Part shown: piece by piece, positions 1 to 54,139 of the stretch | How the letters are laid out: every line of letters starts with the position of its first letter | Numbering within the stretch: the stretch's first letter is position 1 | Source: Deltaproteobacteria bacterium | Lineage (GTDB): Bacteria > Desulfobacterota > Binatia > UBA9968 | Assembly: GCA_009692615.1 (NCBI GenBank) | Contig: SHYW01000022.1 | Coordinates: forward strand, 1 to 54,139 | Direction of reading: 5' to 3' | DNA length: 54,139 nucleotides | The notes under the pieces: generated by a model | The model's input: the letters and a program-made list of their open reading frames with translations, nothing else | Told to the model about the DNA's origin: nothing | Databases searched by the model: none | Translations under genes and position numbers: made by a program

Positions 1-87
1 TGCGGCCTCAACCACGGTGATCTCGCTGCGATATACTCGTTGAATTATGTCTAGTCGTTTCTCGTCTTTCATTGTCAGGGTTGTCAT
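1..87 (-). CDS. Transposase, N-terminal fragment (cut by window edge)
   Basis: On the minus strand an ATG at 87-85 opens 29 codons to the window edge without a stop. The peptide includes MKDEKRLDIIQRVYRSEI followed by TVVEAA. This is the short helical start of transposases that have an N-terminal helix-turn-helix (a 'xxEAAxxLGVSxRQ' motif is expected next, just outside the window). It lies 42 bp inside the terminal repeat, as expected for a transposase start. An internal ATG at codon 6 is an alternative start. Only the N-terminus is visible, so the catalytic type cannot be judged. Confidence 0.6.
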   Translation of the reverse strand, partial: MTTLTMKDEKRLDIIQRVYRSEITVVEAA

Positions 88-129
88 CCTTCCACCCTGA
101 CATAATTACGTTGCCGTTAACCCCTGACA
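1..129 (-). mobile_element. Partial insertion sequence (ISNCY/IS21-like), transposase-5' end
   Basis: The terminal repeat, read inward from 129 towards 94, is TGTCAGGGG then TTAACGGCAACG and ends with a second TGTCAGGGT. A nearly identical terminus (TGTCATG, TTAACAGCAACG, TGTCAGGGT) starts at 54014. Each end therefore has two TGTCA boxes about 21-24 bp apart. The element body runs off the left edge. Its transposase starts at 87 and reads outward on the minus strand. The family assignment is from memory of elements with similar ends and N-termini and is not certain; calling it an IS end is well supported by the matching second copy. Confidence 0.8.
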
Positions 130-202
130 TAATCACTTTGCTACAACAGTTAGCAAAACCTTACGTTGACCCCCTGTGGTTAGCGTGTTAGATTTTGCCA
201 CG

Positions 203-1948
203 ATGAGTACAGGCATTTTACGGACAGTCGGCTTGCTTACGGTGCTGTCCGGCTGCGCTACGGCGGTGCCTGAGCTTGTCGTTCCTCCCGACGGTATCTC
301 CTGGTCTCCCAACGCGCCGTTCCGCGATCAGCCTAAGGCTGAAATATCCGCCGAAGCGCGCGCCTTCAACCATTTTCTCCGCGGCCATCAACTGATCAGC
401 GAGGGCAACTTCGACGGCGCGCTCAAAGAACTCGAAGCGGCGGCGGCGGCGAACCCGGACGAGGCTTTTTTGCAGTTCCGTCTGGCGTCGTTTTATCTCC
501 GTCGCGGCGAGATGAAAAAGGCGCTGGTGGCGGCTGAAGCGGCTGCCAAGCTTGAGCCCAAGAGCGCCGAGCATCATCTGCTTTTGGCCGGTCTCTATTC
601 CTCCCTTGGCGAGACCCAAAAGGGGCTGAGCGAATATAACGAAGTGCTCAAGCTCGACGACAAGAATCAGGAAGCACGCCTGTACTTGGGGGCGTTGTAC
701 TTGCAAATCGAGGACTATGCCCGGGCCACTCAGAGGTTGGAGGAGCTGTTAAAGCTCGATCCCGATTCGGCGCTGGGCCACTATTATCTCGGCCGGGTGC
801 GCGCTAAGAGCAAGCTTTATCTAGCTGCCGAGCAGAGCTTTCGCAAGGCGCTGGAGTTCAATCCCAAATCCGAAGCGGTTTTGATGGACTTGGCGTTGGT
901 TTACGAATTGGAAGGCAAAACCGAGGACGCGATTCAGACCTATCAGCGCTTGCTGCAGGTGAATGCGCAGAACGGCTGGGCGCGCAAACGGTTGGGTGAG
1001 CTGTACGTTGGGCAAAATAAACTCGACGACGCCATGCGCCAGTTCGAAACCCTTCAAGGTTCCGAGAGCGATCCGCGCGAAACCCGCATTAAAATCGGTC
1101 TGATCTCTTTTGAGAAGGGCGATTTCGAGCGCGCCGCCACCGAATTCAATCTTGTCCTCGCCGGTGACCCCGACAACGACCGGGCGCGCTATTATCTCGG
1201 CGCCACCTACATTGAATTGAAATCCGACGACAAGGCGCTGGAGGCCTTTGAGCGGGTGCCGGAAAAAAGCGAGCTCTACGCCGACTCCCGTCTGCAAGCC
1301 GCTTATCTGTACGACCGCAAAGAGCAGATTCAAAAAGCCATCGAAGTATTGCAGCCGGCGCTCAAGAAACGCAACGACCGCAAGGAGCTATACGCTTTTC
1401 TGAGCGCGCTCTATCGTAAGTCGAAGGACTTTCCGAAAGCGATTCAATCCATGGAACGGGTCGTGGTGCTCGATCCCAAAAGCGATGAAGCGCATTTTCA
1501 GTTGGGCGCGCTTTACGACGAAGTAAAAAATAAAGACAAGTCGATCGCCGCGATGAAAAAAGCCATCGAGATCAATCCTAAAAACGCCCCGGCGCTGAAT
1601 TACTTGGGCTACACCTGGGCCGAGATGGGCGTGCAGCTCGATGAGGCCGAAGACTTGATCCAGCGGGCGCTCAAGATTCAGCCCGACGACGGTTTTTACA
1701 TCGACAGTCTGGGCTGGGTGTACTACCAGCGCGGCGATTATCCCAAGGCGGTGGAGCAGTTGGAGCGCGCCGTAGAATTGACTGCCGACGATCCGACCAT
1801 CATCGAGCATCTCGCCGATGCCTACGATAAAGCCGGCAAGTCCGATCGCGCGCTGACGCGCTATCGTGACGCGCTCAAACGCACCAAGGAAGCCGAGCAG
1901 AGCAAGCGCATCCGCGACAAGATTTCCCGCCTGGAGAAAAAGGCTTGA
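203..1948 (+). CDS. TPR-repeat outer-membrane lipoprotein
   Basis: Tetratricopeptide-repeat protein of 581 residues. The ATG at 203 is preferred over an in-frame GTG at 176 because it places a lipoprotein signal at the very N-terminus: a hydrophobic stretch ending in the lipobox LSGC with Cys18. After a short linker come about 14 tandem 34-residue TPR units (recurring A...Y..LG..Y pattern) running almost to the C-terminus, which ends in a basic helix. TPR solenoids are protein-protein scaffolds; no enzymatic domain is visible. The next lipoprotein gene overlaps its stop (TTGA), so the two are probably co-translated. The insertion-sequence end lies only about 70 bp upstream, so the native promoter may have been replaced. 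The precise role is unknown; assembly or trafficking of envelope proteins is a guess from the partner gene. Confidence 0.85.
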   Translation: MSTGILRTVGLLTVLSGCATAVPELVVPPDGISWSPNAPFRDQPKAEISAEARAFNHFLRGHQLISEGNFDGALKELEAAAAANPDEAFLQFRLASFYLRRGEMKKALVAAEAAAKLEPKSAEHHLLLAGLYSSLGETQKGLSEYNEVLKLDDKNQEARLYLGALYLQIEDYARATQRLEELLKLDPDSALGHYYLGRVRAKSKLYLAAEQSFRKALEFNPKSEAVLMDLALVYELEGKTEDAIQTYQRLLQVNAQNGWARKRLGELYVGQNKLDDAMRQFETLQGSESDPRETRIKIGLISFEKGDFERAATEFNLVLAGDPDNDRARYYLGATYIELKSDDKALEAFERVPEKSELYADSRLQAAYLYDRKEQIQKAIEVLQPALKKRNDRKELYAFLSALYRKSKDFPKAIQSMERVVVLDPKSDEAHFQLGALYDEVKNKDKSIAAMKKAIEINPKNAPALNYLGYTWAEMGVQLDEAEDLIQRALKIQPDDGFYIDSLGWVYYQRGDYPKAVEQLERAVELTADDPTIIEHLADAYDKAGKSDRALTRYRDALKRTKEAEQSKRIRDKISRLEKKA

Positions 1949-2769
1949 TCCCGTTTCACCGGCACGGGGCCGCGATTTCACTTCGCACCCGGCCAATTTT
2001 TTTATCCATCACGTTCGCGGTTTTATTTTCAGCGTGCACCACTACCGTGGCGCCGCCGATCATGCCGCAATTGCCGGCGCCGCGCTGGGAATCGGCGAAA
2101 CTGATCGAAGCCCTCGGCCAGCGCCGCGCGCAGTTCAGCTCGCTGCGTTCTTTAGCGCGCATCAACTACGTCGGTCCCGAAGGCAAGCATGGCTTCGACG
2201 AAGCGGTGCTCGTGCAGCGCCCGGACCGATTGCGTTTGGAAACCTTGTCGATGTTGGGCGCGATCTTGATCGTCACCGCCAACGATAAAGAAATGATCGG
2301 TTATCATCCGCGCGAAGGCGTGCTGGTGCGCGGCCAGAGTTCGAAAGCGAACCTGCTGCGCTACACGCAAATCCCGCTGGAGTTGGACGAAATCACCGCC
2401 TTGCTCGCCGGCTTGCCGCCGGTGGACGGCGCGCTGGCGTGGCGCCAAGAGGGCAACGCGTTGATATTCTCCGCCAACGGGCTGCGCAAAGATAGCGTAG
2501 CTTTTGAATCCCAGTTGCTGGTGCCGACCCAGTGGCAGCGCTTCGACGGCAACGGCGCGGTGGAATTGACCGCGCTTTTTTCCGACTACATTTCCACGCC
2601 GGCCGGTTTGTTTCCGTCGAAGATTAATTTGGATGCGCCGCTGCAAAGTAAGAAGCTGGAAATCCGCTTTCAGGAGCCGGAACTCAATCCGACGATTCCG
2701 GCCGACTCCTTTTCCCAACAAAAGCCGGCTCATGTGCAAGAAATCCCCATCGAGATGATCGGTAGTTAA
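1945..2769 (+). CDS. LolA/LolB-fold lipoprotein (DUF4292-like)
   Basis: A 274-residue predicted lipoprotein. A twin-basic N-terminus is followed by a hydrophobic segment and a cysteine at residue 31 (LFSAC). Phe at -3 makes the lipobox slightly atypical. The mature part resembles DUF4292/LolB-type proteins: a repeated beta pattern, the family-like segment DRLRLETLSMLGAIL, and a C-terminal FPSKINLD strand. Such proteins form an open half-barrel that binds lipid or lipoprotein tails at the outer membrane; binding here is inferred. The start is a TTG sharing bases with the TGA of the upstream TPR gene, implying translational coupling. The transporter binding-protein gene follows after 2 bp. Confidence 0.7.
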   Translation: MIPFHRHGAAISLRTRPIFLSITFAVLFSACTTTVAPPIMPQLPAPRWESAKLIEALGQRRAQFSSLRSLARINYVGPEGKHGFDEAVLVQRPDRLRLETLSMLGAILIVTANDKEMIGYHPREGVLVRGQSSKANLLRYTQIPLELDEITALLAGLPPVDGALAWRQEGNALIFSANGLRKDSVAFESQLLVPTQWQRFDGNGAVELTALFSDYISTPAGLFPSKINLDAPLQSKKLEIRFQEPELNPTIPADSFSQQKPAHVQEIPIEMIGS

Positions 2770-2771
2770 AA

Positions 2772-4544
2772 ATGTTTGCGCGACGTTGGTGTTTCATTCT
2801 TGCAATTCTGTTTGTCACCGGCTGCGGCGACAAGAGCGAAGTCAAAGTCGCCGACGCGCCGACCACCGCGAGCGCGAAAGAAACCGGCAAGCCGGTCACG
2901 GGAGATTGGCTGGTCGCTCATAGTCTTAGCGATCCTGAACAATTGAATCCACTGACCAGTAACGATGCCTCTTCCAACGAGGTGTTGGGATTTATTTTAG
3001 AGAGCCTGCTGACTCGAAATCCGCGAACCTTAGAGATCAAACCTCTGATCGCCGAAGCGCGCCCGGAAATCGCACAAGATAAACTGACTTACACTTTTCG
3101 CATTCGGCAAGACGCCCGCTTTCAAGATGGACGCCCGCTTACCGGCGAAGACATCTTGTTTAGCGTCAAGGCTATCAAGTGCCCTTTTGTCAATGCGCCG
3201 TTTCTGCGCGTCTACTTCAATTCTCTGGTCGACGCTCAACTGATCGATCCCTATACGATTCGCTTCATCACCAAGGAACCCTACTTTCTGAACGAAAGCG
3301 TGCTCGGCGGAGTCACGGTGTTGCCGCGCCACTACTACGATCCGGAAAATCTCTTGCAGCGGGTGGCGGTGCGCGATCTCGGCCAAGATCCAGCCAAGTT
3401 GCCCGGCGAGGTAAAAAGATTCGCCGATCAGTTCAACAAAAACTATAGCCGCAACCCCATGGGGAGCGGGCCGTATAAGTTTAACCTCTGGAAAACCGGC
3501 CGCGAGCTTGGATTGCAGCGCGACAAAAATTATTGGGGCAACGGCAAGGCGGGGATAGATCAACCCCATTTGGATCGCCTCAAGTTTCGCGTGGTGAACA
3601 ATTTTGATGCTGCTTTGGTCAGACTCAAAAGCGGCAGCATCGATTTTATGGAGGCGCTGCAACCGGTCCAAGTGATGCGCGGCACTGACAGTGAAAGATT
3701 CAAGCGCGAGTTCAAAAAGTACGAGTACTACGCGCCGACCTATTCCTACATCGGCTGGAACAACGACCATCCGATCTTTCGCGATAAGCGGGTTCGCCAG
3801 GCGATGACCTATTTGACCAATCGCGAACAAATCGTCAAAAGCGTTTTGTTCGGCCTCGGCGAAGTCGTCAACAGCCATATTTATCTATTCCGACCGGAGT
3901 ACGACAAAACCCTGCCGAGTTATCCCTTTGATCCGGCCAAGGGGATGGCGTTACTTGCCGAAGCGGGCTGGAAGGACACCGACGGCGATGGCATTCTGGA
4001 TAAAGTCATTGATGGCAAAAAAGTTCCATTTAGTTTCGAGATCAAAATCAATTCAGGTAATGCGGTGCGTAAAAGTGTTGCCTTGGTGCTCTTGGACGAG
4101 TTAAGAAAACACGGCATCGATGCGAGAGTTCGTGAGTTGGACTGGACGATATTTCTAAATGACGTCAAGAACCACCAATTCGATGCGATGGTGCTCGGTT
4201 GGCAGATGTCGACCACCGAGCCCGATGCCTATCAGGTTTGGCACTCGTCGCAAGCAGCTAACAAAGGCTCCAACGCGATCAGTTATAAGAACTCGCGGGT
4301 GGACGAAATTTTGGAATTGTATCGGCGCGAGTTCGACGCGCAAAAACGAATTAAGCTATACAATGAGTTTCAGAAAATTATCAGCGACGAACAGCCCTAC
4401 ACGTTTTTATATCTGCCGAAGCGGGTCTCAGCGCTGCAGCGCCGTTTCGCCGGCGTCGAGATTTTCCCCGACGGACTTCGACCGGTCGACTGGTGGGTTC
4501 CCTTGGCAGGACAAAAGTACGCGACGACGGCTACCGCCAATTAA
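2772..4544 (+). CDS. Peptide ABC transporter substrate-binding lipoprotein (SBP family 5)
   Basis: A 590-residue extracytoplasmic binding protein of the DppA/OppA class. The signal ends in FVTGC with Cys18. The fold hallmarks are present: SLSDPEQLNPLTSNDASS near the start of the mature protein, the NPRTLEIKPLIAE segment, FRIRQDARFQDGRPLTGED (the family signature), and the C-terminal region around QPYTFLYLPKRV. It should capture di/oligopeptides or similar solutes and deliver them to the two permeases encoded directly downstream (6 bp gap). The length is usual for the family. The matching ATPases are not adjacent; the likely pair is at 15944-18022. Specificity cannot be read from sequence. Confidence 0.92.
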   Translation: MFARRWCFILAILFVTGCGDKSEVKVADAPTTASAKETGKPVTGDWLVAHSLSDPEQLNPLTSNDASSNEVLGFILESLLTRNPRTLEIKPLIAEARPEIAQDKLTYTFRIRQDARFQDGRPLTGEDILFSVKAIKCPFVNAPFLRVYFNSLVDAQLIDPYTIRFITKEPYFLNESVLGGVTVLPRHYYDPENLLQRVAVRDLGQDPAKLPGEVKRFADQFNKNYSRNPMGSGPYKFNLWKTGRELGLQRDKNYWGNGKAGIDQPHLDRLKFRVVNNFDAALVRLKSGSIDFMEALQPVQVMRGTDSERFKREFKKYEYYAPTYSYIGWNNDHPIFRDKRVRQAMTYLTNREQIVKSVLFGLGEVVNSHIYLFRPEYDKTLPSYPFDPAKGMALLAEAGWKDTDGDGILDKVIDGKKVPFSFEIKINSGNAVRKSVALVLLDELRKHGIDARVRELDWTIFLNDVKNHQFDAMVLGWQMSTTEPDAYQVWHSSQAANKGSNAISYKNSRVDEILELYRREFDAQKRIKLYNEFQKIISDEQPYTFLYLPKRVSALQRRFAGVEIFPDGLRPVDWWVPLAGQKYATTATAN

Positions 4545-4550
4545 GCGAAC

Positions 4551-5582
4551 ATGGGTCATTATTTAATTCAACGCACCCTATTGATGATTCCGACCTTCAT
4601 CGGCATCACTTTGATCGGTTTTTTGATCATGCGGTTAGCGCCGGGCGATCCGGCCGAGTTGCGCGCCGCGGGCGGTCTTGGCGCCGCGGCGGGCGGCGGT
4701 ATCTCGGTCGAGAAACGCGGCTCGGTGGATGAGGCCGTTGCGCAATGGCGCGCCCAGTACGGGCTCGATAAGCCGCTCCACGTTCAATATGCGGTGTGGC
4801 TCAAAAATCTTTTCACCTTGAATTTTGGCGAGTCGTTCAAGGACAATCAATCGGTCTGGGGAAAGATTCTTGAAAGACTTCCGGTCACCGTCAAATTAAA
4901 TCTTTGGTCGATTCTGGTGGTTTACTTGGTCGCAATCCCGTTGGGTGTTTATTCGGCAACCCATCCAAATTCATTCGGCGATCAGGTCACGACATTGGCG
5001 GCGTTTGTGCTGTTTGCGGTGCCGCTGGTTTGGGCGGCGACGATGGCGATTGTGTTTATCTGCGGCGGCGATTTTTACTACTTGTTTCCGCCCGGCGGGT
5101 TGGAGTCGCTCGATTTTACCGATGATTGGCCTGTTTGGAAGCAGCTTAAAGACCACGCCTGGCATCTCTTTCTGCCGGTGGTGTTACTGTCATATGACGG
5201 TTTTGCCGGTATGTCGCGCTACATGAGATCAAGCATGCTCGAAGTGTTGGGCCAAGATTACGTTCAAGTCGCCAGAGCTAAAGGCTTGCCCGAGGGCATT
5301 GTCATTGCGAAACATGTGCTGCGTAATTCGCTGATCCCGCAGGTGACGATTCTGGCGTCGATCCTACCGGGAGTGATTGGCGGCAGCGTCATCATTGAAA
5401 CGATTTTTTCCATCCCTGGTTTGGGACAGCTCGGTTTCGAATCGGTGCTGGCGCGCGACTATCCAACCGTGCTGGCGCTGTTCACGGTGAGCGCGGTTTT
5501 AACTCTTTTTGGTATTTTGCTTTCCGATATCCTATTGGCGGCCGTGGACCCGCGCATCGCTTTCGGACGTCGCCAACAATGA
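4551..5582 (+). CDS. dppB: Peptide ABC transporter permease, DppB/OppB type
   Basis: Inner-membrane permease of 343 residues. It begins with the typical N-terminal helix (LIQRTLLMIPTFIGITLIGF), then a periplasmic stretch, then five further helices. The EAA loop that contacts the ATPase is visible around residues 227-262 (LGQDYVQVARAKGLPEG ... HVLRNSLIPQ). A glycine/alanine-rich insert (residues about 41-58) in the first periplasmic loop is longer than in the Escherichia coli protein. It is followed by a 4-bp ATGA overlap with the second permease, so the two subunits are probably made in equal amounts. The substrate is inferred to be peptides; nickel or glycoside importers share the same permease family. 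Confidence 0.9.
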   Translation: MGHYLIQRTLLMIPTFIGITLIGFLIMRLAPGDPAELRAAGGLGAAAGGGISVEKRGSVDEAVAQWRAQYGLDKPLHVQYAVWLKNLFTLNFGESFKDNQSVWGKILERLPVTVKLNLWSILVVYLVAIPLGVYSATHPNSFGDQVTTLAAFVLFAVPLVWAATMAIVFICGGDFYYLFPPGGLESLDFTDDWPVWKQLKDHAWHLFLPVVLLSYDGFAGMSRYMRSSMLEVLGQDYVQVARAKGLPEGIVIAKHVLRNSLIPQVTILASILPGVIGGSVIIETIFSIPGLGQLGFESVLARDYPTVLALFTVSAVLTLFGILLSDILLAAVDPRIAFGRRQQ

Positions 5583-6616
5583 GCGCTACGCAATCGAACA
5601 ACGCCGCGGAAACGGCTCAGGGGTTGTGGTCGGACGTTTGGAAACGCTTCAAGCGCAATCCCATCGCGCTGGCGGGTTTCTGCGTCGTTTGCATCCTCGC
5701 GCTCATGGCTTTGTTTGCCGATTTTCTTGCCAACGACAAGCCTTACTATACGGTATACAAAAGCAAGGCGTACTTTCCGATCCTGCGCGACTATCTTGTC
5801 GAAACCAAGCTTAGCCAGTGGCCCGCGGAGCTTTTGAACGTTGAATTTAGAAAACTTGAAGGCGCCAAATCATTTTTTCCGCCGATTCCGTACCGTCCGA
5901 GCAACATCAACCTGCTCGAACCGCTGGAGCCGCCATCGGCGAAACATTGGTTTGGCACTGACAAGCTCGGCCGCGATGTCATGGCAGGCATGATTCACGG
6001 TTCGCGAGTCTCGTTGTCCATCGGTTTCGTCGCTGTCGGCATCGCGGTCGCCATCGGCGTGGTTCTCGGCGCCATCGCCGGTTATTTCGGTTCATGGATC
6101 GACTTGATTGTTTCTCGGTTATTCGAGGTAATGCTGTCGATCCCGACATTTTTTCTGCTGATAACGATCGCGGCGCTGCTGCCGCCGAGCATTTTTTTGA
6201 CTATGGCGATCATCGGCCTGACCAGTTGGGTCGGCATCGCGCGCTTCACGCGTAACGAATTTCTGAAAATTAGGAACCTGGATTACGTCACCTCGGCGAT
6301 TGCGCTCGGCGCTTCCGACCGCAAAGTCATGTTCCGCCACATTCTTCCCAACGCCCTGGCGCCGGTGATCGTCTCGGTCGTGCTCGGCATCGCCGGCGCG
6401 ATTCTGGTCGAATCGAGTTTGAGTTTTCTCGGCATCGGCGTCCCTGCGGAATTGGTGACCTGGGGCTCGATTCTCCACGAGGCCAGTAGCACGACCTTCG
6501 CCTGGTGGCTGGCGGTGTTTCCCGGCTTCGCCATCTTCATCACGGTGCTGGCCTACTATTTGGTCGGCGAAGGTTTGCGCGAAGTGCTCGATCCCCGTCT
6601 ACGCGGCTTGCGTTAG
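5579..6616 (+). CDS. dppC: Peptide ABC transporter permease, DppC/OppC type
   Basis: Second permease subunit, 345 residues. The N-terminal OppC_N segment (WKRFKRNPIALAGFCVV) precedes the first membrane helix. A long periplasmic region ending in HWFGTDKLGRDVM, a strong OppC signature, leads to five more helices. The EAA motif lies around residues 226-258 (LDYVTSAIALGASDRK). The region between residues 45 and 125 is longer than in E. coli DppC. The start ATG overlaps the TGA of the first permease. No ATPase gene follows; instead an unrelated binding protein starts 54 bp downstream. Confidence 0.9.
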   Translation: MSATQSNNAAETAQGLWSDVWKRFKRNPIALAGFCVVCILALMALFADFLANDKPYYTVYKSKAYFPILRDYLVETKLSQWPAELLNVEFRKLEGAKSFFPPIPYRPSNINLLEPLEPPSAKHWFGTDKLGRDVMAGMIHGSRVSLSIGFVAVGIAVAIGVVLGAIAGYFGSWIDLIVSRLFEVMLSIPTFFLLITIAALLPPSIFLTMAIIGLTSWVGIARFTRNEFLKIRNLDYVTSAIALGASDRKVMFRHILPNALAPVIVSVVLGIAGAILVESSLSFLGIGVPAELVTWGSILHEASSTTFAWWLAVFPGFAIFITVLAYYLVGEGLREVLDPRLRGLR

Positions 6617-6670
6617 TCCGGCGCTTTCTGTTAATTCGAATATCCACTATTTGTCGTCGGAGAATTCTCT

Positions 6671-7651
6671 ATGATGCGCAGTCGCATGATCGCCGCGTTG
6701 CTGGCGCTGTTGCTCAATCCCAATTCGCTGTGGGCGCAAATCACCAAACCGATCTACGTTTCCTTGCCCGGCCCCGGCAATGTCCAGCATCTCGCTTACG
6801 CCGTCGCCAAGGAGAAAAAATTCTACGAAGAGATGGGCTTGAGCAACGTCAACATCGTCGTGCTGCGCGGCAACGCCATGAACGTGCAGGCGTTGATGTC
6901 GGGCAGCGTGCACTATTCGTCCGCTTTCGGGCCGTCCATGCAGGCGATGTTCAAGGGCGAGCAGATTCGCGTGCTGCTGCAAATCTTCAGTCAGATCCCC
7001 TTCGGCTTGATCGTCAACCCGGAGATCAAGCGGCTCGAAGATTTGAAAGGCAAAAAGCTCGCCGTCACCTTCGGCGGTTCCACGTATAGCGTCTTGCAGG
7101 CGCTGTTGGCCAAACATGGCTTCAACGAAAAGTTCGCCGAGTATTTGAACATCCCCGACAACGAAGGCAAGGCGGTGGCGCTGGTGCAGGGCCGGGCGGC
7201 GGGCGCTTTGTTCGCGCCGCCGACCGATCGGCCGTTGTTAAAAGCCAGCTTCAAGCGGCTGCTCTACATGGGCGACGAGTTCAAAAATATTCCCTTCAGC
7301 GCGCTGCAAGCGATGAACAAGCAAGTGCAGGACGAACCGGAGATGACCCAGCGCATGGTCAACGCGGTGCTGAAAGCGCTCTACTGGATTCGCGCCAATC
7401 GCGAGGGCGCCATGGACATCATTATGAAAACCGGCCGCTTGAACGAGCGCGAGATCGCCGCGTCGCTCTACGATCTGATGCGCGATGCCTATATTCCCTC
7501 GCTCAGCCCCGAAGGACTTTATAAGCGCGCCGAATTGGAATTTGCCGTGCTTAAAGAAAATCCGAATTTCAAGCCGGAACAGTTTGTCGACGACCGCTTC
7601 TACAAAGCGGCAGTGAAACTTTTGGCCAAGGAAGCCGGCGTGAAATTGTAG
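6671..7651 (+). CDS. NMT1/THI5-type ABC substrate-binding protein, no transporter partner nearby
   Basis: A 326-residue secreted binding protein of the TauA/SsuA/NMT1 superfamily. A Sec signal peptide is cleaved near residue 22 (LWA-Q). The mature chain shows the family pattern: GPGNVQHLAYAVAKEKKFYE at the first lobe, RLEDLKGKKLAVTFGGST at the hinge, and a helical C-terminus. GGAGAA lies 5-10 bp before the ATG. Family members bind small organic ions such as sulfonates, pyrimidines or aromatic acids; the ligand here is unknown. No TauB/TauC-like subunits are near, so it either shares another transporter or works without one. The hydrolase gene starts 9 bp downstream, suggesting one transcript and related substrates. 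Confidence 0.85.
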   Translation: MMRSRMIAALLALLLNPNSLWAQITKPIYVSLPGPGNVQHLAYAVAKEKKFYEEMGLSNVNIVVLRGNAMNVQALMSGSVHYSSAFGPSMQAMFKGEQIRVLLQIFSQIPFGLIVNPEIKRLEDLKGKKLAVTFGGSTYSVLQALLAKHGFNEKFAEYLNIPDNEGKAVALVQGRAAGALFAPPTDRPLLKASFKRLLYMGDEFKNIPFSALQAMNKQVQDEPEMTQRMVNAVLKALYWIRANREGAMDIIMKTGRLNEREIAASLYDLMRDAYIPSLSPEGLYKRAELEFAVLKENPNFKPEQFVDDRFYKAAVKLLAKEAGVKL

Positions 7652-7660
7652 GAGCAAAAA

Positions 7661-8787
7661 ATGGCGGAAAAAACTCTCGACGAAATCAAAGCGGAAATTT
7701 TTCATCGCGCCGGACGGATCAATCCGTTCGAGCGGGTGAAAAAAGCTGACGTCGAGCAAGTGATGAAGAGTTTGAGCAGCCTCGATTCAGATCTCTGGGG
7801 GCGCGAGTGGGGCAAGTTCGGCGCGCAGTACGAAGCCCAAGGCGACGAACAAGAGAAGCAAGGCAACAAGAAAGAAGCCGGCGAAACATTTTACTTGGCC
7901 TACGAATATTACCGCATCGGCCGTTATCCGGTGCCGAGCAGTCCGGAGAAAATGACTTGCTACAAAGGCGCGCTGCGGACGTTTCTCAAGGCCGCGCCAT
8001 ACATGGACCCGCCGTTGGAGCGCTGCGAGATCCCCTTCGAAGGAAAAAAAGTTGTCGGTTATCTGCAAGTGCCCAAAGGCGTGAGCCGTCCGCCGGTGGT
8101 GATGCACTGGGGCGGCGTGGATGGCTGGAAAGAAGATCGGCGCACCAACAGCGACGTGCTGCTCGATAAGGGGTTGGCTTGCTTCACCATCGACATGCCC
8201 GGCGCCGGCGAAAATCCTTGCCTTGGGAATGACCCCCACGCCGAGCGGACATTTTCCGCGGCGATGGATTATCTCGAAAGCCGCGCCGACATCGACGGCA
8301 AGCGCATCGCTTGCATGGGCGGCAGCTTCGGCGGCTACTGGGCCGCCAAGCTCGCGCATACCGAACCCAAACGTCTGCGCGGCGCAGTTAACTGGGGCGC
8401 TGGCATACATCGGACGTTTCAAGAAGAGTGGCTGCGGCCGGCGTTGACGCTGACGGCGTCGCAATATTTGATGGGGCCGGCGAGTCTTTTGGATGCGCGC
8501 TCCTACATTTTTGGTGTAAAGTCGCTGGAAGAAGTGCTCAAGATCGCGCCGACGCTTTCGCTGGTGGCGCAGGGTTTGATCGACCAGCCCTGCGCGCCGC
8601 TTCTCTGCATCAATGGCAAAGAAGACGACCAGCATCCGATCAGCGATCTGTATCTGCTCGCCGAGCACGGCAGTCCGAAGGATCTGCGCATCATCCCGGC
8701 GCCGGCCACATGGGACGCAAGAAGGGCGAATCGAACGACGAAGTGGTGCGCATCGTAACCACTTGGCTAAAAGAAAAACTAGCGTAG
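7661..8787 (+). pseudogene. Alpha/beta hydrolase with C-terminal frameshift (copy 1)
   Basis: An alpha/beta-hydrolase of the FrsA-like/DUF1100 kind with a helical N-terminal cap (residues 1-115). The nucleophile elbow is MGGSFGGYW with Ser222, and the acid-loop region is NGKEDDQHP near residue 323. The open frame ends at 8758 with an aberrant tail. The expected end (GHMGRKKGESN ... VTTWLKEKLA) continues in another frame to a stop at 8785-8787. The switch must lie near 8692-8706 in a CCGGCGCCGGCC tract, consistent with loss of one base. The lost segment carries the catalytic histidine (CAC 8707-8709), so the product as read should be inactive. The paralogue at 14451-15657 gives the reference for the expected C-terminus (FPGGHMGQ). 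A sequencing error is a real alternative. Confidence 0.75.
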
Positions 8788-8841
8788 TGTATTTGAAATC
8801 TGAAATCTGGAATTTGAAATTCCGAACAAAGTGAGGATGAC

Positions 8842-9390
8842 ATGGCACGTATCGCAACGATTACAAAAAAAGAGCAACTCGACGAGGCTGGGCAGAAAGT
8901 TTATGACGCCATCGCGCAAAGCCGCGGCGTGGTCGGCGGGCCGTGGCTGGCGCTGCTGCATAGTCCGGAGATGGCGCAGCGGACCATGCATCTTGGCGCC
9001 TATGTGCGCTTCGAGTCGACTCTGGATCACAAGGTTCTTGAGTTCACGGCGTTGGTCGCGGCGCGGGAGCTTGATTGCAAACATGAATGGGCGGCGCATA
9101 TTAATCACGGCACCAAGGCGGGCATTGCCATGGAAACCATCCGCTTGGTCCATGCCAAGAAAGGCGCGGAGAGTTTTTTCTCCGAAGACGCCCAGATCGT
9201 CAGCTTCGTGCGCGAGATGATTCATAACCATCGAGTCAGCGAGCCGACCTTTCAGGCAATCTATAATCGCTTCGGCGAGAAAAGCATGGTCGAGTTGACC
9301 GCCACCGTCGGCTACTACGCGATGCTCGCCTGCACGCTCAATACTTTCGACGTTTACACGGCTACGCCACCCGATGATCTCAAGATTTAA
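8842..9390 (+). CDS. Carboxymuconolactone decarboxylase / AhpD-fold protein
   Basis: An all-helical protein of 182 residues in the CMD/AhpD family. The core helix LVAARELDCKHEWAAHINHG (residues 71-90) contains Glu76, Cys79 and His86. This matches the ExxCxxH-like arrangement of the family but lacks the second cysteine of the peroxidase-active CxxC form, so a peroxiredoxin-type cycle is unlikely. Family members act as lactone decarboxylases, peroxidases or unknown enzymes, often in aromatic degradation. GTGAGG 5 bp before the ATG is a good ribosome site. It follows the broken hydrolase by 54 bp of A/T-rich repeat and probably belongs to the same catabolic unit. Confidence 0.85.
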   Translation: MARIATITKKEQLDEAGQKVYDAIAQSRGVVGGPWLALLHSPEMAQRTMHLGAYVRFESTLDHKVLEFTALVAARELDCKHEWAAHINHGTKAGIAMETIRLVHAKKGAESFFSEDAQIVSFVREMIHNHRVSEPTFQAIYNRFGEKSMVELTATVGYYAMLACTLNTFDVYTATPPDDLKI

Positions 9391-9534
9391 GCTGGAGAAT
9401 TTCCGTGCGTGTTGTCGGTCTTGAAGATTGTAGTCAGACAAATTAATTACCTGACTCAATCGAAGAGTCGTCTCAAAAATCGACCAGGGACAATGCACCG
9501 AGCGGTAGAACCAGCGTCAGGCGACGCATCTGGT

Positions 9535-10248
9535 CTAGGCACCAATGTCCGCACTAGACAGGTGTTGAACTTTTCGCATTGAGCCAAGCGAGTTCCAAAA
9601 CGCCTCGTCAACGACCACCGCCATCTTCTTACCCCAACGGCGGAGGGTTGGAACTTTGATTTGAAGCTGTGGCATCAAGCGTTTTGGACCAGACGAGCGG
9701 AAATCGGGTCGCCTGTGAACGGCAGGGAAAGGCAAGCCAGGTCCGCTCCAGTTACGCATTATGCGAAAATCGTTCTCCATACTCTTGCCGGAGAAATACA
9801 CCGCTTGCATCTCCAAGGCACACCACTCAAGGCGCTGACTCGCTGTGTTAACGAGCACACTATCAATACGCCCCACTTCATTTTCCGTCGAGCTTTCTTT
9901 GCTACCCGAATCGGCCATCAGGAAAGACACTTCGTTGACCACTACGGGCGATTTGGTTCCAATTAAAGTTTCACCAACCCAGCTATGGACTATTCCCGCC
10001 TCATAGAAGCGGGTGGGGCACGTGGTTACCGGCTTCGCCGAAATATTCACAGCACCACCTACTTCTCTTTCGAACTCTACCAGCGAGCAAACTCCCCATT
10101 TTTTGTGGCATGAAGTTCCCTTGCTTTTGTAAGGACAACCGATGGTTTTGTGGTCTGCGCTCGCCGCCTGACGCAAAGCTGAAGTCGTCATTTGCTGAAT
10201 CGCGCGTCCAAAAATCTCGGCGGCGCCGTATCGCATCGTTGCTGGCAT
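9535..10248 (-). pseudogene. NotI-family type II restriction endonuclease, C-terminally truncated
   Basis: A minus-strand 237-codon frame matching the NotI restriction-endonuclease family. The N-terminal YGAAEIFGRAI motif is present. A Cys4 iron-site pattern follows: C38 (GCPY), C47 (TSC), C54 (GVCS), C77 (TTCP). The nuclease core has E106, the GRID motif with D129, and the E-x-Q pair E146/Q148 (LEMQAVYFSGK). The strongly conserved block RRPDFRSSGPKRLMPQLQ then KVPTLRRWGKKMAVVVD is intact. The frame stops right after HLSSADI, where family members continue for several dozen residues (ADIAWF-like), so the C-terminus is missing, probably by a frameshift near 9540-9550. All visible catalytic residues remain. 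NotI cuts GCGGCCGC; specificity here is unknown. No cognate methyltransferase is seen in the window. Confidence 0.8.
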
Positions 10249-10384
10249 TGCGGCAATCTAGCCGAAAATCATTCACGAGGAAAGGCAGACTACAGATTCG
10301 AGATTGGCTCATGGCCGTTGACAGGGCGTGCGCGGGACGGATAGTCTCGGGCACAAATTGATTCGGCAGGAAGGGATTCGGACA

Positions 10385-11155
10385 ATGAAACTTAAAGATC
10401 AAGTGGCGCTGATCACCGGCGCGGGCAGAAACATCGGCAAGGCGATGGCAAAGCTTTTCGCTTCGGAAGGGGCGAAGATCGTCGTCGCCGAGATGCATGA
10501 AGGGCGCGGCCAAGCGGTGGTCGATGAGATCAACAAATCCGCCGGCCAAGCGGCGCTGGTGCTGGGCGATGTTTCCAAGTCGGCTGACGTGCAGCGCTTG
10601 GTGAAAGAAGCGGCGAGCAAGTTCGGCGGCATCGATATCCTGGTCAATAACGCGGCGCTCACCGATCACGCCAATATTTTCGATAGCACCGAAGAAGAGT
10701 TCGACAAGATTATCGCCGTGAGTTTGAAGGGACCCTATCTGGTAACCAAATACGTCGCGGTGCAGATGAGGGACCAGGGACGTGGCGGCAAGGTTTTGAA
10801 CTTCGGTTCAACCTCGGGCTTAGTCGGCCGCTTCGACGGTATCGCTTACGCGGCAGCCAAAGCCGGCGTCATCAACATGACCCGCGCCATGGCGGTGCAG
10901 CTGGCGGAGTACAACATTCGGGTCAATTGCATCGTTCCCAACCGTTCCGGTTCGCCGGTGGGTTATGACGACGACGTGGCCGGCAGCCGGACCTTTCAAA
11001 ACCTCGCCGGACGGCTCGGCACCGCCGACGATCAAGCCAAGGCGGCATTATTTCTAGTTAGCGACGATTCCAGTTTCATCATCGGTCATCCGCTGATCGT
11101 CGACGGCGGCGTGATGGCGACGGCTAATTTCCCGCGCGAACAGTTTCAGAAGTAA
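10385..11155 (+). CDS. Short-chain dehydrogenase/reductase (SDR)
   Basis: Classical SDR of 257 residues. The cofactor motif is TGAGRNIG (residues 11-18), followed by NNAAL (88-92) and the catalytic set Ser142, Tyr155 and Lys159 (YAAAK). An acidic or charged residue after beta-2 (VVAEMHE) suggests NAD rather than NADP preference. The C-terminus IVDGGVMATA is typical. The ATG at 10385 is preferred to an upstream in-frame start because the TGAGR motif is then at the usual distance and AGGGA sits about 10 bp upstream. The substrate is unknown; neighbours suggest a xenobiotic or aromatic pathway. The PG motif after the active site is replaced by NRSGSPVGYDD, a small deviation. Confidence 0.9.
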   Translation: MKLKDQVALITGAGRNIGKAMAKLFASEGAKIVVAEMHEGRGQAVVDEINKSAGQAALVLGDVSKSADVQRLVKEAASKFGGIDILVNNAALTDHANIFDSTEEEFDKIIAVSLKGPYLVTKYVAVQMRDQGRGGKVLNFGSTSGLVGRFDGIAYAAAKAGVINMTRAMAVQLAEYNIRVNCIVPNRSGSPVGYDDDVAGSRTFQNLAGRLGTADDQAKAALFLVSDDSSFIIGHPLIVDGGVMATANFPREQFQK

Positions 11156-11212
11156 ATCTGAATTCGTTCGAACCGTTCCAATCGTTCAAAACGATTGAGT
11201 AGGATGCCGACT

Positions 11213-12229
11213 ATGCGCAAGCTTGTTTCAGCCTGGTTGACGATCATTCTCGCGTTGGCGATTAGCTCCGATTCCCATTCGGCAACCCCGCCGCGCAGAG
11301 CGGTTATCGGCCACGCGGCGCTCAATGCCCGCTTGGCGCCGCTGTGGGTGGCGGAGGATTTCGGTTTTTTCGTTAAGTATGGCGTCAACGCCAACGCGAT
11401 CTTCATCCGCCAAGCGCCGGTGTTAGTCGCGGCGCTCACCGCCGGCGATGTCCACGCCGCCTACACCGGCGGGACTACCGTGCTAACCGCGGTGACCGGC
11501 GGCGCCGATCTGAAAACCGTCGCGACGCTGACCAATAAAATTGGCTACGACGTGGTGGCGGCGCCGAGCATCAAGACGGCGAAAGATTTGCGCGGCAAAA
11601 AAGTCGGTGTGCAGACCCTGGCCGGTACCGTCTGGATGGGCGCGATGCTCGGGTTGGAATACTTGGGGTTAGATCCCGAGCGCGACAAAATAACTTTTCT
11701 CGTCATCGGCGATCAGACCGTGGCGACCCAGGCTCTCGAAGCGGGGCAGATCGACATGACCGTGCTCGACGGCGTGTTCAGCCGGCGGCTCAAGCAAAAA
11801 GGATTTAATATTCTCGCCGAGCTCGGCAAGGCGAACATTCCATTTTCCTCCCAAGGTTTGGTGGCGCGCGGCGCGACCTTGCGCGATCAGCGCGATTTGA
11901 TCGAAAGCCTCCTCAAGGGACTGCTCGAAGGCATGGTTTTTTGTTTGTCGCCGCGAAACAAGCCAGCGGTGGTGGCGACGATCATGAAGCGGTTGAAGCT
12001 CAACGACACCGCCTCCGCTGAAGAAGGTTATCTCGACGTGATCAACGGCGTCGAGCGCAAACCGTTTCCGACGCTAGATGGCCTGCGCAACATTCAGCGC
12101 TTGATGAAGCTGCGCAATCCAGCCATCGAGAAATTCAAAGTCGAAGAGATGATCGACGATCGGATATTGCGCCAGTTGGACGCCAGCGGGTTCATCGACG
12201 GTTTGACGAAAATTTACCCAGCAAAATAG
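11213..12229 (+). CDS. NMT1/THI5-type ABC substrate-binding protein (second copy)
   Basis: A secreted binding protein of 338 residues. The ATG at 11213 has AGGA about 9 bp upstream and gives a compact signal peptide cleaved near SHSA; ATG 11204 and TTG 11195 are in-frame alternatives. The lobe I motif is LNARLAPLWVAEDFGFF, the hinge motif is KTAKDLRGKKVGVQTLAG, and the C-terminus ends in EEMIDDRILRQLDASGF, a tail shared with the paralogue at 32170-33174 (EEIVDASWLRKLESEGF). No permease or ATPase of the TauBC type is adjacent. A palindromic repeat follows its stop and may end transcription. Confidence 0.85.
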   Translation: MRKLVSAWLTIILALAISSDSHSATPPRRAVIGHAALNARLAPLWVAEDFGFFVKYGVNANAIFIRQAPVLVAALTAGDVHAAYTGGTTVLTAVTGGADLKTVATLTNKIGYDVVAAPSIKTAKDLRGKKVGVQTLAGTVWMGAMLGLEYLGLDPERDKITFLVIGDQTVATQALEAGQIDMTVLDGVFSRRLKQKGFNILAELGKANIPFSSQGLVARGATLRDQRDLIESLLKGLLEGMVFCLSPRNKPAVVATIMKRLKLNDTASAEEGYLDVINGVERKPFPTLDGLRNIQRLMKLRNPAIEKFKVEEMIDDRILRQLDASGFIDGLTKIYPAK

Positions 12230-12251
12230 TTTTTAAGGAATCTGTTTCCCC

Positions 12252-12371
12252 TGCCGTCATACCGGCGCAGGCCGGTATCTATCCTCAACCGCCCAACCTG
12301 GATACCGTTCTCCAACGGTATGACGGATTCTGTCCGTCACCTGGATGCCGGCCTGCGCCGGCATGACGGCA
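12252..12371. repeat. Dispersed palindromic intergenic repeat (GTCATACCGGCGCAGG type)
   Basis: About 120 bp built from outward-facing copies of one motif. The left arm is TGCCGTCATACCGGCGCAGG. The right arm, ATGCCGGCCTGCGCCGGCAT followed by GACGGCA, is its near-exact complement. A central smaller palindrome lies at 12300-12325 (GGATACCG ... CGGTATGACGG). The whole can fold into a long hairpin or two stacked ones. The motif is of a type widely scattered in unrelated bacterial genomes (established knowledge, no specific name given). It sits between convergent genes, and a T-run follows the right arm, so it could also act as a terminator. Confidence 0.8.
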
Positions 12372-12430
12372 TTTTTTATTGTGACGCATAACCAGGTACC
12401 GTCGCTTTTCTATCGAGAGATCAAGCGTCG

Positions 12431-13675
12431 CTAGCGAAACAGCGGTAAGGCGGCGATGCGTCGGTCGATGTCGGCCATGATCTTTTTGTATTCCTTGCTC
12501 TCCACGCTGTCGAAGCGGCGCTTGAAGTCTTCCGCCGACAGGAACGGCGGCAGGTCGGCGGTGGCGGGCAGGATATCTTGTTCGCGTAATCCATTGCCGA
12601 GCTTTTCTTGCAATTTTTTCGCGCTGGCGCCGTAGGCGCCAAATCTTTTGCCGGCGCGATCGGCGGCAAAATTTTTGATCGCGATGCCGTTCTCGGCGCG
12701 GGCGTCTTCGATTTCTTTGTACACGCCGACCGCTTGCGCGAAAGCGCCGCCGGCGTTGGCGGCCAAGGATGCGGCGGTGATGAAGTGGCGGGGGAATTCT
12801 TCCGGGGTGTCGAGCACGACGCGATGTTTGGCCGGTGCCGGCCAACTTTTCGCGTCGGGGAGGATAGCGTCCAACGGTTTGGCGGTGACGTAGTGCATGA
12901 GAATAAATAATGCGGCGCGATTTTCCACTGCCGCGTCGCCGCTCGCCGAACGCTCAGCGGCGAGTTTTAACATCGCCACGAGCAAATCGGTCAACGGCAA
13001 ATCAGCTTTTTTCGCTGATTGGACAACCTCCGCCAAGCGTTCTTGATAGGCGCGCAGCTGCTCTTGATTCTTGCGCGGGATGAGCACGGCGCGCAGTTGA
13101 TCGCCTAGATTAGCTTGCCACTGATAGGTCACCGCCATCCGGGCTTCGTTAATACTGACTTTTTTCACCGCGTCGATGAACGCCTGGTAATCAAGATCCG
13201 GTTGAAACCACGACAAGATTCGCGGCGCGACCCAGCGCGCCAGCCACGCCGGCACCGTCAGCTGGCCGATGCGCAGAGACTCCAAGTCGGCGCTGGGATC
13301 GTTTTCCGCCAGCGCCGCGTCGACATTCACAAATAGTGGAATCGGGATCAGCGGCAGGCGCAGACTCGCGCCGGCGTTAAAGTTGGCGCGGCGCAATTCG
13401 ACGCGCGCGCTGCCATGGGCAAACTGCTGCGCCAAGTAGTTGGCGGCGAGGTCGAGGTCGGCGGCGCTGGTGGCTACAGTTCTCGTCTCACCGGACTTGA
13501 GTTTGCGCGGATCGTTGTTATCGAGAATGCGCTTGGCGCGCTCGACGCTCGCCGGCGTGACCGACGCCGCGCGCTCGATGGTCGGATGACCGTCGACGGC
13601 GAGATAGAGCGCGAAGGCGAGGGCCACCGGGGTTAGAAAAATCAGCAGGAAGATCAGCTTGAAGAAAAATCGCAT
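12431..13675 (-). CDS. Conserved hypothetical, N-terminally anchored periplasmic protein
   Basis: A 414-residue protein starting at ATG 13675-13673 with GAGG 7 bp upstream; an in-frame extension to 13762 lacks such a site. The N-terminus is one membrane helix (FFFKLIFLLIFLTPVALAFA). The rest is soluble and probably periplasmic. It contains the segment RAKRILDNNDPRKLKSGE, a beta-rich part (about residues 75-160), and a helical C-terminal half with FILMHYV and FPRHFITAASLAANAG. The latter segment with its conserved histidine resembles uncharacterised gammaproteobacterial proteins I cannot name. No catalytic motif is evident. It is transcribed convergently to the preceding binding-protein gene and stands alone. 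Confidence 0.6.
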   Translation of the reverse strand: MRFFFKLIFLLIFLTPVALAFALYLAVDGHPTIERAASVTPASVERAKRILDNNDPRKLKSGETRTVATSAADLDLAANYLAQQFAHGSARVELRRANFNAGASLRLPLIPIPLFVNVDAALAENDPSADLESLRIGQLTVPAWLARWVAPRILSWFQPDLDYQAFIDAVKKVSINEARMAVTYQWQANLGDQLRAVLIPRKNQEQLRAYQERLAEVVQSAKKADLPLTDLLVAMLKLAAERSASGDAAVENRAALFILMHYVTAKPLDAILPDAKSWPAPAKHRVVLDTPEEFPRHFITAASLAANAGGAFAQAVGVYKEIEDARAENGIAIKNFAADRAGKRFGAYGASAKKLQEKLGNGLREQDILPATADLPPFLSAEDFKRRFDSVESKEYKKIMADIDRRIAALPLFR

Positions 13676-13781
13676 CTTGTTGCCTCGGCTGAAATTAGGC
13701 GATCTGAAGAAAATTTGCCAGAAAAAAACTGGCTCAGTGGATTGCTTGAGTCCGTTCTTCAACCAATGGCTATCCTGCCGG

Positions 13782-14108
13782 TTATGATCTAATCAGACGG
13801 CGCGCAAGGAGAGACGGAAAATCTCGACGGCCATCGGCGATTAGATAGATGTAGACTTGTTTCTCGATAACTCGGTAGATGATTCGATAGGGTTTGAAGA
13901 ATAATTACCGATATTCCCGTATCCCGAGCGCGGAAAGCTCCTTTGGGTAAGAGCCTCGGTCCAGGCGGTTATTCAGGCTCTCGATAACATCGGCGATGCG
14001 GTTAAGTAGGTTTTCGGCTCTGCCTGGAATGTCGTGTTCGACTACGTACCTGTAGATTTCTTCGAGATCGACATTTGCATCGTCGGTGAGCAGCACTTCG
14101 AAGCTCAT
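13782..14108 (-). pseudogene. parE: ParE/RelE-family toxin with in-frame nonsense codon
   Basis: The toxin frame opens at ATG 14108-14106 and overlaps the antitoxin stop. It reads 67 residues (MSFEVLLTDDANVDLEEI ... LSALGIREYR) and stops at TAA 13907-13905. Reading on in the same frame gives LFFKPYRIIYRVIEKQVYIY, then LIADGRRDFPSLLARRLIRS and a stop at 13784-13782. That is the expected C-terminal half of a ParE toxin (family: REYRxLFFKPYRIIY). One CAA-to-TAA change (Gln to stop) therefore explains the lesion. The missing half carries the conserved arginine-rich strand region, so the toxin should be inactive unless the stop is read through. Confidence 0.85.
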
Positions 14109-14383
14109 CAGTCACGCGCCTTCAGTGTCCTCAGCCGCTTGATCGCGGCCTGCGCTGATATCACCTTGCCGTCCTCGATCTGCCGGTTTCCCAGGGCGAG
14201 AATTTTCAGCAGCGCCATGGTGTCTTGGGTTTGTTCGTAGGACGCAACGTCCTGGATGACCGCCGTGGCGACGCCGTTCTGAGTGATCACCAGCGGCTCG
14301 CGCCGTTCGGTCATCTGGCGAATCACTGCCGCGGTATTGGCTTTCAAATAACTGATGGGTTTAATTTGATCGGACAATTTCAT
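14108..14383 (-). CDS. Phd/YefM-family antitoxin
   Basis: A 91-residue antitoxin. The start MKLSDQIKPISYLKAN is typical of the Phd/YefM DNA-binding fold, followed by REPLVITQNGVATAVIQD, the family core. The C-terminal helix region (QAAIKRLRTLKARD) should wrap around the toxin. The in-frame upstream ATG at 14410 would add nine residues and is less like the family. The stop overlaps the toxin start (TGATG), giving translational coupling. Such antitoxins repress their own promoter; the likely operator is the A/T-rich region around 14390-14440. Because the partner toxin carries a nonsense codon, this may be an orphaned antitoxin. Confidence 0.9.
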   Translation of the reverse strand: MKLSDQIKPISYLKANTAAVIRQMTERREPLVITQNGVATAVIQDVASYEQTQDTMALLKILALGNRQIEDGKVISAQAAIKRLRTLKARD

Positions 14384-14450
14384 CGAAAGTACCTCATTGC
14401 GATAAACCAAATATAGACTGAATTCAGTCTGATCTCAATCTTTCTTCCGC

Positions 14451-15657
14451 TCAAGCCAGCTCAGACTTCAACCAATTGACGATGGTCGGAAAGGTCTGCG
14501 GCGTTTGGCCCATGTGGCCGCCGGGGAAGACCCGCGCTGATTTTGGTGTGCCGTATTCCAACAAAATGTAGAGATCGGCGATCGGCGTTTGCAGGTCGTC
14601 TTTGCCGTTGACGATGAGCATGGGGCAGGACGGTTTGTCGAGCCAGCCTTGATCTTTCAATCTAATATTCTCCGCTGCTTGCGGCGGGCACAACTAAATG
14701 GGGTTTCCAAAGGGGGCGAGCATCCCCTTTGGTCGCGAGCGGGGTTCATACCCCGATCGCGAAATGCCGAGTTGATAACTCGGACCAGGGTTTGAACAGG
14801 TCGGTGAATTTTTCCACGCCGAACAGGCGGCAGCGGGCGATGTCGTGGTCCATCAAATAACTTTCCGCGTTGGTCGATTCGCGCAGCCATTCTTCTTGGA
14901 AAAAATAATGCACGCCGCCGCCCCAGACGATCGCCGCGCGCAACCGTTTGGCTTCGACGTGGGCCATCTTGGCCGACCAGTAGCCGCCGAAGCTGCGGCC
15001 CATGATGGCGATTCTTTTCGCATCGACATCAGGCCGCGTTTCCAAAAAATCGATCACGGCGCTGAAGATCGACTCGGCGGTGGGCGAGGCTTTGATCGGA
15101 CACTCGCCGACACCGGGCATGTCGACGGCGCAACTCGCTATTCCCGTCTGCTGCAAGCCTTCGTCGTATTCGTAGCTTTCCGCTTTGAACGAATCGATGC
15201 CGCCGAAGTTGATCACGATCGCATGTTGCTTGCCGTCTTTCGGCACGCGCACGTAGATGGGAATCTTGCCGACCTTCGAGTCGATTTCGATTCTTTCCAA
15301 CACCGGCTCGAAATATTTGCCGGCCTTTTCATAAACTTCTAAACTTTTGCGGAAGCACTCCATTTTTCCCGGCGTGTGCGGCGTCGGGTAGCGGCCGGTG
15401 GCGTAGTAAGCGTAAGCTTGTACATAGGCTTCGCGGGCTTCTTTGAACCTGCCTTCCTTCTCGAACTGAATGCCCTGTGCTTCGTAGGGCCGAGCGACGC
15501 GCGACCACTCCTTGGCCCAGAGTTCGGGATCTTTGCTGGTGAGATTGGCGAGCACCGATTCGACGTCGGCGCCTTTGGCGTGACGAAAAGTGTTGCGCTT
15601 GCCGGTGCGCGAGCGGATCATCGCTTTGATTTCGTCGAGATTTTTGCCCCGGCCCAT
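14451..15657 (-). pseudogene. Alpha/beta hydrolase interrupted by a palindromic insert (copy 2)
   Basis: A paralogue of the hydrolase at 7661-8787. The N-terminal part (15657 to about 14780) has the same helical cap (LDEIKAMIRSRTGKRNTF) and the nucleophile elbow MGRSFGGYW. It ends prematurely after KPWSELSTRHFAIGV. The C-terminal part resumes at about 14680 (DQGWLDKPSCPMLIVNGKDD ... FPGGHMGQ ... NWLKSELA) and stops at 14453-14451. It carries the acid and the catalytic histidine. About 80-110 bp of palindrome-rich DNA separates the two parts and has no counterpart in copy 1. The gene is thus split by an insert, not by a simple point change. The enzyme should be non-functional as encoded. Confidence 0.85.
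14700..14783. repeat. Cluster of three palindromes, small mobile-element-like insert
   Basis: Three adjacent perfect or near-perfect palindromes interrupt the hydrolase: CCAAAGGGG/CCCCTTTGG (arms 14707-14715 and 14724-14732); GGGG-TTCATA-CCCC (14741-14754), nested in flanking TCGCGA boxes (14733-14738 and 14757-14762); and CCGAGTT-GAT-AACTCGG (14767-14783). The layout resembles a REP/MITE-type non-coding element. Exact ends are uncertain because part of the outermost palindrome may be original coding sequence (SELST). No second copy is seen in this window. Confidence 0.65.
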
Positions 15658-15870
15658 GAATGCCTCCTTGGCGGTCGTTCAATAAACTAAGTCACTTCGC
15701 GGCCGGGGTATGGATCCTGGCCTTGATGTGTAATCTCCTTTGGATAGCCCATTTGATGATTCCACCCTGCTACCAGCGTAGTCGATAACAAAATGGTTCG
15801 AACCGTTCAAACTGTTTATGTTGGCAGTTTGACGATTTAATGCTATGGGAGATGCAATTCGTGAAATTTC

Positions 15871-15904
15871 GCCTCCACACAGGTTGAATCAAGTGTGCGG
15901 AGGC
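15871..15904. other. Imperfect hairpin upstream of peptide transporter ATPases
   Basis: GCCTCCACAC (15871-15880) pairs with GTGTGCGGAGGC (15893-15904), leaving a 2-base bulge. It lies 40 bp before the ATPase start at 15944. No T-run follows, so it is not a standard terminator. It could be an operator or an mRNA-stabilising stem, or chance. A short repeat-like segment GTTCGAACCGTTC lies further upstream near 15795, and a similar one occurs near 11166. Confidence 0.35.
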
Positions 15905-15943
15905 CGTAAAACGTGAAGAGCAAGCAGCGGCGACATTGCCACC

Positions 15944-16930
15944 ATGGCTGATCTAATCCAAGTCAAAAATCTCCAGACCTCTTTTTTCACCCCCGAGGGC
16001 GAAGTGCGCGCCATCGACGGGGTGAGCTTCGAGATCGCCGAAGGCAAGACCCTCGGTCTGGTCGGCGAGTCGGGCTGCGGCAAGAGCGTGACTTCGCTGT
16101 CGATTATGCGCTTGATTCAGTCGCCGCCGGGGAAAATCGTCGGCGGCGAGATTTTTTACCGCGGCAAGGATCTGCTTAAGCTCGGTAACGAGGAGATGCG
16201 CAAGATCCGCGGCAACGAGATCTCGATGATCTTCCAAGAGCCGATGACTTCGCTCAACCCGGTGTTTACCGTCGGCAATCAGATCGGCGAAGCGATCAAG
16301 CTCCATCAAGGTCTCAACAAGCGCGACACCCGGGCAAAAACCATCGAAATGCTGCGCTTGGTCAATATCGCCGACCCGGAGTCGCGCGTCGATTCCTATC
16401 CGCACCAATTAAGCGGCGGCATGCGCCAGCGGGTCATGATCGCCATGGCGTTATCGTGCAATCCGGCTCTGTTGATCGCCGACGAGCCGACCACGGCGCT
16501 CGACGTGACGATTCAAGCGCAGATTCTCGAATTGATGAAGGCGCTGCAGCAAAAGATCGGCATGGCGCTGCTCTTGATCACCCACGATCTCGGCGTGGTC
16601 GCCGAGCAGGCCGACGAAGTGGCGATCATGTACGCCGGCAAGATCGTCGAACGGGCGAACACCGCGGCGATCTTCAACCGGCCGTTTCATCCATACACCG
16701 TTGGCTTGTTGAACTCCTTGCCGAGCGTCGGCGGCGCCAAGAAAAAACGGCTCGACGCGATTCCCGGTGTGGTGCCCAATCCGCTCAAGTTGCCGAGCGG
16801 CTGCCGCTTCCGCGATCGCTGTCCGAAAGCGGCCGACGCCTGCGCCCAGAGCGAGCCGCAACTGGTGGAGAAAGAGCCGGGCCATTCGGTAGCGTGTCAT
16901 TTTCCGCACACGGAGCTGAGACAGAGTTAG
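15944..16930 (+). CDS. dppD: Peptide ABC transporter ATPase, DppD/OppD type
   Basis: A 328-residue ATP-binding subunit. Walker A is GESGCGKS at residues 41-48, the signature is LSGGMRQR starting at residue 156, Walker B is [12 protein letters not shown], and an H-loop ([10 protein letters not shown]) follows. The C-terminal oligopeptide-transporter extension with the cysteine cluster [14 protein letters not shown] is present and may hold an iron-sulfur or zinc site in this family. It powers uptake together with the neighbouring DppF and, by inference, the permeases at 4551-6616, about 9 kb away. The spacing to the next ATPase is 114 bp and contains a 15-bp perfect inverted repeat. Confidence 0.92.
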
Positions 16931-16950
16931 AAATGATAACAATGCATATT

Positions 16951-17024
16951 GCAGATTGCAGAATGGAGAATGCAAAATTGGGGAGCGGGGATTCGGATTT
17001 TGCCTTATGCATTCTGCAATCTGC
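16951..17024. repeat. Perfect 15-bp inverted repeat between the two ATPase genes
   Basis: GCAGATTGCAGAATG at 16951-16965 is exactly complementary to CATTCTGCAATCTGC at 17010-17024. The 44-bp loop contains a further A/T-rich copy of the theme (GAGAATGCAAAATTG). The style (short words such as ATTGCAGAATG repeated) recurs at other gene ends here (8790-8825, 18037-18055, 20747-20775, 25594-25680). It could attenuate or stabilise the downstream message. Confidence 0.7.
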
Positions 17025-17044
17025 ATTTTGAGTTGAGTTTATCG

Positions 17045-18022
17045 ATGAGCCTATTAGAGATTCGCAACCTGAAAAAGCATTTTCCCGTCGGCGAAGGTTT
17101 GTTCTCGCGCGGCAAGGGCGCGGTCAAGGCGGTGGACGGCGTTAATTTGACGATCAACGAAGGCGAGACCGTCGGCTTGGTCGGCGAATCGGGCTGCGGC
17201 AAGTCGACTTTGGGCCGGGCGATTCTGCGCTTGATCGAGCCGACCAGCGGCGAAGTGTTGTTCCAGGGTAAAAATATTTTAGCCATGGGGCCGCGCGAGC
17301 TGCGCAACATGCGCCGCGAGATGCAGATCATCTTTCAAGATCCCTACGCTTCGCTCAATCCGCGCATGCGTGTCGGCGATATCGTCGGCGAGGGTTTGGA
17401 GATCCACAAACTCGCCAAGGGCAAAGCCAAGCGCGACCGGGTCATGGAACTGCTCGGGCAGGTCGGCTTGCGCGAAGATCACTTCGACCGCTATCCGCAC
17501 GAGTTCAGCGGCGGCCAGCGCCAGCGCATCGGCATCGCCCGCGCCCTGGCCGTCAGTCCCAAGTTCATCGTCTGCGACGAACCGGTGTCGTCGCTCGACG
17601 TATCGATTCAAGCGCAGATCATCAATTTGCTGCAAGAGTTGCAGGAGAAGATGCATCTGACCTATCTGTTCATCTCCCACGATCTGCGCGTGGTCGAGCA
17701 TATCAGTCACCGTGTCGCGATCATGTATCTCGGCAAGGTCGTCGAGATCGCCCAGGGCGACAAAATTTATCACGGCGCCAAACATCCCTACACCAAGGCG
17801 CTGTTGTCCGCCGTGCCGCTGCCCAATACCAGCCAGAAAAAAGAGCGCGTGGTGCTGGAGGGCGACGTGCCCAGTCCGGTAAACCCGCCATCAGGTTGCG
17901 CCTTTCATCCGCGTTGTTCTTTTCGCGAAGCGCTGTGCAGCCAGAGCGAACCGCCATTAGATTTCGCCGCCGATGGCCACGGCGCGGCCTGCCATGTGTT
18001 TGGGCCGAACAAGCGCGCCTGA
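17045..18022 (+). CDS. dppF: Peptide ABC transporter ATPase, DppF/OppF type
   Basis: Second ATPase subunit, 325 residues. The ATG at 17045 is chosen because upstream in-frame codons lie inside the inverted repeat. Walker A is GESGCGKS (residues 47-54), the signature is [15 protein letters not shown], Walker B is [12 protein letters not shown], and the C-terminal segment [14 protein letters not shown] is typical of OppF. It pairs with the DppD-like subunit to form the heterodimeric motor. No permease or binding-protein gene is next to it; the fitting membrane subunits are at 4551-6616. Confidence 0.92.
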
Positions 18023-18036
18023 CCGCGCTACGCTCG

Positions 18037-18055
18037 GAATTTGGATTCCAAATTC
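18037..18055. repeat. Short palindrome after dppF
   Basis: GAATTTGG-ATT-CCAAATTC, perfect 8-bp arms, 15 bp after the dppF stop. It has the same word style as the other A/T-rich gene-end repeats of this window. No T-run follows. The stretch 18056-18276 that follows shows no gene or clear signal. Confidence 0.5.
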
Positions 18056-18276
18056 TCACACAGACCAATGCGGGTAGGTTTTTGATTGAGTGCGCAGCGT
18101 GAGGGGGACGCAAAGTAAGGCATCGCTCCCGATCGGTCTCGCACAGGCAAAACTACGAACCTTCACTACCGCACGGAAGGCAAAAAACTCGCAATCAATG
18201 TCGGACGGCTGGACCTGAACGAAAATTCGTCGATTGATCTCCGCTGCGTTCAGGTTACACGCCCGAGAAGTAGAAG

Positions 18277-18480
18277 CTAAACAACGGCAGGCGTTTTTGT
18301 TCGCCGGTCCTTTTGGCGCTTGCGCTGACGTTTATCCGGGATGGTGTGTTTTGCGGATGAGCGGATGAGAATTTCAGCGGCGGTAACGATGACTTCCAGC
18401 CGCTCGGCCATATGGCGAAAATATTTGGTCGGGAGAAATAGACCCTTGGGAGTGATCTTTATGCCGTCTTTCGTTTCCAT
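18277..18480 (-). CDS. Small hypothetical protein, possibly part of the toxin-antitoxin unit
   Basis: A 67-codon frame starting at ATG 18480 inside the last 22 bp of the CopG-like antitoxin frame. The sequence KDGIKITPKGLFLPTKYF then HMAERLEVIVTAAEILIR looks like a small swapped-hairpin (AbrB/SpoVT-like) beta fold ending in a very basic tail (KRQRKRQKDRRTK). I do not recognise a specific family. The overlap with the antitoxin gene suggests co-expression. It may instead be a degraded or spurious frame. Confidence 0.4.
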   Translation of the reverse strand: METKDGIKITPKGLFLPTKYFRHMAERLEVIVTAAEILIRSSAKHTIPDKRQRKRQKDRRTKTPAVV

Positions 18481-18662
18481 GGTCGGATCGACGCGGGATT
18501 GGCCACTTCAATTGTTTTTAAGTGACGCAGCGCGCCCCTTTCAATGATCAACGGGGTCGAGTCTTCGGCAAGGTCGAGGTCGACCAAGCTATGGTTGGAC
18601 CAGAACTCATCCTCCTGTTCCCAGGAATCGAACTTAGGAATGGCCCGCATTTTTTTTCTCAT
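18459..18662 (-). CDS. CopG-like antitoxin (PF12441-type)
   Basis: A 67-residue protein with the motif IPKFDSWEQEDEFWSNHSLVD. This closely follows the N-terminal signature of the CopG-antitoxin family partnered with BrnT-type toxins (KIPxFxSExEExEFWxxHD). The usual C-terminal ribbon-helix-helix segment (LPxxLxxRLKxxA) is not clearly visible, so this copy may be shortened or frameshifted. The start ATG 18662 lies upstream of the stop of the toxin frame (18634), a 29-bp overlap typical of a TA operon in toxin-antitoxin order. MRAIPKF at 18647 is an alternative start. Confidence 0.65.
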   Translation of the reverse strand: MRKKMRAIPKFDSWEQEDEFWSNHSLVDLDLAEDSTPLIIERGALRHLKTIEVANPASIRPWKRKTA

Positions 18663-18942
18663 ATCGCGTTCTCTCTTTACCAGTTAAATCCATGGCGGTG
18701 ACCAAAAAATAGCGTCCTCTGCCTTGGAACTGTAAAACGATCTTGAGCAATCGGCGCGCCTGCGTTCGTCCAATGACGACAACTCTAACGGGATCTTGTT
18801 TGTGCCTAAGACGGATCGCCTGACGGTGCGCCAGCACCTCCTCGACTTCGTAGCGCCGAACTCGATGTTTTTCCCAAATTTTCTCCGCGATGAACGCCGT
18901 AACGATGAGCTGGTTGAGCCACAGTTCGGCATAGTAGCGCAA
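18634..18942 (-). CDS. BrnT/DUF4258-like toxin
   Basis: The conserved part reads TAFIAEKIWEKHRVRRYEVE followed by VVVIGRTQARRLLKIVLQF and YFLVTAMDLTGKERTRYEK. This is the ribonuclease-like BrnT layout: an N-terminal EKI..KHxV helix, a central beta-sheet with IGxT, and the VTAxDxTxxERRxY end. No ATG fits; a TTG at 18942 gives 102 residues, close to the family length. The open frame continues upstream to 19194 without family similarity. It overlaps the antitoxin gene, supporting a TA pair. The family toxins cut RNA and are repressed with their antitoxin; activity here is inferred. Confidence 0.6.
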   Translation of the reverse strand: MRYYAELWLNQLIVTAFIAEKIWEKHRVRRYEVEEVLAHRQAIRLRHKQDPVRVVVIGRTQARRLLKIVLQFQGRGRYFLVTAMDLTGKERTRYEKKNAGHS

Positions 18943-19402
18943 GTTTTCGAGAAAACAACCGGCGGCCAGCAGGTAGAATGAGCCCCGTAGGATCGGTTGG
19001 GTCCGTCGATTGAACTCCGGACCGATTCCGACGGAACCCATCGGCTGGGGCCGGAGGCAACTTCGGACGGCATGGGTATCGCTGGCTCCACCCATTCTAC
19101 AAACTGATGTAATTCGTTCCGGGTTTTCGAACGCGAAACACAAAACTCGAAACCCGAAACTAGAGCTGCCGCCACCCCTCCTACCAACCGCCAACCGCGA
19201 CAGATCGCGGCAGACCCGGACAATTTAAATCCGAAGCTCCGCGCTCAAGCAGATTTACGGAAACTTCATCCATGCTCTTCTTGTCTGACTACGGCGAAAT
19301 CGATATTCATCGCGCTCGCAACAACGTTAGCGAGAGTTTTTTAGAGGCGTAGTAAGAGCAGGCGAAAATATCAACGCAGTGGAAGAGAAAGGGGCAACGG
19401 AT
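18943..19402. other. Intergenic region, no clear gene
   Basis: Contains a run of CGAAAC words (19131-19162, including AAACTCGAAACCCGAAAC) that recurs inside the DUF58 gene at 26830-26862. A 26-codon frame (19272-19352) is not recognised. A weak hairpin CTCGC ... GCGAG followed by six T (about 19312-19341) could terminate transcription ahead of the DUF1566 gene. Otherwise I see nothing in it. Confidence 0.4.
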
Positions 19403-20185
19403 ATGAAACGGATACTCAGTACAACGGTGGCGCTCGCGGTGTTGGCGATATTTATATCGTCGGCGCAGGCGGCGATCACCATCAACAAAGCGGAAATCAA
19501 TCAGGGTGCTGTTGTGGTGAACGGCAAAAGAGCAGCAGCCAACGCCGACATATTCTGGGAGGGCGACCCTACCAAAGTTGCGACGGCAAATGGAAAAGGT
19601 GCTTTCAATTTTACGACGACGAATCTACCGGCGGACTGCGTTGGACGGCTGAAGATAGGGACCGAGGAGAGAGACGTGGTGATTGCCGGTTGCGCACACC
19701 CGCTCAAGACGGGGCAGACAAACGACTTTGGAGTTACTGGTTCCGACGGTGATCTTGAGAAGGGCACGGCGCGGAGCTACACGGACAACCTTAACGGAAC
19801 GATCACGGATAATTCGACGGGGCTTGTCTGGGAAAAACTTACGAGCGACAACGTAGGCAATTTCTACACCTGGGCAGACGCCTTTGCGGTAAAGATCGCG
19901 GCGCTGAACACCGTGCCTTGCTTCGCGACTCACTGTGACTGGCGGCTGCCGAATATAAACGAGCTTCAATCGTTAGCGGACTACGGGCATGTTTTGCCGG
20001 CCATCAACCCTGTGTTTAACAACGGCGTGGACAGCTTCACGCAATCGTCCGTCTACTGGTCGTCTACTACGTACCAGAGCAACCCGAACGACGCGTGGAA
20101 CGTGAGCTTCTTCGACGGTTTCGTGTTTCCGTTCAACAAGAACTTCAACTTCAGCTACGTGCGCGCAGTTCGCGGCGGCTCTTAA
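19403..20185 (+). CDS. Secreted DUF1566 (Lcl-type, FGE/C-lectin-like fold) protein
   Basis: A 260-residue exported protein. Signal peptide cleavage is expected after SAQA (residue 23). Residues about 24-105 form an Ig-like N-terminal domain (AITINKAEINQGAVVVNGKR). The C-terminal DUF1566 domain follows: DNLNGTITDNSTGLVWEK, then CDWRLPNINELQSLADYG, SVYWSSTTY and the terminal VRAVRGG. This domain is related to formylglycine-generating-enzyme/C-type-lectin folds and usually serves in surface binding. In several bacteria such domains are the variable targets of diversity-generating retroelements, with variation in the last part before RAVRGG. No reverse transcriptase or template repeat is visible here. 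Confidence 0.85.
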   Translation: MKRILSTTVALAVLAIFISSAQAAITINKAEINQGAVVVNGKRAAANADIFWEGDPTKVATANGKGAFNFTTTNLPADCVGRLKIGTEERDVVIAGCAHPLKTGQTNDFGVTGSDGDLEKGTARSYTDNLNGTITDNSTGLVWEKLTSDNVGNFYTWADAFAVKIAALNTVPCFATHCDWRLPNINELQSLADYGHVLPAINPVFNNGVDSFTQSSVYWSSTTYQSNPNDAWNVSFFDGFVFPFNKNFNFSYVRAVRGGS

Positions 20186-20466
20186 TCCTTCGGTACGCGC
20201 GTTGCGCTACTCAGGACAGGACTTGGTTATTTGGTGATTTGAGTATTTGTCCCTCGATACGCGCTTCGCGCTACTCGGGATAATCCCTCGTTACGGTTCC
20301 TGCGGAACCTACTCGGGACAAACGGATGTTGGAATTCCGTTGATCCTGAGTAGGCCTAGAAGGCCGTACCCCTCGATACGCAACCTGAGAAGGTTGCTAC
20401 TCGGGGAAACGGGGTATGCATGCCGACTGCCCCGAGTAGCCACCGTTGCGGTGGCGTATCGAGGGG
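20186..20466. repeat. Array of REP/BIME-like hairpins
   Basis: Six units share the ends CCCTCGATACG and CTACTCGGG around a variable stem-loop. Forward units: 20186-20215, 20251-20280, 20285-20318, 20369-20406. Reverse units: 20344-20368 (degenerate) and 20430-20466. Internal stems differ but stay paired: GCGCTTCGCGC; GGTTCCTGCGGAACC; GCAACCTGAGAAGGTTGC; GCCACCGTTGCGGTGGC. Forward/reverse pairs (20285-20368 and 20369-20466) are separated by 23-25 bp that themselves contain a CGG ... CCG mini-hairpin, so each pair is a three-hairpin BIME. The same family is at 37256-37465. The array lies between the DUF1566 gene and greA. Confidence 0.85.
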
Positions 20467-20780
20467 TGGGGCTATGCACTACTCAAGGTGGGCTGCGCGC
20501 TGGTAGCGGAGCGGCTTTTAGCCGTGCGGACCTTAGATCTGCATTCTGCGGCGCTCCCTCGCGTGGGCTACGTGTTCACCGCCGGTTTTCCGACACACCT
20601 CTCAGGTTTTTACATTAGAGCGGCAATAAATCGGGGCCTGATCGTGGTTGAGGCGAGCCAAGCCTTTAATCCGTCAGCCGGTGCAATGCGGCGAGTCCCT
20701 CGCACCGTGTCCATACCCGCGCGCGACCTCGCTGCGCTCGGTATGGCAGATTCCAAATTCCAGATTCCAAATTGACGGCC
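20467..20780. other. Intergenic region between repeat array and greA promoter
   Basis: No convincing gene. A degenerate ACTACTCAAGG piece near 20478 may be a decayed hairpin unit. CCATACC ... GGTATGG (about 20712-20745) is a further palindrome. 20747-20775 holds the A/T-rich words ATTCCAAATTCCAGATTCCA, like other gene-end repeats in the window. Confidence 0.4.
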
Positions 20781-20791
20781 CAACATAGCAG

Positions 20792-20819
20792 TTGATTTAG
20801 GCCGTGCCGATGGTACAAT
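20792..20819 (+). promoter_or_regulatory. Sigma-70-like promoter of greA
   Basis: -35 TTGATT (20792-20797) and -10 TACAAT (20814-20819) with a 16-bp spacer, both one mismatch class from consensus. Transcription would start near 20826, giving a leader of about 90 nt before the greA ATG at 20917. Confidence 0.6.
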
Positions 20820-20863
20820 TGCCTCAGTACTAAACAGCTTGACAGGACCGGCAGTCTTTTGAA

Positions 20864-20899
20864 GGCCTCTCGGGAGCGATTCCGAGGGGTTTTTATTTT
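20864..20899 (+). terminator. Rho-independent terminator/attenuator in the greA leader
   Basis: Stem CCTCTCGG (20866-20873) with CCGAGGGG (20882-20889), one G-T pair, 8-nt loop, followed directly by TTTTTATTTT. It lies between the predicted promoter and the greA start, so it would act as an attenuator rather than a gene end. A leader terminator before greA is known in E. coli, where it yields small GraL transcripts. The parallel here is inferred. Confidence 0.65.
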
Positions 20900-20916
20900 G
20901 TCTGGGAGTTTTACTT

Positions 20917-21399
20917 ATGGCAGACGCCAGCGTGCCGATGACGGGTAAGGGCCACCAGTTTTTGGTGGAAGAGTTGAAGCGCTTAAAGAGCGTCGAGCGG
21001 CCGAAGAACGTTCGTGAGATCGAAGAGGCGCGCGAGCATGGCGATCTTTCGGAGAACGCCGAATTTCACGCCGCCAAAAATCGCCAATCCTTGCTCGATC
21101 TGCAAATCCGCGACACCGAGGACAAGATCGCGCGGGCCCAGGTGATCGACATCAGTAAACTGTCCGGAGACCGCGTGGTGTTTGGCGCCACGGTGTCGTT
21201 GGCCGATGGTGACATCGGCGATAAGGTGGTATATCAAATCGTCGGCGATCACGAAGCGGAACCGAAGAACGGTAAAATTTCGATCAGCTCTCCCATCGCG
21301 CGCGCCTTGATCGGCAAGAGCGAAGGGGATGAGGTTCAGGTCCAAACCCCGACGGGCATTCGCACGTTCGACATTCTCAGCGTCGAATACATCGAATAG
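20917..21399 (+). CDS. greA: Transcription elongation factor GreA
   Basis: A 160-residue GreA. The N-terminal coiled coil carries the catalytic acidic tip around residues 40-50 (EEAREHGDLSENAEFHAAK), with the Asp and Glu that stimulate RNA polymerase's own transcript cleavage. The C-terminal FKBP-like domain (SPIARALIGKSEGDEVQV) binds the polymerase rim. Length and motifs are standard. GGGAG lies about 10 bp before the ATG. It acts in the cytoplasm to rescue backtracked elongation complexes. The leader carries a promoter and a terminator-like hairpin, suggesting attenuation control. Confidence 0.97.
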   Translation: MADASVPMTGKGHQFLVEELKRLKSVERPKNVREIEEAREHGDLSENAEFHAAKNRQSLLDLQIRDTEDKIARAQVIDISKLSGDRVVFGATVSLADGDIGDKVVYQIVGDHEAEPKNGKISISSPIARALIGKSEGDEVQVQTPTGIRTFDILSVEYIE

Positions 21400-21440
21400 A
21401 TCGCCACGCCGCTCGGGACGGACCTTTCTGGAAAGGAAGC

Positions 21441-23444
21441 ATGTCCTTTTCGGCGCACAAGGCTGCCGCCAAGTTTCTCCGCCCACCGCCTGTTGGCGCA
21501 TCGGTGCATCATTTCTTTAAATTCTCGACCATCCGCGCGGTTCGGTTGATCGCCGCGCTTTTCTGGCAATTGATTTTTTTCTCCGCGGCCGGCGCAGAAA
21601 TATTCATCGAACCACGAGTCGGTTTTCACGGCGTGTTTCAACTTGGCCGGCCTTTTCCCTTGGAAGTCGAGCTGACCAACAGCGGCCGGCCCGCTGAGGG
21701 GCTACTCGAAGTCCAAGTCTGGAAAGGCGGCGCGACCAAAGGCGGGGCGCCCTTCGCGGTCAATTATCGGCGCTAAGTATTTCTCGCCGCCCAGGCGCGC
21801 AAGTCCGTGCAATTGACCGTCGATCCGGATTTCATCAGCCGGCCGTTGACGATCTCGTTCGTCAGCGCGGCGGGCCGCGCCAATAAAGATCTCGACCTGC
21901 GCCGCTACTTCGCGCCGGGGCCGGTGCTTTTACTGTTGAGCGAGAGCCAGGTTTTTACGACGCTAAGCGGGATGCCCAACAACCGCTTGGTTGCGCTCGC
22001 GCCGGCGGAACTGAGCGCTGATCCGCGCGCGCTGCTCGGCGTCTCCCATGTGATTGTCTACGATCAGTCGCTGCGCGATTTGGCGCGCGGCCAGCTCGCC
22101 GCGCTCGATACTTGGCTAAGCGCCGGCGGCAAGTTGATCGTCATCGGCAGTTTGAACTTCGCCCTCTATCAAGACGCGGCCCTCGGCCGCTTCTTGCCCG
22201 TGCGCGTCACCGGCACCAAACGGATCGCTTTTACTCCAGCGGTTGGCAAAGGCGAGCGCGCGATTACTCTCGCCGGCGTTTGGGCTCAGGAGTCGAAACT
22301 TTTAAATGGTAAAGCGCTGCTGGAAGCGGACGGCTTGCCGCTGCTGGTCGAAGCGAGCCGCGGCCGGGGCCGCATCGTTTATCTCGCTCTGGATATCGGG
22401 CGAGCGCCGTTGGCGCAGTGGCAGGGTTTGCCGAAGTTTTTGCAAAGCGTGCTCGGACCCCTCGCTGGCAACGATCAGCCACTGCCCCATAGCGAGTGGA
22501 GCGACGCGGTCTTCAACCAGCTGGTCGCCAGTCCGACCTTTATTTCGACCTACGTGCCTTTCGTTTCACTTTTGCTAGCGCTAGTTGGTTATCTGTTCGC
22601 CGTCATCGTCCTGCCTTGGCTGGCCCACCGTCGGCGCTTGACGCTGCGCGCCATGATTGTCGGTCTGTCCGCGCTGGTCTGCGGCGCGGCGCTGGCCGGC
22701 TATTTTCATTTCGATCGCGGCGGCCATATACCGGATGGCGTGTTGATGTCGTCGACGGTGTTGGAAAGCAGCGGCGATGGTTATGTCGACGCCCAGGCGA
22801 ACTTGGCGCTGTTCTCGACCCAGTCGCGGGTCTTCGATCTCGAGATGGCGCGCGGTTGGATGGATCTGACGCCGGTCTCCAGCCGGGCGCGGCTGAATGC
22901 CGCGCCGGCGCTGGTGGAGCAAGACAGCGGCGGCGGCAGCCGCTACCATTTGCCGCTGCGTGAGTGGGACTACCGGCTGTTTCGTTTGCGCTCGGTGGAG
23001 CGGTTTCCGCTGCGCGCCGAGTTTGAAACCCAAGGCGATCAGTTGGTCATGAAAATGAATAATCAGAGCGAGCACGAGCTGACCGATTGCTGGCTGCTCT
23101 TGCCGGGACAACGCGTCGATCTCGGCTCGATTCCGCGCGGCGCCAGTTGGCGCCGAAGCTTTTCGTTAACTGCTCCGAAGCCGCCAACTGACGGCGCGCC
23201 GAACCGCGCCGAGGTCGTAAATTTCCGCGATCTCAAATTCGCCGACAAGACCCGCGAGATTTTGTTTCACTCGTCGTTTTTTCCGCGTGACGGCGAAGCC
23301 CGCTGGGCCGGCGATGGGGCGCTTTTTTTCGGTTGGCTGAAAAATCCCCGGCCGCGGGTGCAACTTCACGACCCACGCATTCAAACCCAAGACTACGCGC
23401 TGTTTCGCGCCGCGATCCCGCTCAACCGTGGGGAGGACGAATGA
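21441..23444 (+). pseudogene. BatA/aerotolerance-type membrane protein with in-frame stop
   Basis: First gene of the MoxR cluster. An N-terminal part (21441-21776; signal-like LIAALFWQLIFFSAAGAEIF and a beta-sandwich start) ends at TAA 21774-21776. The same frame continues at once with VFLAAQARKSVQLTVDPDF and runs to 23444. The full frame would give 667 residues: a secreted beta domain, a GATase-like/DUF4159-type segment (VIVYDQSLRDLARGQLAALD), two membrane helices near 22558-22720 and a C-terminal periplasmic beta region. A single base change in one codon explains the break. The protein belongs to the inner-membrane arm of MoxR/VWA systems by position; its family is not certain. The 3' end overlaps the next gene (ATGA). 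If translated at an internal start, a 545-residue product is possible. Confidence 0.65.
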
Positions 23445-24181
23445 ACGGCAACCCGGTGTGGCGCGAAAGCATCGAAGTGTATTTCGCCGAAGGGCACGGC
23501 TTTCAGGTTTATTTCTATTTACTGGCGATTCTCGCGCCGGTGGAGTTCTTCGCCCTCTATGTGCCCTCCATGGACGCGCAAATGTGGAGCGGCTCGGCGA
23601 GTCTGTTCAAAGTCTGCACCGTCACGGCGCTGATGTTGATGGTTTATTTTTCTCTGCGCGTGGCGAACCAGGAGTTCGCTCCCTGGCGCTTTCAGCGCCT
23701 CAGCCATTGGCTGCATCAACAGGGACAGACGGCGGCGGCGGTCAGCCGGGCGCGGTTCGGTTTTTTGCTCGCCCATATCGGTCTATCGCTGCTGGTTGCG
23801 GCGCCGCTGTTGGTTTGGGCCGGCGCCATCGCGCGCACACCGTTGGCCACTATCGCCGCGGTGTTTTTGCTCTTGCCGTTTTATTCTTTGAGCTACGGCG
23901 TCTGGGGGCTCGTGGCCTTGGCGCTGTGGGAACGCAAGCCCGAGAACCGGCAAGTTTTCATCCGCTGCTTTTTTGCCGCCCTGGTGATTCTCTCGGCGTT
24001 GCTCTACCTGCCGCTCAACCCCATCGCGTTTTTACTCGCCAGCCAGTCGAGTCTGGAATTGTCGTCCCTGGCGCGCTTCGGTTGGCCCTGGCCGGCGGCG
24101 TGGATTCATTTAATTTTTCATCTTGGGCTCGGCGCGGCTGGTTACGTTTTGCAGCGTTGGGCCTTGCGACGGGAGAGTTAG
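23441..24181 (+). CDS. Integral membrane protein of the MoxR cluster
   Basis: A 246-residue hydrophobic protein with about six membrane helices (for example YFYLLAILAPVEFFALY, GLSLLVAAPLLVWAGA and IHLIFHLGLGAAGYVL). The start ATG overlaps the previous stop by 4 bp and the next gene begins 2 bp downstream, so all three are co-translated. The topology resembles ABC-2-type membrane subunits, which often sit in MoxR/VWA operons, but no signature motif proves this. Function unknown; likely a membrane partner of the VWA proteins. Confidence 0.65.
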   Translation: MNGNPVWRESIEVYFAEGHGFQVYFYLLAILAPVEFFALYVPSMDAQMWSGSASLFKVCTVTALMLMVYFSLRVANQEFAPWRFQRLSHWLHQQGQTAAAVSRARFGFLLAHIGLSLLVAAPLLVWAGAIARTPLATIAAVFLLLPFYSLSYGVWGLVALALWERKPENRQVFIRCFFAALVILSALLYLPLNPIAFLLASQSSLELSSLARFGWPWPAAWIHLIFHLGLGAAGYVLQRWALRRES

Positions 24182-24183
24182 CC

Positions 24184-25593
24184 GTGAGCGCCGCGCAAAA
24201 ACTATTGGAAGAAAAGTTCGCCGCCGTGCTCGCCTGGGAGCGGCGCAAACGATGGGAGCAGATTCTTGGCAACGCGGCGGCATCGGCGTTGCTGCTGGCG
24301 CTGCTCTTGCTGCCGCTCAATGGCTATCTGCCGAATTTTGAATCGCGCTGGTTCGTTGTCGCTGCACTGCTGCTCATCGTCGCGCCCTATTTTTATTACC
24401 GGCAGCGTTGGCGCGGGCAGGACGACCGGCGCGCGCTAGTGCAACTCGACAAAGCGTTAAATTTAGACGAGCGCGCCAGCACGGCGTGGGAATTAGCGGC
24501 TCGCGGCGACGGCGGCGCCACGGCTGAGTTGGTATACCAACAAGCGCAGGAGCGCCTAGCGACGATTGAACCGCGCACGCTGCTGCCGCGCCAGTGGAAT
24601 TGGCCGGCCTACACGGTGCTGCCGCTGTTCGCTCTTTGGTCGGCGCTGCTTTGGTTTGACAGCGAGGACTGGTTCGTTGAGCGGCAGCGCGGGCCAAAAG
24701 TTTTGGCCCATCAGCTGCGTGACTATGCCCGTGAGATCCAGGAAAAAGCTAAAAGCGAATCCCTTCGTGAGAGCCTCAAAGCCGGCCAGGAATTGGAAAA
24801 GCTGGCGCAAAAAAATCTCGCCGCGAAGGACGGCGACGAACAGTTGAAAAAAGAGTTGGCCGGTGCGGCGCAAAAACTAGCGGCGGCGGGCAAGTCGGCC
24901 AGCGATAAAAATTCTTTCGCGGCGGGGGAGAGCCAGCAAAGCTTGCAGGATCTCAAAGCCGAGTTGGAAGCGGCGCGGGATCTGTTCAATGACGGCGCCA
25001 AAGGCGGCCAGGAGTTGCCCAAACAGTGGATGGATCGCCTGGCAGGTTTGCCGCAGCTCAAGCGTCAGATGGACAAGCAAGCCCAGGGCGATCGCGGCGG
25101 GGGCGCCAACGAACTCAAAGCGTTTCTCGACCGCTTGAATCAACAGACCACCGGCGAGCTTGACCGGCGCGCCTTGCTCGACGCTCAACAATATCTCGAA
25201 CAGATGATGCAATCCGGCCAGGGACAGAAAAATCAAAGCAACATGGCAAGCGCGGCGCGCGGCGAGCAAGAAGGCGCCGGCGACGGTGAGCGGGAAAAAA
25301 ATTACAACAACCGGCCCGGCAGCGAGCCGGGAAAAAACGACGGCGGCAAATCGTTGCCGGAGTTTCGCGGCGGCGCGCAGACGCAAGTGAAAAGCTTAAT
25401 TGGCGCCGGCGACAGCAGCGCGGTTTTTTTCAAAGGCAAGCCGACCACGGGCAAGAGCGAACTTGACCAGCAGGAAGTGGTCGCCAACTACCGGCGCCAA
25501 GCCGAGCAGGAACTTAACTCCGAGCGCGTGCCGGAGGCGTTGAAAGAGACGATTAGGAATTATTTTATGTCCTTGGAGAAAACTAGGAAGTGA
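24184..25593 (+). CDS. Membrane-anchored coiled-coil protein (DUF4175-like) of the MoxR cluster
   Basis: A 469-residue protein with a GTG start 2 bp after the previous stop; the open frame continues upstream but overlaps the preceding gene. Two membrane helices (ASALLLALLLLPLNGYL and WFVVAALLLIVAPYFYY) lie in the first 75 residues and a third near residue 145. The rest is a long, charged, coiled-coil and low-complexity region rich in Ala, Gln, Lys and Gly (residues about 170-380). A short C-terminal domain ends in VPEALKETIRNYFMSLEK. The layout matches DUF4175-type proteins found with MoxR operons. Role unknown, perhaps a periplasmic scaffold. Confidence 0.65.
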   Translation: MSAAQKLLEEKFAAVLAWERRKRWEQILGNAAASALLLALLLLPLNGYLPNFESRWFVVAALLLIVAPYFYYRQRWRGQDDRRALVQLDKALNLDERASTAWELAARGDGGATAELVYQQAQERLATIEPRTLLPRQWNWPAYTVLPLFALWSALLWFDSEDWFVERQRGPKVLAHQLRDYAREIQEKAKSESLRESLKAGQELEKLAQKNLAAKDGDEQLKKELAGAAQKLAAAGKSASDKNSFAAGESQQSLQDLKAELEAARDLFNDGAKGGQELPKQWMDRLAGLPQLKRQMDKQAQGDRGGGANELKAFLDRLNQQTTGELDRRALLDAQQYLEQMMQSGQGQKNQSNMASAARGEQEGAGDGEREKNYNNRPGSEPGKNDGGKSLPEFRGGAQTQVKSLIGAGDSSAVFFKGKPTTGKSELDQQEVVANYRRQAEQELNSERVPEALKETIRNYFMSLEKTRK

Positions 25594-25680
25594 GTTTTTA
25601 GTGTTTAGTTTTTAGTGTTTAGTTGTCGGAGGGGATTTCCGGTTCTTACTAACTACTGACAACTGACAACTGTATTGAGG
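25594..25680. repeat. A/T-rich tandem-word inverted repeat before moxR
   Basis: Tandem TTTTTAGTGTTTAG words on the left and ACTGACAACTGACAACT on the right. AGTTGTC and GACAACT form inverted arms around a 35-bp core. It sits in the otherwise tightly packed MoxR operon, where gaps are 2-20 bp, so it looks like an insertion between genes. Confidence 0.6.
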
Positions 25681-25689
25681 AGCTGCATC

Positions 25690-26694
25690 ATGGAAACGGT
25701 TGCGGATATCGAACAGCGCATCGCGAAGGCGCGGCGCGCTTTCGACGAAGTGAAAAGCGAGATGGGGCGGGTCATCGTCGGCCACTCGGAATTGATCGAG
25801 CAGGTTTTTATCGCCCTGGTGTGCGGCGGCCATTGTTTGCTCGAAGGCGTGCCCGGTTTGGGTAAGACTTTGCTGGTGCGCAGTTTGGGTGAGATTTTGA
25901 ATCTCAGTTTTTCGCGCATTCAGTTCACTCCCGATCTGATGCCCGCCGATATCACCGGGACGCATATGCTCACCGACGATCCGTCGGGACGCAAGGTCTT
26001 CGACTTCCAACGTGGGCCGGTGTTCGCCCAGATCGTGCTCGCCGATGAGATCAACCGGGCGACGCCCAAGACCCAATCGGCGCTGCTCGAGGCGATGCAG
26101 GAACAAGGCGTCACCGTCGGCGGTAAGCTGCACCTGCTGGAAAATCCCTTCATGGTTCTAGCGACCCAGAATCCCATTGAAATGGAGGGCACCTATCCAT
26201 TGCCCGAAGCGCAAGTGGACCGCTTCTTTTTTAAATTGATTTTACAATATCCCAACCACGCCGAGCTGTCGCGCATCGCCGATATCACCACCGCGGCGCC
26301 GCCCGCGGCGTTGCGCGAAGTTTTGGACGGGCCGGCGATTTTGCAAATGCGTCAGTGGGTGCGCGAGGTGCCGCTGGCCGAAGTCGTCAAGGATTATGCT
26401 GTGCGCTTGATCCTGAGTACCCATCCCAAGTCCGACGGCATCAACGGCGACGAGTCGTTGGCGCGGCGATTTGTTCTCTACGGCTCCAGCCCGCGCGGTT
26501 TGCAGAGTTTGATTCTAGCCGCCAAGGCGCGGGCGCTGCTGGCGGGCCGGCCCAATGTTTCTTTCGACGACATTCGCAGCATGCTCATGCCGAGCCTACG
26601 CCATCGCTTGATTCTCAATTTGGAAGCCGATGCGGAAGGGATTGGCGCGGAGAAAATTTTAGCTGAAATCGTCGAGAAAGTAGCGGAAGTATGA
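25690..26694 (+). CDS. MoxR-family AAA+ ATPase
   Basis: A 334-residue MoxR ATPase (AAA_3). Walker A is GVPGLGKT (residues 53-60), Walker B is VLADEINRATPKTQSALLEA near residue 115, and sensor 1 is VLATQNPIEMEGTYPLPEAQ, a MoxR hallmark. The C-terminal lid domain is complete. MoxR ATPases act as chaperones for metal-cofactor insertion or complex assembly together with VWA proteins. Here both partners follow directly: a DUF58 protein overlapping by 4 bp and a triple-VWA protein. The start is ATG 25690 with GAGG 9 bp upstream. Confidence 0.95.
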   Translation: METVADIEQRIAKARRAFDEVKSEMGRVIVGHSELIEQVFIALVCGGHCLLEGVPGLGKTLLVRSLGEILNLSFSRIQFTPDLMPADITGTHMLTDDPSGRKVFDFQRGPVFAQIVLADEINRATPKTQSALLEAMQEQGVTVGGKLHLLENPFMVLATQNPIEMEGTYPLPEAQVDRFFFKLILQYPNHAELSRIADITTAAPPAALREVLDGPAILQMRQWVREVPLAEVVKDYAVRLILSTHPKSDGINGDESLARRFVLYGSSPRGLQSLILAAKARALLAGRPNVSFDDIRSMLMPSLRHRLILNLEADAEGIGAEKILAEIVEKVAEV

Positions 26695-27740
26695 GTTTCG
26701 AATTTCGGTCCGCGGGGCCGCTTTCGAGATTCGCATCGGAGCGGCGGCGCATCGTTGGCGCCGTGTCGAAACTTTTTCGCCGTGCTCGGGTGAACCCACA
26801 AAGAAAGATGCCGCGGCTCGCGAGCTCTAAACCCGAAACTCTAAACTCGAAACCCGAAACATTCTTCGACACCGCCTTCCTGCGCAAGCTCGAGCGTTTG
26901 CACTTGGTCGCCAAGCGGCTCAATTGGGCCGGCGCCAAGGGCGAGCATGCGGTGTCGCGCAAAGGTTTCAGCCTGGAGTTTTCCGACTATCGCCGCTATC
27001 AGCGCGGCGACGATCTGCGCTACGTCGACTGGAACGTTTACCGCCGTCTCGATCGCTTGCTGCTAAAGATTTTTACCGCCGAAGAGGAGATGAATATTTA
27101 TCTGCTGGTCGACACCAGCCGCTCCATGGCTTTTGGCGTCGAAGGCGCGCCGGCGAAGCTCGACTACGCCAAGCAAGTCGCCGCGGCGCTGGGTTACATC
27201 GGCCTAAAAAATCTCGACCGAGTCGGCGGCGCGGCGTTCGCATCGTCGCTCTACCAACCGTTTCGCTTGGGGCGCGGGCGCAAACAGATTCTCAGCATGT
27301 TCAGATTCCTCAATAAATTATCCGCCGGCGGCGAAACCAATCTGCGCGCTGCGCTGCACTCGTTTACCAGTGTATTTCCCCAACCGGGTTTCGTCGTCAT
27401 CGTCAGCGACCTGTTCGATCCCGCCGGCTGGCGCCGGGCGTTGGAAGAGTTGACCGCCAAAGGTTACCAGCTACTGGTGATTCACGTCGTCGACGAGCAG
27501 GAGCTTTCGCCGAAAGCCTGGGGCGACGTGGCGCTGATCGATGTCGAAGGCGGGCGCGAGCGTAAATTTTTTCTCGACGACGAAATGCGTCGCCGTTTCG
27601 AAATCGAGCTGGCCAGCTACTTCAAAGAAATCGCAGCTGTCTGCGCCAGCCGGCGCATCGACTATCTGCGCACTTCCACCCAAGTGCCCTTCGATGAGTT
27701 CGTGCTTCAGACCCTGCGCCAGGTGAGCAGCGTCGCGTAA
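26691..27740 (+). CDS. DUF58 / VWA-like protein with repeat-derived N-terminal extension
   Basis: A 349-residue DUF58 protein. The core begins at FFDTAFLRKLERLHLVAKR (about residue 58) and contains the DUF58 signature FSDYRRYQRGDDLRYVDWNV. A VWA-type MIDAS follows (LLVDTSRSMAFG, near residue 140). The first 57 residues are not typical: they contain SSKPETLNSKPETF, encoded by an AAACCCGAAAC repeat that also occurs at 19131-19162. The ATG overlaps the MoxR stop, so the extension is probably translated. It likely arose by insertion of an intergenic repeat at the gene start. The protein is expected to work with the MoxR ATPase at the membrane. Confidence 0.88.
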   Translation: MSFEFRSAGPLSRFASERRRIVGAVSKLFRRARVNPQRKMPRLASSKPETLNSKPETFFDTAFLRKLERLHLVAKRLNWAGAKGEHAVSRKGFSLEFSDYRRYQRGDDLRYVDWNVYRRLDRLLLKIFTAEEEMNIYLLVDTSRSMAFGVEGAPAKLDYAKQVAAALGYIGLKNLDRVGGAAFASSLYQPFRLGRGRKQILSMFRFLNKLSAGGETNLRAALHSFTSVFPQPGFVVIVSDLFDPAGWRRALEELTAKGYQLLVIHVVDEQELSPKAWGDVALIDVEGGRERKFFLDDEMRRRFEIELASYFKEIAAVCASRRIDYLRTSTQVPFDEFVLQTLRQVSSVA

Positions 27741-27758
27741 TCGCGGCCGGGGTAATTT

Positions 27759-30700
27759 ATGTTGTGGACGCTGCCCTCCGCGCTCTTGTTGCTCGCCGCG
27801 GCGCTGCCGCTGATCGTTTTTCTCCATAGTCTCAAACCGCGCGGTGTGAAGCTTGGCACGACCACGCTGTTTATCTGGGAGCGGGTGTTGCGCGAGCGGC
27901 CGCTGCGCACGCGCTTGGGCTGGCTGTTGCGAAAAAATCTACTGCTGATCTTGCAACTGCTCGCGGCCACGGCGTTGATCGCGGCGTTGGCCGATCCTTC
28001 GCTGATTCACTTCGGTTCGCAGTCCGGCGATCTGGTCGTGGTCATCGATCTGAGCGCGAGCATGAAGGCCAAGGGCAGCAAGGGAATGCGTTTCGACGCC
28101 GCGCGCCGGGAATTTGTTGCGCTGGTCGACGGCATGTCTAGCGGGCAGAAGATGTTGGTGATCGGCGCCGGCGCCCAGCCGCGTTTGCTGGTGCCGTTCA
28201 GCGCCGACCAACGGCGCTTGCGCGAGCTTGGGCGCAGTTTAACCGCCACCGATGCGCCGGGGCGGGTCAAGGAGGCGATTCTTTTCGCTCACGCCTTTGT
28301 CAAGCGCGCCAGCGCCGACCGCGTGGTCGTGATCAGCGACGGCGCTTTTAGCGGCGCCGAAGAGTTCGCCAAATCGACTGCCCAGGTCAAGTTCATCAAA
28401 GTCGACGGCGGAGAAAATAATCTCGCCATCGTCGGATTCGAAGTGCGCCGCCCACTCGATCATCCGGCCAACGGCGAAATTCTCGTTCATGTGCGTAACT
28501 TCACCGCTAAGCCGATGCGCGTGCCTTTGACGTTAAGCGTGGGCGCAAAAGTCTTGCGCCGGGAAATCATCGACATCGGCGCCGATGGCCGGCGCGTGCT
28601 GATTTATCCGCTGGAGCAAAGCTGGTCCGGCCCACTGACCGCGGCGCTGGAGGTCGACGACGATTTCGCCACCGACAATCGCGCTTACCTAGCCGTCGAC
28701 GACGCGCCGCTTTTGCATTTGCTTTACGTCGGCCCGGGCAATCCTTATTTGAGTAATCTGCTGCGTTTCTTTGCCCACGTTGAATTGACCGCGGCACCGG
28801 CTTGGGACGGCGAAATGGCGCGGCAAAACTATGACGTGATTATTTTCGATCGCGTCGCCGCGCCGGCATTGACTCAGGGAAATTTTATTTTCATCGATAC
28901 GCTGGCGGCCAATTTGCCGCTGCAAGGGCGCGGCAAGAGCGACCACCCGCGGTTGAGCGCGCCGTTGGCGAAGCATCCGATCACCGAAGGATTGGCATTG
29001 GGCGAACTGCGCGTGCGCCAAGCGCTGCGCGTGGCGCTGACAGGTTCAGCTACGGTTTTGGCGCAGTCCAGCGACGGACCGCTGATGGTCGCTGTGGAAC
29101 GCGGCCGGCTGCGCGCGGTTTTTATCGGCTTCGATCTCATGGAGTCGGATTTGCCTTTGCGCGTGGCGTTTCCGGTGTTGCTGCATAATTTACTCGAATG
29201 GTTTCAACCGGCGCGGTTAGAATTTCCCGGCCAAAGCGCGCCGGCGGGAACGGCCTTGGCGCTGCGTTTGCCAGCGAGCGACGACAGCGTCGAAATCACC
29301 TCACCTTCAGGCAAGAAAGAAATATTGCCGGCGGCGGCGCGGCCGCTGCGTTTCGCCGACACTGTCGAGAGCGGTTTTTACAGTTACAAAAGCGCCAGCC
29401 GCACCGGCCGCTTCGCGGTCAATCTGTTGGACGAGAGCGAGTCGAATATTTCGCCGCCAGCTAACTTGACCGGCGCCAGGGAGGCGAACTCGGCAGGTAG
29501 CAGCACCGCGGAGAGCGGTTTTTCACTGTGGCCGTATCTTCTCGCGCTCGCGTTGCTGGTGCTGGTCGGCGAACTATTGTTCGCGTATCGCCAAGGCTTG
29601 GCGCTCTATCCGCTGCTCTTTCGCGGCGCCGCGCTCGCGGCGCTGGTGTTCGCCGCGGTCAATCCGCGGATTTTCAAATCGACCACCGCGCTGGATGTGA
29701 TTTTCAGCGTCGATCTGTCACGCAGCGTCGGCCAAGAGGGTAGGGAGAAGGCGCGCGATTTGCTCGCCGCGGCGCAGGGTTGGGAAAATCCTCACACGCG
29801 CACCGGCCTGCTCGCCTTTGGCCGGGCGCCGGAGTGGGAGTTTTTACCGCGGGATAAAATGATTCTCAGCGACCTGGGCGCGCGCATGGACCGGGAGGAA
29901 ACCGATATTCAAGCCGCGCTGCAAGCGGCGGCGGCGCAGGTCGGTGAAGGACGCCAGGGGCGCATTCTCTTAGTCAGCGACGGCAACGAGAATCGCGGCC
30001 AGACCGCGCGGGTCACGGACTTGCTGCGCAGCCAAGGGATTGCCATCTGGACATTGCCGGTCGGTTTGGCGCGCGGCCGCAACGAAGTATTTTTAAGCGA
30101 TCTGACTCTGCCGCGCCAAGTCGATAGCGCTGAAGGTTTTGAAATTCGCGCCGTCATCGAAAGCGGCCGCGAAGCGCCGGCGCGCATTCGTTTACTGCGC
30201 AACGGCACATTGCATAGCGAGCAAGACGTGCGTTTGAAAGCCGGCAGCAACCGATTCAGTTTTCGCGACAGTTTGACCGAACGTGGCAATCACAGCTACG
30301 AGCTGCTGGTCGAGTCGGCGGACGATACTCTGGCCGAAAATAATTTGTTACAGGGTGTGGTCGAAGTGAAAGGGCCGCCGCGGGTATTGCTGCTCTCGTC
30401 CCAACCGGAAAGCCAGCGGGTGCTCGCGCGCGTGCTGCAGGTACAAGGTTACGCTGTGGTCGAGTCGGCGCCGCAACGCCATGGGCTGTCGTTGGCTGAG
30501 CTTTCGGCATTCGATCTGTTGGTACTCGATAACGTGCCGGCGTTTCAACTTTCCTACGCTAAAATGGAAACTATCGAAAAGTACGTGCGCGATCTGGGCG
30601 GCGGTTTGTGGGTGGTCGGCGGCTCGCAAAGCTTCGGCGCCGGCGGTTATTTCCGGACGCCGCTGGAGCGCATTCTGCCCGTCGACATGCGTCCGCCGGC

Positions 30701-32087
30701 GCGCTTGGAAATGCCCCATGTCGCGCTGCTGTTCGTGATCGACAAGTCGGGCAGCATGGGCGCCGGCGCCGAGGGCAGCACCAAGCTCGATCTCGCCAAA
30801 GCGGCGGCGATGGCGGCGGCGGACATCATGAATCCAAGCGATCAGGTCGGTATTCTCGCCTTCGACGCCAACTGGGATTGGGCGCTGCCGTTTCGTCAAG
30901 TCGGCAAAGGCGAGTGGCTCACCTCGGGACTGGCCGGACTGCAATCGGACGGCGGCACCGATATGTACAAGGCGATGGTCGAAGCCGAGCGTGCCATCGC
31001 CGCCATGCAGGCGTCGATCAAACATGTCATCGTGTTGTCCGACGGCTTGACCGACAAGGCGGACTTTCATTCTCTCGTAAGCAAGATGGCCAACGCGGGG
31101 GTGACCGTCTCCACCGTGTCGGTGGGCAACGATGCCGACGTGCAGTTGATGGCCGACATCGCCAAAAACGGCAAGGGGCGCGGCTACGTGGCTCTCGATC
31201 CGCAGACTATCCCGCAGATTTTTACCACCGAGACGCTGCTGATCTCGCGCGATCTGCTGATTGAAAAACCGGTGACGCCGACCATCGTCGCCGCCAGCGG
31301 GCCGCTCAAAGGCATCGGCCAAAATAATTTACCGGCGCTGCGCGGCTACGTGCTGACCTATCCCAAGCCGCGCGCCGAGTTACTCATGCGCGCGGACAAA
31401 GATCCGCTGCTGGTTTCCTGGCGTTACGGCCTCGGCCGGGTGATGGCGTTTACTTCCGATCTGAGTGGACGCTGGGGCAAAGAGTGGGTCGGCTGGCAAA
31501 ATTTTAGCCAATGGACGAGTCAGATCGCCCGCGACACCATGCGGAAAATTCTCGATGCGAAATTGCGCGCTGATTTTCTTGCCGACGGCGATGCGGTTAA
31601 GATCGTTGCCGATCTGGCAGCGCGCGACGGAAGCTTTCTCAATCATCTAAAGCTCAAGGCCAACATCAGCGCGCCGGATCGCGGCACCAGCGCGCAATCG
31701 CTGCAACAAAGCGCGCCGGGGCGCTATGAAGGAAAATTCAACTCCGGTCAGCGCGGCATTCACTTCGCCACGCTCTATGCCGAAGCCGAGGGTGGCGCGG
31801 CGCCGCTGGCGGTCGCCACCTTGCCTTATATCGCGCCCTATCCGAAGGAGTACCGCGAATTGAAACCCAACTTGGCGTTGCTCAGCCGTCTCGCCGAGGA
31901 GACCGGCGGCGAAATGCTCGACGGGGAAAATTTCGCCGCCGGATTACAACGGCTCTACACGCCGACGCCGGGCAAAGGCAGCCAAGGCAAAGACACCTGG
32001 TGGCCGCTGGCAGGCGCGGGGCTGTTGCTGTTTCTCGCCGATCTCGTGCTGCGCAGTTGGCCGGTGCGGCGCCGCGCCGTAGTATGA
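27759..32087 (+). CDS. Giant membrane protein with three VWA domains (BatA-like plus glutamine-amidotransferase-like)
   Basis: A 1442-residue protein that looks like two MoxR-operon proteins fused end to end. N-terminal half: BatA-type start with two helices (residues about 2-22 and 52-75), VWA1 with MIDAS DLSAS near residue 94, a beta region, and a helix near 590 (LWPYLLALALLVLVGELLF). C-terminal half: another helix (LLFRGAALAALVFAAVNP), VWA2 (DLSRSVG near 650), a GATase1-like domain (LWVVGGSQSFGAGGYFRTPL) around 860-985, VWA3 (VIDKSGSMGAG near 993) and a last helix near 1415. MIDAS motifs bind Mg2+ and ligand proteins. VWA1 lacks the usual second serine spacing (DLSASMK) but looks functional; VWA2 (DLSRSVG) has lost the terminal Met/Gly pattern. 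Single frame with no stop, so the fusion is intact. Confidence 0.85.
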   Translation: MLWTLPSALLLLAAALPLIVFLHSLKPRGVKLGTTTLFIWERVLRERPLRTRLGWLLRKNLLLILQLLAATALIAALADPSLIHFGSQSGDLVVVIDLSASMKAKGSKGMRFDAARREFVALVDGMSSGQKMLVIGAGAQPRLLVPFSADQRRLRELGRSLTATDAPGRVKEAILFAHAFVKRASADRVVVISDGAFSGAEEFAKSTAQVKFIKVDGGENNLAIVGFEVRRPLDHPANGEILVHVRNFTAKPMRVPLTLSVGAKVLRREIIDIGADGRRVLIYPLEQSWSGPLTAALEVDDDFATDNRAYLAVDDAPLLHLLYVGPGNPYLSNLLRFFAHVELTAAPAWDGEMARQNYDVIIFDRVAAPALTQGNFIFIDTLAANLPLQGRGKSDHPRLSAPLAKHPITEGLALGELRVRQALRVALTGSATVLAQSSDGPLMVAVERGRLRAVFIGFDLMESDLPLRVAFPVLLHNLLEWFQPARLEFPGQSAPAGTALALRLPASDDSVEITSPSGKKEILPAAARPLRFADTVESGFYSYKSASRTGRFAVNLLDESESNISPPANLTGAREANSAGSSTAESGFSLWPYLLALALLVLVGELLFAYRQGLALYPLLFRGAALAALVFAAVNPRIFKSTTALDVIFSVDLSRSVGQEGREKARDLLAAAQGWENPHTRTGLLAFGRAPEWEFLPRDKMILSDLGARMDREETDIQAALQAAAAQVGEGRQGRILLVSDGNENRGQTARVTDLLRSQGIAIWTLPVGLARGRNEVFLSDLTLPRQVDSAEGFEIRAVIESGREAPARIRLLRNGTLHSEQDVRLKAGSNRFSFRDSLTERGNHSYELLVESADDTLAENNLLQGVVEVKGPPRVLLLSSQPESQRVLARVLQVQGYAVVESAPQRHGLSLAELSAFDLLVLDNVPAFQLSYAKMETIEKYVRDLGGGLWVVGGSQSFGAGGYFRTPLERILPVDMRPPARLEMPHVALLFVIDKSGSMGAGAEGSTKLDLAKAAAMAAADIMNPSDQVGILAFDANWDWALPFRQVGKGEWLTSGLAGLQSDGGTDMYKAMVEAERAIAAMQASIKHVIVLSDGLTDKADFHSLVSKMANAGVTVSTVSVGNDADVQLMADIAKNGKGRGYVALDPQTIPQIFTTETLLISRDLLIEKPVTPTIVAASGPLKGIGQNNLPALRGYVLTYPKPRAELLMRADKDPLLVSWRYGLGRVMAFTSDLSGRWGKEWVGWQNFSQWTSQIARDTMRKILDAKLRADFLADGDAVKIVADLAARDGSFLNHLKLKANISAPDRGTSAQSLQQSAPGRYEGKFNSGQRGIHFATLYAEAEGGAAPLAVATLPYIAPYPKEYRELKPNLALLSRLAEETGGEMLDGENFAAGLQRLYTPTPGKGSQGKDTWWPLAGAGLLLFLADLVLRSWPVRRRAVV

Positions 32088-32169
32088 GCCATTTGCTTGA
32101 AAGGCTCCCGCTCGCTACACTCGATCTGCGCCATCAATTAGCTAGCTCGATCGATTTGGAGGTTCTAGT

Positions 32170-33174
32170 TTGAAGTCGTTATTCATAATGTTTTCGTTAA
32201 TCGTCTCGGCGCTGTTTTTCTCCTTGCCGTCCGATGCCCAGCCCCTGCAACGGGTGCGCGTGGCGCTGTCGACGCCGACGCCGCACATGGCGCCGCTGTG
32301 GGTGGCCAAGGATCGGAAGTTTTTCGAAAGACATGGGCTCGCTGTTCAGCTTATTTTGGTCAACAGCGGTTCGCTGGTGGCGCAGATGTTCGCCGCGGGA
32401 GAGTTGCAAATCACCGCCAACGCGCCGGCTTCGCTGGTCAGCTTAGTCGCCGCCGGCGAGAAGATTTCGTTTTTTTTCGGTCTCAGCAACACCTCGCCGT
32501 TCAGCGTGGTGACCCAGCCGAACATTCGCCGGGCGGAAGATCTCAAGGGCAAGAAAATCGGCACCGCTCGTTTCGGCGGCTCGTCGCATATCTCGGCGTT
32601 GATCGCCCTGGAACATTTAGGACTGGACCTCAATCGCGACCGCATCACTTTGATTCAAACCGGCGTCGATCCCGATCGTATGGCGGCGCTAGAGGCGAAA
32701 GCGATCGATGCGGGTATGCTCCAGCGGGTGGCGACCAAGGTGATGACCGGTAAGGGGTTTTACAATTTGCTCAACATGTTGCAATCGAAGATTCCCTACC
32801 AGAACACCGGCCTGGCGATGAAACGGGAATACGCCGCGGCCAATCCCAAAACCATCGATGGTCTGGCCCGGTCGATGATCGAAGCCTACGGCTATATTTT
32901 TCACCGGGAGAATAAACCGGCAGTGAAGGAGATCATCGCGCGCAATCTGCGCCTGCCGAACTCGGAAGCCGCCGAGGACTTTTATCTCGAAGCGCAAGAA
33001 GAGCTCGACCGCAAACCCTACCCAACCTTGGAGGGCATGCGCATCGTCATCAAATACGTCGCCGAGCAAAACCCCAAAGCCGCCGGCATGAAAGCGGAAG
33101 AGATCGTCGATGCGAGCTGGTTGAGGAAATTAGAGAGCGAAGGATTTTTTGACAAGGTGTATGGCGGCAAGTAG
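32170..33174 (+). CDS. NMT1/THI5-type ABC substrate-binding protein (third copy)
   Basis: A 334-residue secreted binding protein. The start is TTG 32170 because GGAGG lies 7 bp upstream (32158-32162); the next ATG (32188) would be 25 bp away from it. The signal peptide is cleaved near SDA-Q (residue 23). Family motifs are HMAPLWVAKDRKFFERHG, RAEDLKGKKIGTARFGGSS and the C-terminal helix EEIVDASWLRKLESEGF. It again has no permease or ATPase beside it. Ligand unknown; structurally like sulfonate, aromatic-acid or thiamine-precursor binders. Confidence 0.87.
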   Translation: MKSLFIMFSLIVSALFFSLPSDAQPLQRVRVALSTPTPHMAPLWVAKDRKFFERHGLAVQLILVNSGSLVAQMFAAGELQITANAPASLVSLVAAGEKISFFFGLSNTSPFSVVTQPNIRRAEDLKGKKIGTARFGGSSHISALIALEHLGLDLNRDRITLIQTGVDPDRMAALEAKAIDAGMLQRVATKVMTGKGFYNLLNMLQSKIPYQNTGLAMKREYAAANPKTIDGLARSMIEAYGYIFHRENKPAVKEIIARNLRLPNSEAAEDFYLEAQEELDRKPYPTLEGMRIVIKYVAEQNPKAAGMKAEEIVDASWLRKLESEGFFDKVYGGK

Positions 33175-33191
33175 TCGCGACCGCTGCAATC

Positions 33192-33380
33192 GTGGTTGTC
33201 CCCTCCAGTAATATCGTCCCCTTCACTTGCGCGATCTGTGGCGCGAAGTTCGCTGCGCGCGACGGCGGCAAGTGCCAGCAATGCGGCAAGCTCGCTTGCC
33301 GGCGCCACTTCAAGAGACATTGGTTTGCCGCGCCGAGCCGCACTTGTTCAGAGTGCGCTAGCTCCAGCGATGCAAAGTAG
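33192..33380 (+). CDS. Small zinc-ribbon protein with eight metal ligands
   Basis: A 62-codon frame beginning with GTG. Putative ligands: C13-x2-C16, C28-x2-C31, C36-x2-H39 and C52-x2-C55. The order of four pairs suggests a two-zinc cross-brace like FYVE/RING-type fingers (CQQCGKLACRRHF is the most typical part). No other domain is present. The spacing from the upstream binding-protein stop is 17 bp. The start codon is uncertain. Function unknown; zinc binding is inferred from the pattern. Confidence 0.55.
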   Translation: MVVPSSNIVPFTCAICGAKFAARDGGKCQQCGKLACRRHFKRHWFAAPSRTCSECASSSDAK

Positions 33381-33596
33381 ACAGGGTTGCTTCTGCCATT
33401 TGAGATTTTCTACCCCATGGCACCGAGTTGGGGTATAATTACCAGGTCGGCGTTGGGCCGAATTGAATGGATTTATGGGTTTTGGACGTCTAACCGACGA
33501 GGGTTTAATCAATTGATGAACGGGCCGATAGTAAAGATAAAAAAGCATCGCAGCGGCGAGAGTCGCGCAACCAAGATTAGCTCCGAAGAGGTGGCT

Positions 33597-33791
33597 ATGA
33601 AACCGGGAGATAGTCTAAAAACTACCAGACCGATTCGCTCGCAGAAAACCGGCACAATCCTGCCGCGGGAAGGGACCTTTGTCCGCTCCGTCGAGAATAT
33701 GGGACGGCAGTTGATTCTCGTCAACTTCGGCGCGGAGTGTGAAGAATATCTCTTTCCCGATGAGATCATGCCCGATCCTTCCAAGCGCTAA
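33597..33791 (+). CDS. Small conserved-looking hypothetical protein
   Basis: 64 residues (MKPGDSLKTTRPIRSQKTGT ...). The start at 33597 has GAGG about 8 bp upstream; a longer in-frame version from 33387 runs through repeat-like DNA. The sequence reads as a small beta-barrel: PGDSLKTTRPI, GTILPREGTFVRSVENMG, LILVNFGAECEEYLFPDEI. This resembles SH3-like/KOW-type domains that bind nucleic acid or protein, but no family is recognised. Upstream (33410-33440) a TATAAT-like box lies in a short palindrome. Confidence 0.55.
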   Translation: MKPGDSLKTTRPIRSQKTGTILPREGTFVRSVENMGRQLILVNFGAECEEYLFPDEIMPDPSKR

Positions 33792-33850
33792 GATTTCTTT
33801 CATTAGGTTCGCGCCGCTCGACTGACCCGCAGCGAAATAAGTAAGATAGT

Positions 33851-33925
33851 ATTCACCACGAAGGACAGGAAGGTTTCGGATAATTAATATTCCGAACTTC
33901 GTGCTCTTCGTGCCTTCGTTGTGAG
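33851..33925. repeat. Long hairpin repeat, ACGAAGG family (copy 1)
   Basis: The left arm TTCACCACGAAGGACAGGAA and the right arm CTTCGTGCTCTTCGTGCCTT (followed by CGTTGTGAG) form a long stem. Inside it a second hairpin TTCGGA ... TCCGAA is present. The arms are made of repeated GAAGG/CTTCG words. A closer match is at 44654-44736. Both are intergenic. Confidence 0.75.
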
Positions 33926-34016
33926 ATCGGATTTTCCGATTGAGCACGGCTATCACTGCCTCTGGCATCATCGCGCAGATTTGATAGAAGGTTAGGGCGT
34001 TAGCCGGAGGTGCGCC

Positions 34017-34370
34017 ATGAGCGAGCGGGTGGTCAAGGATTATCACGCCCATATTTATTACGATCCAAAAACGACGCGCGCGGCGGCGCAGAAGGTGCGC
34101 GCTGGCTTGACGCAGTTCAACGTTCAGCTCGGTAGCTGGCATGATGAGCCAGTGGGGCCGCATCTCGATGCCATGTATCAGGCGGTGTTTACGATCGATG
34201 AATTCGCCAAGGTCGTGCCCTGGCTCATGGTCAACCGCGAGGGATTGTCCGTGCTAGTTCATCCGACCACCGGTGGCGACGGTTACGGCGATCACATGAT
34301 TCGTTCGCTCTGGCTCGGTGAACGGCTGAAACTTAACGAAGCGGTGCTCAAGCGCCACCAACAAAATTAG
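34017..34370 (+). CDS. DOPA 4,5-dioxygenase-family protein
   Basis: A 117-residue protein matching the DOPA-dioxygenase family (PF08883-type). Motifs are DYHAHIYYD (His10, His12), HDEPVGPHLDAMYQ and LSVLVHPTTGG, containing the conserved histidines that may bind iron. Family members open catechol-type rings (extradiol cleavage of DOPA in plants and fungi); bacterial versions are mostly untested. GGAGG 6 bp before the ATG is an ideal ribosome site. The length is typical for bacterial members. The next gene starts 48 bp downstream. Confidence 0.9.
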   Translation: MSERVVKDYHAHIYYDPKTTRAAAQKVRAGLTQFNVQLGSWHDEPVGPHLDAMYQAVFTIDEFAKVVPWLMVNREGLSVLVHPTTGGDGYGDHMIRSLWLGERLKLNEAVLKRHQQN

Positions 34371-34418
34371 TTTTATCCAGGACGGGATTGTCAGCGATTC
34401 AATCGCCCGAAACTTTCC

Positions 34419-34781
34419 ATGCAACGTATTTACAGCAGCAAAGATTCGCTGATGATCGGCCACTTGAAAAATGTCATGGCGAGTTTCGGTATTCAGTGCG
34501 TGACCAAGAAGCTCGATCTGATCAGCGCGGCCGGCGAGCTGCCGCCCATCGAGTGTTGGCCCGAGCTGTGGGTGATTGAAGATAACAAAGCGAACCGCGC
34601 TAAATCGATTCTAAAAAAAGCTCTAGCGCCGCTCAGTTCGGTGAAAAAGCCCTGGAGCTGCCTCGGTTGCGGTGAAAACATCGAAGGACAATTTTCCGAA
34701 TGCTGGAACTGCGGCTGTGACCGCGCCGGCGTCAAATCTCGCGGCGTGATCAAATTCGCCGCGCCTTCACGTCGCCGTTAA
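34419..34781 (+). CDS. DUF2007 protein with C-terminal zinc ribbon
   Basis: A 120-residue protein. The N-terminal DUF2007 (putative signal-transducing) domain reads MQRIYSSKDSLMIGHLKNVM with FGIQCV and the terminal ELWVIEDNKANRAKSILKKA. It is a ferredoxin-like fold. The C-terminus adds a zinc ribbon WSCLGCGENIEGQFSECWNC (two CxxC pairs). This combination is common in proteobacteria; function is unknown. Confidence 0.85.
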   Translation: MQRIYSSKDSLMIGHLKNVMASFGIQCVTKKLDLISAAGELPPIECWPELWVIEDNKANRAKSILKKALAPLSSVKKPWSCLGCGENIEGQFSECWNCGCDRAGVKSRGVIKFAAPSRRR

Positions 34782-34783
34782 AT

Positions 34784-35656
34784 TCATTTATTCAACGTCA
34801 GTAAAATCGTCCCACCGACGACGGCAGAGCTGCCCAGCGCGGTTCTGAGCGTCACTTTTTCCAGATCGCGCAATAGAATGATCGAGCCGAGCAACACCCA
34901 CATGGGCGTGGTCGCCATGATCGGCGCGATCAAAACCACCGGGCCGAGACTGACTGCGGCGCTGAACAAGAGAAAGCCCACGGTTTCGAGCAGGCTCGCG
35001 GTGACGAACGGAATCAGCGCCGCGCGCGACGGCCAGACGTCGCGTCGCACTTGTCCGGTTAGGACGAAGTAAGCGCTCAAACAAAGCAACGAGACCATGC
35101 CAACGATGGCCGAATAAGCGATCGGCTGGTTGGCGCCTGTTAAGGCAAAACGTGTCGCTGGATGGATCAGCCCCGACATCAACGCGGCGGCCAACGGATA
35201 GAGCGCGTCGGTTGGTTTGGCATCAACATTATTCTCGCGCGGTTCCCAACAGGTAAAAAAGATGCCGGCGACGATCAGTAAGGTGCCGAGCATGACGTTA
35301 TGTTTGGCCGGCTCGCCGAGGAATGCGATCGCCAACGCGGCGCTGAAGAACGGATGGGTGGAGCGTAGCGACGACGAACGCGCCGAGCCGATGCGGGCGA
35401 TGCCGATGTAGCTGAGCAGGCGGACGATCGGCAAGACGGCGCCGACGGCGATGAAAATCATCAAAGCCCGCGAGTCGATGGCCGGCACGCCGCCTCTGGC
35501 CAATAGGATCGTCCATACCACGACCGTTTGCACGATCAGCGATATCAACGTGACGATGAGCGGCGTCGAATGAACCAAGCCGACGCGGGCGTAGAGATTG
35601 CCCGCGGCGTAGACGGCGGTGGAAGCGAGGGCGACGAGTTGCGGGGAGAAGTCCAT
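34784..35656 (-). CDS. DMT-family transporter (EamA domains)
   Basis: A 290-residue membrane protein with ten helices in two EamA repeats. The start is ATG 35656 (MDFSPQLVALASTAVYAAG), which places helix 1 at the N-terminus; an upstream in-frame extension to 35731 is hydrophilic and unlikely. Typical EamA features are GSARSSSLRSTHPFFSAALA in repeat 1 and APIMATTPMWVLLGSIIL in repeat 2. Such carriers export amino acids or other metabolites; the substrate is unknown. It is convergent with the DUF2007 gene (2 bp apart). Confidence 0.88.
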   Translation of the reverse strand: MDFSPQLVALASTAVYAAGNLYARVGLVHSTPLIVTLISLIVQTVVVWTILLARGGVPAIDSRALMIFIAVGAVLPIVRLLSYIGIARIGSARSSSLRSTHPFFSAALAIAFLGEPAKHNVMLGTLLIVAGIFFTCWEPRENNVDAKPTDALYPLAAALMSGLIHPATRFALTGANQPIAYSAIVGMVSLLCLSAYFVLTGQVRRDVWPSRAALIPFVTASLLETVGFLLFSAAVSLGPVVLIAPIMATTPMWVLLGSIILLRDLEKVTLRTALGSSAVVGGTILLTLNK

Positions 35657-35829
35657 GGCGATGATGGGTTGGCTTGCGGTACATGTATCTGAAGCGGCGT
35701 CACAGTTCCATTCGCCGGTGGTTTGACCCACGGATGAGCGGATGTTAGAAGTCGCGAGAGTTTGCGGTTCGAATCAGAAAAATAGTTCGCTGCGGAAGTA
35801 TCTGGGCAAAAAATTAGCAGGGAGTGTTC

Positions 35830-36768
35830 ATGGAGTATCGTCAACTGGGCAATGCCGGTGTGCGGGTTTCAGTGGTCGGCTTGGGTACCAACCGTTTCGG
35901 CTCACCGGACATGCCGCAAGCGGAAGTCAACAAAGTCATCGACGCCGCGCTCGACGGCGGCGTGAATTTTTTGGATTCGGCCAACGTTTATAACGATGGC
36001 CGGTCGGAAGAAACTTTAGGCGTGGCGCTCAAAGGGCGCATGGACAAGGTCGTGCTGGCGACCAAGTTCAACTTTCCGCGCAAGACCAGCGCCAACAGTT
36101 GGGGCTCGTCGCGCTATCATATGATGCAGTCGGTGGAGCAGAGTTTGCGCCGCTTGCAGAGCGATCACATCGATTTGTACTACTGCCATCGCTGGGACGA
36201 CACGACGCCGATCGAAGAAACCCTGCGCGGTTTGGACGATCTGATTCGCATGGGTAAAATATCTTACATCGGCGCGTCGCTATTCGCTTCGTGGCAATTG
36301 GCCCACGCCAATCTGTTGGCAGAGTTGAAAGGCTGGAGCCGCTTCGCGGTTTTGCAGTCCGAATACAACCTGCTCAACCGCGGCGTCGAGCGCGAAGTCT
36401 TGCCCTATTGCCAAGCGCACAACGTCGGCTTCGTGCCCTATTATCCATTGGCAGGCGGCTTTCTCACCGGCAAATATGAATTCGGCAAACCGCCGCCGCC
36501 GGGTTCCCGCGGCGAGTCGGTGAAGCTGGTGCAGAATCTCATGACCGAGCCTAATTATCGCGTTGTCAGCAAGCTCAGCGAGTGGTCGAAGGATCACGGC
36601 CGCGGCGTCAACGAGTTGGCGCAAGCGTGGCTCTTGGCTCAGCCGAAAGTTTGTTCAGTAATCACCGGCGCAAAGCGAGTCGATCATGTGACCAGCAACG
36701 TCAAAGCGGCGGATTGGCATCTAACGAGCGCTGAGCTGAAAGAGATCGAGGGGATTTTGAAGGCGTAG
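35830..36768 (+). CDS. Aldo/keto reductase
   Basis: A 312-residue TIM-barrel oxidoreductase. The tetrad is visible: Asp (FLDSANVY), Tyr (NVYNDGRSEE), Lys (VVLATKFNF) and His (IDLYYCHRWD). The C-terminal NADPH-site pattern CSVITGAKRVDHVTSN is typical of the YajO/voltage-channel-beta-like subgroup. ATG 35830 has an AGGGAG ribosome site 7 bp upstream. It reduces aldehydes or ketones with NADPH; the substrate is unknown. It is divergent from the transporter gene. Confidence 0.92.
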   Translation: MEYRQLGNAGVRVSVVGLGTNRFGSPDMPQAEVNKVIDAALDGGVNFLDSANVYNDGRSEETLGVALKGRMDKVVLATKFNFPRKTSANSWGSSRYHMMQSVEQSLRRLQSDHIDLYYCHRWDDTTPIEETLRGLDDLIRMGKISYIGASLFASWQLAHANLLAELKGWSRFAVLQSEYNLLNRGVEREVLPYCQAHNVGFVPYYPLAGGFLTGKYEFGKPPPPGSRGESVKLVQNLMTEPNYRVVSKLSEWSKDHGRGVNELAQAWLLAQPKVCSVITGAKRVDHVTSNVKAADWHLTSAELKEIEGILKA

Positions 36769-36824
36769 GAAATTTTACCACAGAGGGCCTAGCGCGGCGA
36801 AGCCGCAACCGAATTTCGGAACAA

Positions 36825-36905
36825 CTCTCGCAAAGGCGCAAAGGCGCAAAGGTTTTAAGAAATAAATTCTTTTCCGAACTTGGCGCCTTTGCTCCTTGGC
36901 GAGAG
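36825..36905. repeat. Long hairpin repeat, GCAAAGG family (copy 1)
   Basis: CTCTCGCAAAGGCGCAAAGG (then CGCAAAGG) opens the element and TTGGCGCCTTTGCTCCTTGG then CGAGAG closes it. The left arm has tandem GCGCAAAGG words. An A/T-rich loop with AAGAAAT ... AATTCTT lies in the middle. It is related in design to the ACGAAGG family and to the copy at 48560-48650. Confidence 0.75.
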
Positions 36906-37156
36906 GAATGCCCGAGTCCGAAATGTTTTGTCTGTCGGAAAATTTGCGCGTGACGCGCAAATTTTGAGATATAGTAGTACAGAGATTACGGAGAAAAATA
37001 GCCGGAATCGGATAATCCACCGCACAAAAATATTTCATCTTCGCTTCGTTTAAATCTATCGCGATCCATTCTATCGGAGCGCGGTTTTTCTAATCCGCGA
37101 ATGAATAGACGCGGACAGGAATGTCCGTACTCCTGTGATCGGAATGACGGTGTGCG
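36906..37156. other. Gene-free stretch with small palindromes
   Basis: No coding frame looks real. The notable piece is GCGGACAGGAATGTCCG near 37113-37130 (GGACA/TGTCC hairpin). The rest shows nothing recognisable. Confidence 0.4.
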
Positions 37157-37212
37157 TTAGGGCGTAATGGATTGCGCCCGTCCGGTCCGGGCGCGATAAA
37201 TCGCGACCCTAC
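37157..37212. repeat. Inverted repeat GTTAGGGCG ... CGACCCTAC
   Basis: GTTAGGGCG-TAATGGATT-GCGCCC pairs with GGGCGC-GATAAAT-CGCGACCCTAC around a GTCCGGTCC centre. The outer arms have mismatches and the inner GCGCCC/GGGCGC arms are perfect. Immediately upstream (37088-37143) is a GCGGACAGGAATGTCCGT hairpin. These belong to a 700-bp gene-free stretch packed with repeats. Confidence 0.65.
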
Positions 37213-37255
37213 AAAAAGTCCATCGGACTCCGCTCGCATCTGGCGTTGTCGGAGG

Positions 37256-37287
37256 CCCCTCGCTACGCCCGTACGGGCTACTCGGGG
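37256..37287 (+). repeat. REP-like hairpin, single unit
   Basis: CCCCTCGCTACGCCCGTACG then GGCTACTCGGGG. Same ends as the units at 20186-20466, with GCCC/GGGC as the inner stem. It is followed by AATCGGAAAATCC, nearly the same as after the unit at 37375, but no reverse partner follows. Confidence 0.8.
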
Positions 37288-37374
37288 AATCGGAAAATCC
37301 AATCCACACACCAAGTCGCGGTCGACCGCCGCCGGCTTTTTTGGCGGCGCTATGGTGTCAGGTATTTTCGAAAG

Positions 37375-37465
37375 CCTCTCGCTACGCCCTGCGGACTACT
37401 CGAGGAATCGGAAAGTCCAAACCGACTCCCCGAGTAGCGGCCGTCGTCGGTCGCGTATCGAGGGG
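37375..37465. repeat. BIME-like pair of REP hairpins
   Basis: The forward unit 37375-37405 (CCTCTCGCTACG ... CTACTCGAGG) and the reverse unit 37428-37465 (CCCCGAGTAGCGGCCG ... CGCGTATCGAGGGG) are separated by 22 bp holding CGG ... CCG. It has the same architecture as 20285-20368 and 20369-20466. Confidence 0.8.
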
Positions 37466-37490
37466 TTCACGCCCGCTACGTCGGATTGCG

Positions 37491-38072
37491 TCAGATTATG
37501 AACGGTAGAAATAGTTGCGCTGGGCCGGTTGTTTTCTCGCGCTTAGGCGCTTTCGCCAATTCACGTATTTCCTGCTCTAGCCAGCGGATGTATTGGCGCT
37601 GGGTGTGGCGTTTATCGATGGCGGCGATGCACAGGTCGCGCACTGACTCAGCGTAATCCGGCCAGCGTTCGCGCATCATGCGCGGCATTTTTATATAGGT
37701 CGGCGGATCGTCGAGGAACAGCGGGTCGCGGGCGAGGGTCCAGATGTCGCATTGGGTTTCGCCGCTGGGAATTCTATCCGGATCGGCATCGCGCGGCGCG
37801 GTGAGATTGCCGCGGCCTAAGCCTTGGATCAAATGGGTCAGCTCATGGCCGATGGTTTGATAGGTGAGCTTGCACACTTTGAAGCGGATGATCAGCCGCG
37901 AAATAATTCCCTTGCGATAGACCACCGTGGCGCTGCCCAAATGCTTGCGCGTGTAGCCGATCGTGATCGTCTGATCTTTCAATTCGGGAAAATAGCGCAG
38001 CGTCTGCTCGATCATTTCAGCGGCGCGGCGGTTCAGGCGCTGTTTCATCAGCGGGGTGAATTTAAGCTGCAT
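37491..38072 (-). CDS. Putative zinc metallopeptidase-like protein (HExxH)
   Basis: A 193-residue protein with HELTH at residues 76-80 inside KLTYQTIGHELTHLIQGLG, the zincin active-site helix with Glu77 as the catalytic base. The N-terminal part (about 1-65) forms a beta-sheet with TITIGYTRKHLGSATVVYR, as in SprT/WLM-like minimal metallopeptidases. A third zinc ligand is not obvious; an Asp/Glu in the GETQCDIWTLARDP segment may serve. The C-terminus is basic and helical. It has no signal peptide, so it should be cytoplasmic. It stands alone, flanked by repeats, and ends 25 bp from the BIME pair. The exact family is unknown. Confidence 0.65.
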   Translation of the reverse strand: MQLKFTPLMKQRLNRRAAEMIEQTLRYFPELKDQTITIGYTRKHLGSATVVYRKGIISRLIIRFKVCKLTYQTIGHELTHLIQGLGRGNLTAPRDADPDRIPSGETQCDIWTLARDPLFLDDPPTYIKMPRMMRERWPDYAESVRDLCIAAIDKRHTQRQYIRWLEQEIRELAKAPKREKTTGPAQLFLPFII

Positions 38073-38155
38073 TTAACGCTAATTTGCCGCGAATTGCGGC
38101 TACCTTGATCCAATCGTCGAGAGTGTCATAATGGCCGTCACTTCAAGTAGGATTT

Positions 38156-39079
38156 ATGGCAGAGGCAGAAACCGATCACAAGGAAAAAAGCGCGGCGCCG
38201 TTTCGTTCGGGCTACATCGCCATCGTTGGCCGGCCCAACGTCGGCAAGTCGACGTTGCTCAATAAAATTCTCGGCGAAAAAGTAGCGATAGTTTCGCCCC
38301 GGCCGCAGACCACGCGCAACCGCATCACCGGCATCCGCACGACGGAGACGTCGCAGATTGTGTTTCTCGACACGCCGGGTATTCATCAGGGCCATTCGAT
38401 GATCAACCGGCGCTTGGTCGACACCGCGCTGCAGACTCTCGACGAAGTCGACGGCGTGCTCTGGCTGCTCGACGCCCACGATAAAATCAAGCAGGAAGAA
38501 GAACGCATCGCCGAGACCCTGCGCGGCGTCGAGACACCGGTGCTGATTCTGATCAACAAGCTCGATCTCGTGTCGAAAGGCAAGTTACTGCCGCTGATGG
38601 ACCGATTGTCGCAGTTACTTCCCGGCAAAGATATTGTCCCGATCAGCGCGCTCACGGGCGACGGTGTGCCGTTGGTTTTAGAGATCGTCGAAAAATGGCT
38701 CGCCGAAGGCGAGAAGTTTTTCACCCAGGGCGAATACACCGACCAGAGCGAGCGCTTTCTCGCCTCGGAAATCGTCCGGGAAAAAGTTTTCAATTTAACC
38801 CGCCAAGAAATTCCTTACGGCGTCGCCGTGACCATCGACGAGTTCACCGAGAAAGAAGAAAAAGGTTTGATCGTCATCGGCGCGACGATTCACACCGAGC
38901 GCGATTCGCATAAAGGCATTCTCATCGGCAAACGCGGCGCCATGCTCAAAGACATCGGCCAGCAGGCGCGCGAGGAATTGGAAAAAATCTTCGGCTGCCG
39001 GGTTTTTCTCGAACTGTTCATCCGCGTCGATCCCGACTGGACGCAGAATCCAAATTTACTGAGCGAGATGGGTATATGA
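38156..39079 (+). CDS. era: GTPase Era
   Basis: A 307-residue ribosome-assembly GTPase. G1 is GRPNVGKST, the switch region is SPRPQTTRNRITGI (Era hallmark), G3 is DTPG, and G4 is NKLD. The C-terminal KH domain carries IGKRGAMLKDIGQQAREELE, the RNA-binding GxxG loop for the 3' end of 16S rRNA. GTAGGA lies 3-8 bp before ATG. It forms a tight unit with der (4-bp overlap) and ogt. Confidence 0.97.
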   Translation: MAEAETDHKEKSAAPFRSGYIAIVGRPNVGKSTLLNKILGEKVAIVSPRPQTTRNRITGIRTTETSQIVFLDTPGIHQGHSMINRRLVDTALQTLDEVDGVLWLLDAHDKIKQEEERIAETLRGVETPVLILINKLDLVSKGKLLPLMDRLSQLLPGKDIVPISALTGDGVPLVLEIVEKWLAEGEKFFTQGEYTDQSERFLASEIVREKVFNLTRQEIPYGVAVTIDEFTEKEEKGLIVIGATIHTERDSHKGILIGKRGAMLKDIGQQAREELEKIFGCRVFLELFIRVDPDWTQNPNLLSEMGI

Positions 39080-40512
39080 CTCAGCCGGCGCTGGCGCCCT
39101 CGCCGTTCATGCGCAACCGGCCGGACAAGCTGCCGGTGGTGGCGATCGTCGGCCGGCCCAACGTCGGCAAGTCGACTTTGTTCAATCGCCTGGTCGGCGA
39201 ACGCCGAGCGATCGTCGACGATTTGCCGGGCGTGACCCGCGACCGCAACTACGCCGAAGCCGAATGGGACGGACGAAAATATTTACTGGTCGACACCGGC
39301 GGCATCGAGTCGGCCACCGAAGGACAGTTGGAAGAGAACGTCCAGGCCCAGAGCCGCTTGGCGGTGGCCGAAGCGGACGTGGTGGTTTTTCTCTTCGACG
39401 GTAAGACCGGGCTCAATCCGCTCGATCGCGAAGCGGTGGATCTCTTGCGCCGGGCCAACAAGCCGGTGCTATTCGCGGTCAACAAGCTCGACTCGCGCCA
39501 GCGCGGCGACAATTTATACGATTTTTTTTCCCTCGGCATCGAGCCGCTTTATTCGATTTCCGCCGAGCATGGGCTCGGCATCGGCGAGCTGTTCGATGCG
39601 GTGGCGAGCCAGTTTGCCGAGCGGCCGGCGGTTGTTGAAGAACTCGAGCCAGAAGAGCCGGCGAAAAAAAATGATCGGCCGAAAGCCGATGAAACTCTGC
39701 GGGTCGCGATTGTCGGCCGGCCCAACGTCGGCAAGTCGACTCTGATCAATCGTTTGCTCGGTTTCGAACGTTCGGTGGTCGATTCGACGCCGGGGACGAC
39801 GCGGGATTCTTTGGACACGCCTTTCGATTTACTCGGCGAGCCCTGCGTGTTGGTCGACACCGCCGGCATCCGGCGCAAATCACGCATCGACGATCGGGTC
39901 GAACGCTTTAGTGTCAGCCGCTCGTTGAATGCCGTGGAGCGCGGCGATCTGGTGCTGCACGTCATCGACGGCATCGAGAACGTCACCGATCAAGACGCGC
40001 AGATCTTGAGTTACGCGGCGCAGCGCAACAAGGCGTTGCTGCTGGTGGTCAACAAGTGGGACGCGATCGAAAAAGAAAATAGCAGCGTCGACAAGTATCG
40101 CGAGGAAATCAAATATCGGCTGGCGTTTTTAGAATTCGTGCCGATCGCGTTTATTTCCGCTGCCACCGGTTTCGGCGTGCGCAAGATGCTCGAAAGCGCG
40201 GCGCGAGTCGTGAAAGCCTACCGGCGCAAGGTTACCACTTCGCAGCTCAACCAATCGCTGCAACGGGTCGTCAAGAGTCATCCGGTGCCGCTGTTCCACG
40301 GCCGGCCGGTGAAATTTTACTACGGCACTCAGACCGGCACGCGGCCGCCGACGTTTACCTTCTTTGTCAATTTGCCGAACGCGGTGCCGGAAAGCTATCA
40401 ACGTTATTTAGTCAGCCACCTGCGCGAAGCTCTCGGCTTGGATTTCGCGCCGATCAAAATGTTTTTGCGCGCGCGCCGCGAATCGGAGCCGGGCAAAAAG
40501 AAACGCTCATGA
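39076..40512 (+). CDS. der: GTPase Der (EngA)
   Basis: A 478-residue double-GTPase needed for 50S ribosome maturation. The first G domain starts at about residue 19 (IVGRPNVGKSTLFNRLVG) and the second near 211 (the same motif with LINRLLG). DTGG and DTAG are the two G3 motifs and NKLD and NKWD the two G4 motifs. The C-terminal KH-like domain (TGTRPPTFTFFVNLPNAVPE) is complete. Both G1 motifs are encoded by identical DNA (GGCCGGCCCAACGTCGGCAA), also shared with era. Confidence 0.97.
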   Translation: MTQPALAPSPFMRNRPDKLPVVAIVGRPNVGKSTLFNRLVGERRAIVDDLPGVTRDRNYAEAEWDGRKYLLVDTGGIESATEGQLEENVQAQSRLAVAEADVVVFLFDGKTGLNPLDREAVDLLRRANKPVLFAVNKLDSRQRGDNLYDFFSLGIEPLYSISAEHGLGIGELFDAVASQFAERPAVVEELEPEEPAKKNDRPKADETLRVAIVGRPNVGKSTLINRLLGFERSVVDSTPGTTRDSLDTPFDLLGEPCVLVDTAGIRRKSRIDDRVERFSVSRSLNAVERGDLVLHVIDGIENVTDQDAQILSYAAQRNKALLLVVNKWDAIEKENSSVDKYREEIKYRLAFLEFVPIAFISAATGFGVRKMLESAARVVKAYRRKVTTSQLNQSLQRVVKSHPVPLFHGRPVKFYYGTQTGTRPPTFTFFVNLPNAVPESYQRYLVSHLREALGLDFAPIKMFLRARRESEPGKKKRS

Positions 40513-40985
40513 AAACCCAATGGCGAATCGCCGCCAACCCGCGTGGCGTGACAAAGTTGGCGCTCGACAGCGGCTCCAGATCTCGTTCAGCGCTCTCTCA
40601 ACATTATAATGAAGCGCGCCGGCGCGCCGTCAAAGAGTTGCGCGACTATTTCGCCGGTCGGCGCCAAGCGTTTTCCGTCCCTTGCGATCTTAGCGAATTG
40701 ACGCCGTTTACCCAGAAAGTGCTGAGCGCCGCGGCGAAAATCCCCTACGGCCAAGTGCGCAGTTACAAATGGTTAGCCGAGCGATTGGGCAAGCCAAAAG
40801 CGGCCCGCGCGGTGGGCAACGCCTTGGCGCGCAATCCCGTGCCGATCCTCATCCCTTGCCATCGGGTGGTGCGCCGCGACGGCGCCATCGGCCGGTTCGT
40901 GCTCGGTTCGGGGTGGAAAAAAAGATTGTTGGAATTGGAAAAAAGATTTGCAAAAACAGAAGCTTCGTTAAACTGCGGCGTCTGA
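40509..40985 (+). CDS. ogt: Methylated-DNA--protein-cysteine methyltransferase (Ogt)
   Basis: A 158-residue DNA-repair protein that takes the methyl group from O6-methylguanine onto its own cysteine. The acceptor Cys117 is in IPCHRVVRRDG, and the helix-turn-helix PYGQVRSYKWLAERLGKPKA precedes it. A reduced N-terminal domain (residues 1-60) is present. The ATG overlaps the der stop, so it is likely co-expressed with era-der. No AdaA-type regulatory domain is attached. Confidence 0.95.
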   Translation: MKTQWRIAANPRGVTKLALDSGSRSRSALSQHYNEARRRAVKELRDYFAGRRQAFSVPCDLSELTPFTQKVLSAAAKIPYGQVRSYKWLAERLGKPKAARAVGNALARNPVPILIPCHRVVRRDGAIGRFVLGSGWKKRLLELEKRFAKTEASLNCGV

Positions 40986-41099
40986 GTTTGAGGCCCCGTT
41001 GAATTTCTCTGCTGGCCTTCGCTAAAATTTTACCTTATCATTTCGAACTTGACTTGGGCCGGCGTTGACGATTGTCGCGCGCGGCCGAGTTTGACGACT

Positions 41100-42260
41100 A
41101 TGAATGAGGCAGCTTCGACTTCAGCTCGAGGTACTTCCGCGGCAGCGCCGGCTCGTGACCGGCATGCGCCTTGGCTCGCCTTGCGCCGGGTCAAAGGTTT
41201 GGGCTGCGTCGGCTGCAAAAGACTGCTGGCACATTTCGCCGAGCCGATAAAGATATTTTCCGCGTCGCGGCTGGAGCTCGAACAGGTCGAGGATTTGCGC
41301 GCCGATGCGGTTGACGGCATTCTCCGTTTCAATGAATGGGCCGAAGTCGATGACGAGCTCGCGCGGGTGCGTGCCGCGGGCGTCACGTTGGTCGGCTTCA
41401 ACGACGAAAAATATCCGGCGCGCTTGCGCGCCATCGCCGATCCGCCGCCGCTGCTTTACCTCAAAGGTGAACTGACCGCGGCCGACGACAAAGCGGTGGC
41501 CATCGTCGGTTCGCGCAGCGCCAGCGATTATGGCCGGCGCGTGACGCGGGATTTAGCGCGCGGCTTGGCGAAAGTAGGATTCACCGTGGTCAGCGGCATG
41601 GCGCGCGGCATCGACGGCACGGCCCATGAAACGACTTTGAATAATGGTGGCCGCACCATCGCGGTTTTAGGTTCCGGCGTCGAGCGCGCCTATCCGCCGG
41701 AGCATGACAAACTGTATCAACGTATCAGCGATGGCGGCGCGGTGATTTCCGAGTTGCCGCTCGGCACCAAGCCGCTGGCGTTCAATTTTCCGGCGCGCAA
41801 CCGGCTGATCAGTGGTTTGTCGCTGGGTGTAGTGGTCGTCGAAGCGACGGAGAAAAGCGGGTCGCTGATCACCGCCTCCATGGCGGTGGAACAGGGGCGA
41901 GAAGTTTTCGCCCTGCCCGGTGAAGTGGGATCGAGCCGCAGCCGCGGCGCCCATCGGCTGATTCGCCAGGGCGCCAAGCTGGTGGAAAACGTCGACGATA
42001 TTCTCGAAGAGATCGCACCGCAATTGTTGCCGGCCAGCGGCGCTCGGCATGCCGCGCCGTTGGCGCTGCCGCAAAACACCGGCGCCGAGGCGCGGAAAAT
42101 TTTCGCTTTACTGCAAGACGGCCAGCTGCAAGTCGACCAAGTGATTGAAAAGAGCGGCCTCGCAGTAGCGCAAGTATTACAAATACTACTCGAGCTCGAG
42201 CTGCAAGGTTACGTCCGGCAGTTGCCGGGACAAAAATATGTCGCGGAACGAGCCAACTAA
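41100..42260 (+). CDS. dprA: DNA-processing protein DprA
   Basis: A 386-residue RecA loader/ssDNA-binding protein. An N-terminal helical domain (LALRRVKGLGCVGCKRLL) precedes the Rossmann DprA core: AIVGSRSASDYGRR, VVSGMARGIDGTAHETTL, AVLGSGVERAYPPEH, FPARNRLISGLSLGVVVVEA. The C-terminal winged-helix (residues about 320-380) is kept. ATG 41100 is taken over an upstream TTG at 41049 for lack of a ribosome site there. It precedes topA by 36 bp, a common gene order. Confidence 0.95.
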   Translation: MNEAASTSARGTSAAAPARDRHAPWLALRRVKGLGCVGCKRLLAHFAEPIKIFSASRLELEQVEDLRADAVDGILRFNEWAEVDDELARVRAAGVTLVGFNDEKYPARLRAIADPPPLLYLKGELTAADDKAVAIVGSRSASDYGRRVTRDLARGLAKVGFTVVSGMARGIDGTAHETTLNNGGRTIAVLGSGVERAYPPEHDKLYQRISDGGAVISELPLGTKPLAFNFPARNRLISGLSLGVVVVEATEKSGSLITASMAVEQGREVFALPGEVGSSRSRGAHRLIRQGAKLVENVDDILEEIAPQLLPASGARHAAPLALPQNTGAEARKIFALLQDGQLQVDQVIEKSGLAVAQVLQILLELELQGYVRQLPGQKYVAERAN

Positions 42261-42296
42261 AACTACTTCTGAAGGCTACAGGAATGAATTGAAATT

Positions 42297-44627
42297 ATGG
42301 CAGCAAGGAATTTAGTCATCGTCGAGTCACCCGCCAAGGCGAAGACCTTGGAAAAATATCTAGGCCGCGATTATCAAGTCAGAGCGTCGGTGGGCCATGT
42401 GGTCGATTTGCCCAAGAGCAAGTTGGGCGTCGATGTGAAGAAGAACTTCGCGCCGGATTTCACCGTCATCCTCAATAAGAAAAAAGTCATCGACGATTTG
42501 AAGAAGGCGGCCAAGGGCAAAGAGCATATCTATCTGGCCTCCGACCCGGATCGCGAGGGCGAAGCGATCGCCTGGCATATCGCCGATCACGTCGTCAAAA
42601 ATCATAAGAGCGTGCGCCGCGTGCTGTTCAACGAGATCACTAAAAAAGCGGTGCTTGAAGCGATCGCCCATCCCCAAGCACTGGACCGCGACAAGTTCGA
42701 TGCCCAGGTGGCGCGCCGGGTGCTCGATCGCTTGGTCGGCTACAAAATCAGTCCGATCCTCTGGACCAAGGTGCGGCGCGGCTTAAGCGCCGGGCGGGTG
42801 CAGTCGGTGGCGGTGCGCGTGGTGTGCGACCGGGAAAAAGAGGTGCGCGCCTTCGTGCCGGTGGAGTATTGGTCGCTGACTGCGTCTTTGGAAGGGCGCT
42901 TGCCGCCATCCTTTAAAGCCAAGTTGGTGCAGTGGAAAGGTCAGAAGGTCGACAATAAAAAATTTCGCTTGGAAAATGAAACCGGCGTTCAGCAGATCGT
43001 CAAGGCGCTGGCAAGCGCGCCGTGGGTGATCGGCGCGGTCGAGAAAAAAGAACGGCGCCGTTATCCGACGCCGCCTTTCGTCACCAGCAAGTTGCAACAA
43101 GAGGCGGCGCGCAAATTGGGCTTTCAACCCAAGCGCACCATGCAGTTGGCGCAGCAGCTCTATGAAGGCGTCGAGCTTGGCAGCGAAGGCTCGGTGGGCT
43201 TGATCACTTACATGCGTACCGACTCGATTCGCATTTCGGCCAACGCCCTGAGCGCCGTGCGCGAACATATCAACAGCCAGTATGGCAAAAATTATCTGCC
43301 GGATAAGCCGAATGTCTTTCGTTCCAAGAAAAGCGCCCAGGACGCCCATGAGGCGATCCGCCCGACTTCGGTCGAGTACACGCCCGAGCGCGTGCGCCGT
43401 TTTCTGCGCCGCGACATGTTTCAACTCTATTCGCTGATCTGGGATCGTTTCGTCGCCAGTCAAATGGTGCCGGCGGTGTACGATCAGACCGCTTTCGAGA
43501 TTCCCGTCGGCGAAGCACTGTTTCGCGCCAACGGCCAGCAGGTCAAGTTCGACGGCTTCATGAAGCTCTACATCGAAGGGCGCGACGAGCGCGCGCCGCA
43601 AGCCAACGGCGAAAACAACGAAGAATCTGAGGAAGAGGCCGACGACGCTCAAGAACAAGAAGGCGTGCTACCGAATTTACAAAAGGGCGATGCGTTAAAA
43701 CTTTTGGCCATGGACCCACGCCAGCATTTCACCCAACCGCCGCCCCGTTTCACCCAGGCTTCGCTGATTAAAGAATTAGACGAGAAGGGCATCGGCCGGC
43801 CGTCGACTTATGCGGCGATCATTTCCAACATTCTCGACCGCGAGTATGTGGCGCAGAACGAAAGCCGCCAATTGGTGCCGACGGACTTGGGTTTTTTGGT
43901 GACCGATTTATTAGTAGAAAGTTTTCCCGACATTCTCAACGTCGAGTTCACCGCCGGCATGGAAGACCAGCTCGATAAAATCGAAGAAGGCAAAGAGAAG
44001 TGGACCAAGACGATGAAGCGCTTCTACACGCCCTTCGAGCGCGATCTCAAGAAGGCCGCCAAGGAGATGCGCGACGTCAAGCGCCAAGAGGTGCCCACCG
44101 ACATCGACTGTGAAAAGTGCGGCAACAAGATGGTGATAAAGTGGGGGCGCAACGGTGAGTTTCTCGCCTGCCCTCAATATCCCGAGTGCAAAAGCACGAA
44201 AAACTTCAAACGCAGCGACACCGGCGAGATCGAAATCGCCGTCGAGGAAGTGGTCGACGAGGCCTGCGAGAAATGCGGCCGGCCGATGCTGTTACGCTTC
44301 GGCAAGTTCGGCAAGTTTCTCGGCTGCAGCGGCTATCCCGAATGCAAAAACATTCAGCCGCTGCAAAAGCCGGTGGACCTGGGCATCAAGTGTCCCGAGT
44401 GTAAAGAAGGCGACATCAAGGAACGCAAATCGCGCTGGGGCAAAATGTTTTACGGCTGCGATAAATATCCCGCTTGCAAGTTCGCTTCTTGGGACAAGCC
44501 GTTGCCGACGCCCTGTCCTGACTGCGACAGTCCGATATTGGTCGAAAAAATTCTCAAGCGAACCGGCCGCACGCACCGTTGTTACAAAAAAGAGTGCGGC
44601 TACTCGATCCAAGTCGTTGAGCAATAG
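42297..44627 (+). CDS. topA: DNA topoisomerase I
   Basis: A 776-residue type IA topoisomerase. The TOPRIM domain opens at LVIVESPAKAKTLEKYLG and has the DPDREGEAIAW acidic motif. The catalytic Tyr305 lies in SVGLITYMRTDSIRIS. Four C-terminal zinc-finger repeats follow: CEKCGNKMVIKWG, CEKCGRPMLLRFG, CPECKEGDIKERK and CPDCDSPILVEK. It relaxes negative supercoils in the cytoplasm. An acidic linker (EENNEESEEEADDAQEQE-like, about residues 438-462) is longer than usual. It is followed by an ACGAAGG hairpin repeat. Confidence 0.97.
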   Translation: MAARNLVIVESPAKAKTLEKYLGRDYQVRASVGHVVDLPKSKLGVDVKKNFAPDFTVILNKKKVIDDLKKAAKGKEHIYLASDPDREGEAIAWHIADHVVKNHKSVRRVLFNEITKKAVLEAIAHPQALDRDKFDAQVARRVLDRLVGYKISPILWTKVRRGLSAGRVQSVAVRVVCDREKEVRAFVPVEYWSLTASLEGRLPPSFKAKLVQWKGQKVDNKKFRLENETGVQQIVKALASAPWVIGAVEKKERRRYPTPPFVTSKLQQEAARKLGFQPKRTMQLAQQLYEGVELGSEGSVGLITYMRTDSIRISANALSAVREHINSQYGKNYLPDKPNVFRSKKSAQDAHEAIRPTSVEYTPERVRRFLRRDMFQLYSLIWDRFVASQMVPAVYDQTAFEIPVGEALFRANGQQVKFDGFMKLYIEGRDERAPQANGENNEESEEEADDAQEQEGVLPNLQKGDALKLLAMDPRQHFTQPPPRFTQASLIKELDEKGIGRPSTYAAIISNILDREYVAQNESRQLVPTDLGFLVTDLLVESFPDILNVEFTAGMEDQLDKIEEGKEKWTKTMKRFYTPFERDLKKAAKEMRDVKRQEVPTDIDCEKCGNKMVIKWGRNGEFLACPQYPECKSTKNFKRSDTGEIEIAVEEVVDEACEKCGRPMLLRFGKFGKFLGCSGYPECKNIQPLQKPVDLGIKCPECKEGDIKERKSRWGKMFYGCDKYPACKFASWDKPLPTPCPDCDSPILVEKILKRTGRTHRCYKKECGYSIQVVEQ

Positions 44628-44653
44628 CCGCAACAAAATAGGCGAAGGATAAT

Positions 44654-44736
44654 TTTCACCACGAAGGCACGAAGGACACGAAGGTTTAGGAAAATATGTT
44701 TTCGAACTTCGTGCTCTTCGTGCCTTCGTGGTGAAA
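44654..44736. repeat. Long hairpin repeat, ACGAAGG family (copy 2)
   Basis: The left arm TTTCACCACGAAGGCACGAA with GGACACGAAGG pairs with the right arm CTTCGTGCTCTTCGTGCCTT with CGTGGTGAAA over about 30 bp. The arms consist of repeated ACGAAGG words. It sits between topA and trmFO and could act as a terminator-like or processing structure, though no T-run follows. Confidence 0.8.
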
Positions 44737-44775
44737 CCATTTTTTCACGGTGATCTTTTAAGAAATATTAAATCC

Positions 44776-46143
44776 ATGCAGCCCATTGTACGGATCATCG
44801 GCGGCGGCCTGGCCGGCAGCGAAGCGGCGTGGCAGTTGGCGCGGCGCGGCGTCGCCGTCGAGCTATTCGAAATGCGGCCGGTGCGCAAGACCGAGGCCCA
44901 CGCCACGGCATATCTGGCCGAGGTGGTGTGTAGTAATTCTCTCCGTTCCGATTCGCTGTCGGCGCCCGCCGGTTTGCTTAAGGCGGAAATGCGCCAGCTC
45001 GACTCGCTGATCATTCGAGTCGCCGAAATCCATCGGGTGCCGGCCGGTTCGGCGTTGGCGGTCGATCGCGAGGGCTTCGCGCGCGGCGTCACCGAGGCCG
45101 TCGAAGCTTTGCCCAATGTCAAAATCATTCGCCAAGAAGTTGAAACGATTCCTACTGACGGCGTGGTCATTCTCGCCACGGGGCCGCTCACATCGCCGGC
45201 GTTGTCCAAAGACCTGACCGCCAAGTTGGGCGAAGAGCATCTGTATTTTTACGACGCGATCTCGCCCATCGTCACGGCGGAGTCCATCGACATGAGCGTG
45301 GCCTATCGCGCCGCGCGCTACGGCAAGGGCGGCGACGACTATATCAACCTGCCGTTGTCGCAGGAGGAATACTATCGCTTCATCGCCGCCTTGGTCGCCG
45401 CCGAGCGAGTGGCGACGCACAGCTTCGAGCGCTTCGTGCCCTTCGAAGGCTGCATGCCCATCGAAGAGATGGCCGACCGCGGCAAAGAAACCCTGGCGTT
45501 CGGGCCGATGCGCGCGGTGGGGTTGATCGATCCGCGCACCGGCCGGCGGCCCTATGCCGTGGTGCAGTTGCGTCAAGAAAATCGGGAAGGATCGCTTTAT
45601 AATTTGGTCGGTTTTCAAACTAAGATGACTTACGGCGAACAGCGCAAAGTGTTCGGGCTGATTCCCGGATTGGCCAACGCCGAGTTCGTGCGGCTCGGCA
45701 GCTTGCATCGCAATACTTTCATCAACGCGCCGCAACATTTGTTGCCGACTTTGCAATGGCGCAGCCGGGAGACGCTCTTTTTCGCCGGGCAAATGACCGG
45801 AGTCGAAGGTTACATAGAATCGGCGGCCAGCGGATTGCTGGCTGGTATCAACGCGGCCAATTTGTTGCAGGCTAAGCCGTTGGTGATTCCGCCGGAAACC
45901 ACCGCGCTGGGCGCGCTCTTGCGTTATATCGCCGATCCCGAGCGCAAACGTTTTCAACCCATGAACGTCAACTTCGGCTTGATTCCACCGCTGGCGGCGC
46001 GCTTCCGCGGCCGGGCAAAAAAGGAAATGATGGCGCGCCGCGCCTTGGCCGATATGGCGGCGTGGCTGGATGAAACTCACTGCGGTGTCAAGGTTGTTAC
46101 CGCCGATGGTCCGCCAACTTTAGAAACTATCGCTTTGCCATGA
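44776..46143 (+). CDS. trmFO: tRNA m5U54 methyltransferase TrmFO (folate/FAD dependent)
   Basis: A 455-residue flavoprotein that methylates U54 of tRNA using methylenetetrahydrofolate. The FAD site is IIGGGLAGSEAAWQLARRG and the catalytic-cysteine motif is VVCSNSLRSDS. The C-terminal signature GQMTGVEGYIESAASGLLAG is complete. ATG 44776 begins at the FAD motif; the open frame continues upstream into the repeat. It overlaps ppx by 4 bp. Its presence instead of TrmA excludes typical gammaproteobacteria. Confidence 0.97.
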   Translation: MQPIVRIIGGGLAGSEAAWQLARRGVAVELFEMRPVRKTEAHATAYLAEVVCSNSLRSDSLSAPAGLLKAEMRQLDSLIIRVAEIHRVPAGSALAVDREGFARGVTEAVEALPNVKIIRQEVETIPTDGVVILATGPLTSPALSKDLTAKLGEEHLYFYDAISPIVTAESIDMSVAYRAARYGKGGDDYINLPLSQEEYYRFIAALVAAERVATHSFERFVPFEGCMPIEEMADRGKETLAFGPMRAVGLIDPRTGRRPYAVVQLRQENREGSLYNLVGFQTKMTYGEQRKVFGLIPGLANAEFVRLGSLHRNTFINAPQHLLPTLQWRSRETLFFAGQMTGVEGYIESAASGLLAGINAANLLQAKPLVIPPETTALGALLRYIADPERKRFQPMNVNFGLIPPLAARFRGRAKKEMMARRALADMAAWLDETHCGVKVVTADGPPTLETIALP

Positions 46144-47072
46144 GTCCACGCCGGAGCGCGTTCATCGATATCGGCACCAACGCCGTGCTCTGTTTGATCG
46201 CCGACTTGCGCGACACCGGCCGCTTTCGCGTGCTCGACGATTTGGCCGAAGTCGCCGGCTTGGGGCGCGGCGTCGATCAAAGCGGTGCGATCAGCGCCGC
46301 CGGCGAGCAGCGCTGTCTGGAAACTCTCGAACGCTACCGTGACCATTGTCAAAACCTCGGCGTCGACGAGATCGTCGCCGTCGGCACCAGCGCGCTACGC
46401 GATGCGCGCAATAGCGCCGAGGTGCGTGAGCGCTTGCGCGCGCGGCTCGGCTTCGAGATTCGCGTGATCTCGGGGGATGAAGAGGCAGCTTACTCTTTTC
46501 TGGCGGTGGAGCGCGGATTGTCTTTGATCGGCGAGCTTTTGGTCATCGACATCGGCGGCGGCAGCACGGAATTTATTTTGGGCAACAGCGCCGGCGTGAC
46601 ATTGGCCGAGAGCGTCGATATCGGCTCGGTGCGGCTCACCGAACGGTTTCTCCATACCGATCCGGTGGGCGCCGATGAAATCGTTTCGATGAACCGCGCC
46701 ATCGATCGACAATTGATGCCGCTACTGGCGCGCTACGGGAATTGGCAAACGCCGCCGACTCTCGTCGGCATCGCCGGCACGTTTACGACGCTCTCTTCGG
46801 TGGAAAAACAAATGGCGCGCTACGTCCATGCCGAAGTTCACGGCTGTCGATTGAGCCTGGCGGAAGTGCGGCGGCAGATAGGTTTGTTTAGTGAGTGCAC
46901 GCTCGCCGAACGTCAGCGCATCGTCGGCCTCGAAGCCAAGCGCGCCGACGTGATTCTCGCTGGCGCTTGTTTGATCGAACGGATCTTAATTTTGTTGGGT
47001 AGCGACAGTGTTGTCGTCAGCGATCAAGGCGTGCGCTATGGTTTGTTACACGAGCGCGCGCAAAGTCTGTAA
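46140..47072 (+). CDS. ppx: Exopolyphosphatase / pppGpp phosphohydrolase family protein
   Basis: A 310-residue Ppx/GppA N-terminal-type enzyme of the ASKHA fold. The phosphate 1 loop is FIDIGTNAVLCLIAD, followed by ISGDEEAAYSFLAV (catalytic Glu) and the phosphate 2 loop LVIDIGGGSTEFILG. It lacks the long C-terminal HD-like domain of E. coli Ppx, as usual for short GppA-like forms. It hydrolyses polyphosphate or pppGpp. The ATG overlaps the trmFO stop. Confidence 0.93.
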   Translation: MSPRRSAFIDIGTNAVLCLIADLRDTGRFRVLDDLAEVAGLGRGVDQSGAISAAGEQRCLETLERYRDHCQNLGVDEIVAVGTSALRDARNSAEVRERLRARLGFEIRVISGDEEAAYSFLAVERGLSLIGELLVIDIGGGSTEFILGNSAGVTLAESVDIGSVRLTERFLHTDPVGADEIVSMNRAIDRQLMPLLARYGNWQTPPTLVGIAGTFTTLSSVEKQMARYVHAEVHGCRLSLAEVRRQIGLFSECTLAERQRIVGLEAKRADVILAGACLIERILILLGSDSVVVSDQGVRYGLLHERAQSL

Positions 47073-47078
47073 ATCCAG

Positions 47079-47107
47079 TTGACATTTTCTTGAGAATTCG
47101 GAATGAT
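47079..47107 (+). promoter_or_regulatory. Sigma-70-like promoter of the HU gene
   Basis: -35 TTGACA (47079-47084, perfect), a 17-bp spacer, and -10 AATGAT (47102-47107). It lies 82 bp upstream of the HU start and just after the ppx stop. Confidence 0.6.
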
Positions 47108-47188
47108 CGCGCCTTACGTTAAGACAACATGCGGCAATAAAATTTCACCGCGAGTTGGATGTGAAATACCGAGGGAGGCGCGTAGCAC

Positions 47189-47458
47189 ATGACGAAAGCA
47201 GATCTTATCGAAGCGGTGGCGAAGGCGGCGCAGTTGAACAAACGGACGGCGGGCGAAGCGGTGGATGCGACCTTCGAAGGCATCGTCAAGGCGATCAAGA
47301 AGAGCAAACGTTTTCAAGTTCCCGGCTTCGGCACCTTCACGTTGCGCTCGCGCAAGGCGCGCAAGGGGAGAAATCCCCAGACCGGCGACGTGATCATGAT
47401 CAAAGCGAGCCGCACCGTCGGTTTCAAACCGGCGGCGGATCTGAAGCGAGAGTTATAA
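47189..47458 (+). CDS. hup: HU-family nucleoid protein
   Basis: An 89-residue histone-like protein. N-terminal dimer helices (TKADLIEAVAKAAQLNKRTA) are followed by the conserved VPGFGTFTLRSRKARKGRNP and the DNA-binding arm with the proline RNPQTGDVI. The end FKPAADLKREL is typical HU. It bends and compacts DNA. A promoter is upstream and a strong terminator downstream, so it is its own transcription unit. Confidence 0.96.
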   Translation: MTKADLIEAVAKAAQLNKRTAGEAVDATFEGIVKAIKKSKRFQVPGFGTFTLRSRKARKGRNPQTGDVIMIKASRTVGFKPAADLKREL

Positions 47459-47478
47459 CCATCGACAATTCTCGTATC

Positions 47479-47510
47479 AGGCCACCGCGGGCGACCGGGT
47501 GGCCTTTTTA
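47479..47510 (+). terminator. Rho-independent terminator after HU
   Basis: AGGCCACC (47479-47486) pairs with GGTGGCCT (47498-47505), 8-bp perfect stem, 11-nt loop, followed by TTTTA. It lies 20 bp after the HU stop. Confidence 0.85.
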
Positions 47511-47593
47511 TTGCCCTACTTGATGCCGCGGACCTAGGCACGTAAAATAGTCGAAACTTGAAAATCGTTAGCGGCTGCGCGGAAAGAAAACCT

Positions 47594-48514
47594 ATGTCCA
47601 TCAAAACTGAAAAAATTTGGCTCGACGGCGAACTCGTGGCCTGGGAGGACGCCAAGATCCATGTGCTGTCCCACGCGCTCCATTACGGCACGGCGTATTT
47701 CGAAGGCATTCGCTGCTATGAATTGGCTGACGGCCGCTCGGCGGTGTTTCGTCTCGAAGAGCATATGCGGCGTCTGGCCGATTCGGGTAAGATTCTCGGC
47801 TTTCCTCTGCCCTATTCAGTGGAGCAATTGTGCGGCGCGACTAAGGACGTCATTCGCGCCAACAAGCTCAAGGCTTGTTACATTCGTCCTCTGGCTTTTC
47901 TCGGTCTCGGCGAGCTCGGCGTTTACGCGCCGCAAAACCCGGTCAACGTGTGCATCGCCGTGTGGCCTTGGGGCGCCTATCTCGGCGACGACGGGATAAA
48001 AAATGGCATTCGCGCCAAGGTGTCATCCTTCACGCGCCATCACGTCAACGCGACCATGACCAAGAGCAAGACCTCGGCGAACTATGTCAATTCGGTGCTC
48101 GCCAAAGCGGAAGTGAAAAAAGCCGGCTACGACGAAGCGATCATGCTCGACACCGAAGGCTATGTTTCGGAAGCGAGCGGCGAAAATATTTTCATCGTGC
48201 GCGGCGGCAAGATCAAAACCACGCCGCTGACCTCGATCCTGCCCGGCATCACCCGTGACTCGATCATCACCTTGGCGCGGGACAAAGGCTATGAAGTGAT
48301 CGAGGAGCGTTTCACTCGCGACGAACTTTACATCGCCGATGAAGCTTTCCTCACCGGCACGGCGGCGGAGCTGACGCCGATCCGCGAAGTCGACGACCGC
48401 CAGATCGGCGCCGGCCGGCGCGGTCCGATCACCGAGGACGTGCAAAGTACTTTCTTCGAAGTGATCAAAGGCAAAGCCGGGGAGAAGTACTCCAAGTGGC
48501 TGTCGCTGCTGTGA
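47594..48514 (+). CDS. ilvE: Branched-chain amino acid aminotransferase
   Basis: A 306-residue class IV PLP aminotransferase. The catalytic Lys159 lies in MTKSKTSANYVNSVL. HALHYGTAYFEGIRCYE and DTEGYVSEASGENIFIV are IlvE hallmarks. It does the last step of Val, Leu and Ile synthesis (2-oxoglutarate/glutamate coupled). GGAAAG about 8 bp before ATG 47594 supports the start; an in-frame extension upstream is unlikely. It stands alone after the HU terminator. Confidence 0.96.
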   Translation: MSIKTEKIWLDGELVAWEDAKIHVLSHALHYGTAYFEGIRCYELADGRSAVFRLEEHMRRLADSGKILGFPLPYSVEQLCGATKDVIRANKLKACYIRPLAFLGLGELGVYAPQNPVNVCIAVWPWGAYLGDDGIKNGIRAKVSSFTRHHVNATMTKSKTSANYVNSVLAKAEVKKAGYDEAIMLDTEGYVSEASGENIFIVRGGKIKTTPLTSILPGITRDSIITLARDKGYEVIEERFTRDELYIADEAFLTGTAAELTPIREVDDRQIGAGRRGPITEDVQSTFFEVIKGKAGEKYSKWLSLL

Positions 48515-48559
48515 TCGCGCTGCGTTTAGCTTGACCCACCACAGCTGCGATTGGATCTC

Positions 48560-48650
48560 GGAATATCTCGCGCTAAGCTCGCAAAGGACGCCAAGGAAAA
48601 TAGTAAAATCCTACTTCGCGACCTTTGCGTTTTTTGCGCGAGAAATATCC
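48560..48650. repeat. Long hairpin repeat, GCAAAGG family (copy 2)
   Basis: GGAATATCTCGCGC at the left pairs with GCGCGAGAAATATCC at the right. Internal arms GCAAAGGACGCCAAGG and CGACCTTTGCGTT continue the stem. It is similar to 36825-36905. It fills the gap between ilvE and the thioesterase gene and abuts the ribosome-site region of the latter. Confidence 0.75.
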
Positions 48651-48660
48651 TAACAACTCC

Positions 48661-49032
48661 ATGACTGAAACCCTCGATCCGACGCTGCGCGTCACCATGC
48701 TGCCGCGCGATACCAACGCGCGCGGCACGATCTTTGGCGGCGTGATCTTGAGCCACATCGACTTGGCCGGCGGCATCGCGGCGTCGCGCTGCGCGGCGCG
48801 CAATTTCGTCACCCGGGCGATGCGCGAGGTGGAATTCATCGCGCCGGTCTATCTTGGTGACGTGGTGAGTTTTTACACTAAGGTGCTGCGCGAGGGGGCG
48901 ACTTCGGTGACGGTCAAGGTCAGCGTCGAGGCCGAGCGCGGCAAGGAGCCGCGCCATCGGGTGAAAGTCACCGAAGCGGAAGTTATTTACGTCGCCGTTG
49001 ATGAAGCCGGTAAACCGATTACTTTGAAATAG
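48661..49032 (+). CDS. Acyl-CoA thioesterase (YciA/BFIT-type hot-dog)
   Basis: A 123-residue single hot-dog protein. The motif [20 protein letters not shown] contains the catalytic-helix Asp region and Asn/Gly of the YciA family; [19 protein letters not shown] gives the second signature. It hydrolyses acyl-CoA to free acid and CoA, working as a hexamer (trimer of dimers) in known members. Its ATG follows the hairpin repeat by 11 bp, with no good ribosome site. The next gene starts 2 bp after the stop. Confidence 0.9.
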
Positions 49033-49034
49033 CA

Positions 49035-49850
49035 ATGCTGCACCGATCCCTTCGTCTGATTACTTTTATCGTGGCGTGGCTGAGTCTTGCTGTTGTCCCG
49101 ACGCGCGCCGCCGACGAATCGGCGACACTGGCTGACATTGCGCAGCTGCACAAAAATGCCGAGCGACTGTATTTTCAATTCAAGCCCAAAGAGGCCGCCG
49201 CCGATTTACAAAAAATTCTTCAAGCCGACGGCCGCAACTTCGAAGCTCTCATCAAACTGGCGCGCGCTCATATCGACATCGGCGACATGATCGCCGAGAG
49301 CGGCGGCAACTGGAAAGAACGCAGGCTCAAAGAATACCGCACGGCGGAAGAGTACGCGCGTAAAGCGCTGAAGCTCGATCCGAACTCTAGCTGGAGTTAT
49401 TTTTGGGTCGCCGCTTCGGTGGGCAGCGTCGCGGAGATGGCGCCGGTGGCCAAGCAAGTCGAGTTGGCGGCGGAGATTCGCGACGCCGTGGAGAAGTCCT
49501 TGGCTCTCGATCCCAAGAATGGCGCGGCCTGTCATCTCTACGGCGTGTGGCATCGCAAAGTTGCCGAGATCGGCGGCGCCAGCCGCATGTTCGCGTCACT
49601 ATTTTTTGGCAAGAGCGTGCCTCAAGGGAGTTTGGACAAATCCATCGAGTACTTAAAAAAAGCCGTGGCGCTCAATCCCACTTATGTCGCTTCACGTTTG
49701 GATCTCGCGCGCAGTCACGCGGCGAAAAAAGAATGGCCGGCGGCGCGCGCGCTGCTCAAATCTATCCCGGAAATTGCCAATCAATATTTCGAAGACGCCA
49801 AGCACAAGCGTGAAGCGGAAGAGTTCTTAGACGAGATCAAGGAGCGCTGA
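49035..49850 (+). CDS. Secreted TPR-like protein
   Basis: A 271-residue protein with a Sec signal (cleavage near TRAADE, residue 26). It has about five TPR-like helical pairs similar to the RMD/regulator-of-microtubule-dynamics type: YFQFKPKEAAADLQKILQAD, YARKALKLDPNSSWSYFW and KKAVALNPTYVASRLDLARS. Proteins of this type are periplasmic scaffolds. It is probably co-transcribed with the thioesterase (2-bp gap). Its 3' end overlaps the convergent hydrolase gene by 14 bp. Confidence 0.8.
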   Translation: MLHRSLRLITFIVAWLSLAVVPTRAADESATLADIAQLHKNAERLYFQFKPKEAAADLQKILQADGRNFEALIKLARAHIDIGDMIAESGGNWKERRLKEYRTAEEYARKALKLDPNSSWSYFWVAASVGSVAEMAPVAKQVELAAEIRDAVEKSLALDPKNGAACHLYGVWHRKVAEIGGASRMFASLFFGKSVPQGSLDKSIEYLKKAVALNPTYVASRLDLARSHAAKKEWPAARALLKSIPEIANQYFEDAKHKREAEEFLDEIKER

Positions 49851-50688
49851 GCGCGCAGGCCGAGCCGCCGTTGTCCTTGAGGAATTGCAGCGCGCTGTCT
49901 TTGACTTCGGCCAGCGGCAGGCGATGGCCGCGGTCGGGAAACAGCACCAAGCGGTGTGGTTTGCCTAAACTTTGCAATTGATCGCGTAGGCCCGTGGCTT
50001 GGGACACCGGGATCAGCGTGTCCTGTTCGCCATGAAGAATCAGCGTCGAGGATTGCCAGGTCGCCGCGTCGGTCAATAGATTTCGCAGTTTGGGATCGGC
50101 GGCGTCTTGCGGATTGAGCAATCGTCTTAGCCAGAAGCTCGAGGTGTCATGATAGAGCTGTGGCAAATCGTAGGCGCCCGAGTGCAGCAACGCGCCTTTG
50201 ATGCCGGCAATCTGGCCGATCATCGCCGCGGCGACCACGGCGCCGCGGGAAAAACCGTAAAGATAAATTTTCTTGCTGTCGATCCAGGTCATGTTTTTCG
50301 CAGCCGCGATGGCGTCAAGCACGACGCGGCGGGTGACTTCATCCACCGGGCCGGCGCTGATGCTGGTATCGCCGTAGCCGGGCAAGGAGACTGCCAGACC
50401 AGCGTAGCAAACTTCGCTAGCGAAGGCTTCGGCGGCGGGCAACACCCGGCGCGCGCCGATGCCGACGAAGCTGTGGCCATGCAACAACACCATTAAAGGA
50501 TAAACGCCGTCGCCGCGCGGTCGCACGAGAAATCCTTCGGCGCTGCCGCCGGCGCTGGGAAACAAGAAACGGGCCGTGCTGTTCGGCGCCAGCGCCGGCA
50601 GGCCGTTCAATGGCATGGTTGTCACCGTGGCGCAGCCGCTCAGAACGATCAGCAACAGCGGGGCGACGAATCGTTGCAATCCCATCAA
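49837..50688 (-). CDS. Lipoprotein alpha/beta hydrolase (dienelactone-hydrolase-like)
   Basis: A 283-residue predicted lipoprotein (LIVLSGC, Cys19) with an alpha/beta-hydrolase domain. The nucleophile Ser147 is in LYGFSRGAVV, the acid is in HGEQDTLIP, the histidine in DRGHRLP, and an oxyanion strand is LLHGHSFVG. It probably acts at the outer membrane or periplasmic face as an esterase; the substrate is unknown. It converges with the TPR gene. The promoter region is shared head-to-head with the phnD-like gene. Confidence 0.85.
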   Translation of the reverse strand: MMGLQRFVAPLLLIVLSGCATVTTMPLNGLPALAPNSTARFLFPSAGGSAEGFLVRPRGDGVYPLMVLLHGHSFVGIGARRVLPAAEAFASEVCYAGLAVSLPGYGDTSISAGPVDEVTRRVVLDAIAAAKNMTWIDSKKIYLYGFSRGAVVAAAMIGQIAGIKGALLHSGAYDLPQLYHDTSSFWLRRLLNPQDAADPKLRNLLTDAATWQSSTLILHGEQDTLIPVSQATGLRDQLQSLGKPHRLVLFPDRGHRLPLAEVKDSALQFLKDNGGSACALSAP

Positions 50689-50762
50689 TCTTTACTACCA
50701 CCGCCGGCCGGCAAAGCCAAAACGTTTGCACCCATGGGCGCCTTTCAGTATCACTTGAGTGT

Positions 50763-51677
50763 ATGAAAAAAAATTTACTTCGGGCTTGTCTATCTTTATG
50801 GCTCTCGTGCGTCTTGTTAGCTTGCGGCGACGCGCCCAAGGCGGTGAAAACGCTGCGCGTCGGTTTCGTGCCCGCTGAAGACGCCCAGCAGGTAATGCAA
50901 AACGCCCAACCGCTGGTGGAGATCCTGCGCAAAGAATTGGGCATGGAGATCCAACCTTTTGTCGCCACCGACTACACCGGCATCGTCGAAGCGCTGCGGG
51001 TTAACAAACTCGACGTGGCGTTTTTGGCGCCGGCGTCTTACGTGCTCGCCAAGAGCGAAGCGAATATCAAAGTCGTGCTCAAGTCGGAGCGCAAGGGCAT
51101 TCCATTTTACTACGCGGCGATTATCGTGCGCGCCGACAGCGGCATCACCAAGCTCGAAGACTTGCGCGGCAAGACGTTTGCCTTCGGCGATTCGCTGTCG
51201 ACCACCGGTCATGTCTTTCCGCGTAAAATGTTCAAAGAGGTCGGCATCGATCCGGTGCGCGACTTCAAACAGATTCTCTACTCCGGCGGCCACGACGCCA
51301 CGGTGTTGTCGGTATTAAATGGCAAGGTCGACGCCGGCGCCACCTACGCCAACTCGCCGGACAGCCAGGACACGGCGTGGATGCGCTATCTGAAAACCCC
51401 GGAAGAGATCAAAAAAATCCGCGCCATCGCCTTCTCGGAGCCGATTCCCGCCGACAATCTGGTGATCAGCAACGCCTTGGATGAGCGAGTGGCAAAAAAA
51501 ATCGTGGAGGTTTTTCTTCAACTGAGCAAAGATCCCGCGGGGAAAAAGATGTTACGCGATCTGTACCAGATCGACGGCTTCGTGCCGGCCACCGATAAAG
51601 ACTACGATATGGTGCGCGAGGCCTTCGTCGGCGCCGGCATTCAGCTCAAAGACGCGCTGCAGAAAAAGAAACCGTGA
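50763..51677 (+). CDS. phnD: Phosphonate/phosphite-type ABC binding lipoprotein (PhnD family)
   Basis: A 304-residue binding protein. The lipoprotein signal ends in CVLLAC (Cys21). The PhnD pattern is present: LRVGFVPAEDAQQVMQNAQP, then VDYTG-type ATDYTGIVEALR, DVAFLAPASYV, KTFAFGDSLSTTGHVFPRKM and GKVDAGATYANS. It delivers phosphonate-, phosphite- or related anions to an importer; the ligand is not certain. The ATPase gene overlaps its stop. The expected permease gene phnE is absent downstream. Confidence 0.88.
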   Translation: MKKNLLRACLSLWLSCVLLACGDAPKAVKTLRVGFVPAEDAQQVMQNAQPLVEILRKELGMEIQPFVATDYTGIVEALRVNKLDVAFLAPASYVLAKSEANIKVVLKSERKGIPFYYAAIIVRADSGITKLEDLRGKTFAFGDSLSTTGHVFPRKMFKEVGIDPVRDFKQILYSGGHDATVLSVLNGKVDAGATYANSPDSQDTAWMRYLKTPEEIKKIRAIAFSEPIPADNLVISNALDERVAKKIVEVFLQLSKDPAGKKMLRDLYQIDGFVPATDKDYDMVREAFVGAGIQLKDALQKKKP

Positions 51678-52450
51678 CGATCCTCGAAATCATCGACTTG
51701 CAGCAATCCTTCAGTGTCGCCGTGCCGGTGCTGCGCGGTATTAGTTTCAAGGTCGCGCAAGGCGAGTTCGTCGGCATCATCGGCCTGTCCGGTTCCGGCA
51801 AGTCGACGCTGTTGCGCTGCATCAACCGCTTGGTCGACGCCACCTCGGGAAAAATTCTCGTGCCGGCGGCGCTCGCCAACGGCGCGGCCAGCGGCGCCAT
51901 CGACATTCTCAAACTCAACTCCCGCGACCTGCGCCATGTGCGGCGCAAGATCGGCATGATCTTTCAGCAGTTCAACATCGCCAAAAGATTATCGGTGATC
52001 GAAAACGTTTTGTCCGGCGGGCTGGGCTACCAGCCGACGGTGAAGAGCACGCTGCGGATTTTTTCCCAGGACGAACAGCGCCGCGCTCTGACAAACCTCA
52101 AGCGCGTCGGCTTGCTCGAACACGCTTACAAACGCGCCGATGAACTCTCCGGCGGCGAGCAGCAGCGCGTCGCCATCGCGCGCACGCTAATGCAGCAGCC
52201 GGCGATCATCCTCGCCGACGAGCCGGTCTCCAGCCTCGACCCGAAACTTTCGCGCGTCGTCTTGGATATTCTCAAACGGGTGTGCCGTGAAGACGGCATC
52301 ACCGCGCTGGTGAGCCTGCACACTCTTGAGCTTACCCGCGAGTATGCCGACCGCGTGATCGGGCTCAAAGCCGGGCAGATTTTCTTCGACGGACCGATTC
52401 AGGAACTTTCTAAGGTTGTCGTGGACTCGGTTTATGGGCAGAACGAGTAG
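51674..52450 (+). CDS. phnC: Phosphonate-type ABC ATPase (PhnC family)
   Basis: A 258-residue ATP-binding subunit. Walker A is GLSGSGKST (residues 37-45), Q-loop MIFQQFNIAKRLSVIENVLSG is a PhnC hallmark, the signature is LSGGEQQRVAIARTL, and Walker B is [13 protein letters not shown]. The GTG start overlaps the phnD stop. It should drive import with PhnD and a PhnE permease, but the next gene (opposite strand, 26 bp away) is a phospholipase, so the permease is lost or encoded elsewhere. Confidence 0.9.
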   Translation: MTILEIIDLQQSFSVAVPVLRGISFKVAQGEFVGIIGLSGSGKSTLLRCINRLVDATSGKILVPAALANGAASGAIDILKLNSRDLRHVRRKIGMIFQQFNIAKRLSVIENVLSGGLGYQPTVKSTLRIFSQDEQRRALTNLKRVGLLEHAYKRADELSGGEQQRVAIARTLMQQPAIILADEPVSSLDPKLSRVVLDILKRVCREDGITALVSLHTLELTREYADRVIGLKAGQIFFDGPIQELSKVVVDSVYGQNE

Positions 52451-52475
52451 CGGGCCCCACGCGGGGGATGAAGCC

Positions 52476-54013
52476 CTACATGTTTAGAGACTCGCCTTTT
52501 GCTTTTTCGTCCAGCTTCTCGATCGCGTAGCGATAACCGACCTCGATAATTTTCTCGACGCTCTTCCATTCGAAAACACCGAACTCACTGACCGGCGGTT
52601 CGAAGTATAGGTCGGCTTGAGCTTTGGCGTTCTCGCTGGCGCAGATGCCGCCGACGGTGGTGGTGCGGTAGAGGGTGTTTAAAATATTCGGGATATCCGG
52701 TTTTTCGGTGAAAGGATTGAGTTGCTGCCACAGTAGTTTCCAGCCAGAGACGGTGTAGCTTTCTGTGAGCTTGCTCTTGAACTCGACTTGTTCGCTGACA
52801 TCGACGGCGTAGACTTTGCCTTGGCAAAGTTTCTTCATTGTCTCGACTGGTAAGTTATCGACTAGGCCGCCGTCGACCAAGATCTCGCCGTTGTCGATGG
52901 CCGGCGGGCCGATGCCGGGGATCGAGGTGCTGGCGCGCACTGCCTTCCACAACGTTCCTTCACGATGGATTTTCGCCGCGGCGGTGGTGAGATTGGTCGA
53001 TACGCAGAAATATTTCGTACGCAGATTCTCGATCGCAACTTCGCCAAACATTCTTGCGAGCATTTGATCCATGCGCCGGGCAGAGTTCAATGCCACCAGC
53101 GGCAGGGTATAATTTTTCTGCGGTTCGCAGCGCGGCCACTCTTCTCGATTGACGCGCGCCATGGTTTGCCAATCCCAACCGAGCGCGTGCTGGGCGGCGA
53201 TCACCGCGCCCATGCTGGTGCCGCCGATGTAGTCGATGGGAATATTGCGCTCGTGCAAGGCGCGGATGATGCCGATGTGGGCAAAGCCGCGGGCACCGCC
53301 GCCGCTTAGCACCAAGCCGATACCGTTGCCGGTGATGAGCCGCACCAGCCGCGCGACATCTTCGGCGACATACGGCACGAGGTGATGGTGCGCGGCGGTA
53401 CGCAATGCGGCCAACCATGGCGCCATCGGCAAACCGGTATCGAACTCGCGCGCATGGAGCAGCACGAGCTCGATGCGCGCGGTGATCGCGCAGGAAGCGA
53501 AATAGTCTTGCAATCGCGCGATCGCCGCATGAGGCGGGATCGCTTCGGCGCGGGCGACGAGCAAAATGAGATCGGCTTGGCGCACGCAGCGCTGGGTCCA
53601 CGGCGTGAGTTCGGCGGCGGCTTGGTAGACGACGGCATGCTGGCCGATTTCCAATGCGTCCAACTTTTTCGCTAGTTCTTGCGCGCCCGCTTCGATCCCG
53701 TTCAGGCGCGCGACGGTTTCTTCATCGAAGCGCAACGTCGGCCCCAGCCGCGCCAACCCCTGCTCGAGCAAATCCGCGAAGGTGACGGCTTCTTGGCTGC
53801 GGTCAAGCGGCAGCACGGCGACGGTTCGTACGTTGCTCGGCGCTGTGCCGTGGGCGCCTTGGCGTTGGCGTGCCGCCAGCTGCACGGCGAGCTGGCGGAT
53901 CAGCGTGGGATCGGATTTGATCGCGCGCTCAAACGCATCGCGAGAGAGCATGGCGAGTTCGCTGTCGCGGATCGCGCGAATGGTCGCCGAGCGCTGTCGT
54001 GGCAACGTCAATA
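52476..54013 (-). pseudogene. Patatin-like phospholipase, N-terminus removed by insertion sequence
   Basis: The frame runs to the insertion-sequence boundary at 54013. The first possible start is TTG 54011; a stop lies just upstream inside the IS. The first 45 residues (RSATIRAIRDSELAMLSRDA) are the tail of a cyclic-nucleotide-binding domain, whose larger part is missing. A middle Rossmann-like region follows (TVAVLPLDRSQEAVTFADLL). The C-terminal patatin domain is complete: oxyanion GGGARG, nucleophile GTSMG near residue 265, and the catalytic dyad Asp in VDGGLVDN. This is the NTE/RssA-like layout. It may still be translated as a shortened enzyme that has lost its nucleotide-binding regulation. 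Confidence 0.8.
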
Positions 54014-54139
54014 TGTCATGTTAACAGCAACGCGATTATGTCAGGGTAGTGCGTTGGGTTGAGGTCGTAAGTTAGAAACCTGGCCATAGCGGAACCCCAC
54101 CTTGTTGGAGTTGGTTCGATATAGGCCAAGTGTGTGCGT
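54014..54139. mobile_element. Partial insertion sequence, second copy (other end)
   Basis: Starts with TGTCATGTTAACAGCAACGC, matching the reverse complement of the end at 129-94, and has the second TGTCAGGGT at 54038-54046. The remaining 90 bp show no transposase start, so this is taken to be the transposase-3' end, giving this copy the same orientation as the one at the window start. It runs off the right edge and truncates the patatin gene. Confidence 0.75.

Follow-up and report, generated by a model that had tools for sequence, protein, structure and literature searches.

GTAG-tagged hairpin repeats with compensated stems in a genome of the Binatia and their relation to REP elements

Hairpin units and their pairing

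The window, a stretch of 54,139 nucleotides forming contig C22 of a draft genome of the Binatia (5.05 Mb, 186 contigs, 98.7% complete), contains two arrays of short hairpins whose stems differ in sequence from copy to copy while remaining paired. A first-pass annotation had offered two readings, a mobile element of the REP kind moved by a RAYT transposase or a structured RNA, and the locus thus raises the question of what these hairpins are and how they spread.

The nine related units that had been described in the two arrays (20186-20466 and 37256-37465) were recovered as eight matches to a covariance model, R1, and one truncated unit. The first array opens with a plus-strand unit at 20186..20223 (arm type CCTTCG...CTCAGG; E 8.3e-6), which begins directly 3' of the stop codon of a gene at 19379-20185 encoding a Pfam Lcl_C domain. 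Two further plus-strand units follow at 20250..20283 (stem GCGC/GCGC; E 8.1e-7) and 20284..20325 (GGTTCC/GGAACC; E 1.3e-7), the second of them tail-to-tail with the truncated minus-strand unit, which lacks an outer arm and was read by eye at about 20337..20371 with no separate R1 match; a relaxed scan places it at 20348-20372, adjoining the unit at 20369. The array closes with a tail-to-tail dimer, composed of units at 20369..20413 on the plus strand (GCAACCT/AGGTTGC; E 9.6e-10) and 20423..20466 on the minus strand (GCCACCG/CGGTGGC; E 3.8e-9). The second array comprises a plus-strand unit at 37256..37294 (GCCC/GGGC; E 6.3e-10) and another tail-to-tail dimer, whose halves lie at 37375..37412 on the plus strand (GCCC/GGAC; E 2.4e-7) and 37421..37465 on the minus strand (GCGACCG/CGGCCGC; E 2.7e-7), each with one mismatch in the stem.

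The exact pattern CTCGNTACG-N(3-25)-CTACTC occurred 7 times in the window versus 0 times in 100 shuffles. With a slightly wider gap, the genome contained 51 occurrences of the pattern (24 forward and 27 reverse) and one of a reversed control. The covariance model and genome-wide search that had been suggested as a check were carried out; R1 gave 90 matches at E <= 0.1, a few of them partial, among 150 scored of 2258 first-look candidates, and pair covariation was present. The elements are short palindromes in many intergenic copies, as in GTAG REPs.

Each unit is a hairpin of about 31-39 nt followed by a short tail. The outer part of the fold is a four-pair helix, succeeded by a TC/TC internal loop; the middle consists of a G-C pair, a bulge base (A in 36 and C in 35 of 73 units), a T-A pair, an A-T pair and a bulged C; and the inner stem is variable, with 4-8 pairs. 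Twelve columns were invariant among 47 aligned units (46 distinct), these being the mismatch-free units of a scan that demanded paired cores, in which the outer pairs played no part in the choice. The invariant internal-loop module reads TCGNTAC opposite TACTC, or GTAG...GTANCGA on the other strand. Columns 31-33 of the GTAG tag were invariant, and column 30 was the C that completes the tag in 43 of the 47 rows. Rather than standing unpaired at the end of the element, the tag sits between two helices, the outer of which covaries: columns 1-39 were paired in 41 of the 46 distinct rows with 15 double changes, and columns 4-36 in 44 of 46 with 9, in both cases with switches between C-G and T-A. 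The ends, which had been described as fixed, are not simply so: the outer pairs exchange C-G for T-A within units and form a covarying helix round the invariant module. An integron attC reading was set aside, as the arms do not appear to resemble attC core sites.

Since the 47 aligned units had been chosen for paired inner stems, the fair test of the inner stem is provided by the 51 pattern matches, picked without regard to pairing. In these, the first three free stem pairs were paired in 139 of 153 cases; among the 43 distinct cores, pairing was observed in 115 of 129 cases, compared with a shuffled mean of 61.8 (sd 5.3) and a maximum of 79 in 2000 shuffles. The claim that the stems vary with compensation is thus borne out. 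In the 47 aligned units, 95.0% of the cells of the named structure were paired versus 78.5% after shuffling, and the covariation score was 0.374 versus 0.119 +/- 0.011, with none of 500 shuffles as high; when the partners were slid by 1-3 columns, the score dropped to 0.048-0.095. Two of the five covariation measures on these units remained at the shuffle level, namely the number of double-change pairs (8 vs 7.2; 164 of 500 shuffles reached the observed value) and that of further pair types (21 vs 19.9; 176 of 500). RNAalifold, given the alignment alone, returned the same outer and inner helices, with double changes in 6 of 11 pairs. The dimer at 20369-20466 folded at -37.7 kcal/mol (z -9.26) and that at 37375-37465 at -21.3 kcal/mol (z -2.47); the six single window units tested, folded as DNA, had z values from -3.42 to +0.89, and for this reason it is covariation and copy number that carry the case, and energy does not.

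Dimers, genomic setting and distribution

For most units (82 of 90), the next one lies no more than 200 bp away. The 46 neighbour pairs at less than this distance comprised 33 tail-to-tail, 8 tandem and 5 head-to-head arrangements, and this count of copies and orientation upholds the BIME-like layout that had been proposed. The gap in tail-to-tail pairs was 18-25 bp in 23 of 33 cases, both window dimers among them. The tail often reads AATCGGA in the genome under study and CGAACGG in G101, a class genome considered below, and the two tails of one dimer can pair with each other. The spacer had been credited with a CGG/CCG mini-hairpin: the pairing exists, and it represents two unit tails meeting, not a hairpin of its own.

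Of 92 outer pairs in 23 tail-to-tail dimers, 89 were complementary within their own unit and 48 matched the partner unit, and the single hairpin is consequently the conserved object; the units in the latter count came from a model that rewards within-unit pairs, while the 47 aligned units were taken without any choice on outer pairs. A four-way junction, with ends pairing across the dimer, was rejected as a conserved structure on the same partner match (48 of 92). The best fold of the dimer at 20369-20466 has its ends paired across the dimer.

Conservation of the flanks tailed off about 3 bases beyond the unit, as judged from the 73 units with sequence in the genome under study. A crude ORF picker allowed 29 of 44 clusters to be judged, of which 28 were intergenic and one lay inside a long ORF; 26 of the 28 adjoined the 3' end of a gene. 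The intergenic clusters were assigned to 14 convergent, 12 co-directional and 2 divergent settings, compared with 4, 9 and 6, respectively, in 19 gaps of the window. The true gene to the right of 20186-20466 is GreA on the plus strand, which the ORF picker had misassigned; the corrected numbers are 13, 13 and 2. No terminator-like site was found at 20100-20600, the same segment gave no Rfam match up to E 1, and TTTTT occurred close to 4 of 73 units. The structured-RNA alternative thus found no support in this segment, from either Rfam or the terminator scan.

Other repeats are also present in the window. The segment 36768-37028 is a member of a separate repeat family that recurs as dozens of partial copies in this genome and its congeners. 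Repeats of the CACGAAGGCACGAAG...CTTCGTGCCTTCGTGGTG kind occur at 33890-33936 and 44654-44746, 10.8 kb apart, the second as an inverted repeat. A 28-nt inverted repeat lies at 12252-12371, its arms 93% complementary and separated by 64 nt. A repeat beginning CCCTGACATAAT is found near both contig ends (94-141 and 54020-54047) in opposite orientation, and is perhaps the reason for the contig break there.

Among related genomes, a stricter pattern matched 22 of 148 genomes of the class, many of them once. At least 9 copies were found in eight: G101 (181), G102 (80), G092 (55), the genome under study (45), G100 (23), G010 (13), G015 (9) and G093 (9). The unit pattern was present in 9 of 25 genomes of the family. 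A 7.5 kb contig of G015 (C140, locus L079) is rich in units, with 13 matches in a relaxed scan, and carries no PF01797 match. A still stricter, exact pattern, applied to 297 genomes drawn from the phylum, matched the genome under study alone, with 0 matches in the 285 outside the class; 11 others of the draw belong to the class, none of them among the eight unit-rich genomes. A distant-mode search of a plasmid collection with one unit as query gave no match, and the papers listed in a literature search for the arm sequences were, judged by their titles, unrelated.

The spacer orthologous to window positions 36793-37499 measures 78 bp in the congener G009. The REP stretch at 37256-37465 had no blastn match in the orthologous spacers of three congeners (G009, G010 and G011); because the same spacer contains other repeats, the absence of the second array does not represent a clean single insertion.

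Y1 transposase genes, nested units and double units

The genome under study contains two genes matching PF01797 (Y1 transposases). Their proteins, of 286 and 290 aa, each pass the cut-off of the NCBIfam model 'REP-associated tyrosine transposase'. The search for a RAYT gene that had been suggested therefore found candidates, yet no unit lies beside either (0 of 2), and the proposed link to RAYT transposases is not sustained in this genome. The gene on C78 is provided with a 28-nt terminal inverted repeat, and its protein gave no helix-turn-helix (HTH) match; around the gene on C21 no inverted repeat was found, and its product shows C-terminal HTH matches below the curated cut-off. The passages of a survey that treat this subclass describe long proteins with a C-terminal HTH as not associated with REPs (PMC6006769). 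Our guess, from protein length, the one terminal inverted repeat and the weak HTH matches, is that the two genes may belong to this long, REP-free subclass.

PF01797 matches occurred in all 25 family genomes. Units were near 2 of the 31 family Y1 loci scanned (the two above included; 121 matches in all): one unit at L051, and at L062 a pair outside a terminal inverted repeat. At the latter locus (G013, C588, 1468-2583), the Y1 gene lies, as read by eye, within inverted repeats GGGGTCAGACTTT, and the pair is located some 85 bp outside. Six REP-bearing genomes of the class gave 34 matches, and 30 of these Y1 loci were scanned, some of them shortened by contig ends; a clear unit pair was near 1, and two further matches, at L146 and L148, look like chance. 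Combined, 3 of 60 Y1 loci have a unit nearby, with L061 common to both sets, and no REPtron was found among the 60.

The one clear pair is found in G100, where a short Y1 gene (L134) has its open frame 38 bp away. The Y1 genes scanned in G101 (99% complete; 6 of 7 matches scanned), G102 (98%, about 30 contigs; 6 of 6) and G092 (97%; 6 of 7) lack a convincing unit at distances up to 1.5 kb. When the flanks of nine short Y1 genes of G100-G102 were read by eye, six, L134 included, had another palindromic flank. These other palindromes, CCCCGAAGGGG and CCCAGGGC...GCCCTGGG, were seen by eye at L130, L134, L135, L136, L146 and L153, and apparently constitute a second REP-like system. The short Y1 genes were also considered as the cognate RAYT and set aside, as they occur in G100-G102 and not in the genome under study or G010.

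G101, which belongs to another family of the class, contains 20 distinct contexts of one guest unit (19 found by script and one by eye), all of them in the loop of another unit; the search could find little besides nested copies, so that nothing follows on free-standing guest copies. The arm types of the hosts were GCGCC (10), GGGCCC (5), GGCCCC (2), GCCGCC (2) and GGACCC (1). In the host loop GCGCCAGA|AGAAGGCGC the guest measures 56 bp and occurs in three copies. For one of these, the flanks, once joined, agree with an empty copy at 158 of 160 positions, without any duplicated base, and the borders of the guest allow no other placement. The other two, compared with their best empty copies, agree at 115 and 126 of 160 positions, with similarity only near the units. 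A second host differs in that two bases of the empty copy are missing from the filled one. The point of insertion comes after CT on the GTAG strand; CT is also where the E. coli TnpAREP cleaves, according to the relevant part of PMC8266576. Given the same guest in hosts of five arm types at one loop position, and a second host short of two bases, repeated insertion and a single event with later spread of the composite or gene conversion are equally likely. A limited literature search yielded no description of REPs inserted in REP loops; insertion sequences that target REPs are known, as a portion of PMC1525189 records. The mobile character that had been proposed thus gains from the missing second array in three congeners and from the filled and empty pair in G101, while the part that concerned RAYT does not hold here.

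A different, tail-less double unit is amplified in G102 (its 5' half had 68 matches, versus 1 for the control). Its 8-nt linking helix was paired in 320 of 392 cells, versus 286.7 +/- 3.9 after shuffling (maximum of 2000 shuffles, 301), in a count that used 49 of 55 distinct rows, length-changed rows included; omission of the latter gave the same answer (271 of 328 vs 241.6 +/- 3.7). Position 6 of the helix was paired in only 41%. Two double units and one degenerate copy are known by reading in the genome under study; by count there were 3 matches versus 4 in the control, one of the three being two tandem window units, and a search with the 5' half gave 2 versus 0. Single double-unit matches in other genomes were at control level. 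In three other G101 loci (L178, L186 and L189), REP dimers lie, as read by eye, within repeats of about 240 bp that are bounded on either side by CTAAG and may be a MITE carrying a short duplication of its target.

Relation to known systems and possible mode of spread

By kind, the elements are GTAG REPs in BIME-like dimers; what is distinctive is that the tag is enclosed, that the stems are free, that a neighbouring transposase is missing and that REP-in-REP nesting comes with a clean empty site. As far as the descriptions in Di Nocera et al. 2013 (PMC3733652) extend, the GTAG REP families share with them the GTAG, a short palindrome with alternative complementary stem letters, head-to-head and tail-to-tail dimers with structured spacers, and a location mostly downstream of genes. 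Unlike those families, the tag here is in an internal loop enclosed by a covarying outer CCCC/GGGG helix, the genome under study has no RAYT neighbour, and there are double-decker units. The present family may nevertheless equal one of the 24 GTAG REP families (PMC3733652). The Pseudomonas REPINs, in the sections of Bertels and Rainey 2011 (PMC3116915) devoted to them, are similarly inverted doublets in which spacer pairing is kept by compensatory changes, but in that system the doublet is proposed to be what replicates, with singlets as its remnants, whereas in G101 a single 56-bp unit is inserted. The E. coli REP and its TnpAREP, in the corresponding part of PMC8266576, share the irregular stem zone, the GTAG and CT as the cleavage dinucleotide; here, in contrast, the irregular zone holds the GTAG, and no cognate TnpAREP was found. 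TIRYT, or subclass 2.1 TnpAY1, as outlined in portions of PMC6006769, resembles the C78 gene in its 28-nt terminal inverted repeat and the C21 gene in its sub-cut-off C-terminal HTH matches; C21 lacks the inverted repeat and C78 the HTH, and the placement is a guess.

The elements probably represent a class-specific variant of the GTAG REPs, spread as folded single-stranded DNA via a putative enzyme of the Y1/HUH type. A protein would read the invariant internal-loop module, TCGNTAC/TACTC, held between two helices whose letters would be free provided that pairing is retained; if recognition depended on fold and module and ignored the stem letters, this would account for the compensation in the stems. 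Cleavage and joining of the folded single-stranded unit may be the work of a Y1/HUH-type transposase, either one acting in trans or one since lost. We propose, tentatively and as a possibility of distinctly lower standing, that what moves is the single hairpin rather than the doublet, and that its target is the single-stranded loop of an extruded REP hairpin, into which it inserts without duplicating the target; nested (REP-in-REP) and coaxial double-module elements would be built in this way and then spread as composites, with a mover other than a neighbouring RAYT.

Three other explanations were weighed. It is unlikely that the units are an ordinary REP or REPIN system whose cognate RAYT gene is missing from the draft assembly or was recently lost. 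The layout is that of known GTAG REPs, the loss of REPtrons in some strains is reported in passages of PMC3733652, and the G100 pair lies 38 bp past a short Y1 frame; yet this is the sole clear pair among the 30 Y1 loci scanned in REP-bearing class genomes, the scanned Y1 genes of the REP-rich G101, G102 and G092 lack a convincing unit at up to 1.5 kb, and six of the nine short Y1 genes read by eye, that at L134 included, have different palindromic flanks. We consider it highly improbable that larger MITE-like elements, mobilised by a DDE transposase, carry the units along as passengers: several G101 dimers do lie within longer conserved repeats with CTAAG-like ends (by eye), but conservation in the genome under study tails off about 3 bases outside the unit, and a unit entered the G101 loop without duplication. 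The location of 26 of the 28 intergenic judged clusters next to a gene 3' end and the compensated stems would also be compatible with selected RNA or DNA devices (3'-end mRNA stabilisers or protein binding sites) held by selection and not mobile, a reading to which we give very little weight, as 20100-20600 has neither terminator-like site nor Rfam match, TTTTT is near just 4 of 73 units, and the second array is missing from the orthologous spacer of three congeners.

The preferred reading, a class-specific variant spread as folded single-stranded DNA, bears on a general matter, as the mechanism of REP spread was still 'to be elucidated' in the pertinent part of a 2021 paper (PMC8266576). With many copies, a clean filled and empty pair and no obvious cognate enzyme, the family offers a test bed for whether single hairpins are mobile, and also for whether the loops of other hairpins serve as targets. 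Its stems, free in their letters but paired round an invariant internal loop, show which part of the element the enzyme should read.
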